Assembly: GCF_001996005.1 (NCBI RefSeq)
Contig: NZ_MUFB01000001.1
Coordinates: 1 to 35,679 of the forward strand
Direction: 5' to 3'
Source of the DNA: Salinivibrio siamensis
GTDB taxonomy: Bacteria; Pseudomonadota; Gammaproteobacteria; Enterobacterales; Vibrionaceae
DNA: 35,679 nt
This document shows positions 1 to 35,679 of this stretch, in pieces. Every line of letters begins with the position of its first letter. Positions within the stretch are counted from its first letter, which is position 1. A program made the translations under genes and the position numbers. The notes below the pieces were generated by a model. That model searched no databases. It had not been told where the DNA came from and saw only the letters and a program-made list of their open reading frames with translations.

Positions 1-245
1 ATGCGATCCAGATAGTCGTAGGTATAAGGACGTTGAGGATGACGCGCCAGTTGTGCCACCTGCCATGCGCCTAAATCACCAAAAATCTTTCGCGTCAGCT
101 CAAGGCTTTTTGTTTCCAGTTGCTCAATTTCTTTATCTAAGTTAACCGCGTCTTCTCCACCCCGCTTAGAGACAGCGCGAAGGGCCTCAATTTTGGCTTC
201 TAGTTCTGCGATAGGTTGTTCAAATTCTAAAAAATTAAGACTCAT
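1..245 (-). CDS. accA: Acetyl-CoA carboxylase carboxyltransferase subunit alpha (N-terminal part, runs off the left edge)
   Basis: AccA is the alpha subunit of the acetyl-CoA carboxylase carboxyltransferase. With AccD it moves the carboxyl group from carboxybiotin to acetyl-CoA to give malonyl-CoA, the first committed step of fatty acid synthesis. Only about the first 81 residues lie in the window. They begin [20 protein letters not shown] and continue through the family's conserved N-terminal helix region ([20 protein letters not shown], then PYTYDYLD). The full protein is about 319 residues in E. coli. The ATG is the first Met in frame and matches the family start. The gene follows dnaE by 55 nt on the same strand, the usual dnaE-accA order. 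The rest lies outside the window, so integrity cannot be judged. Confidence 0.95.
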
Positions 246-300
246 ACCAAGAGAATCCTATTGGTCACCGCCAGTGTACGCGTTACGTCACCAGCCTGGC

Positions 301-3300
301 TTAGTTAAACTCTAATTCGACCTGCTCGTTACCGAGCAAGCCTTTCAAGGTGTCGATTAATTCATCGGTTGGCGTTACGCGCCACTCTGCGCCTAAGCGT
401 AACCGCGCGCGCGCATCGTCGCGCTGATAGTAAAGATTCACAGGAACGGTACCGGATCGGTAGGGTGCCAGTGCATCATGAAACCGTTCAAAAAAGGGCG
501 CATCGACCTGCTCAGATGTCATCGATATCCCTAAACAACGCGCATATTTTTCCCGCGCCTGACTAATGTCCATCACTTCACGGGCGGTCATTTTAAGCCC
601 CCCGTTGAAGTCATCAAAGCTGACCTGTCCTGAGACCACTAAAATTCGATCTTTCTCCACTAAATCGAGATATTTGTCGAGCACATCAGAGAAAAGCATC
701 ACTTCCATACGCCCTGAGCGATCGTCTAGTGTGAGGATCCCTAATCGAGACCCTCGTTTAGTGGTCATCACCCGAGCTGCGATCACTAATCCTGCCACCG
801 TCGACACCACATCGCGTTTCGTTGCATGAGCATCCTCGAGCCGCCACGTGATATAGTTTTTTAGCTCTTTGCGATAACTGTTGATCGGATGACCGGTCAG
901 ATACAAGCCCAGTGTTTCCCGCTCCCCTTCTAACCATACTTTATCTGGCCACGGGTTGGCATGCGCATAGGCATGCTCGACTTCTTCGGGGGCATCGGTC
1001 AACACCCCAAACATATCGGTTTGCCCGTAGGCTTCCGCTTGGTGATGTTGGCTCGCAGCACGAATAGCTTCATCGACCGAGGCCATCATCGCCGCACGAT
1101 GAGGGCCGAGTTTGTCCATGGCACCAGCGCGGATCAGGCGCTCTATCACGCGCTTATTGACTTTTTTGGTATCAATGCGGGCGCAAAAATCAAACAAGTC
1201 GCGGAAATAACCGTCTTGCTCTCGCGCGGCGACAATGGTGTCGATAGGGCCTTCACCGACCCCTTTTATCGCCCCAATACCGTAAACAATTTCCCCTTGC
1301 TCATTGACGGTGAAATGGTGCAGTCCCGCATTCACATCCGGCGGTAACACCGTCAACTTCATTCGCCGACACTCCTCGACCAAGCCAACCACTTTATCGG
1401 TGTTATCCATATCCGCGGTCATTACCGCCGCCATGAACTCCGCCGGGTAGTGAGCTTTCAACCACAAGGTTTGGTAAGAGACCAGCGCGTATGCGGCTGA
1501 GTGCGACTTGTTAAAGCCATAGCCGGCGAACTTTTCTACCAAGTCAAAGATCCGCATTGCCAGCTCGCCATCAATGCCGTTGGCAATCGCCCCTTTTTCA
1601 AAGATGTCTCGCTGCTTGGCCATTTCTTCTGGCTTTTTCTTACCCATTGCCCGGCGCAACAAGTCCGCCCCACCCAAGGTGTAGCCTGCGAGTGTCTGAG
1701 CAATCTGCATCACCTGCTCTTGATAGAGAATGATGCCATAGGTCGGCTCAAGCGTTTCTTTCAACGAGTCGTGTTGCCATTTTTCATCCGGGTAAGACAC
1801 GACTTCACGGCCATGCTTACGGTCGATAAAGTTATCCACCATCCCAGATTGCAATGGCCCAGGCCGGAACAAGGCCACCAATGCGATCATGTCTTCAAAG
1901 CAGTCAGGCTGAAGGCGCTTAATCAGCTCTTTCATGCCACGTGATTCAAGCTGGAATACCGCAGTCGTCTCTGCCTTACGCAGCATCTCGAATGACGCTT
2001 GGTCCGCCATGGGAATTGCGGCGATATCAATAGGATCTTTCCCTTGACGCTGTAAACGCGGATTTATCATCCCCAGCGCCCAGTCGATGATGGTCAGCGT
2101 CCGCAGACCCAAGAAGTCAAACTTCACGAGACCGGCGGTTTCAACATCGTTTTTATCAAACTGCGTGACCGGATGATGCCCTTCACTGTCGCAATAAAGA
2201 GGGGCGAAATCGGTGATCGTGGTGGGTGATATCACCACCCCGCCCGCGTGCTTACCCGCATTTCGGGTTACCCCTTCAAGCATCCGCGCCATGTCAATCA
2301 GCGCTTTGACTTCCTCATCGTTGTTATAAACCTCGACCAGCTGAGGTTCGGCGTCGAAGGCTTTCTCGAGGGTCATACCTGGGTCTGGTGGCACCAGCTT
2401 GGAAATCCTGTCCACAAAACCATAAGGATGGCCCAACACACGGCCCACATCGCGGATCACGGCTTTCGCAGCCATGGTACCGAAAGTAATGATCTGAGAG
2501 ACCGCATCACGGCCATACATTTCAGCGACGTGATCAATCACCAGATCCCGCTTGTCCATGCAGAAGTCGACGTCGAAGTCAGGCATAGAGACACGTTCGG
2601 GGTTCAAAAAGCGCTCGAACAGGAGATCAAACTGTAGCGGGTCGAGATCGGTGATTTTTAGGGCGTACGCCACCAAAGAACCAGCCCCTGAGCCGCGTCC
2701 TGGGCCCACGGGGATATCATTATCTTTTGACCATTGGATAAACTCCATGACGATCAAAAAGTAGCCGGGAAACCCCATTTGGTTGATGACCCCAAGCTCG
2801 CGCTCTAGCCGAGCATCATAGTCGGGGCGTCGGCGCGTTCTTTCCGCTTCGTCAGGAAAGAGAAAGGCGAGACGCTCTTCCAAGCCTTCTTGTGAGCGCT
2901 TAACCAAATATTGATCAATTTCCATTCCCTCAGTCGGGAAGTTAGGCAAAAAGTACTCATTCAGCCGCACCGGGACGTTACATCGCTTGGCGATTTCTAC
3001 GCTATTGGTCAGTGCCTCGGGAATATCCGCGAAGAGCTCACACATCTCTTGCTCGGTACGCAAATACTGTTCGGCGCTGTATTTCTTGGGACGGCGAGGA
3101 TCATCGAGAGTGAAACCATCATGAATCGCAACCCGGATCTCATGCGCATCAAACTCCTCAGATGAAATGAAGCAGACTTCATTGGTCGCCACCACAGGCA
3201 AGTCATGCTCGGTCGCGAAATCAACCGCAAAATGGAGATACACTTCTTCATCTTGCCGCCCGGTCCGCACCAGCTCCATGTAATAGGCATCGGGAAAATA

Positions 3301-3780
3301 GGTTTGATAGAAACGGGCGCATTCCTTAGCCAGTGTTTGATTGCCTTTGAGTAAGGCTTTCCCCAAGTCGCCGCGGCAGCCGCCAGACAACACAATCAAC
3401 CCTTGTGCATGCTCAACCAACCACTGCTGATCGATCACTGGGCGGTGCTGAATATGGCCTCGGAGGTAGGCCTTGGAGATCAGCAAGGTCAAGTTCTTGT
3501 AGCCGGCTTTATCGGTCGCCAACAAGGTAAGCTGGCAAAGCTCCTCGCCAAAGGCGTCAGACTGGACCAGAAAGTCAGCGCCGATAATCGGCTTAACACC
3601 AACGTTATTGGCCGTGTTGTAGAATTTGACCAACCCACAAAGGTTACTGAAATCGGTCAGCGCCATGGCGGGCATGCCCATTTCCGCCACTTTTTTTACC
3701 AGTGGCGGCACTTTGGACAACCCATCTACCATGGAAAAGTCACTGTGGATGCGTAAATGGACAAAACGTGGCTCAGACAT
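301..3780 (-). CDS. dnaE: DNA polymerase III subunit alpha
   Basis: This is the catalytic 5'-3' polymerase subunit of the replicative DNA polymerase III core in the cytoplasm. At 1159 residues it is close to E. coli DnaE (1160). It opens with a PHP domain ([15 protein letters not shown]). The palm carries MPDFDVDF with D401 and D403, and VKFDFLGL with D555; these are the three catalytic aspartates at the same numbers as in E. coli. The internal beta-clamp binding motif QTDMF lies at residues 920-924, matching E. coli QADMF. An OB-fold and C-terminal domain follow. All key residues are present. It lies 46 nt downstream of rnhB on the same strand, in the usual lpxB-rnhB-dnaE-accA order. The many plus-strand reading frames inside it are shadows. 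Confidence 0.99.
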
Positions 3781-3826
3781 ACGGCTCGTTACTTAACGGT
3801 AATAGGGCTGGAATTCACCACACGCA

Positions 3827-4432
3827 CTAGTCAATGCCCAGTGCGCGCTTAACAGGTTTAAAACTTTTGCGATGCATTGGCAGAGCGCCATGCTCGGCCA
3901 ACGCCGCCATGTGGACCTTGGTGGGATAGCCTTTGTGTTGAGCAAACCCATAGTTCGGGTAAGCGGCATCCAACATGGCCATTTCATGATCGCGATCGAC
4001 TTTCGCCAAGATCGAGGCGGCACTAATTTCTGCTACCCGCAGGTCACCTTTTACCACGGCCTGTGCCGGCATCGGCAAGGATGGTACCCGGTTGCCATCA
4101 ATTAATGCGTAATCAGGGGTGACCGATAAGCCATCAATCGCACGCTGCATCGCCAGCATGGTCGCATTTAAGATATTCAGCGAATCGATTTCATCAGGCT
4201 CTGCGCGCCCCACTGACCAAGCCAATGCTTTTTGTTTGATTTGATCATAGAGCGCGAGCCGTTTTTTCTCGCTCAACTTTTTCGAGTCCGTTAGACCCGC
4301 AATAGGCTGAGCCGGATCGAGAATCACCGCGGCAGTGACCACGGCACCGACCAAGGGCCCACGTCCGACTTCGTCGACCCCCGCGATAAGCTGTGCGTCA
4401 GGGTAGTGAAAAGGGTGTTCAGTCATGGTCAT
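3827..4432 (-). CDS. rnhB: Ribonuclease HII
   Basis: RNase HII cuts RNA in RNA-DNA hybrids and starts removal of single ribonucleotides from DNA. The 201-residue protein has the type 2 RNase H signature [13 protein letters not shown] with catalytic D20-E21, a third acidic residue in ALIDGNRVP (near 111) and a fourth in ILAKVDRD (near 130). E. coli RnhB is 198 residues. The start codon lies inside the end of lpxB, giving a 14-nt overlap. A second ATG two codons later would shorten the overlap to 8 nt, and I cannot decide between them. The overlap points to translational coupling with lpxB. Confidence 0.97.
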
Positions 4433-5573
4433 CTAATAAATTTAATACGGCATTGGCTGCAGACGTATCCGCATCTTTGCGGATGGTGTGATGCAACTCA
4501 GTAAAGGTGGTCAACAATGCCTGGTTATCACTGTCTAATTGCGCACTGACCGCGTCAGCCAGTGCGCCTGGCTCACACTCTTCTTGCAGCAGTTCCGGCA
4601 CTAAAGGCGCGTCAGCGAGAATATTGGGTAAGGAAACATACTGCGTTTTAAGCAGGCGTTTGGCAAGCCATGCCGTGACCGGCTTGACCTTGTATCCCAC
4701 CACCATCGGGCGTTTAAGTAACATGCACTCTAACGCTACGGTGCCAGAAGCGAGCAGCACCGAGTCGGCGGCGCTAATCACTTGGCGCGCCGTATCATCA
4801 ACCAGGGTAAATGAAAGCTCTGGCGCGATCGCTTGCCAAGCCTGCTCAAATTGCTGTCGCCGGGTTTCATTAACGAGCGCAACCACAAACCCCAAGTCCG
4901 GATATCGCGCCGCCAGTTGCTGACACGCTTGTAAAAACGGCGGAGCTAACATCGACATTTCACTGCCACGGCTGCCAGGCAGCACTGCTAACCAACGTTT
5001 TTGGCTATCTAACCCAAGAGCACGCTGCGCGGCGAGTTTGTCCACCTGCATCGGAATGCTATCGGCCATGGTATGGCCAACAAACGCACAAGGCACATTA
5101 AACCTATCGTAAAACGCTTTCTCGAAGGGCAAAAAAGCCAGAACCAGATCAGTGGCTGCAGCAATCTTAAAAATCCGCTTTTGCCGCCATGCCCACACTG
5201 ATGGGCTGACATAGTGAACGGTTTTGATCCCCGCTTTTTTTAATGATGCCTCGAGACGTAAATTAAAATCTGGGGCATCGATACCAATGAACACATCCGG
5301 CGGATTGACGGTAAAATGCTTGACCAACGCCGTTTTTACTTTCAGCAAACGTGGCAGTCGTCCTAGCACTTCCACCAGCCCCATCACAGAAAGCTCTTCC
5401 ATATCGAACAAGCTGTGACAGCCTTGAGCCATCATTCTTGGGCCACCGATACCGACAAACTCAACATTAGGGTGTTGAGCTCGCATCGCTTTGATCAGGC
5501 CTTCACCTAAAACATCGCCGGAGATTTCTCCGGCGACGATTCCAACGCGTAATGGACGTTCACTCGGTAACAT
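4419..5573 (-). CDS. lpxB: Lipid A disaccharide synthase
   Basis: LpxB is a peripheral inner-membrane GT-B glycosyltransferase (GT19). It joins UDP-2,3-diacylglucosamine to 2,3-diacylglucosamine-1-phosphate to make the lipid A disaccharide. At 384 residues it matches the family (E. coli 382). It shows the N-terminal [12 protein letters not shown] motif, the conserved FVGIGGPRM stretch, and [10 protein letters not shown]. In the C-terminal half come VLPGSRGSE and LASGTVALE, which bind the nucleotide sugar. Its ATG overlaps the lpxA stop by one base (TAATG), the standard coupling in this operon. It acts two steps downstream of LpxD, after LpxH cleaves UDP-diacylglucosamine. Confidence 0.98.
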
Positions 5574-6361
5574 TAACGAATAACGCCTCGCGTCGAACGC
5601 TCAAAGAAGTCAATGAAAAGAGCCAGCGCCGGCTCGCTCTCGGCTTGCTCTGCAAGCTCTTTTTTCACTTCTTCTAAGGTTTTACCGGAGCGGTACATAT
5701 TTTTATATACCGCCCGAATGGCGCGAATCGCTGATTTTTCAAACCCGCGTCGCTTCAGGCCTTCCACATTAATACCAAATGGCGCGCAATGATTGCCCTG
5801 TGCCATCACATAAGGGGGGACGTCTTGAACCACAATCGAGCCACCGCCGAGCATGGCATGGCTGCCAATCACACAGAACTGGTGAATGGCTGACATGCCA
5901 CCGACAATCGCATAATCATCGACATGAACGTGGCCCGCTAAGGTAGCGTTGTTGGCAAAAATACAATGATTACCGACCACACAATCATGGGCGACGTGGG
6001 CATTAATCATAAACAGGTTGTCGCTGCCAACTTTGGTTTCGCCTTTATCTTGGACCGTACCACGGTGCATCGTCACGCTTTCACGAATGGTGTTACGATC
6101 ACCGATTTCTAGCGTGGTTGGCTCCCCAGCATATTTAAGATCTTGGCACGCTTCACCAATGGAAGCGAATTGATAAATGCGATTGTCTGCGCCGATACGG
6201 GTCGGGCCTTTGATCACAACATGTGTCATCACCTCGGTACCTGTACCGATTTCAACCCCTTCGCCAATATAAGAAAAAGCGCCGATTTTTACGTTTTCGC
6301 CCAATACGACGCCGTCTTCGACAACCGCAGTGGGGTGAATGTAAGCCGTTTCGTGGATCAC
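5573..6361 (-). CDS. lpxA: UDP-N-acetylglucosamine acyltransferase (GTG start)
   Basis: LpxA adds the first 3-hydroxyacyl chain to UDP-GlcNAc, the opening reaction of lipid A synthesis. It is a cytoplasmic trimer with a left-handed beta helix built from hexapeptide repeats, visible from about residue 8 to 190 (for example [19 protein letters not shown]). From the chosen GTG the protein is 262 residues, equal to E. coli LpxA, and the catalytic His falls at H125 in NAHVAHD. A longer frame starting at 6385 would run back into fabZ and lacks family support. The GTG gives the expected (M)IHETA start 2 nt after the fabZ stop. The C-terminal [20 protein letters not shown] helical region is present. 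It sits between fabZ and lpxB. Confidence 0.97.
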
Positions 6362-6363
6362 AA

Positions 6364-6816
6364 TTAGATCTCTCTTCTTGCGCACTTCAGTTCCGCCGAG
6401 CAGACAACCTCGCCGTCTACTTTCGCCACCCCATTAAAGGCCGCAATACCTCGACGCTCTTTAATAAATTCCACCTCAAGCACCAATTGGTCACCCGGTG
6501 AGACCGGACGGCGGAATTTCGCATTATCAATGCTTGCAAAGTAGTATAGCTCGTTGTCTTTCGGCTTACCGAAGGTCTTAAACGCCAACAAGCCTGTTGC
6601 TTGCGCCATGGCCTCTAAAATGAGTACGCCTGGGAAAACAGGCAATTGCGGGAAATGACCCGTAAATTGAGGCTCATTGACAGTGATGTTTTTAATCGCG
6701 TGAAGGTATTGCCCTTCTTCAAAATCGATAACGCGATCAATCAACAAAAAAGGATAGCGGTGTGGTAACAGCTCTTTGATTTCGTTGATATGTAGAACTT
6801 TGTTTTCGCGAGTCAA
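6364..6816 (-). CDS. fabZ: 3-hydroxyacyl-ACP dehydratase FabZ (probable TTG start)
   Basis: FabZ dehydrates 3-hydroxyacyl-ACP in the fatty acid elongation cycle and competes with LpxA and LpxD for the same hydroxyacyl-ACP pool. This hot-dog fold protein has [15 protein letters not shown], the catalytic His in FTGHFP and the catalytic Glu in [13 protein letters not shown]. From the TTG at 6816 these are H54 and E68, the length is 150 residues, and the N-terminus (M)[12 protein letters not shown] aligns with Vibrio FabZ. An ATG at 6852 would give 162 residues but begins 11 nt after a hairpin and lacks a clear ribosome site. I therefore prefer TTG, at moderate confidence. The product is certain. 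Confidence 0.96.
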
Positions 6817-6863
6817 GGTAGTATTCCCGTTCAAATCCAATACTGACTTCATTAACGCAAAAC

Positions 6864-6886
6864 GGCCCGCGTTGCTAAAGCGGGCC
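6864..6886 (-). terminator. Hairpin between lpxD and fabZ (attenuator-like)
   Basis: Reading the minus strand, a perfect 7-bp GC-rich stem (GGCCCGC / GCGGGCC) with a 9-nt loop follows the lpxD stop and is trailed by GTTTTGCG. The U-tract is short and interrupted. It is better seen as a partial terminator or an RNA stability element inside the operon than as a full stop, because fabZ and lpxA downstream are essential. Confidence 0.5.
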
Positions 6887-6899
6887 TGTCATCTCGGCG

Positions 6900-7925
6900 T
6901 TAATCTTGTTTTTCGAGCTGATTTTCCAGCTCTTTGAGCCGCTTGTGCATCTCATCAATCTTGAGTACACGCGCGGCAGTCTTCCGCCACTCGCGGTTGG
7001 GCTGCAACGGAATGCCGGACGAATACATGCCCGGCTCAGTGATTGGCCGCATCACCATCGCCATTCCCGTGATGGTCACGTTATCTGTGATTTCCATATG
7101 GCCATTAAACACGCTGGCGCCACCAATGATGCAGTGTTTACCTACCTTGAGGCTGCCTGCCATGACAGTCGCGCCGGCGATTGCCGTGTTCTCACCGATC
7201 GATACATTATGCGCAATCTGACACTGGTTGTCGATAATCACCCCATCGGCAATTTCGGTATCATCCAGTGCGCCCCGGTCAATGGTGGTGCACGCACCAA
7301 TTTCGACCCGATCCCCAATCACAACGCGGCCAAGCTGAGGGATTTTAACCCACTTGCCTTTGTCATTGGCATAGCCAAAGCCGTCCGCACCGATCACGGT
7401 ACCCGCTTGAATCAAGCAGTCTTGCCCTATCACTACCTCATGATAAAGGGTGACATTCGCCCAAAGCTTGGTCCGAGCGCCCACCTTTGTCCCTTTGCCG
7501 ACAAAGCAACCTGCGCCGATTTGCACGCCATCGCCAATAAGCGCACCAGATTCAATCACCGCGTTAGGGCCGATGGCAACGCCTTCTCCCAAGACTGCAT
7601 CATCAGCCACCACCGCCGATGCGGCAATATCGGTGGCACAAGCAGGCGTCGAGTCAAGAATCTGCGCCACTTTGGCATAAGCCAAATACGGGTCTGACAC
7701 CACCAGCGCATTGCCTTGACAATAAGACAAGTCCCCTTCTTTGAGCATCACGGCGCTGGCGCGGCATAGTGCCAAATTTTTACGATATTTAGGGCTGGAT
7801 AAGAAGGTGATTTGCCCTTCTCCCGCTGAATTCATCCCTGCAAGCGAGGTTATCGTTACAGCGCCATCTCCGTGGAGCTGTGCATCCAGTTTATCCGCTA
7901 ATTCAGCGAGAGTAATCGAAACCAT
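6900..7925 (-). CDS. lpxD: UDP-3-O-(3-hydroxyacyl)glucosamine N-acyltransferase
   Basis: LpxD adds the N-linked 3-hydroxyacyl chain to UDP-3-O-acylglucosamine, the third step of lipid A synthesis, in the cytoplasm. It has 341 residues, equal to E. coli LpxD. An N-terminal uridine-binding domain (about 1-100) includes [13 protein letters not shown] long left-handed beta helix of hexapeptide repeats (about 100-290) carries the catalytic His of QIAHNVS at H239, the E. coli number. The C-terminal helix ([19 protein letters not shown]) matches the acyl-carrier-protein binding region. A GAGGAG sequence lies directly upstream of the ATG, closer than usual. The gene follows skp by 14 nt. Confidence 0.98.
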
Positions 7926-7939
7926 GGGCTCCTCGACTT

Positions 7940-8449
7940 TTATTTAACTGCATTGATCACTTTTTCAGACAAGTCATCGCTTGGGTTAGCGTACAAGACG
8001 GCATTGGCGTCAATCACCATGTCATAGCCCTCTTGCTCAGCCACTTGGTCGACCGCTGTCTTGAGCTTTTTGACCAGTTTAGACTCTTCTCGACCACCAC
8101 GCTTGCGTTGATCTTCTTGGAGCGCTTTCACTTTCAGCTTGTAATCCGACTCCATCGACTGAAGTTTACGTTGAAGCGTCACTCGCTCGTCTTCGCTCAT
8201 CAGCTCACCATTGCGCTTGAGCTTTTCTACGCCCTCGGAGAGCTTTTCTTTCAAACGCTCAATTTCAGCCACGCGGTCTTTAAATTCACCGCGTAGTTTT
8301 TCGTTGAGGTTGTTTTTCTTCGCCAGTTGCGACATCACGGCCCCGGTTGATACGTAGCCCACCTTCTGTGCAGCATCAGCCGCTGATGCGTACATGGACG
8401 TCGTCAATACCGCGACACTCAGTCCCGCTGCTTTCAAAAATGATTTCAC
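7940..8449 (-). CDS. skp: Periplasmic chaperone Skp/OmpH (GTG start)
   Basis: Skp is a trimeric periplasmic holdase that carries unfolded outer-membrane proteins toward the BAM complex. From the chosen GTG the protein has 169 residues (E. coli 161). It starts with a signal peptide ([22 protein letters not shown], cleavage near AADA). A long charged coiled-coil follows, then the conserved C-terminal [24 protein letters not shown] lies 6 nt upstream of the GTG, which decides the start. The alternative ATG at 8470 overlaps the bamA stop, would add MIRKETI, and would use no clear ribosome site. It lies directly downstream of bamA, whose product it serves. Confidence 0.96.
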
Positions 8450-8469
8450 AATAGTCTCCTTTCTGATCA

Positions 8470-10908
8470 TCAGAATGTGCGCCCGATCGTGAAGGTAAAG
8501 AACTCTTCATCGTCGCCAGGCTGGCTTGTAATAGGTTTTGCGATGGAAAATACCAAAGGTGCCATCGGGGACATCCACTGCAATGCCATACCATAAGAGG
8601 CACTGATATTGGATGGATCTGAGTAGTCTTTTGTGCCTGCGGGATAGCCCATGTTGATAAGTTCTTGGCGATCAAACTCAGTGTCCCACACTGAGGCGGC
8701 ATCAATAAACACACTGGTACGGATTTGCTCGCGTGCTTCCTCTGAGGCAAACGGCGTTGGCACAATCAACTCAGCACTGGCGCGTGCCATGGCGTTACCA
8801 CCGACGGCGTCACTCGAGCCATAGCTACCTTCTGAGTACTCCACGTCTCCGTCTGACTGCTCAGATCCTCCCTCCGACTTGTCTTTGTAGACCGCTTTCG
8901 GGCCTACCGTATTCGAACGGAAGCCACGCAGTGACGAGAAGCCCCCCGCGTAATAGTTCTCATAAAACGGCAGCATGTGATCTTGGCCATTGGTTTGGCC
9001 ATAACCGTTACCATACGCAAGTCGGCCACGCATCAACAGCGTAAACTCGTGCTCTTGTGTCAGCGGCACGTATTGGCGGATGTCATACTGCATTTTAAAG
9101 TACTGTACATCCGAGCCGGGTACCGTCATCCGATACGATGCGCGTTGGTAGTTACCTGCGGTTGGGAAATAGCCGCGGTTGAGGTTATTGCGCGTCCAGG
9201 ATACTGAAATATCAAAGTCGTCAACTTCCAGGCCTTCATTGTGATTAAGATTATCTTGGTGAAGGTCTAAGAACTTATCAATTTGATAATAACTGCCGAG
9301 GTTCTCAATCTTGTTGTGCGTGTACCCTAACGAGAAATCAATCGAGTTCAGCTCATCAGTCCAAAAACCCCAGGTGAGGTTGGTACCGTAACTTTGGTTG
9401 GTGTACTCAACGATGTTGGCGTCGCGCGCTTCAAATTCGTTATAGAATACCTTACCGCCTAGGCTTACACCGTCGAGCGTAAAGTAAGGGTCACGGTACT
9501 CAAGCGTCAGGTTTTTGCGATAGTCGTTGACCATGGCGTTGATACCAAAGCGGTTCCCCGTACCAGCAAAGTTATCTTGCTGTAAGCCGAGCTGTAAGCT
9601 CGCGCCTGACTCGGTGCCATAACCGATACCAAAGTTGATGCTGCCTGAGTTAGCTTCTTTAACTTTGTAGTTAACGTCGACTTGATCATCCGTGCCGGGT
9701 ACGCGCTGAGTGTCCACTTCAACATTCTGGAAAAAGCCGGTTCGACTGAGACGCTCTTTACCACGGGTAACCGCTTTTGAGTTAAGCCAAGTGCCTTCAA
9801 GCTGTCGCATTTCACGGCGCAATACTTCATCTTTGGTGGTGGTGTTGCCTGAAAAACGGACATTGCGCACGTAAATACGCTTACCTGGCTCGACATTGAC
9901 CGTTAACGACACTTGCTGATTGTCATCATCAAAGCTGGGTAAGGTGTTCACTTTGGGGTAGGCAAAGCCTGTCTCGCCTAAGTGGCGTTTGATCGCCTCT
10001 TCAAGTGCAGTCACTTTATCACCGTTATAGGTATCACCACGGGTGAAGGTGACTAATGAACGGTAAATCTCTTCATTCTGTGGATCACCACGAAAGTCCA
10101 AATCAGCGACCTGATAAGGCTTGCCCTCGTTGACATTCAAGGTGATGTAGACCCCTTTTTTGTCAGGTGAAATAGCCACTTGTGTCGACTCAACACGGAA
10201 CTTAAGGTAACCGCGATTGAGATAAAAACTGCGTAGTTTTTCAAGATCGCCTGCAAGAACCTGTTTTTGGTACTTTTCGTTGGCGAGGAAATTCCACCAC
10301 GGCACGTCGGCACGCAAATCAAAATTATCACGCAGCTGCTCATCACTGAACACATCATTGCCGACAAAGTTAATTTGCTCAATTTTGGCCGATACGCCCT
10401 CAGTGAAAACAAATTTCAAATCGGCACGATTACGCGGCAAGGGGGTGACCACCGCTTTCACCGACGCACTGTACTTACCGACGCTGTAGTAAAAGTCTTC
10501 AAGACCTTTTTCGATTTTGCTCAGTTGGGTGCGATCGAGCGCTTCACCGACACGAAGGCCTGACGATGTCAGGTTCTCTTTTAGCTGCTCTTCCTTAATC
10601 GCCTTATTCCCTGAAAAGGAAATACTGGCAATGGTCGGGCGCTCTACCACTTTGACCAGCAGTGCTTCATCATCGCGGTAAACTCGCACATCCTCAAAGT
10701 TACCAGAGGCAAAAAGTGCATTGATAATGTCAGCCACATCGTCGTCGTCCACTTTGTCGCCGACACGCACTGGCATTGACAACAAAGCGGCCCCTAGACT
10801 GACTCGTTGCAGTCCCTCAAAGCGGATATCGCTGACTTGAAATGTGTCAGCATGCGCCATACTACTGCTTACTAAAAGAGACGCTATTAATAGTTTTTTC
10901 ATCGCCAT
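8470..10908 (-). CDS. bamA: Outer membrane protein assembly factor BamA
   Basis: BamA is the Omp85 core of the BAM complex, which folds beta-barrel proteins into the outer membrane. The 812-residue protein has a signal peptide (KKLLIASLLVSSSMAHA, cut before DTFQV). Five POTRA domains span roughly 24-424, each with the buried-strand pattern (for example IRFEGLQRV, INFVGNDVF, VRFSGNTTT). A 16-strand barrel follows. The conserved loop-6 RGF motif is present (SSLRGFRS, near 660), and the protein ends in Phe (TFTIGRTF), the expected beta-signal. A low-complexity acidic/Ser/Gly insertion (about 680-705) sits in an extracellular loop just after RGF. It lies between rseP and skp, as in most gammaproteobacteria. 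Confidence 0.98.
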   Translation of the reverse strand: MAMKKLLIASLLVSSSMAHADTFQVSDIRFEGLQRVSLGAALLSMPVRVGDKVDDDDVADIINALFASGNFEDVRVYRDDEALLVKVVERPTIASISFSGNKAIKEEQLKENLTSSGLRVGEALDRTQLSKIEKGLEDFYYSVGKYSASVKAVVTPLPRNRADLKFVFTEGVSAKIEQINFVGNDVFSDEQLRDNFDLRADVPWWNFLANEKYQKQVLAGDLEKLRSFYLNRGYLKFRVESTQVAISPDKKGVYITLNVNEGKPYQVADLDFRGDPQNEEIYRSLVTFTRGDTYNGDKVTALEEAIKRHLGETGFAYPKVNTLPSFDDDNQQVSLTVNVEPGKRIYVRNVRFSGNTTTKDEVLRREMRQLEGTWLNSKAVTRGKERLSRTGFFQNVEVDTQRVPGTDDQVDVNYKVKEANSGSINFGIGYGTESGASLQLGLQQDNFAGTGNRFGINAMVNDYRKNLTLEYRDPYFTLDGVSLGGKVFYNEFEARDANIVEYTNQSYGTNLTWGFWTDELNSIDFSLGYTHNKIENLGSYYQIDKFLDLHQDNLNHNEGLEVDDFDISVSWTRNNLNRGYFPTAGNYQRASYRMTVPGSDVQYFKMQYDIRQYVPLTQEHEFTLLMRGRLAYGNGYGQTNGQDHMLPFYENYYAGGFSSLRGFRSNTVGPKAVYKDKSEGGSEQSDGDVEYSEGSYGSSDAVGGNAMARASAELIVPTPFASEEAREQIRTSVFIDAASVWDTEFDRQELINMGYPAGTKDYSDPSNISASYGMALQWMSPMAPLVFSIAKPITSQPGDDEEFFTFTIGRTF

Positions 10909-10941
10909 CTGCTATCTGACTTATCCTTGAATACTAACCGT

Positions 10942-12297
10942 TTAAAGTCGGGCGAAGTCGTTAAACAATGCCACTGCCATTACCATCATCAACACGGCAG
11001 CGCCGATTCGATACCCAAAGTCCTGCACACGCTCCGATACCGGTCGCCGTGTGACAGCCTCAATCCCAAAGAACAGCAAATGGCCGCCATCCAATACGGG
11101 CAGAGGGAGTAAATTGATAATGCCTAGGTTCACACTAATCAGTGCCATAAACCCTAAAAATGAGATCAGCCCGATCTCCGCGGTCATCCCCGCGCCTTTT
11201 GCTATCGATATTGGGCCACTCAAGTTATTCACCCCAACATCGCCGGTAATCAGTTTTTTGATCATATTGACCGTCATACTGATCACTTGGCCTGTTTTCC
11301 CCACTGCCTCCGGTATCGCTGCGAATGGTCCATACTGTTGGGTGAATCGATATGACTCGGGCCACTCGTCCATTTGTGGCGCAATGCCAGCATAGCCTGT
11401 GACCTCACCATGACTGCGACGCGCATCCGGCGTTAATACCACAGATTGACGCTGCCCCTGTCGCAATATTGTCAGCGACAGGGTTTGGTCTGGGCTCGCT
11501 TTAATCACCTCGACCAAGCGCTGCCATGACGACAGCTCGGTATCAGCCACTGCAATAATTTTGTCGCCTTGCTTGAGACCCGCTTGCTCTGCCGCGCTTC
11601 CTTCTACCACTTGCGCGATCGATAAAGTAATCGCAGGGCGATAGGGGGTGATCCCCAGCGTCGTCAGAGGTGATTGGTGCTCTGGGTCAAATTGCCATTG
11701 GCGTAAATCCAGTTGATAGTCTCTGCCATAACTGGACGTTGGGCTCGGTTTGGCGGTGAGGGTCATGCTCTCATCACCAATGTGACCAATCAACGCAAAA
11801 TTAACAGCTTGCCAATCAGCGGTTTCGACGCCTGAAACCTGGGTTAGTTCCATACCTGGTTCAATTCCCGCTTCTGCCGCGATCGAATTGGGTGCAATTT
11901 CACCAATCACAGGTTTGACGGCAGGAACACCTATCATCATCACCAGCCAGTATGCAAAAACGGCAAATACGAAATTAGCGATGGGGCCAGCGGCAACAAT
12001 AGCACTGCGCTGCCACAAAGGCTGGTTGTTAAATGCGCGTGGTTTATCGGCATCCGGCACCGCTTCGATGCGCTCGTCCAGCATTTTGACATAGCCGCCA
12101 AGGGGGATCGCGGCAATCACATATTCGGTGCCATCCTTACCAAGTTTCCGCCACAATGCGCGACCAAAACCAATGGAAAAGCGCTCCACTTTCACGCCAC
12201 AACGGCGAGCCACCCAAAAATGGCCGAACTCGTGAATCGCAACCAGTATGCCCAACGCGACGATAAACGCCGTTGCATTCCATAGAAACCCGCTCAT
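10942..12297 (-). CDS. rseP: Site-2 zinc metalloprotease RseP
   Basis: RseP is an inner-membrane protease that makes the second cut in the anti-sigma factor RseA, releasing sigma-E when outer-membrane protein folding fails. The 451-residue protein has the zinc motif HEFGH with H22, E23 and H26 in its first membrane segment and the distal LDGGH motif with D403 near the end (E. coli D402). Two PDZ domains lie between about residues 120 and 310 ([11 protein letters not shown] and [11 protein letters not shown] are their binding-loop regions). Four membrane segments are expected. The ATG overlaps the dxr stop by 4 nt (ATGA). Being next to bamA and skp, it links envelope stress sensing to barrel assembly. 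Confidence 0.98.
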
Positions 12298-13490
12298 GGT
12301 GCCACCTTAGCAATCTGCTCATTTGCAGTGATGCGCGCTATTCTATCCAGCTCAAATAAGCAATCCAAGCTTGTTGGCGTAGGAAGCGAGGACTGGGTCA
12401 AAACCTGTTCATTGATACGCGCAATATCCATAAACCCGATTTTTCCTGCCAAAAAGGCTGCCACCGCCTGTTCGTTGGCCGCATTCAAGCTCGTCGTCGC
12501 CGCTTGTCCTTGCTCGCAGGCCGCGATCGCGAGCGATAAGCAGGGATAACGTCGAGCATCCGGTGCCATAAAGGTAAATTCGCCAATTTGGGTAAAATCC
12601 AGCGGCGCAACGGAGGCATGAACACGCTCAGGGTACCCCATCGCATGAGCAATAGGGGTACACATATCTGGCGTCCCTAATTGTGCTAACACCGAGCCGT
12701 CACACATTTGCACCATGGAGTGGATCACTGACTGAGGATGGATCACCACCTCTAGCTGTTCAGGCTTGGCGTTGAATAACCAACGCGCTTCTATGTATTC
12801 CAAGCCTTTATTCATCATGGTGGCTGAGTCGACTGAGATTTTAGGGCCCATCGACCAGTTCGGATGTGTGACTGCCTCTTCGACGCTCACACTGGCAAGA
12901 CTTTGCGGATCGCGATAACGGAACGGGCCACCAGAGCCGGTTAACAGGATTTTGCTGACCCCCGCGGCATGAAGATCGCAACGCCCAGGTGTGTGTTGAA
13001 CCGCCTGCGGCAAGCATTGAAAAATGGCATTGTGTTCACTGTCGATAGGGAGCAGCTCGGCGCCATATTGATAAACGGCATCAATAAAGAACTGTCCAGA
13101 CATCACTAAGGCTTCTTTATTGGCAAGCAGAACACGTTTGCCCGCCTTCACCGCCGCCATGGTCGAGGATAACCCTGCCGCCCCGACCACGGCAGCCATC
13201 ACCATATCTACCTCAGGTAGCGAAGCCAGTTGACACAGCCCCTCCTCTCCAGCAAGCACCTCGGTAGCTAGGCCTTTGCTCGCGAGTCTTTTTCTGAGCT
13301 GCTGAGCCGCGTCGTGGTCGGCCATCGCCGCATAAGCGGGCTGCCAATAAAGACACAAAGCGGTCATTTTTTCCACATTGGTATGGGCAGCCAGTGCCAC
13401 TACCTCATACTGCTCAGGGTTCGCTTCAACCACTTTCAATGTGCTTGAACCAATCGAACCTGTCGCGCCTAACACGGTGATTTTTTGCAT
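12294..13490 (-). CDS. dxr: 1-deoxy-D-xylulose-5-phosphate reductoisomerase
   Basis: Dxr (IspC) converts DXP to MEP with NADPH, the committed step of the non-mevalonate isoprenoid pathway. The pathway feeds the undecaprenyl synthesis of uppS two genes upstream. The N-terminal NADPH fold shows [13 protein letters not shown]. The metal and substrate site has D150 and E152 in IDSEHN. The flexible-loop region and [13 protein letters not shown] are also present. The ATG at 13490 gives 398 residues, equal to E. coli. An in-frame GTG at 13508, right after the cdsA stop, would add MKRVVE and is less likely. The position after cdsA rather than directly after frr follows Vibrio rather than E. coli order. 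Confidence 0.97.
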
Positions 13491-13508
13491 TTCAACGACT
13501 CGTTTCAC

Positions 13509-14360
13509 TTAATTCGCAAACGCGAAGTACAACACGGTAAAAACAGGGAATGCCGCCGTCAGACTATCAATACGATCGAGAATGCCGCCGTGACCGGGCA
13601 GCAGGTTCCCGCTGTCTTTAATCCCTGCCACACGCTTAAACATGCTTTCCGCGAGATCCCCCAATACCGACGCAAGGGCCGTCACCATTGCAATCGCCAA
13701 CAAGATACCGAGGTTGGCAAAATGCAGCTCGAGGACATGGGCGCCAAGCCAGGTCACACCAACCGCTGCGGAAAGTCCACCCAGCAACCCCTCTAGGGTT
13801 TTATTGGGGCTCACCGCCGGTGCCATTTTGTGTTTGCCAAACTTCTTTCCGGCAAAGTAAGCACCGCTATCCGCACACCAAACCAGCACAAACACCAGCA
13901 GTACTAATTTAGCGCCGTAGTAAGTGGAAAACTGATAATCCGCTGCACGCAATAACAATACACTCCACATAAAAGGAAGCATGGTGAGCAGACCAAACAC
14001 CAGGCGAAGTAGTTTGCTATGGGTCCAATAGCTGCCTGAGCGTGGGAATGCGAGCACGAGGACAGTGGCAAACAGCCACCAAGCAGCGCCTGTTGCAGCG
14101 ACCGCAAAAGGCGGTAAACGTACGTGCCCCAATGCCATGGCGTCAAAAGGGAGAGCAAACAGAGACAATGCCAACGCAGCAGCGGGAATGATAAAAGTAA
14201 GCAGTCGTGACGACGCTGAAACAAATTGCGTCCACTCCCAAAGTCCAATAAGCGTGACGACCGCTATCGCTGCCACAAAAGCAGGAAACGGTAAGTAGAA
14301 GACGCCCGCGACCACTAACGGGACTAAAAAGGCCGCGGTTAAAACTCGTTGTTTGAGCAA
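13509..14360 (-). CDS. cdsA: Phosphatidate cytidylyltransferase (TTG start)
   Basis: CdsA is the inner-membrane CDP-diacylglycerol synthase. It activates phosphatidic acid with CTP for all later phospholipid synthesis. The 283-residue protein (E. coli 285) is strongly hydrophobic with about eight membrane segments. It carries the family signature near the C-terminus (SVLGDLAESMFKRVAGIKDS, then GHGGILDRIDSL). The first codon is TTG, with AGGA a few bases upstream, and no ATG gives a better family match. It follows uppS by 15 nt and is followed immediately by dxr. Confidence 0.96.
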   Translation of the reverse strand: MLKQRVLTAAFLVPLVVAGVFYLPFPAFVAAIAVVTLIGLWEWTQFVSASSRLLTFIIPAAALALSLFALPFDAMALGHVRLPPFAVAATGAAWWLFATVLVLAFPRSGSYWTHSKLLRLVFGLLTMLPFMWSVLLLRAADYQFSTYYGAKLVLLVFVLVWCADSGAYFAGKKFGKHKMAPAVSPNKTLEGLLGGLSAAVGVTWLGAHVLELHFANLGILLAIAMVTALASVLGDLAESMFKRVAGIKDSGNLLPGHGGILDRIDSLTAAFPVFTVLYFAFAN

Positions 14361-14375
14361 ACTGATTCCTCGTGG

Positions 14376-15146
14376 TTACTTATCCGTGGTTATCATGGCT
14401 TTTATTTGCTCGCCCGTGCAGCCGAACCGTCGTTCTCGGTTGACGTACCAAGCCACAGCATCATACAAACTCTGTTCGTTGAAGTCCGGCCAATACTGCT
14501 CGGTAAAACACAGCTCGGCATAAGCGGCTTGCCATAAAATAAAATTACTGATGCGGCACTCTCCGCTGGTGCGGATCATCAAATCCACATCCGGTAAGTC
14601 AGCCAGCATCAAATAGCGAGCAATATCTTGCTCACCGATATCGTTCGGTTGCAACTGCCCTGCCGCGACTTCTTCGGCCACTCGGCGCGTTGCTTGGGTA
14701 ATATCCCACTGCCCACCATAGTTAGCAGCAATATTGAGTACTAAACGGTCATTATCGGCCGTTAGGGCTTCGGCTTCGGCGATTTTGGCCTGCAGTGACG
14801 GGCTAAAGCGAGAGGTATCACCGATGATGCGTAATTGCACCCCATGACTGTCGAGTCGTTTGACCTCACGAGAAAGCACATTGATAAACAGCTCCATCAA
14901 TACACTCACTTCGTCTTCAGGGCGACGCCAATTCTCACTGCTAAACGCAAATAACGTCAGGGCTTTTACCCCTAGTTCAGACGCGGCTTTCACCGTTTTA
15001 CGCACCGCTTTTACACCCGCCTTATGTCCAAACACACGGGCTTTGCCTCGTGCCTTAGCCCAACGCCCATTGCCATCCATGATCACGGCAATGTGCTGCG
15101 GTAAAGCGGCAGACTCGAGCTGCGCATCAAGAGACTGGGAACTCAT
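14376..15146 (-). CDS. uppS: Undecaprenyl diphosphate synthase (ditrans,polycis)
   Basis: UppS (IspU) adds eight isopentenyl units to farnesyl diphosphate to make C55 undecaprenyl diphosphate, the lipid carrier for peptidoglycan and O-antigen. The 256-residue protein (E. coli 253) has [17 protein letters not shown] with the catalytic Asp at D24, [11 protein letters not shown], and the C-terminal [18 protein letters not shown]. The ATG at 15146 is preceded by AAGGAG at 5 nt. A longer frame starting at 15182 would begin inside the upstream terminator hairpin and is rejected. A terminator separates it from frr, so it may have its own promoter or depend on read-through. Confidence 0.97.
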
Positions 15147-15160
15147 GTTTCTCCTTGGCA

Positions 15161-15194
15161 AATAAAAAGCGCTGTACTGCACGCACAGCGCTTT
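15161..15194 (-). terminator. Rho-independent terminator after frr
   Basis: On the minus strand a perfect 10-bp stem (AAAGCGCTGT / ACAGCGCTTT) with a 9-nt loop is followed by a U-rich tail (TTTTTATTT). This is a good intrinsic terminator placed between frr and uppS. It would separate the translation genes (rpsB to frr) from the envelope genes, at least partly. Confidence 0.8.
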
Positions 15195-15221
15195 AGCATC
15201 GGCGGTAAAGTCTAATGAGAT

Positions 15222-15779
15222 TTAGACTTCCATCAACTCTTTTTCTTTTGCATCAAGAAGTGCATCAACATTCTTGACCGCTTCGTCAGTCAACTTTTGA
15301 ATGTCATCTTGCGCACGACGCTCATCATCTTCAGAGATTTCTTTGTCTTTAAGCAGCGCCTTAAGCTCATTGTTAGCGTCGCGGCGAATATTACGAATTG
15401 CCACACGGCCTTGCTCGCCTTCGGCACGCACCACTTTCACCATATCTTTACGGCGCTCTTCAGTCAGTGGCGGCAAAGGAACACGGATCACGGTGCCTGC
15501 AGAGGCTGGGTTGAGGCCCAAGTCTGAGGTCATGATTGCTTTTTCAACCGCTTGTGTCACTTGCTTGTCGTACACGCTAATCGCCAACGTACGCGCATCT
15601 TCCGCCACGATAGAGGCGAGCTGATTCAAGGGGGTCGGCGCACCGTAGTACTCAACCGTGATCCCTTCAAGCAAACTCGGGTGGGCACGGCCTGTGCGCA
15701 ATTTACCTAGCGTGTGTTTTAGCGCCTCTACACTTTTATCCATACGCGATTTCGCGTCGTCTTTTATGTCATTAATCAC
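15222..15779 (-). CDS. frr: Ribosome recycling factor (GTG start)
   Basis: Frr works with EF-G to split the ribosome after termination so that it can be reused. The protein has 185 residues, the E. coli length. It shows the three-helix-bundle and beta-domain hallmarks, including [55 protein letters not shown] and [19 protein letters not shown]. The start is GTG, with AAGGA 7 nt upstream. It follows pyrH by 53 nt. Confidence 0.98.
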
Positions 15780-15832
15780 GGGAGTATCCTTGCGATTGAA
15801 TTAGTTTGTAAGATTATGCCACCGATACCGGC

Positions 15833-16561
15833 TTAGCTGTTAGTGATCAAAGTGCCTTCTGCCTCGCCCATCACGACACGGCGTAATGCACCTGGCTTGT
15901 TCATATTAAAGACACGAAGTGGCAGCTTATGATCGCGTGCTAACGTAAATGCGGCCAAATCCATCACTTTCAACTCTTTTTCTAAAACATCTTGGTATGT
16001 TAGCGAGTCATAAAGCGTTGCATCCGGGTTTTTGGTTGGGTCATCGCTGTAAACCCCATCGACCTTGGTTGCTTTGATCACAATATCAGATTCAATTTCA
16101 ATACCGCGTAAGCACGCCGCCGAATCCGTGGTGAAGAAAGGGTTACCTGTCCCGGCGGAGAATATCACCACGCGACCATTGCGAAGCTGGCTAATCGCTT
16201 CTGCCCAATTGTAGCTATCACACACGCCATTCAAGGGAATGGCTGACATCACTCGCGCGTTCACATAGGCACGATGAAGTGCGTCACGCATTGCCAATCC
16301 GTTCATCACGGTGGCTAACATACCCATGTGATCGCCCACAACACGGTTCATTCCCGCCTCAGCAAGACCAGCACCCCGGAATAGATTACCGCCGCCGATA
16401 ACCAAACCCACTTGAACACCCAGCTCGACCAGTTCTTTGATTTCTTGTGCCATGCGATCTAGCACGGCGGGATCAATCCCGAATCCATCATCGCCCTGCA
16501 GGGCTTCACCGCTAAGTTTAAGTAAAATTCGTTGATAAGCTGGCTTAGGATTTGTAGTCAT
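15833..16561 (-). CDS. pyrH: Uridylate kinase
   Basis: PyrH phosphorylates UMP to UDP and is a hexameric amino-acid-kinase-fold enzyme, activated by GTP and inhibited by UTP in enterobacteria. The 242-residue protein (E. coli 241) shows [13 protein letters not shown] (phosphate binding), [28 protein letters not shown], and [18 protein letters not shown]. It ends in the conserved GTLI. It sits between tsf and frr, the near-universal order, and the start is preceded by AAAGG. Confidence 0.98.
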
Positions 16562-16607
16562 TTCACTACCTTTCTATTAGGCACTAGTTAGGGAAGAAGG
16601 TTATGGA

Positions 16608-16631
16608 AGACCGCGGCGAGCACCGCGGTCT
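16608..16631 (-). other. Hairpin between tsf and pyrH
   Basis: A perfect 9-bp GC-rich stem (AGACCGCGG / CCGCGGTCT) with a 6-nt loop follows the tsf stop on the minus strand. No U-tract follows it on that strand (TTCCATAACC), so it is not a clean intrinsic terminator. It may protect the rpsB-tsf message from 3' exonucleases. Confidence 0.5.
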
Positions 16632-16643
16632 GAGTCAGAAAAA

Positions 16644-17486
16644 TTAGCTTTGTTGTGCCGCAGCAACTTCTGCAGCAAAGTCTACTTCTTCTTTCTCGAT
16701 GCCTTCGCCCACTTCAAAGCGGATGAAGTCGGTCACTTCGGCACCTTTCTCTTTCAGCATTTGGCCCACAGTTTGTGATGGGTCCATGACGAATGCTTGA
16801 CCCGTCAGAGAAATTTCACCGGTGAATTTCTTCATGCGGCCAGCAACCATTTTCTCTGCGATGTCAGCAGGCTTGCCTGATTCCATTGCGATATCAACCT
16901 GAATTTGCTTCTCTTTCTCTACCACGTCGGCAGGTACATCTTCAGGGTTAACATAGTCAGGCTTAGACGCTGCAATGTGCATAGCCACGTGCTTGATGGT
17001 TTCTTCGTCCGCTTTTGCCGCAACGATAACACCGATGCGACCGCCGTGACGGTAAGAACCCACTTTCTCGCCTTCGATGAATGAAACACGACGGATATCC
17101 ATGTTTTCACCGATTTTCGCGACCAGATCAGCACGCTGCTGTTCAAATTTTTCTTTCAGCGCGTCGATTTCAAGGCCTTCAGCCAGTGCAGTTTCAGCAA
17201 CTTGATCAGCAAATTCCGCGAAGTTTGCGTCTTTTGCAACGAAGTCAGTTTCACAGTTGATCTCAACGATCGCTGCTTTGCCTTCGTTTTCTTTCACTAG
17301 GATCACACCTTCAGCAGCAACACGGCCAGCTTTTTTCGCTGCTTTTGCCGCACCGCTCTTACGCATGTTCTCGATTGCCACTTCGATATCTGCGTTCGCT
17401 TCAACCAGTGCTTTTTTACATTCCATCATGCCAGCGCCAGTGCGCTCGCGAAGTTCTTTAACCAGGGCAGCGGTAACAGTTGCCAT
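16644..17486 (-). CDS. tsf: Elongation factor Ts
   Basis: EF-Ts is the guanine-nucleotide exchange factor for EF-Tu. The 280-residue protein (E. coli 283) has the N-terminal module ([19 protein letters not shown]), the core motif ETDFVAKD that inserts into EF-Tu, GGRIGVIV and the C-terminal module ([20 protein letters not shown]). It follows rpsB with a strong hairpin between, so its expression relative to S2 is probably set by partial termination. Confidence 0.99.
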
Positions 17487-17515
17487 TGTTCAATCCTCGA
17501 TTCGAAACTATTTGG

Positions 17516-17548
17516 GTAAAAAACAGGGGCCCGAAATCGGCCCCTGCT
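17516..17548 (-). terminator. Attenuating terminator between rpsB and tsf
   Basis: On the minus strand a strong 8-bp stem (CAGGGGCC / GGCCCCTG) at 17524-17546, with a 7-nt loop, is followed directly by TTTTTT. This has the form of an intrinsic terminator. Because tsf lies just downstream and is co-transcribed with rpsB in relatives, it probably works as a partial terminator that lowers tsf relative to rpsB. Confidence 0.8.
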
Positions 17549-17618
17549 AACCATACTTAGCTTACAGCATGAAAGATGACACGCTGATGGCTAAGAACGC
17601 TCACAAGGAGCTGTCGTC

Positions 17619-18347
17619 TTATTCAGCGACTTCAACCAGCTCGTCTTCTGCTTGCGCAACGATGTCTTGGCTACGGCCTTCTTTGTAAGCGTCAGACGCG
17701 GCATTCAGGTAAAGCTGGATAGCGCGGATTGCGTCATCGTTACCTGGAATGACGTGGTCAACGCCGTCTGGGTTAGAGTTAGTATCTACCACTGCAAATA
17801 CTGGGATACCCAGGTTGTTCGCTTCTTTGATGGCAATGTGCTCGTGATCCGCATCGATAACGAACATTGCATCAGGCAGGCCGTTCATGTTCTTGATACC
17901 ACCCAGTGATTTGTCGAGCTTTTCCATCTCACGGGTGTACATCAGTGCTTCTTTCTTGGTCAGCTTCTCAAACGTACCGTCAGTAGACTGAGTTTCCAGG
18001 TCTTTCAGACGCTTGATAGATGTACGAACGGTTTTCCAGTTAGTGAGCATGCCGCCCAACCAACGGTTGCTTACATAAAACTGCTCGCAGTTTTCTGCTG
18101 CCGCTTTTACCGCTTCGCTTGCTGCGCGCTTAGTACCAACGAACAGGACTTTACCTTTACGCTCACCGATTTTTGACAGTTCAGCCAAAGAATCGTTAAA
18201 CATTGGTACAGTTTTCTCAAGGTTGATGATGTGCACCTTGTTACGTGAACCAAAGATGAAAGGCTTCATTTTTGGGTTCCAATAACGAGTTTGGTGACCG
18301 AAGTGTACGCCCGCCTTGAGCATGTCGCGCATTGAAACAGTAGCCAT
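17619..18347 (-). CDS. rpsB: 30S ribosomal protein S2
   Basis: S2 is a late-assembling small-subunit protein that binds near the platform and needs S1 nearby. The 242-residue protein (E. coli 241) starts [20 protein letters not shown] and carries [38 protein letters not shown] and [30 protein letters not shown] precedes the ATG. It is the first gene of the minus-strand cluster and has a long leader that probably carries its autoregulatory site. Confidence 0.99.
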
Positions 18348-18513
18348 GATAATTTCCTCTTGGGGTTAGGCCTCCACATATCCCATTCACCGACCCGCTT
18401 GAGGGCACCCCGGTTAATGTGTCGATATGTGTGTGATTTAAAATAAAAAGTATTGAGTGAAGACCATCAAACTGAAACCCAGCTCGGCTAGATTGATCAC
18501 AATGACGGTTTTC
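18348..18513 (-). promoter_or_regulatory. rpsB mRNA leader, probable S2 autoregulatory region (t44/tff-like)
   Basis: About 165 nt separate the predicted start of transcription from the rpsB ATG. The E. coli leader is of similar length, was once called the t44 or tff RNA, and is the site where S2 represses its own mRNA. The stretch near the gene (ACATTAACCGGGGTGCCCTC, then AAGCGGGTCGG) can form stem-loops. The role is inferred from position, length and promoter type; I did not fold the RNA. Confidence 0.6.
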
Positions 18514-18531
18514 GGCGCGCTTTATACCACA
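18514..18531 (-). promoter_or_regulatory. rpsB promoter (extended -10, GC-rich discriminator)
   Basis: The minus strand reads TGTGGTATAAAGCGCGCC. It combines an upstream TG-type extension, a TATAAA -10 element and a GCGCGCC discriminator. That is the arrangement known for gammaproteobacterial rpsB promoters and typical of growth-rate and ppGpp-controlled ribosomal promoters. No good -35 hexamer is visible at 17 bp, which fits an extended -10 promoter. Confidence 0.75.
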
Positions 18532-18793
18532 AAAACACCAGCAAAATCCAGCAATATTGCGCATTCGGTCAAGCGTGGTTGCCACTGCATCTCATCGGGA
18601 TCCTGCCCCTTTTGGTTTCCAGAATGCAGATGGCTTGGTACCATAGCGCCACATCATACGGCTGATCACCTCAGTCACTGCGACAAGCGTAGCAGGTCTG
18701 GGCGGCTGTGCTCGATGATACCGAGCGTGAAAAGATCCGGCTCTCGTTCTCATCGTCATCATTGAGCGACCCAAATTAAAGTGAGAAAGCAAA
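18532..18793. other. Intergenic region upstream of map, between divergent rpsB and map
   Basis: The region between the rpsB promoter and the map start has no convincing coding frame in either direction; the short minus-strand frames here are not family-like. It must hold the map promoter and any upstream sequences for rpsB, but I cannot point to a clear -35/-10 pair for map. A small 5-bp dyad (GCTCG / CGAGC) near 18710 is too short to interpret. Confidence 0.5.
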
Positions 18794-19588
18794 ATGACAA
18801 TCCCGATTAAAACAGAAGAAGAAATTGAAAAAATGCGCGTCGCTGGCCGCTTGGCGTCCGACGTGCTCGTCATGCTTGGCGACCATGTAAAACCCGGTAT
18901 CACTACGCGTGAGCTGGATGACATTGCCCACCAATACATGACTGAAGTGCAAGGCACCACGCCGGCTACCTTGGACTACCACGGTTTTCCAAAGTCAATG
19001 TGCACCTCGATTAACCACGTGGTTTGTCACGGCATTCCGAATGATAATGATGTGTTGCAGGATGGCGATATTGTCAATATCGATGTGACCGTGATTAAAG
19101 ATGGCTACCATGGCGATACCTCAAAGATGTTTTTAGTCGGAGAGGTCTCTTTGGAAGACAAACGTCTTTGTCGTGTGACACAAGAAAGTCTCTATCACGC
19201 GATCAAAAAGGTAAAACCGGGGGCTACCGTGGGTGAGCTCGGGACCGCCATTCAAAAATTCATTAAAAATAGCAATACACGCTACTCTATCGTGAAAGAG
19301 TACTGTGGGCATGGCATTGGTGCGAGCTTCCATGAAGACCCTCAAGTGGTGCACTACAAAAATAATGATCGCACTGTACTCAAACCTGGCATGTGCTTCA
19401 CCATTGAGCCTATGATTAATGCAGGTAAATACGGTACCGTGCTCGATGAAGACGACGGCTGGACGGTATACACCATCGACGGTAAAAAATCGGCCCAGTG
19501 GGAGCACACCCTGCTGGTCACTGAGACTGGCGTCGAGGTATTAACGTTGAGAGAGGAAGAAAACCTCCCGCGTTACATCAACCACTAA
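18794..19588 (+). CDS. map: Methionine aminopeptidase, type I
   Basis: Map removes the initiator Met from nascent proteins whose second residue is small. It has 264 residues, equal to E. coli Map. The metal-binding residues of the pita-bread fold are in GDIVNIDVTV, GYHGDTSKMF, GHGIGASFHEDP and CFTIEPMIN, with the last Glu in QWEHTLLVT. It is divergent from rpsB, the standard arrangement. GAGAAAG lies upstream of the ATG. A terminator follows it before glnD. Confidence 0.99.
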   Translation: MTIPIKTEEEIEKMRVAGRLASDVLVMLGDHVKPGITTRELDDIAHQYMTEVQGTTPATLDYHGFPKSMCTSINHVVCHGIPNDNDVLQDGDIVNIDVTVIKDGYHGDTSKMFLVGEVSLEDKRLCRVTQESLYHAIKKVKPGATVGELGTAIQKFIKNSNTRYSIVKEYCGHGIGASFHEDPQVVHYKNNDRTVLKPGMCFTIEPMINAGKYGTVLDEDDGWTVYTIDGKKSAQWEHTLLVTETGVEVLTLREEENLPRYINH

Positions 19589-19598
19589 TCCAACCCTT

Positions 19599-19627
19599 AA
19601 AAGCCGGCTTCGCTCCGGCTTTTTTTT
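19599..19627 (+). terminator. Rho-independent terminator between map and glnD
   Basis: An 8-bp stem (AAAGCCGG / CCGGCTTT) with a 7-nt loop runs into an unbroken T-run of eight. It is a strong intrinsic terminator on the plus strand and ends 16 nt before the glnD start. glnD expression must come from read-through or a promoter inside map. Confidence 0.88.
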
Positions 19628-19642
19628 GCGCAAAGGATCGCC

Positions 19643-22261
19643 ATGACAGACACAGTGATTACGCCACAACACCTTGAGGATGATCAGCTCGACCCCATCA
19701 CCCTCAAAGCCCAATTTCAGCAATTGCTTGAACAGCAAAAACAGGACTTTTTGGCCAATGTTCCTGTGGCGGAATTGGTGTACCAGCGCACCGATTATAT
19801 GGATGCCTTACTGGCACGCTTGTGGCATCACTTTGGGTTCGCACACACCTCACTTGCCTTAGTCGCGGTGGGGGGATATGGTCGGCGCGAACTGCACCCT
19901 CTGTCGGATATCGATTTACTCCTGCTCTGCCAGGCCCCATTAGATGCTCACCAGCAACAAAGTTTAAGCGATCTGCTTACTCTTTTATGGGATTTAAAGC
20001 TCGAAGTCGGCCACAGTGTACGCACCGTCGACGAGTGCATTCGGGTTGGGCTGGACGATTTGACTGTCGCCACCAACTTACAAGAATCTCGCTTATTATG
20101 TGGTGACGCGCAGCTTTTTGATGCGCTTGAAACGCGCGTGCATGATGACAGCTTTTGGCCCAGCGAACGGTTTTATCAAGCCAAAGTTGAAGAACAAAAA
20201 GCCCGCCACCGCCGCTATCATGACACCGCCTACAAGCTTGAGCCTGATTTGAAACTCAGTCCTGGCAGCCTGCGCGATATTCACACCTTATCGTGGATTG
20301 CGCGCCGTCACTTTGGTGCCACCAGCTTACGAGAGATGAGTGATTTTGGCTTTTTAACCGACGCGGAATATCGCGAGCTCAATGAGTGTCAAAATGTATT
20401 GTGGCGAATTCGCTTTGCGCTTCACCTTGAGCTGCGCCGTTACGACAATCGCCTCACCTTCGCGCATCAAACATCGGTCGCGGAACTACTCGGTTACCGC
20501 GGTGAAGGGAATCGTGCGGTCGAAACCATGATGAAAGACTTCTTCCGCACACTTGGGCGGGTCGGTGAGCTCAACAAAATGCTGCTACAAATCTTTGATC
20601 AAGTGATCATCGATAATGGTCGCGCCGGAGAAATCGACGTCTTAAGTGATGATTTTCAGCGCTGCGGACGCACCATCGAAGCGCGCAAACCCGCGCTATT
20701 TCAAGCGCGACCGGAAACCATTCTCGACATGATGCTGCATATTGCCAATGACACGTCGATTGAAGCGATTGCGGCGCCTACCCTGCGGCAGTTGCGTACA
20801 GCAAGACGTCGACTCAATCACTTTTTGTGTCAGCAAGAAGACGCGCGCGAAAAATTCATGGCCCTGGTTCGTCACCCCAATGCGCTGCACAAGGCCTTTG
20901 GCTTAATGCATCGCCACGGGGTGATGTCGGCCTACTTACCACAGTGGAGTCAAATTGTTGGGCAGATGCAGTTTGACTTATTCCATGTCTACACGGTTGA
21001 TGAGCACACGATCCGACTGCTCAAACATATGCGCTTATTTGATGACGAGGCCAACCGAGACCGCCATCCGATCTGTTGTGATGTCTTCCCCCGTTTAGCA
21101 CGCCGTGAGCTTTTATTGATTGCAGCCATTTTCCATGACATTGGCAAGGGACGTGGCGGGGATCATAGCGAAATTGGCGCCATTGAATCGCATGATTTTT
21201 GTTTAGAGCATGGTTTGTCAAAACCAGAAGCGAATATTGTTAGCTGGCTCGTCCGTAATCACTTATTGATGTCCGTCACCGCACAGCGCCGCGATATATA
21301 CGATCCTGATGTTATCACCGATTTTGCCAAAGAAGTGCGCGACGAAGAACGACTGGACCTTCTCCTTTGTCTCACCGTCGCAGACATTAATGCCACCAAC
21401 CCAGACTTATGGAACAGTTGGAAGCGCACACTGATCGCAGAGCTGTATTACTCTACACAAAAAGCGCTCCGCCGAGGCTTAGAAAACCCGCCAGATGTGC
21501 GTGAACGCATTCGTCATAACAAACATTTAGCGGCTGCCATGTTACGTAAACAAGGCCATAGCCCGAGGGATATAGAAGTGTTATGGCAGCGTTTCAAGGC
21601 GGACTACTTTCTGCGCCATACCCATAAACAAATTGCTTGGCACAGTGAACATCTCCTTCATCACACCGGCGACGCCCCACTGGTGCTGGTAAGTAAAAAA
21701 GCAACCCGTGGCGGGACCGAGATTTTTGTTTACTGCCAAGACCGGCCCAGTTTGTTTGCGCGCGTGGTAGCGGCTCTCGATAAGAAAAACCTGAGCGTCC
21801 ATGATGCACAAGTGATGACCAGTAAAGATGGTCACGCCCTCGATACCTTTATGGTGCTAGACCAAAATGACGATGCCATTCCTCTTGACCGTCACCCGAG
21901 CATTATCAAAGGGGTCAGCAAGGCGCTGGGAGAAACCGGGACAATGACTATCCCCAAACGGCGAGCACCGCAAAAACTTCAGCATTTTTCGGTTAAAACC
22001 CAGGTACTTTTCTTACCCACGAAAAACGGTCGTCGCACATTGATGGAGCTAGTAGCACTCGACACACCTGGACTACTGGCTCGGGTCGGGGCCGTCTTTG
22101 CGCGCCAAAATGTCAGTGTCCATGCCGCTAAAATCACCACCATTGGCGAGCGCGCCGAAGACTTTTTTATCGTCACCGACGCAGAGAACCAAGCATTAAC
22201 TTCCGAGCATCAGGAACAGTTAAAAGCGGCACTGGAGAAAGCGCTCGCTCGCGCCAAGTAA
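19643..22261 (+). CDS. glnD: Bifunctional [protein-PII] uridylyltransferase / uridylyl-removing enzyme
   Basis: GlnD is the cell's glutamine sensor. It uridylylates PII proteins (GlnB/GlnK) when glutamine is low and removes the group when it is high, which controls glutamine synthetase and NtrBC. The 872-residue protein (E. coli 890) has a nucleotidyltransferase domain with GGYGRRELHPLSDIDLLL (G77-G78, D89, D91). Next come a helical linker and an HD domain with FHDIGKGRGGDHS (H498-D499) for uridylyl removal. Two C-terminal ACT domains (about 690-765 and 800-872) bind glutamine. All catalytic residues look intact. It follows map after a terminator and precedes yaeH. Confidence 0.98.
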   Translation: MTDTVITPQHLEDDQLDPITLKAQFQQLLEQQKQDFLANVPVAELVYQRTDYMDALLARLWHHFGFAHTSLALVAVGGYGRRELHPLSDIDLLLLCQAPLDAHQQQSLSDLLTLLWDLKLEVGHSVRTVDECIRVGLDDLTVATNLQESRLLCGDAQLFDALETRVHDDSFWPSERFYQAKVEEQKARHRRYHDTAYKLEPDLKLSPGSLRDIHTLSWIARRHFGATSLREMSDFGFLTDAEYRELNECQNVLWRIRFALHLELRRYDNRLTFAHQTSVAELLGYRGEGNRAVETMMKDFFRTLGRVGELNKMLLQIFDQVIIDNGRAGEIDVLSDDFQRCGRTIEARKPALFQARPETILDMMLHIANDTSIEAIAAPTLRQLRTARRRLNHFLCQQEDAREKFMALVRHPNALHKAFGLMHRHGVMSAYLPQWSQIVGQMQFDLFHVYTVDEHTIRLLKHMRLFDDEANRDRHPICCDVFPRLARRELLLIAAIFHDIGKGRGGDHSEIGAIESHDFCLEHGLSKPEANIVSWLVRNHLLMSVTAQRRDIYDPDVITDFAKEVRDEERLDLLLCLTVADINATNPDLWNSWKRTLIAELYYSTQKALRRGLENPPDVRERIRHNKHLAAAMLRKQGHSPRDIEVLWQRFKADYFLRHTHKQIAWHSEHLLHHTGDAPLVLVSKKATRGGTEIFVYCQDRPSLFARVVAALDKKNLSVHDAQVMTSKDGHALDTFMVLDQNDDAIPLDRHPSIIKGVSKALGETGTMTIPKRRAPQKLQHFSVKTQVLFLPTKNGRRTLMELVALDTPGLLARVGAVFARQNVSVHAAKITTIGERAEDFFIVTDAENQALTSEHQEQLKAALEKALARAK

Positions 22262-22285
22262 CAAGCAACCCCCATCAACTATGCT

Positions 22286-22308
22286 AAGCGACGGTGAGTT
22301 CGTCGCTT
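22286..22308 (+). other. Hairpin between glnD and yaeH
   Basis: A perfect 8-bp stem (AAGCGACG / CGTCGCTT) with a 7-nt loop lies 24 nt after the glnD stop. No U-tract follows on either strand, so a Rho-independent terminator is unlikely. It could be an mRNA end-protecting or processing element. Confidence 0.45.
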
Positions 22309-22339
22309 AATAGAGAAAACATTCAACCATGAGGTGGCT

Positions 22340-22717
22340 ATGTATCAGCAGTTGAAAAATATCGGTATTGAACATCCGGAAAAGATTGAGCGTTACTCTC
22401 TGCGTCAAGAAGCCAGTTATGACACGCTCAAAGTGTACTTCAGCAAGCAAAAGGGCGACCTTTTTGCGCGAAGCATGAAATTTAAGTATCCACGCCAGCG
22501 GAAAAATGTGGTTGTCGACAGTGGCACCGGACGCTCTCGAGAGGTCACTGAGATCAACCGCAGCTTGTCTCTGGTGATCGATGAACTGGATCGTATCGTT
22601 CAGCACGAGCACACCGAACAAGACGTGAAGCAAAAAGTACTCACCGATCTCCGTCATCTGGAAAAAGTGGTCGCCAGTAAGATTGCCGAAATCGAAGCCG
22701 AGCTAGATAAGCTCTAA
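22340..22717 (+). CDS. yaeH: UPF0325 family protein YaeH (DUF3461)
   Basis: This is a small conserved gammaproteobacterial protein of unknown function. The 125-residue sequence carries the family core almost unchanged: ERYSLRQEA, MKFKYPRQRK, VVDSGTGRSREVTEINRSL, then LVIDELDRIV, and the C-terminal helix LRHLEKVVASKIAEIEAELD. It is predicted to be soluble and charged, with a C-terminal coiled-coil tendency. GAGG lies 5 nt before the ATG at 22340, so I prefer this over the in-frame GTG at 22334. In E. coli yaeH lies two genes from glnD with dapD between; here dapD is missing from the site. Confidence 0.95.
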   Translation: MYQQLKNIGIEHPEKIERYSLRQEASYDTLKVYFSKQKGDLFARSMKFKYPRQRKNVVVDSGTGRSREVTEINRSLSLVIDELDRIVQHEHTEQDVKQKVLTDLRHLEKVVASKIAEIEAELDKL

Positions 22718-22763
22718 CACTTATATTGGTGCGGCCTGCAAGGTGCGGCCTGCAGCGGGCTGT

Positions 22764-23516
22764 TTACGCCAAGGAGGTTGTGCAAGGCACATCCCACTCC
22801 AAGGCCGACAGGACACGCTGCCACGTGGTATCGAGCGGCGCCTGTACCTTGACCGTCTCAGCGCTAACGGGATGGATAAACTGCATCTCATTGGCATGGA
22901 GTAAAAGCTGATGGCAGTGAAAATGCTCGCGGAAAACACGATTGTGCCTTCCGTCGCCATGCGTAGTATCGCCAATAATCGGATGACTGAGGTGATGCAT
23001 GTGGCGACGCAATTGGTGTTTTCTTCCCGTTTGCGGCTGCATCGCCACGAGGCTATAGCGGCTGGTCGCATACCGTCCTGTTGCGATAGGCAGCTCCACC
23101 GATGCCAGCGGTTGATAATCCGTCACGGCCGGTTTGGCCGTGGGCGGCTGGCTCGCCTTTTTATCTGCTATTTTGTCTTGTTCTTCCACCAGTGGGTAAT
23201 CGAGTCGACCGGCTTCTGTGATCCAGCCTCTGACCACCGCATAGTAGGCTTTTTTAATCTGCCCTTGCGCAAACTGAGGCATCATCAAGGACGCCACCTC
23301 GCTCGACAGCGCAAACACCAACACACCAGACGTCGGTTTATCGAGTCGGTGTAAAGGGTAAACATGCTGACCAATCTGATCCCTTAGTGTCTGCATAACA
23401 AAACGCGTTTCCCCTTTATCCAGCCACGAACGATGGACCAGCATCCCTGCAGGCTTGTTCACCACAACCAATGACTCATCGCGGTATAAAATGGATAACG
23501 GTTGTTCACTCATCAT
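22764..23516 (-). CDS. truC: tRNA pseudouridine(65) synthase
   Basis: TruC makes pseudouridine at position 65 of certain tRNAs and belongs to the RluA family. The 250-residue protein (E. coli 260) begins ILYRDESLVVVNKPAGMLVH and has the catalytic motif HRLDKPTSG with D59. It also has KAYYAVVRGW and the C-terminal RKHQLRRHMHHLSHPIIGDT. The start overlaps the yqcC stop by an ATGA; a second ATG directly follows the first, so the protein begins with one or two Met. The yqcC-truC pair is conserved near syd in enterobacteria. Confidence 0.96.
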   Translation of the reverse strand: MMSEQPLSILYRDESLVVVNKPAGMLVHRSWLDKGETRFVMQTLRDQIGQHVYPLHRLDKPTSGVLVFALSSEVASLMMPQFAQGQIKKAYYAVVRGWITEAGRLDYPLVEEQDKIADKKASQPPTAKPAVTDYQPLASVELPIATGRYATSRYSLVAMQPQTGRKHQLRRHMHHLSHPIIGDTTHGDGRHNRVFREHFHCHQLLLHANEMQFIHPVSAETVKVQAPLDTTWQRVLSALEWDVPCTTSLA

Positions 23517-23830
23517 TGGGTTAAAAGCGCATCAATACGATAAGTCACTTTGACCACCGCCGTCGCCCCTTGCTGCTCTTTCATCGCTTCTTCCACATAG
23601 GGGGCGATTTCAAAATTTCTTGGCAACGGCTGGCGAGCAACCACCAAGGCACGCATTTTGGGTATAAATATCCACTGTAACCACTCATGGCAATCAAGCG
23701 TATCCACCGCAAACGGTTCGCGGCTGGCCAGTCGTTTAGGTGATGGTGGCTCGGACTGGAGCAGGTCACACGCATCTAACACTTGCTCAAGCTCATCCAG
23801 AAGTTGCTCACACTGTTGGTAAAGTGTCAT
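23513..23830 (-). CDS. yqcC: YqcC family protein (DUF446)
   Basis: This small protein of unknown function is conserved as the upstream partner of truC. The 105 residues include the family core HEWLQWIFIPKMRALVVARQPLPRNFEIAPYVEEA, shared with E. coli YqcC. It looks soluble and mostly helical. The ATG at 23830 has GGGA 6 nt upstream. The alternative ATG at 23845 would add MMGLS and cannot be excluded. It is coupled to truC by a 4-nt overlap, which suggests co-expression. Confidence 0.9.
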   Translation of the reverse strand: MTLYQQCEQLLDELEQVLDACDLLQSEPPSPKRLASREPFAVDTLDCHEWLQWIFIPKMRALVVARQPLPRNFEIAPYVEEAMKEQQGATAVVKVTYRIDALLTQ

Positions 23831-23926
23831 TGACAATCCCATCATTACTCAAATTAGAAACCGCGAAGCATAGCATGATCCCGACAAAGACAACATCAAC
23901 AAGACAAGCATCTAGCCGGGAAAAAC

Positions 23927-23935
23927 TGATATACT
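23927..23935 (+). promoter_or_regulatory. Possible extended -10 promoter for the DUF3549 gene
   Basis: TGATATACT, an extended -10 pattern, lies about 35 bases before the DUF3549 start, between it and the divergent yqcC gene. The -35 region is poor. It is a plausible but unproven promoter. Confidence 0.4.
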
Positions 23936-23969
23936 CGCGCGCATCAAGCGATAACTAAGAGCGGACATC

Positions 23970-25022
23970 ATGGAAACGGTTCACGCCCTCAGCGCCCTAT
24001 TCGACCACGCCGGTTGTCAATTCAGTATTTACGACCTAGGCCGTCGTGTTTGTCAACTGGATGAAACGGCCTTTCGTGCGGTTGAGGCCAATCAACAACC
24101 TTACCCTTACCCCTTGCGTCAACACGCGCATATGGCTATCGCCTTTTGGCCGCCAGGCGGCGCTCCTTGGGTATGGTTCTTAAAAATGCCTCTCGATGAA
24201 CGCGGCCTCCTCAATCACACCGCGATGGGAGACTTTTTACAGTATGTCAGCGCGGCCATGGGAGAGCGCTTAACCGCGACACCGAATAAAGAGCAGCGTG
24301 AGAAACTGGCCAATAACCCTTATACGTTTACGCCCACCGACGACAAAATGGCGATGTTTCATGCCACATTGACCTATCAACTGGGCCGGCCAGCTAGCCA
24401 GTATTATGATCATGCACAGCATTATTTAAATGGCGAGCTTGGCTGGGATAATTGGCAAGGGGTGGGCCTACAAGGGCTCGCTGATACCTGTGTACGCATG
24501 GCCGAGCAAAACAATGCCACTCGCGTCCGCAAAGCGCTCAATCATCTACCGACCACGCCATTGTACGCCCTTCTCGGGTGCTTGGAGCACTGCCAAATCA
24601 ATGACAAACTCGCGGCAAGCTTGCGCGATATGTTTCAGCAAATGTGTCAGACGCAAGAGGTTGATATTTTTTTGGTCAGCGCATTAATCCGCGCACATGC
24701 GGGCGCCCCATCAGCCACTCGGCATCAACTGATTGATGCGGTACTTGATCGCGCTGAATTACACCATCGCGAGATTTTTGTCGCGATAGCCGGTCGCTGC
24801 TGGCATCACTTGACCGATGATGCTGCTCTGGATCGCTTTTTGATTGCTCTCGCCGATCAGCACGATGCGACGTTATTTCAACAGGTTTATGCGGATCTGG
24901 TGATGTTACCTCCCCTTCGTGGCGCGCTATTGGGTCGTTTACATGGCCATACATCACCCGCCCTGACTCAAGCAATGGCACGCATGCAGCAAGCGGTGAA
25001 GCAAACCCACCATGATCACTGA
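23970..25022 (+). CDS. DUF3549 family protein
   Basis: This 350-residue protein is of unknown function and known mainly from Vibrionaceae and related gammaproteobacteria. I place it in DUF3549 on overall resemblance: an N-terminal domain with FSIYDLGRRVCQLD and AFWPPGGAPWVWFLKMPLDERG, followed by an alpha-helical, repeat-like half. No signal peptide or membrane segment is visible and there are no recognisable catalytic motifs. The helical half could be a protein-binding scaffold, but that is inference. Its end overlaps the DUF3301 gene by 11 nt, so the two are probably translated together. Confidence 0.85.
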   Translation: METVHALSALFDHAGCQFSIYDLGRRVCQLDETAFRAVEANQQPYPYPLRQHAHMAIAFWPPGGAPWVWFLKMPLDERGLLNHTAMGDFLQYVSAAMGERLTATPNKEQREKLANNPYTFTPTDDKMAMFHATLTYQLGRPASQYYDHAQHYLNGELGWDNWQGVGLQGLADTCVRMAEQNNATRVRKALNHLPTTPLYALLGCLEHCQINDKLAASLRDMFQQMCQTQEVDIFLVSALIRAHAGAPSATRHQLIDAVLDRAELHHREIFVAIAGRCWHHLTDDAALDRFLIALADQHDATLFQQVYADLVMLPPLRGALLGRLHGHTSPALTQAMARMQQAVKQTHHDH

Positions 25023-25335
25023 TCTATTCACCATTCTCTTGGTTGTTGTCGCCGCTTTACTGTTCTGGCAACAGCGGCGACAATCCGAGCAAGCGCACCA
25101 GTACATTCGCCAATACTGCCAGCGGATGGAGTTGCAATTATTGTCTATCGCACGAGGCCGTCACACCATACGGAGAACCGAGCAAGGGTGGCAATGGCTC
25201 ACTCAATACTGGTTCGAGTTTTCTGCCACCGGGGATGATCATTATATCGGTCACGCTCATCTTCGAGGATTAAGATTAAAGGCTATAGACACACCGGTTC
25301 ATGCGATGCCAAGAGCAAGCCAAACCGACGGTTAG
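25012..25335 (+). CDS. DUF3301 family small membrane protein
   Basis: The 107-residue protein has one N-terminal membrane segment (about residues 3-20, LFTILLVVVAALLFW). A basic cytoplasmic or periplasmic tail of roughly 85 residues follows, with QRMELQLLSIARGRHTIRR and WLTQYWFEFSATGDDHYIGH, typical of DUF3301. Its function is unknown. The start lies inside the end of the DUF3549 gene, so the pair forms an operon. It is the last plus-strand gene before the csrB locus. Confidence 0.85.
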   Translation: MITDLFTILLVVVAALLFWQQRRQSEQAHQYIRQYCQRMELQLLSIARGRHTIRRTEQGWQWLTQYWFEFSATGDDHYIGHAHLRGLRLKAIDTPVHAMPRASQTDG

Positions 25336-25493
25336 ATGTCACCCAACAACGCCAACCGTGTTGATACTAAAAAGGCGGGGATAATTATTCGCGCGACGTG
25401 AAAAGCTGTACTAGATTAGAAATATGGTGCACACGCAAGGTTAGTGCTAACGGTGCGTGACAGGGAGTTACCGGTGTCGGTTTAACCGGCCAG
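25336..25493. other. Intergenic region between DUF3301 and the csrB terminator, with an imperfect dyad
   Basis: No gene is visible. At 25432-25459 there is an imperfect inverted repeat with outer arms CACGCA / TGCGTG and inner arms GTTAG / CTAAC, interrupted by one two-base mismatch. No U-tract follows it on either strand. It could be an operator or an RNA structure. A smaller dyad (CCGGT / ACCGG) lies near 25471-25489. Confidence 0.45.
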
Positions 25494-25526
25494 AAAAAAG
25501 GAAAGGGCGCAGCTTGCGCCGCGCCC
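25494..25526 (-). terminator. Rho-independent terminator of csrB
   Basis: On the minus strand a GC-rich hairpin (GGGCGC / GCGCCC, with further pairing inside) at 25505-25526 is followed by TTTCCTTTTTT. It is placed exactly at the end of the GGA-rich RNA. Confidence 0.88.
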
Positions 25527-25905
25527 TAGAGTTTTACTTGCAGCCATCCTGCTACTAAAAGGTGCTCCCTGCATCATTCCTTGATCAGTCGCCGAATCCT
25601 TCAGCGTCGTTCCATGTCTCTCCGTCTTGGAGGTGTCCTTTCGTCATCCTGACAAACCGAAATTCCCGTTTTCGATAAGCTCTCCATCCTGGAGGTGTCC
25701 ATGACTTCGTCCTGAAGTAGTCCTTAAGCCCCCATCCTGGGTTGTCCTAAGTCTTCCTGACGTACAAGCTTCCTGCTTGTAGAGAACGGCTCCATCCGTT
25801 GTCCTTTTTGCAATCCATGCCAGCGCTTCTTCCTGAAGTACTGCCTCATCCTGAGGTACCAAGTCCTTGGTGATTCCTGTTCCCTGTGTCAGTTCCCTTC
25901 CGACA
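25494..25905 (-). ncRNA. csrB: CsrB-family regulatory RNA (CsrA-sequestering)
   Basis: CsrB RNAs bind many copies of the RNA-binding protein CsrA and so relieve its control of carbon storage, motility, biofilm and virulence genes. On the minus strand this 410-nt stretch has about 29 GGA triplets by my count. Many are in the AGGA or CAGGAUG context and sit in the loops of short stems, for example CUUCAGGACGAAG, CAUCCAGG-type loops and GUACUUCAGGAAGAAG. It starts GUGUCGGAAGGGAACUGACA, which resembles known CsrB 5' ends, and ends in a strong terminator. The location supports it: E. coli csrB lies between yqcC and syd, and here yqcC, csrB and syd are in the same neighbourhood. A 72-residue open frame inside is not a gene. 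Vibrio carry several csr RNAs; which paralogue this is cannot be told. Confidence 0.93.
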
Positions 25906-25911
25906 CCGATA

Positions 25912-25939
25912 AGATTACGCGACTGAGCGTTTGGTACAA
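25912..25939 (-). promoter_or_regulatory. csrB promoter
   Basis: On the minus strand TTGTAC (25939-25934) and TAATCT (25917-25912) are separated by 16 bp. They are followed 6-7 nt later by the predicted RNA start at GUGUCGG near 25905. This is a reasonable sigma-70 promoter whose modest match suits a gene that needs an activator. Confidence 0.7.
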
Positions 25940-26212
25940 GCCATTCTCACCTGCTCAATCTCTCATTTTTTATCTTAAACCAAAGAATAAACAGTAAGCA
26001 CATGTAATATAAGAAAAAATAAAAACAAGGGGGGTCAATTTTCGTAGCAAGATTCTGCTTTTATCCCACGCTCTTGTAAGAGATATCTCACACGGAGCAG
26101 GGACTTTTTCTATGCATTGTCCTATGCTCACAGGCACCGCTTTCACCACAACATAGGGCGGAGGCTGCTACTATAGTGAGTATAGACGCGTATCGAGCAG
26201 CCAGGAGGGACA
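25940..26212. other. csrB upstream regulatory region / divergent spacer to the DUF2789 gene
   Basis: No coding sequence is supported here. The part next to csrB is AT-rich with A-tracts (about 25966-26030), then comes the UvrY box. The last part, before the plus-strand DUF2789 gene, contains TATAGT (26172-26177), which might be a -10 for that gene, though no good -35 accompanies it. Confidence 0.6.
26075..26092 (-). promoter_or_regulatory. UvrY/VarA (GacA) binding box upstream of csrB
   Basis: TGTAAGAGATATCTCACA is an 18-bp near-palindrome differing at only two positions from the TGTAAGAGATCTCTTACA form of the box bound by the BarA/UvrY (VarS/VarA, GacS/GacA) response regulator. It lies about 170 bp upstream of the csrB start, the distance known for this far-upstream activator site. 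The AT-rich 25960-26060 stretch between could bind IHF, as in E. coli, but I do not call a site. Confidence 0.82.
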
Positions 26213-26446
26213 GTGGAAACCTTTCAACACGACTTACAGCACCTTTTTGAGCAGCTGGGCTTAGCAACCGATAAGGCCTCAATTGAGCACTTCCTATCCA
26301 GCCACTGTTTGGTTGAAGGGCAAACACTGGTCGATGCCCCATTTTGGAACGCGGCACAACGGGCGTTTATTGATGAAGCCATAAAGGAAGACGCGGATTG
26401 GGCGGAACAGGTTGATATGCTTGATGCGCTGCTGAGAAAGCCCTAA
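26213..26446 (+). CDS. DUF2789 family protein (GTG start)
   Basis: This small 77-residue protein of unknown function matches DUF2789: LFEQLGLATDKASIEHFLSS, then a loop ending LVDAPFWNAAQRAFIDEAIKED, then ADWAEQVDMLDALLR. It is acidic, probably all helical and cytoplasmic. The start is GTG, with a strong AGGAGG at 26203-26208 just upstream, which decides it. It reads away from csrB, with the UvrY box in the shared spacer, so the activator could in principle affect both; this is speculative. Confidence 0.88.
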   Translation: METFQHDLQHLFEQLGLATDKASIEHFLSSHCLVEGQTLVDAPFWNAAQRAFIDEAIKEDADWAEQVDMLDALLRKP

Positions 26447-26482
26447 TCTTTCTCTCTCCTGTTATGTCGCTAGGATTAACTG

Positions 26483-26761
26483 ATGAGCTATCAAGCTGAG
26501 CTGGCGCGAGCACTCAAGGTGCTCGACGCAAAAGGGCAAACCGTCACCGTGGCAAAGGTGAAAGCCCAATTGACAACGCAAGTCCCCCTCCCCTTGATTA
26601 TTCAAGCGGTGAAGAGCGCGAAGACCAATACACCGCTACCCGAGATACCCGTCGATGACATCAAGCTATCTGATGCTGAGCGTATCAGCCAGCTCGAACA
26701 ACACGTGGCCGAGTTGAGCGAGCGATTAGCGACGCTAGAAGCCCAGTATTCAAGCCGCTAA
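26483..26761 (+). CDS. Conserved-looking hypothetical protein with C-terminal coiled coil
   Basis: I do not recognise this 92-residue protein. The first 50 residues (ALKVLDAKGQTVTVAKVKAQ, then PLPLIIQAVKSAK) look like a small helix-turn-helix or winged-helix fold, with the pattern 'vary-helix-Pro-helix'. Residues about 62-90 (LSDAERISQLEQHVAELSER) form a clear heptad coiled coil likely to dimerise. That layout suits a small DNA-binding or adaptor protein, which is inference only. AGGA lies 7 nt upstream of the ATG. It sits 36 nt after the DUF2789 gene and probably shares its transcript. Its stop overlaps the convergent DUF2310 stop by 4 nt. Confidence 0.8.
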   Translation: MSYQAELARALKVLDAKGQTVTVAKVKAQLTTQVPLPLIIQAVKSAKTNTPLPEIPVDDIKLSDAERISQLEQHVAELSERLATLEAQYSSR

Positions 26762-27537
26762 GCCAGTTTAAAGTCCCAAGAAAGGTTGGATACTAGCCGG
26801 CAACGGTCGCATTTAAACAGAAAGATATCGTGTAACGGGGCCTCAAGCCGCCAAGGCTCGCCACACTGAGGGCATGGGCGATGAAGCTCACTCTCTTTAT
26901 CTTTACCGCCAACGCGATATTGATAGTAGTAAGTCGGCGTGCCAGTTAAGTACTCTATCCGCCCACGTAAATCCCAACCGCGCTGAAATAGGCGCGTATT
27001 GGGACACCCAATTTCATTCAAGCCTGCAAATTCGGCATCGCTGGCACCGGCCATTTGTAACTCATCACAGGCTTGCCATTCTGTTTGCCATTTGATGACC
27101 GCTTTGTGATCACCGTTAAAGGTGGCGGGTAAGCGATAAAGCGGGATGGGGAGCAGGGTATCGCCACAACGCAGCGGCGAACACGTGTGAACAAAGGTGG
27201 TGTAAAGCACTTGCCAGGTCGGTGAGACACTTGGAGCGGCTTGTTCTGAGTTCAAATCGCGCCCAAGCACACGCACTTTCGGTTGGGTTAAGCACGCATC
27301 GGCTAGCTGCTGTAAGGCCCGTTTCACTTGTGGGCTGTGAAAGCGTGGGTGCAAGGCGTCTTCATCTGGGCAGACAACACGAAGCTGAAACTGGCCCTCT
27401 TGCATCAAGATCGGAAACTCGCGTCCAAGCACCTGGCCATTATAACGTAATGCATCCATGAGGCCGTTGATAGTACGGTCGACCGCACTAACGGTGGTAT
27501 TATCAAAGCACTCAAAGGTCAGTTCCGTGAGAATCAT
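26758..27537 (-). CDS. DUF2310 zinc-ribbon protein
   Basis: The 259-residue protein belongs to the DUF2310 family, annotated as Zn-ribbon-containing and possibly nucleic-acid binding. The C-terminal ribbon is visible as CPQCGEPW (about 224-231) and FLFKCDRCRLVSNLS (about 243-257), giving four Cys. The N-terminal part (about 1-210) is a soluble alpha/beta domain without a recognised active site. The ATG overlaps the syd stop by 4 nt, so it is translated with syd, a pairing seen in Vibrionaceae. The function is unknown. Confidence 0.88.
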   Translation of the reverse strand: MILTELTFECFDNTTVSAVDRTINGLMDALRYNGQVLGREFPILMQEGQFQLRVVCPDEDALHPRFHSPQVKRALQQLADACLTQPKVRVLGRDLNSEQAAPSVSPTWQVLYTTFVHTCSPLRCGDTLLPIPLYRLPATFNGDHKAVIKWQTEWQACDELQMAGASDAEFAGLNEIGCPNTRLFQRGWDLRGRIEYLTGTPTYYYQYRVGGKDKESELHRPCPQCGEPWRLEAPLHDIFLFKCDRCRLVSNLSWDFKLA

Positions 27538-28082
27538 GCCACATCAACCTCTAATGCCGCGAGAAATGTTTCCAGGTTGGGGGCAATCACATCACGCGTC
27601 CCTTTATTAAGGGTTTCTCTGATCACTTCTCCGCTCATGTTATCAATTGCAATGATCACCATTTCATCGGCTGTGGTCGCAATAAAGACACTCGGCGTAA
27701 GCTTGCGCTGACGCTGCATCATCAGATGCCCCAAGATATTTTCTTGTAAGCGCGCCAAGTCATCATCACTCCATACCTGAAGCAAGCTTATCGACTCCCC
27801 CTGATAACGAACCGATAAATCTGCACAATAAAATGCGTTGTAAAAATCTTTAATATCGCTATGCAAACGCAACGCGATTGCTTGTTCTACATTGGCAAAG
27901 TCGGCCAAAGCGTCGCGCTTGACCGGTTGCCATTGTAGTTGGTGATCGTTTTCGCTCACAACACAGGGAGATGGCAAGCCAATGTAGGCATCTGTACAGG
28001 GTAAATGTTGATAATGACTCTGCCATACCGCCATATAATTCTGTGTTAGCGCCCAAAGGGCACGATGTACTGTGTTCTCCAT
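27534..28082 (-). CDS. syd: SecY-interacting protein Syd
   Basis: Syd is a peripheral inner-membrane protein that binds SecY and is thought to check for faulty SecYEG translocons. From the ATG at 28082 it has 182 residues (E. coli 181) and begins MENTVHRALWALTQNYMAVW. It continues with DAYIGLPSPCV, FYNAFYCADLSVRY and ATTADEMVIIAIDNMSGEV. An upstream extension to 28160 would overlap queF and is not family-like. It is divergent from queF and coupled to the DUF2310 gene. Its location next to csrB and queF matches the enterobacterial order. Confidence 0.96.
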   Translation of the reverse strand: MENTVHRALWALTQNYMAVWQSHYQHLPCTDAYIGLPSPCVVSENDHQLQWQPVKRDALADFANVEQAIALRLHSDIKDFYNAFYCADLSVRYQGESISLLQVWSDDDLARLQENILGHLMMQRQRKLTPSVFIATTADEMVIIAIDNMSGEVIRETLNKGTRDVIAPNLETFLAALEVDVA

Positions 28083-28145
28083 TCGCAACCTATAGCAAGA
28101 TTCAGTAAACTTTACCCATTCTACTTGAATCAATAGCAGATCCGT

Positions 28146-28994
28146 ATGAGCAATTATCAAGATGCCGATGCCCTCGCCAATTTATCACTTGGCGAAAAAA
28201 CAGATTATCCAACCCAGTACGATCCGTCACAACTACGTGCCGTCCCTCGCGCGCTAAATCGTCAGGCCATCGGACTAGATAATGCGCCGATGCCCTTTAC
28301 CGGTTACGACACCTGGACCTTGTATGAGCTGTCATGGCTCAACAAAAATGGTTTGCCCCAGGTCGCGATTGGCGAAGTCCGTCTACCGGCCTCTAGCCCC
28401 AACTTGATCGAGTCAAAATCATTTAAGCTTTACCTCAATAGCTTTAATCAAACCCGCTTTGATAACTGGCAACAGGTAGCTAACGCATTGCAAACCGATT
28501 TATCCGCCTGTGCGGGCGAAGAGGTGGATGTCACCTTATCACCGCTCAGTGAGTTAGAGGGAGAAACCATCGCTGGCCTAGCGGGTGAATGCATCGATCA
28601 CCAAGATATCAGCATCGATGACTACACATTTAACCCAGACTGGCTCGACGGTGCCGCTCAAGGCGCGGTTGTGTCTGAGACCCTTCACAGCCATTTACTC
28701 AAATCAAATTGCCTGATTACCAATCAGCCAGACTGGGGCTCGGTGAGAATCGCCTATAAAGGCAACAAGATAAACCGTGAGAAGCTGCTTCGCTACTTGG
28801 TGTCATTTCGTGAGCACAATGAGTTTCATGAGCAATGTGTGGAGCGCATTTTTATGGATATCATGCGTTTTTGCCAGCCAGAAAAGCTCACCGTTTATGC
28901 CCGTTACACGCGTCGCGGTGGTTTAGATATTAATCCATACCGTACGAACATGGGTAAAACACCAAGCGAAAACAACCGTTTGGCAAGACAATAA
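28146..28994 (+). CDS. queF: NADPH-dependent 7-cyano-7-deazaguanine reductase
   Basis: QueF reduces the nitrile of preQ0 to preQ1 with NADPH in queuosine biosynthesis, which modifies the wobble base of Asn, Asp, His and Tyr tRNAs. The 282 residues equal E. coli QueF, the long two-domain (unimodular) type. The catalytic Cys is in [13 protein letters not shown] (about C189), with the substrate-binding Glu in [12 protein letters not shown]. The N-terminal half is the family's degenerate T-fold domain (ARTGYDT-like [15 protein letters not shown]). It is followed by a strong terminator. Confidence 0.98.
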
Positions 28995-29000
28995 CACCAC

Positions 29001-29027
29001 AGGCTGCCTGCGGGCAGCCTTTCTCTC
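29001..29027 (+). terminator. Rho-independent terminator after queF
   Basis: A perfect 8-bp stem (AGGCTGCC / GGCAGCCT) with a TGCG tetraloop is followed by TTTCTCTC. It lies 7 nt after the queF stop on the plus strand. Confidence 0.78.
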
Positions 29028-29051
29028 ATCGCTTTATTTAGAGGATGGCGC

Positions 29052-31397
29052 ATGCGCATCAGCCGACTACTCGTAGGCCTGCTTTTTTGGTTAACGTCGA
29101 TAACGGCGTTTGCCGCTATCCACTCCTCACCTGTGCTAACCAATGCCGAAAAGCTTCTCGAGACCTCTCCAGCGCAATCGTTGGAAATCAGCAATCGGTT
29201 TTTAGCCCAACGCCGCCTAACCACAGGTGCCAACCGCTCACACGTCAATAACGACACGGATCGCTCGATTCGCACGCCATTGCATACCGTGTATGCCTAT
29301 TTGATCAGTGCCCGAGCCTATGCGTATCTCGATCAACCCATAGAGGCTAAAGCCGCGCTACAAAAAGCGTATCAAGTGGTCGATGAATACGACTTAAAAC
29401 ACGTACAAGTGCAAGTTTTACTGACCGAGGCCTCTCTTATCTGGCACCTTGATCGCGACTCGACGCGCGCCTTAGCGACACTCGATGCCGCCCAAAAAGC
29501 GATTGAAACCTTGCCGGAAAACAGCTTAAACGGCCAAGCAAGCCGCTTTAAAAGCGCTTTACTGCGTGCCAATATTCTCGCGGCGACCGCAGACAGTGAA
29601 ACCGCGCTTGTCGCCTATGAGAATGCGCGAAGCCAGCTTAGCAATGATCCCCAAGACTTGCGGGATAAAGTCGAGTTTCAGCTCTCGTTGGGCGGCTTTT
29701 TACTCGACCAAAAGCAACATGAAAGTGCCCTGACCGAGTTACTCAGTGCTTTCTGGATAGCAAGCGAGAACGAATACACGGCATTGATTGCGGGTGCCAA
29801 TATGAAGCTGGCCAAGCTGTATAACCAGCAAGGCGTGCTTAATCAAGCCCTTGAGCACGCGAACCAAGCCGCTGCCTTTTTTGAGCACTTCTCATTAAGC
29901 CGACGTTTATCAGCGTCACAGCGCCTATTAGCCACCATTTATGAGCAGCAAGCCCGTTATAATTTTGCCTTGGTGCATTATTTTAATGCGCTTGAAATTG
30001 AGCAAGCACTCGGTCGCCTCCAACCGCTTGCGCAAGTCCACTTAGCCATCGCTCGCACTTATTATCAGCTAGAGCATTTCCCGCTCAGTGACAGATACAT
30101 TCAAGATGCGTTAAGACTGGTCGGTAGCCTACCCAACTCGCCGCTGACCACACAGGCAATGTTGTTACAAGGACGTATTCATCTTGCACTGTCTCAACCA
30201 AAGCAAGCAGAGAAAGAAATTCGCACCGCACTGGAGCGAGCAGAGGTAGAAAAAGACCGCAAAACCATGACGATGGCGCATCATGCCCTCTCCAAAGCCT
30301 TGGAATCGCAAGGCAAGTATCAAGCGGCTCTGATGATGCAACGTGATTATGAAAAGCTGCGCGCACAGCAAACACAATCAGAGCAACAGCAACAAGCCGA
30401 TACCTTTAAACAACAACAGCGTGTGGTCGAGCGACAGCTACAGATGGATGAATTGCAGCGCCAGCTAGATAGCGCACACCAAGAGCAGCTCCACCTACAA
30501 AAGGTCAACTATTTCCTACTAGGCAGCCTTGGGGTGTTAGTGACCATTGTTTACCTTCGTCATCGTGCCGCGGTGATGCGTCAGGGAGAACTCGAAGAGC
30601 TGCGTGATGACTTTTATACGCACCCGCGCACCGGGCTGAGGAACTTACGCATGCTGAATGCCAAGTTACCGCGTTCGTTGGAAAAAAGTAACGCCAACTT
30701 TGAGCAATGGTATCTGAACGACATGATCCACCAGCCACTCAGTGATCGGCTACGCTTTGCCATGTTCGATGTCGCCTTTCTAAAAGCGCTATTTTTGCGT
30801 CTCGGCTATCAAAGGGCGCAAGATATCGAGCGTCAGCTTGGCGACTATTTGTCCGAGCGTGTCACTCAATCTGGCCGCTTATATCATTTCGCCGATACCT
30901 TGTTTATTTATATCGAGACCAATTGGGATCAAGATACCCAGCCTGATGCGCTTGCTCATTTTGTGCAGTCTTTGATCGCAGACTTTGTCAGCCACTACCA
31001 AAGCTGTCAGGCACAAACGGTGAATGCAGGTCACCAACCTCCAGCGCTCACGCCGCAAGTCGCCATTGGTCTCGCGGAATACCCTTTTTTACCGCGCGCG
31101 TACACATCGATTAATGACCAAGAGTTAATCGAGATTTTATTAACGGCTACTCATCAAGCCAGTGATCTCGCGCAACAGACCGGAGAAAGTCATTGGGTAC
31201 ACTTTAGCGCGATTAACACAGCGCCCGCCGCGAGCTTCGTGAACACCAACTTACGTCATGCTTGCTTGAAAGGGATTGACTCTGGATTGGTAAAGGTTAA
31301 ATCTTCAGCGAACGACTTATTGAACTGGCAGAAGGATCACGAATCTGATAAAAAGCCATCGTCAGTTATTGATGATCAGAGCAATAAGTCGGTATAG
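29052..31397 (+). CDS. Membrane TPR protein with a degenerate GGDEF-like C-terminal domain
   Basis: The 781-residue protein has a signal peptide (RISRLLVGLLFWLTSITAFA). A long periplasmic tetratricopeptide-repeat region follows (about 70-440, with units such as AYLDQPIEAKAALQKAY, LYNQQGVLNQALEHANQAA and YEQQARYNFALVHYFNAL). Then come a Gln-rich coiled coil (about 440-480), one membrane segment (about 483-503) and a cytoplasmic domain. That domain has the order of a GGDEF domain (HPRTGLRNLRML for DxLTGLxNRR, then FAMFDVAFLKALFLRLGYQ), but GGDEF is replaced by FADTLFIYIE and the I-site is gone. It should not make c-di-GMP. A sensing or partner-binding role is inferred. The start has GAGGA at 7 nt. 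It lies directly upstream of an intact cyclase. Confidence 0.85.
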   Translation: MRISRLLVGLLFWLTSITAFAAIHSSPVLTNAEKLLETSPAQSLEISNRFLAQRRLTTGANRSHVNNDTDRSIRTPLHTVYAYLISARAYAYLDQPIEAKAALQKAYQVVDEYDLKHVQVQVLLTEASLIWHLDRDSTRALATLDAAQKAIETLPENSLNGQASRFKSALLRANILAATADSETALVAYENARSQLSNDPQDLRDKVEFQLSLGGFLLDQKQHESALTELLSAFWIASENEYTALIAGANMKLAKLYNQQGVLNQALEHANQAAAFFEHFSLSRRLSASQRLLATIYEQQARYNFALVHYFNALEIEQALGRLQPLAQVHLAIARTYYQLEHFPLSDRYIQDALRLVGSLPNSPLTTQAMLLQGRIHLALSQPKQAEKEIRTALERAEVEKDRKTMTMAHHALSKALESQGKYQAALMMQRDYEKLRAQQTQSEQQQQADTFKQQQRVVERQLQMDELQRQLDSAHQEQLHLQKVNYFLLGSLGVLVTIVYLRHRAAVMRQGELEELRDDFYTHPRTGLRNLRMLNAKLPRSLEKSNANFEQWYLNDMIHQPLSDRLRFAMFDVAFLKALFLRLGYQRAQDIERQLGDYLSERVTQSGRLYHFADTLFIYIETNWDQDTQPDALAHFVQSLIADFVSHYQSCQAQTVNAGHQPPALTPQVAIGLAEYPFLPRAYTSINDQELIEILLTATHQASDLAQQTGESHWVHFSAINTAPAASFVNTNLRHACLKGIDSGLVKVKSSANDLLNWQKDHESDKKPSSVIDDQSNKSV

Positions 31398-31449
31398 CTA
31401 CAGGTAGTTAGTGAAACTGTTTTCGCTACCAATGGCGCCAAAACGCGAA

Positions 31450-31455
31450 TATAAT
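31450..31455 (+). promoter_or_regulatory. Possible -10 element for the diguanylate cyclase gene
   Basis: A perfect TATAAT lies 19 nt before the ATG at 31475. No good -35 is visible at 16-18 bp. If used, the message would have a very short leader with little ribosome-binding sequence, so the call is weak. Confidence 0.35.
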
Positions 31456-31474
31456 CAGGTATTTCCTCGATAAA

Positions 31475-33031
31475 ATGACTAAGTCCACCCCATCACCGTT
31501 GTCGGCCCAGCCCGCTCAGGCGGGTAATAATGCGTCGCCCTCAACGTATCGGGAGCTGGCGCTTAAGTCGCGTCGAGAAATCCATAGCCTTAAACGGCTG
31601 GTTTCGCGCTTTATCGCCACGTGCTCGGGTAAAAATAACTTGGTCGACCAAAAACTGGCCGAGTTCCGTGACGTATTGTATTCAACGCAGGATGTTAGCG
31701 CGTTGCTTCCGCGTTTAGCCGTTATTGAACGCATGGTGGGTCATCAAAACATGACACAAGCAAAAGCACAGTCACACCTCGATGAGCAATTTCACACCAG
31801 TGGTGAAACACTACAGCGAGTGACAGGTCTCCCCGCTCAATTGAAACGTGACTTGCGAGATCTATTAGCGCAACCGGCGAACGGTGATACCGAACGCACA
31901 CAACACCTCATTAAGTTACTTCAGCTTTACGAACGCGCCGTGACCTTGCAAGTTGCTAGGCCCCGCACCCAACAAACACCAGACATCGACAACGATCAGA
32001 TACGTCGCGTCGCTGATGAACTACAAAACCTGATTACAGAGCTCGATATCAACGGTCAAGCAGGCGATAAGTTGCTTGAAATCCGCCGTGAACTGCTGAC
32101 CGATATATCACCGGCTACCGTGGTGTCTTTGACGTTGGCGGCACTCAAACTGATTCTGGAAGCCACCCAATCAGAGCGGCGGGCTTCGCAGCAATTTCTC
32201 AGTCAAGTCAATGATGACCTCGTCTCAATAAGCCAACAAAATACCCGTGCGCATGATCATGCGACACAACTACGGCTGGCACATCAAGGTGTCGATCAGC
32301 GCCTCGATCGCACCATTAACGATATTGAACACGAACTCAAACGGAAAGGCGCGGCAAAAGCCAACCCAGAAGCCGCATTAACCCAAGCGCTTGCAGAGCT
32401 GAAAGTGATCGCGCAAGAAAACAAAGCGCTCAAAAATCGCGAACAAGCCTTGGAAGAGCAGTTGGCACACAATCAGAACCAACTTAGCGCCTTAGCAGAG
32501 CAAACCCTCGATCAACATCGTCGCGTCGGCGACCAAGAACGTAAACGCCTGTTAGACCCGCTGACCCGCGTCTACAACCGTGCCGCCCTTAACGATCGTT
32601 TGGAGCATGAGTACCGGTTATGGAAAAAGTACCAGCGCGAGTTTTGCCTTGCCGTCATTGATCTTGACCACTTTAAACAAGTGAATCAACAATTTGGCTA
32701 CGAAGTCGGTGATAAAGCGTTGAAAATTATCGCGCGCAGCATCTACCAATGTCTGCGCGACACCGACTTTATTGCCCGCTTTGGTGGCGAAGAGTTTGTC
32801 ATTTTACTGCCTGATGCGGATGATGAAACGCGGACCGATATTTTGGCCAATATTAGCCACACCATTCGCAAACTCCCGCTGAAGTTTAAAAACGAGCGCG
32901 TTTCAATTAGCGTCTCAATTGGTGCCACCCTCTTCCAAGGTGAGGATACCCCCACGCCGGTGCTAGAGCGTGCTGACCAAGCGCTCTATCAAGCGAAAAA
33001 CAGTGGTCGCAACCAAATCATCTGGTGTTAA
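31475..33031 (+). CDS. Diguanylate cyclase (GGDEF protein, CdgG-like position)
   Basis: The 518-residue protein makes the second messenger c-di-GMP from GTP. It has no signal peptide or membrane segment, so it looks cytoplasmic. Residues 1-340 are helical and Gln-rich with a long coiled coil (about 270-350), probably for dimerisation or contact with a partner. The GGDEF domain (about 352-518) has DPLTRVYNRAAL, VIDLDHFKQVNQQFGYEVGD, the inhibitory I-site RDTD at 428-431 and an intact GGEEF at 437-441, exactly five residues apart. It should be active and product-inhibited. A V. cholerae GGDEF protein, CdgG, sits in what I recall as a similar neighbourhood (from memory) but is described as having a degenerate site; here the site is intact. 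It lies 77 nt downstream of the TPR gene. Confidence 0.93.
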   Translation: MTKSTPSPLSAQPAQAGNNASPSTYRELALKSRREIHSLKRLVSRFIATCSGKNNLVDQKLAEFRDVLYSTQDVSALLPRLAVIERMVGHQNMTQAKAQSHLDEQFHTSGETLQRVTGLPAQLKRDLRDLLAQPANGDTERTQHLIKLLQLYERAVTLQVARPRTQQTPDIDNDQIRRVADELQNLITELDINGQAGDKLLEIRRELLTDISPATVVSLTLAALKLILEATQSERRASQQFLSQVNDDLVSISQQNTRAHDHATQLRLAHQGVDQRLDRTINDIEHELKRKGAAKANPEAALTQALAELKVIAQENKALKNREQALEEQLAHNQNQLSALAEQTLDQHRRVGDQERKRLLDPLTRVYNRAALNDRLEHEYRLWKKYQREFCLAVIDLDHFKQVNQQFGYEVGDKALKIIARSIYQCLRDTDFIARFGGEEFVILLPDADDETRTDILANISHTIRKLPLKFKNERVSISVSIGATLFQGEDTPTPVLERADQALYQAKNSGRNQIIWC

Positions 33032-33056
33032 TTTTTACTGGTCAATTGTGGCTAGC

Positions 33057-33087
33057 GTGTGTATTTTTAATTAACACACTGATTTTT
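33057..33087 (+). terminator. Possible terminator after the diguanylate cyclase gene
   Basis: A 6-bp stem (GTGTGT / ACACAC) with an AT-rich 11-nt loop is followed by TGATTTTT. The stem is short, so this is a weak intrinsic terminator at best. Confidence 0.4.
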
Positions 33088-33150
33088 ATAGCACCGCTCG
33101 ACAGCCTGGCTTGCGTTAAACAGGATGTCGGCGTGTAAGAGGTTGTCGCT

Positions 33151-34506
33151 ATGATCACACACATTAGTCCGATTGGAACGATGGATCTGCTTTCTCAAAT
33201 CGAGGTCGATCGTTTAAAAGCCAGCGCCAGCAGTGATCTGTACCGCTTATACCGCAACTGCTCATTGGCCGTTTTAAATTCAGGCAGCCATACAGACAGC
33301 TCCAAAGCACTTCTTGAAAAACACGCCAACTTTGAAATTCGCGTGTTGCGCCGAGAGCGGGGCATCAAACTCGAGCTGGTTAATCCACCGGATCATGCCT
33401 TTGTCGACGGTAAGATCATTCGCGGCATTCAAGAGCATATGTTCTCGGTACTACGCGACATTATTCACGTCAATGTGCAGCTCGAGCATAGTCCTGCCCT
33501 CAACCTCGATAGCTCACCGCATATCACTAACTTAATATTCGGTATCTTGCGTAATGCGAAAACGCTCCGTCCGCGAGTCGATCCTAATTTAGTGGTTTGC
33601 TGGGGGGGGCATTCAATCAACGACATCGAATATCAATACACGCGTGAAGTGGGTCATGAGCTTGGTCTGCGTGAACTGGATATTTGTACGGGGTGTGGCC
33701 CTGGTGCGATGGAGGGGCCAATGAAAGGCGCAGCCATCGGCCATGCCAAGCAGCGCACGTATGACAGCCGATTTATTGGCTTAACCGAGCCCTCTATTAT
33801 CGCTGCTGAGCCGCCGAACCCCATGGTTAACGAGCTGGTGATCATGCCCGATATTGAAAAGCGCCTAGAGGCATTTGTCCGTATCGCGCATGGGATTGTC
33901 ATTTTCCCAGGTGGCGCAGGGACAGCGGAAGAGCTGCTGTATATTCTTGGCATCATGATGCACCCTGATAACCGCTCACAGCCTTTGCCTATCGTGTTAA
34001 CCGGCCCGAAAGAAAGTGAAGATTACTTTCGCGATATCGATGCCTTTATTCGTGATGTATTGGGCGAGGAAGCCACCCAATATTATGAAATCGTGATTGA
34101 CGATCCAGCCAAAGCCGCACGATTAATGAAAAATGCCATGCCTGCCGTCAAAGAGCATCGCAAAGCCACCGGCGATGCCTACTCGTACAATTGGTCATTG
34201 AAAATCGAGCCGGACTTCCAACATCCCTTTGCGCCAACACACGAAAACATGGCTAACCTCAACTTGCACATGAATCAGCGCCCAGAGTTACTCGCTTCAG
34301 CGTTACGTCAGGCATTCTCGGGCATTGTGGCAGGGAATGTTAAAGACGAGGGGATGCGCAATATCGAGCAACACGGCCCATTTAAAATTGATGGGGACAA
34401 GTATTTGATGGCAAAAATGGACAAACTGTTACAAAGCTTCGTCGACCAACAACGGATGAAGCTGCCAGGCACCGCCTATGTGCCGTGCTATGAGATTGTT
34501 TCCTAG
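33151..34506 (+). CDS. ppnN: Nucleotide 5'-monophosphate nucleosidase PpnN
   Basis: PpnN (YgdH) splits purine and pyrimidine nucleoside monophosphates into base and ribose 5-phosphate. In E. coli it is stimulated by (p)ppGpp, linking nucleotide salvage to starvation. The 451 residues (E. coli 454) include the family N-terminal domain ([20 protein letters not shown]) and the LOG-like nucleosidase core with [20 protein letters not shown]. The [15 protein letters not shown] motif near residue 254 is the PGGxGTxxE signature. A C-terminal family domain follows. It precedes xni; in E. coli ppnN and xni are also close, with two other genes between. Confidence 0.97.
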
Positions 34507-34579
34507 CCTGAACGCGCACTGAGCCGGCGAGCTGTCGATAACCTGCATCTCGCACACTGCGTTATGCCACTAACACAGG

Positions 34580-34585
34580 TATAAT
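34580..34585 (+). promoter_or_regulatory. -10 element of a probable xni promoter
   Basis: A perfect TATAAT is followed by a GC-rich discriminator (GCGCGG) and lies 37 nt before the xni ATG. The -35 region (CTGCGT at 17 bp) is poor. The element also argues against starting xni at 34584, which would fall inside it. Confidence 0.5.
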
Positions 34586-34622
34586 GCGCGGCTCATGCTG
34601 CGCGTTATTACTGGTTTTTATT

Positions 34623-35414
34623 ATGTCTAACCTCCATGTTGTCATTATCGATGCAATGAACCTCATTCGCCGCGTCCACGCGGCTCAGCCTGAGGGCGAT
34701 GCCATCGACACCACGGTGAATGCCTGCCTCAAAACCCTCAATAAAATCATCAATCATAGCCAGCCGAGCCATATTATTGCTGTCTTTGATCACCTAGGTA
34801 ATGATCGTGGCTGGCGCGCAGAGATCTTGCCGGCATACAAACAACACCGTAAACCAATGCCTGCAGTACTCGAGCAAGGATTAGATGCGATTCAAGATGC
34901 ATTTTGGCAGCACGGCGTCGACTCGTTGCTTTCTCAAGGCGATGAAGCTGACGACATGATTGCCACCCTGGCTTTAAAAGTGGCCGAGCACCGGCAAGAT
35001 GTCACAATCGTATCGACTGACAAAGGCTACTGTCAGCTATTGCAACCGACAGTCAGGATCCGCGATTACTTTCAGCAGCGCTGGTTAGATCTCGCCTTCG
35101 TCCAATCACAATTCGGCGTTCGTCCAGAGCAGCTTTGCGATTTTTGGGGGCTCGCAGGGATCAGCAGTAGTGAGATCAGTGGCGTGCCAGGGATCGGTCC
35201 CAAAACGGCCGCCAGCTTGCTGAGCGACTATGCCACTATCGATGCAGTGTTCGCTGCTGAGGATCTGGCACCAAAGTGGCAAAAAAAACTCAACGGTCAT
35301 TATGAGCTGGCTCAACGTTGCAAAAAGGTCGCGCAACTAAAAACGGATATCCCACTAGGCTTTAACCTACAAGATATCCGTTTTGAACCTGCCGCTGAGG
35401 GCCAACCCTCGTAA
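34623..35414 (+). CDS. xni: Flap endonuclease Xni (ExoIX)
   Basis: Xni is a short homologue of the 5' nuclease domain of DNA polymerase I. It cleaves flap structures in DNA and may help process replication intermediates. The 263-residue protein (E. coli 251) begins VVIIDAMNLIRRVH and has GWRAEILPAYKQHRKPMP, GDEADDMIATLALK, TIVSTDKGYCQLL and IRDYFQQRW. The helix-three-turn-helix is VPGIGPKTAASLL. The ATG at 34623 matches the family N-terminus; an upstream ATG at 34584 lies in the promoter. It is convergent with rlmM. Confidence 0.96.
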   Translation: MSNLHVVIIDAMNLIRRVHAAQPEGDAIDTTVNACLKTLNKIINHSQPSHIIAVFDHLGNDRGWRAEILPAYKQHRKPMPAVLEQGLDAIQDAFWQHGVDSLLSQGDEADDMIATLALKVAEHRQDVTIVSTDKGYCQLLQPTVRIRDYFQQRWLDLAFVQSQFGVRPEQLCDFWGLAGISSSEISGVPGIGPKTAASLLSDYATIDAVFAAEDLAPKWQKKLNGHYELAQRCKKVAQLKTDIPLGFNLQDIRFEPAAEGQPS

Positions 35415-35499
35415 CCGTATTCAGTGGTGATGAAGTTCAGTGGTGATGAATAAGTATAAAGCCGGTATGCGGTGCTAAGATAGGCCCACACTGCTGCAT
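35415..35499. repeat. Short intergenic region with a tandem duplication (two copies of about 16 bp)
   Basis: Between the convergent xni and rlmM stops, TTCAGTGGTGATGAA occurs twice head to tail at 35420-35434 and 35436-35450. This looks like a recent local duplication. No terminator hairpin is obvious here for either gene. Confidence 0.7.
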
Positions 35500-35679
35500 C
35501 TAGCGCTGACGTTTTACCCGCCGTAAGTGCACCGTGATTTCCTCGCGATCATGGTACAGATGCTTCGCGCGCATTTCATACGCCACCTTGTAGTCATCAA
35601 GAAATGCACCTAAGGTGTCGAGGTTCTCCGTCACCTGCTCATAGCGGCGGCTCATGGGCAATTTCAAATTAAATATTGC
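35500..35679 (-). CDS. rlmM: 23S rRNA 2'-O-ribose C2498 methyltransferase RlmM (C-terminal end, runs off the right edge)
   Basis: RlmM methylates the ribose of C2498 in 23S rRNA using SAM. Only the last 59 residues are in the window. They read IFNLKLPMSRRYEQVTENL and, after a helix, end in AKHLYHDREEITVHLRRVKR. This matches the C-terminus of the RlmM family (LKLPMKKRYEEV and LYHDREEVTVH in E. coli). The N-terminal THUMP-like and Rossmann parts lie outside. It converges on xni with 85 nt between the stops. Confidence 0.9.
   Translation of the reverse strand, partial: AIFNLKLPMSRRYEQVTENLDTLGAFLDDYKVAYEMRAKHLYHDREEITVHLRRVKRQR

Follow-up and report, generated by a model that had tools for sequence, protein, structure and literature searches.

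In what way the several diguanylate cyclases of a single cell stay separate is, to our knowledge, an open question. LapD, a membrane protein with HAMP and EAL domains, binds c-di-GMP. In the RcbA/RcbB pair of Vibrio vulnificus, a partner protein is reported to de-repress a diguanylate cyclase (DGC) and to be able to anchor it. RcbA and RcbB interact, binding through TPRs, and in cells that lack the landmarks RcbA serves as the anchor of RcbB; in E. coli the two together raised c-di-GMP nearly 4-fold, against 1.5-fold for RcbB alone, and deletion of rcbAB left the cellular c-di-GMP of V. vulnificus unaltered (PMC12282931). DgcP of P. aeruginosa is reported to be polar via FimV (layout LysM-TM-TPR), through its GGDEF domain and with no need of the catalytic motif (PMC7033161). 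For CdgG of V. cholerae, a degenerate GGDEF and a role in biofilm regulation are described (PMC3359988). A V. fischeri study reports that delta-cdgG lowered motility and that overexpression had no effect, and terms CdgG non-functional, a serine standing for the first glycine of its motif (PMC11575326).

We analysed a window of 35,679 nucleotides from Salinivibrio siamensis, in which an earlier note, made from the sequence alone, had singled out two adjacent genes at 29052-33031; both were found there. On balance, we lean towards reading them as a two-gene module in which a membrane pseudo-cyclase docks, and gates or positions, a soluble DGC. The features of the locus are the following.

29052..31397, + strand: gene 1, 781 aa; signal peptide, TPR, TM, pseudo-GGDEF
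29052..29123, + strand: hydrophobic N-terminus, a probable signal peptide; residues 6-24 (hydropathy KD19 1.92)
29124..30371, + strand: TPR region, residues about 25-440, predicted periplasmic (Pfam TPR_12, three stretches)
30501..30557, + strand: probable transmembrane segment, residues 484-502 (KD19 1.62)
30576..31244, + strand: pseudo-GGDEF domain, residues 509-731, predicted cytoplasmic (predicted model, fold searches, hhalign, dN/dS)
30882..30896, + strand: YHFAD, replacing GG(D/E)EF; family consensus YHFSD
31398..31474, + strand: intergenic gap of 77 bp, with TATAAT at 31450-31455
31475..33031, + strand: gene 2, 518 aa; soluble DGCcoil-GGDEF diguanylate cyclase, CdgG/VC0900 orthologue by sequence comparison
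31544..32497, + strand: DGCcoil region (PF20975); its helical bundles are followed by a long helix (298-359) that leads to GGDEF (Pfam, model)
32552..33016, + strand: GGDEF domain, residues 360-514 (Pfam E 1.7e-43)
32756..32767, + strand: I-site RDTD, intact
32783..32797, + strand: active-site motif GGEEF, intact

Of 296 family genomes, 291 have a match to gene 1, which in a single case is weak and covers the TPRs only. Its TPRs are recognized by Pfam TPR_12 (E 1.2e-10), and a hydrophobic 12-mer lies ahead of them in 79 of 83 aligned stop-to-stop frames of orthologues. The transmembrane segment has a KD19 of at least 1.6 in all 83 aligned orthologues (median 2.24), the window's score being the lowest among them. 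Signal and transmembrane segment, both taken from hydropathy, suggest a topology with periplasmic TPRs and a cytoplasmic pseudo-GGDEF domain. One Salinivibrio assembly (G038) has gene 1 broken off after residue 528.

The C-terminus of gene 1 is predicted to have a GGDEF fold. The AlphaFold2 model of its last ~225 residues (m814ff94cda08; pLDDT 79.8, pTM 0.80) gave 92 Foldseek matches in the PDB at E <= 0.001 (best E 5.7e-8), of which the best 50 all contain GGDEF, as do all of the best 50 matches listed by VIA-align, where PA0861 has Z 16.5 and V. cholerae LapD 16.3. Profile-profile comparison of the domain with GGDEF (hhalign) gave E 2.7e-4 with a probability of only 42% (range 42-65%), and a score of 36.9 against the GGDEF part alone, where 30 column shuffles reached 19.3 at most. 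The profile of the domain (A1, 35 sequences) had 11 matches among PDB sequences, eight to GGDEF chains (best E 0.006) and three to QueH. Pfam and NCBIfam scans of the window's gene 1 found no GGDEF domain; when the 35 members of A1 were scanned singly with Pfam, three matched GGDEF (best E 0.003) and seven matched PET122 (best 0.007), so that the single-sequence GGDEF matches are no better than noise. With YHFAD/YHFSD instead of GG(D/E)EF, and no RxxD I-site found in the domain, it reads as a pseudo-GGDEF and not as a cyclase.

This domain is conserved and, by sequence comparison, under purifying selection. Across its 35 sequences 27 columns are invariant, and Y103, H104 and D107 of the YHFAD/YHFSD stretch (A1 numbering) do not vary. 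Its dN/dS is 0.05-0.08 in three close Salinivibrio comparisons, to which the estimate was restricted because dS is saturated in more distant Salinivibrio pairs; in a fourth comparison (L005), dS was unusable in four of the five segments. The purifying selection, the invariant columns and the presence of the gene across the family lead us to reject plain decay as an account of gene 1.

Gene 2 encodes a diguanylate cyclase with intact catalytic residues, from which c-di-GMP synthesis is predicted. Pfam gives 161.1 bits to PF20975 (E 5.6e-47; cut-off 26.7) and 148.6 bits to GGDEF (cut-off 23.8); the model has pLDDT 82 and pTM 0.44. Four full-length Salinivibrio DGCs (L031-L034) have identical canonical letters at 27 scored catalytic, I-site and fold positions, and the window's gene 2 agrees with them at GGEEF and RDTD. 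Hydropathy found no clear transmembrane segment in gene 2, residues 211-229 reaching 1.57 where the median of 76 rows is 1.06, and Pfam found no TPR, with DGCcoil present instead. The earlier note had described a GGDEF outline without GGDEF or I-site in gene 1, which the predicted fold and YHFAD bear out, and an intact GGEEF and I-site behind a coiled N-terminus without membrane segment in gene 2, with which Pfam, motifs and hydropathy agree. Its label "decayed" for gene 1 is misleading, given the low dN/dS and the invariant columns.

The two genes are strongly linked over a bacterial order. Of 80 named Vibrionaceae loci, 77 have the order queF>TPR>DGC>ppnN. In a sample of the whole order, 131 genomes carry the DGC, and in at least 100 of them gene 1 lies directly upstream of it; this count leaves out 26 of the weakest gene 1 matches, none of which adjoins a DGCcoil gene in any further genome. 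The whole-protein profile of gene 1 (T2) includes 16 order sequences, three of them from family f6, so that f6 scores with it are partly circular; a narrower profile without those sequences scored the same three at 77-130 bits. The DGC stands without gene 1 in all 20 class-level loci and in all 14 loci of family f7 within the order, which rules out gene 2 as a strictly gene 1-dependent enzyme. Class-level DGCcoil DGCs often adjoin an endonuclease/exonuclease/phosphatase-like gene or dsbA, a neighbourhood that we take to be the DgcP context. The conservation of the pair in Vibrionaceae, which the earlier note had proposed to check, is found; the separation that it had named as counter-evidence is seen in the class-level and f7 loci.

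The junction between the genes links this locus to published work. Primers for a 467-bp vc0900 promoter fragment (PMC3796514) can be placed on the two sides of the gene 1-gene 2 junction in V. metoecus (4 and 5 mismatches) and in V. mimicus (4 and 7), and in both species the distance between them is exactly 467 bp; the amplicon maps to the junction in these two loci (L229, L223), and not cleanly in L234 (4 and 9 mismatches). This sequence match of the locus makes gene 2 orthologous to V. cholerae CdgG (VC0900), and gene 1, judged by position, is probably the orthologue of VC0901. In the window, the promoter scan located 5 sites in the region, where 3.8 would be expected; no paired sigma-70 site was found in the 77-bp gap, and a promoter there was dropped as a candidate.

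Our preferred reading takes gene 1 to be an inner-membrane, receptor-like pseudo-cyclase whose periplasmic TPRs would read a partner or the state of the envelope. One helix would cross the membrane, and the catalytically dead GGDEF-fold domain, facing the cytoplasm, might dock, perhaps together with the juxtamembrane helix, onto the GGDEF domain or the long coil of the DGC. Docking would hold the DGC at the membrane or pole and set whether its active homodimer forms. We infer the physical contact, and by analogy with RcbA/RcbB favour activation as the direction of control. Both architectures, the predicted GGDEF fold, the purifying selection, the tight linkage and the intact catalytic residues in Salinivibrio were computed here. 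The earlier note had proposed that the pseudo-cyclase recruits or controls the enzyme and had known of no described mechanism. Tight linkage and the RcbA/RcbB parallel speak for its proposal; degenerate DGCs, genomes without the DGC and loci with the DGC alone speak against it. In the open-licence literature we found no study of exactly this gene pair, but a close parallel exists, since RcbA/RcbB, with a similar layout, works broadly as that note had proposed.

Catalysis is not retained by every DGC of the pair. The motif is degenerate in 58 of 77 named rows in which gene 1 is retained, including most of those from Vibrio, Photobacterium and g10 (probably Aliivibrio). It is kept as GG(D/E)EF in Salinivibrio and g3 (Enterovibrio/Grimontia) and in order loci, in 20 of 20 at a first look and 19 of 20 at a second (exception L341). 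Moreover, gene 1 occurs without the DGC in 7 of 121 family genomes, against 1 of 121 for the reverse. Controlling gene 2 catalysis is therefore not the sole job of gene 1, and in the mostly motif-less lineages the pair, if working, would be a receptor or scaffold pair. One might extend this to the whole family, with gene 1 driving a protein-protein switch at the membrane and c-di-GMP synthesis as an optional ancestral extra, a reading with which the biofilm role of degenerate CdgG (PMC3359988) and the V. fischeri phenotypes (PMC11575326) are also consistent. We hold it rather unlikely, as a mere scaffold needs none of the motifs kept in Salinivibrio, g3 and the order loci.

Alternatively, the two genes could be neighbours without functional contact, kept by inertia in a conserved queF-ppnN block. 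Indeed, queF and ppnN mostly flank the locus even when one member is missing, and the junction of gene 1 and gene 2 lies within a fragment bound by HapR (PMC3796514), so that in that lineage the DGC may have expression of its own. This is decidedly improbable, because the linkage extends over many of the order's families, the DGC has another context elsewhere, both proteins carry GGDEF folds and RcbA/RcbB forms a parallel pair. It is more improbable still, in our judgement very much so, that the ligand of the pseudo-GGDEF is something else (GTP, c-di-GMP or a different protein) and its signal goes elsewhere, the DGC being one of several users. The domain has invariant motifs of its own, such as YPF and YH--D, unlike plain decay, and it survives loss of the DGC; yet canonical nucleotide sites are unlikely in it because, in the hhalign alignment, neither the I-site nor the N and D that we take to be the guanine contacts of GGDEF are kept.

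Returning to the docking module, its likeness to known systems is partial in each case. LapD resembles gene 1 as a membrane protein with a periplasmic part and a degenerate GGDEF, which is among the best structural matches of the domain model; its HAMP and EAL were not found in gene 1 by Pfam. DgcP resembles the proposed gene 2 in that it is a soluble DGC and owes its position, through the GGDEF domain, to a membrane TPR protein, but we know of no GGDEF fold in FimV, unlike gene 1. RcbA/RcbB shares the two-gene layout, TPR protein first and diguanylate cyclase second. We worked with the V. europaeus RcbA/RcbB pair, picked by layout and because PMC12282931 lists the species, and left three broken loci (L316, L323, L324) out of the RcbA profile, whose C-terminal alignment has 27 sequences. 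This profile aligns to GGDEF with a probability of 83% and E 9.3e-6 (score 39.2 against 18.2 at most in 30 shuffles), so that the C-terminal half of RcbA looks like a degenerate GGDEF, a new suggestion that would give a domain identity to its "unknown" half and a degenerate GGDEF C-terminus to the first protein of both pairs. Compared with each other, the RcbA and gene 1 domains show no direct similarity (hhalign E 0.14, probability 0.4%); each matches GGDEF separately. No RcbA-like protein was found in eight Salinivibrio genomes. PMC12282931 predicts RcbA to be cytoplasmic and gives RcbB N-terminal TPRs, whereas gene 1 has a hydrophobic start and a transmembrane segment by hydropathy and gene 2 has DGCcoil and no TPR.

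It is possible, if somewhat doubtful, that such pairing is recurrent: dead-GGDEF TPR proteins would have arisen at least twice (gene 1, RcbA) to dock a GGDEF enzyme, which can lose catalysis, separately in Photobacterium and the Vibrio lineage, with the pair persisting as a nucleotide-independent or receptor-only switch. The DGC tree is a quick one, built without five short rows (L001, L023-L025, L048); it leaves forks open and carries warnings about long outgroup branches that join. A dedicated membrane pseudo-cyclase for one soluble cyclase would be a simple answer to how cyclases stay separate. As for CdgG, dead-looking in Vibrio with its serine for the first glycine, it now stands beside active-looking relatives such as the window's gene 2, with GGEEF and an intact I-site, which makes the change from enzyme to scaffold testable inside one family.

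The two genes are codirectional, 77 bp apart, and lie inside the queF-ppnN interval of the window:

28146-28994, queF, upstream flank of the pair
29052-31397, gene 1, TPR protein with a pseudo-GGDEF domain (residues 509-731) and, by hydropathy, a probable TM helix (residues 484-502)
31475-33031, gene 2 (the DGC), soluble DGCcoil (PF20975)-GGDEF protein
33151-34506, ppnN, downstream flank of the pair

A domain scan finds TPRs in gene 1. Its N-terminus is hydrophobic in the window and in 79/83 aligned orthologues, and its TM helix, which scores 1.62 in the window, reaches at least 1.6 in 83/83 (median 2.24). The C-terminus is predicted to fold as a GGDEF domain that lacks the GGDEF site. Sequence-library scans of the window protein gave no GGDEF match. 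A structure model built from 35 Vibrionaceae sequences retrieved GGDEF-containing proteins in all 50 matches listed, both with Foldseek (E from 5.7e-8) and with VIA (Z up to 16.5). The domain profile scored 36.9 against the GGDEF part of the gene 2 family (controls: reversed profile 14.7, coil 14.1, TPRs 15.3, 30 column shuffles at most 19.3), with moderate profile-comparison probabilities of 42% and 65% in two runs. In the profile alignment the GGDEF motif is substituted, as are the positions that contact guanine in GGDEF structures; the family has conserved motifs of its own, such as YHFSD and YPFLPRA. Model, profile and alignment thus bear out the earlier note's view of a GGDEF outline that has lost its motif. 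Its word "decayed" does not fit, since in three close Salinivibrio comparisons the domain has a dN/dS of 0.05-0.08 and is maintained, not decaying. In these comparisons the TPR part has a value of 0.03-0.05 and the DGC coil one of 0.07-0.11, and the GGDEF domain of the DGC (118 codons) has 0-0.015. As the exception seen, in one Salinivibrio assembly (G038, locus L034) the gene 1 frame stops at residue 528, just inside the pseudo-GGDEF domain, by error or by a real break; in a Salinivibrio draft (G043:C37:7541-11045) each gene is broken into overlapping frames, probably by sequencing error.

Gene 2 (518 aa) carries in the window both GGEEF and the I-site RDTD, the intact motifs that had been claimed for it. 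Its predicted model (pLDDT 82, pTM 0.44) has helical bundles and a single long helix (298-359) leading into the GGDEF domain.

The earlier note left the conservation of the pair across the Vibrionaceae to be checked, and the check confirms it. Matches to gene 1 occur in 291/296 family genomes, one of them (G001) weak and TPR-only. Among 121 genomes, in which G001 is tallied apart, PF20975 is found in 111 and both genes in 110; seven have gene 1 without gene 2 (G011, G030, G041, G066, G073, G076, G079), one has gene 2 without gene 1 (G014) and two have neither (G002, G021). Both genes are codirectional in 56 of 60 fetched regions (gene 2 absent in 3, gene 1 in 1), and the best 80 of 209 named loci read queF>TPR>DGC>ppnN (77), queF>TPR>DGC (1) or queF>TPR>ppnN (2). 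When gene 2 is missing, ppnN comes next after gene 1 in 7/7 genomes and queF precedes it in 5/7, being not found in L095 and past the contig end in L093. G014 retains a 48-residue remnant of the gene 1 end (L035:4737-4880) ahead of an intact DGC; a longer gene 1 stretch there contains two TGA.

The earlier note held that frequent separation in relatives would refute its hypothesis; within the family gene 1 stands alone in 7/121 genomes and gene 2 in 1/121. Beyond the family, PF20975 occurs in 131/247 genomes of the order, with a pseudo-GGDEF profile match directly upstream in 79/131. A whole-protein profile added 17 genomes of family f6 (16 new from 17/17 loci, and L129) and G370, G384, G386 and G334, so that gene 1 precedes the DGC in at least 100/131. 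It was found in 0/14 genomes examined (of 17) of family f7, where queF precedes the DGC in 12/14; L133 has an opposite-strand 587-aa gene between them, and queF was not found in L330. Upstream of the DGC at class level, gene 1 was found at 0/20 loci; judged by eye, the nearest upstream ORF is endonuclease/exonuclease/phosphatase-like in 10/20 and dsbA-like in 2/20, a neighbourhood that presumably resembles that of Pseudomonas DgcP. We infer that the DGC predates the pair, was relocated beside queF and was joined later by gene 1; alternatively, f7 may have lost gene 1.

The enzyme half appears, from its motif, to die repeatedly. GG(D/E)EF is kept in 19/77 named rows with a readable motif (from 78 with a DGC, one truncated, among the best 80 of 209 loci). 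In the set of a quick tree with open forks (76 rows), it is intact in 20/20 non-family rows, 4/4 Salinivibrio and 5/5 Enterovibrio/Grimontia, in 1/13 Photobacterium (g8), 0/7 g10 (Aliivibrio by our guess) and 4/20 Vibrio (g12); motif and I-site occur together in 0/40 rows of these last three. At least 5 state changes are required, g8 being separate from g10 and g12, whose clade includes the intact g9. The GGDEF domain also varies at positions outside these motifs. Among 20 additional loci of the order, 19 have the motif (absent in L341). In a Photobacterium sp. JCM 19050 contig (L048 and L196) the DGC frame stops ahead of the motif at 416 aa, another way to lose catalysis or an assembly error.

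Gene 2 is the orthologue of CdgG, because the published primers for the vc0900 (cdgG) promoter, a 467-bp fragment bound by HapR (PMC3796514), span the gene 1-gene 2 junction at exactly 467 bp, with 4 and 5 mismatches in V. metoecus and with 4 and 7 in V. mimicus; they match a third Vibrio (L234) poorly. Since the bound fragment extends over the gene 1 3' end and the gene 2 start (L229:4552-5018), quorum sensing may regulate gene 2 separately from gene 1 in that lineage. In the literature, CdgG, whose motif starts with serine, is termed non-functional, and V. fischeri CdgG (SGEEF) had no effect when overexpressed, although its deletion reduced motility (PMC11575326); VC0900 was negative in a screen for c-di-GMP binding (PMC4624772), and VC0901 is a 'hypothetical protein' in the unit VC0900-901 of a screen for biofilm-repressed genes (PMC9201469).

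We favour a reading in which gene 1 is a membrane pseudo-cyclase that would dock its DGC and set the location or dimer state of that enzyme. The fold, the linkage and the intact residues of the enzyme are computational results, whereas the docking and the direction of control are inferences. Gene 1 is kept without gene 2, and dead gene 2 is kept beside gene 1, which indicates that gene 1 serves more than one role or that the pair can signal without c-di-GMP synthesis.

The nearest parallel is the V. vulnificus TPR protein RcbA with the diguanylate cyclase RcbB. RcbA-like proteins, searched with a V. europaeus pair picked by layout (L294; the stretch at 2860-4347), occur in 28/71 family genomes and in 0/8 Salinivibrio. 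A single RcbA C-terminal sequence has no Pfam or PDB-sequence match to GGDEF; 27 together match the GGDEF profile (probability 83%, E 9.3e-6, score 39.2; 30 shuffles at most 18.2, three control profiles 14.7-15.8). We read this C-terminus as a putative degenerate GGDEF, an assignment that the excerpt of PMC12282931 does not state. Compared directly, it is not similar to the gene 1 domain (E 0.14), so gene 1 and RcbA look like independent partners. According to that paper, RcbA and RcbB interact via TPRs; with both proteins c-di-GMP rises 1.5-fold in V. vulnificus, and in E. coli the rise is nearly 4-fold with both and 1.5-fold with RcbB alone; deletion of the rcbAB operon leaves c-di-GMP unchanged; and RcbA without its C-terminal region has a weaker effect, with stability as the authors' caveat (PMC12282931). 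The earlier note knew of no described mechanism; the docking pseudo-cyclase is a good idea, yet one that already has a precedent in RcbA/RcbB.
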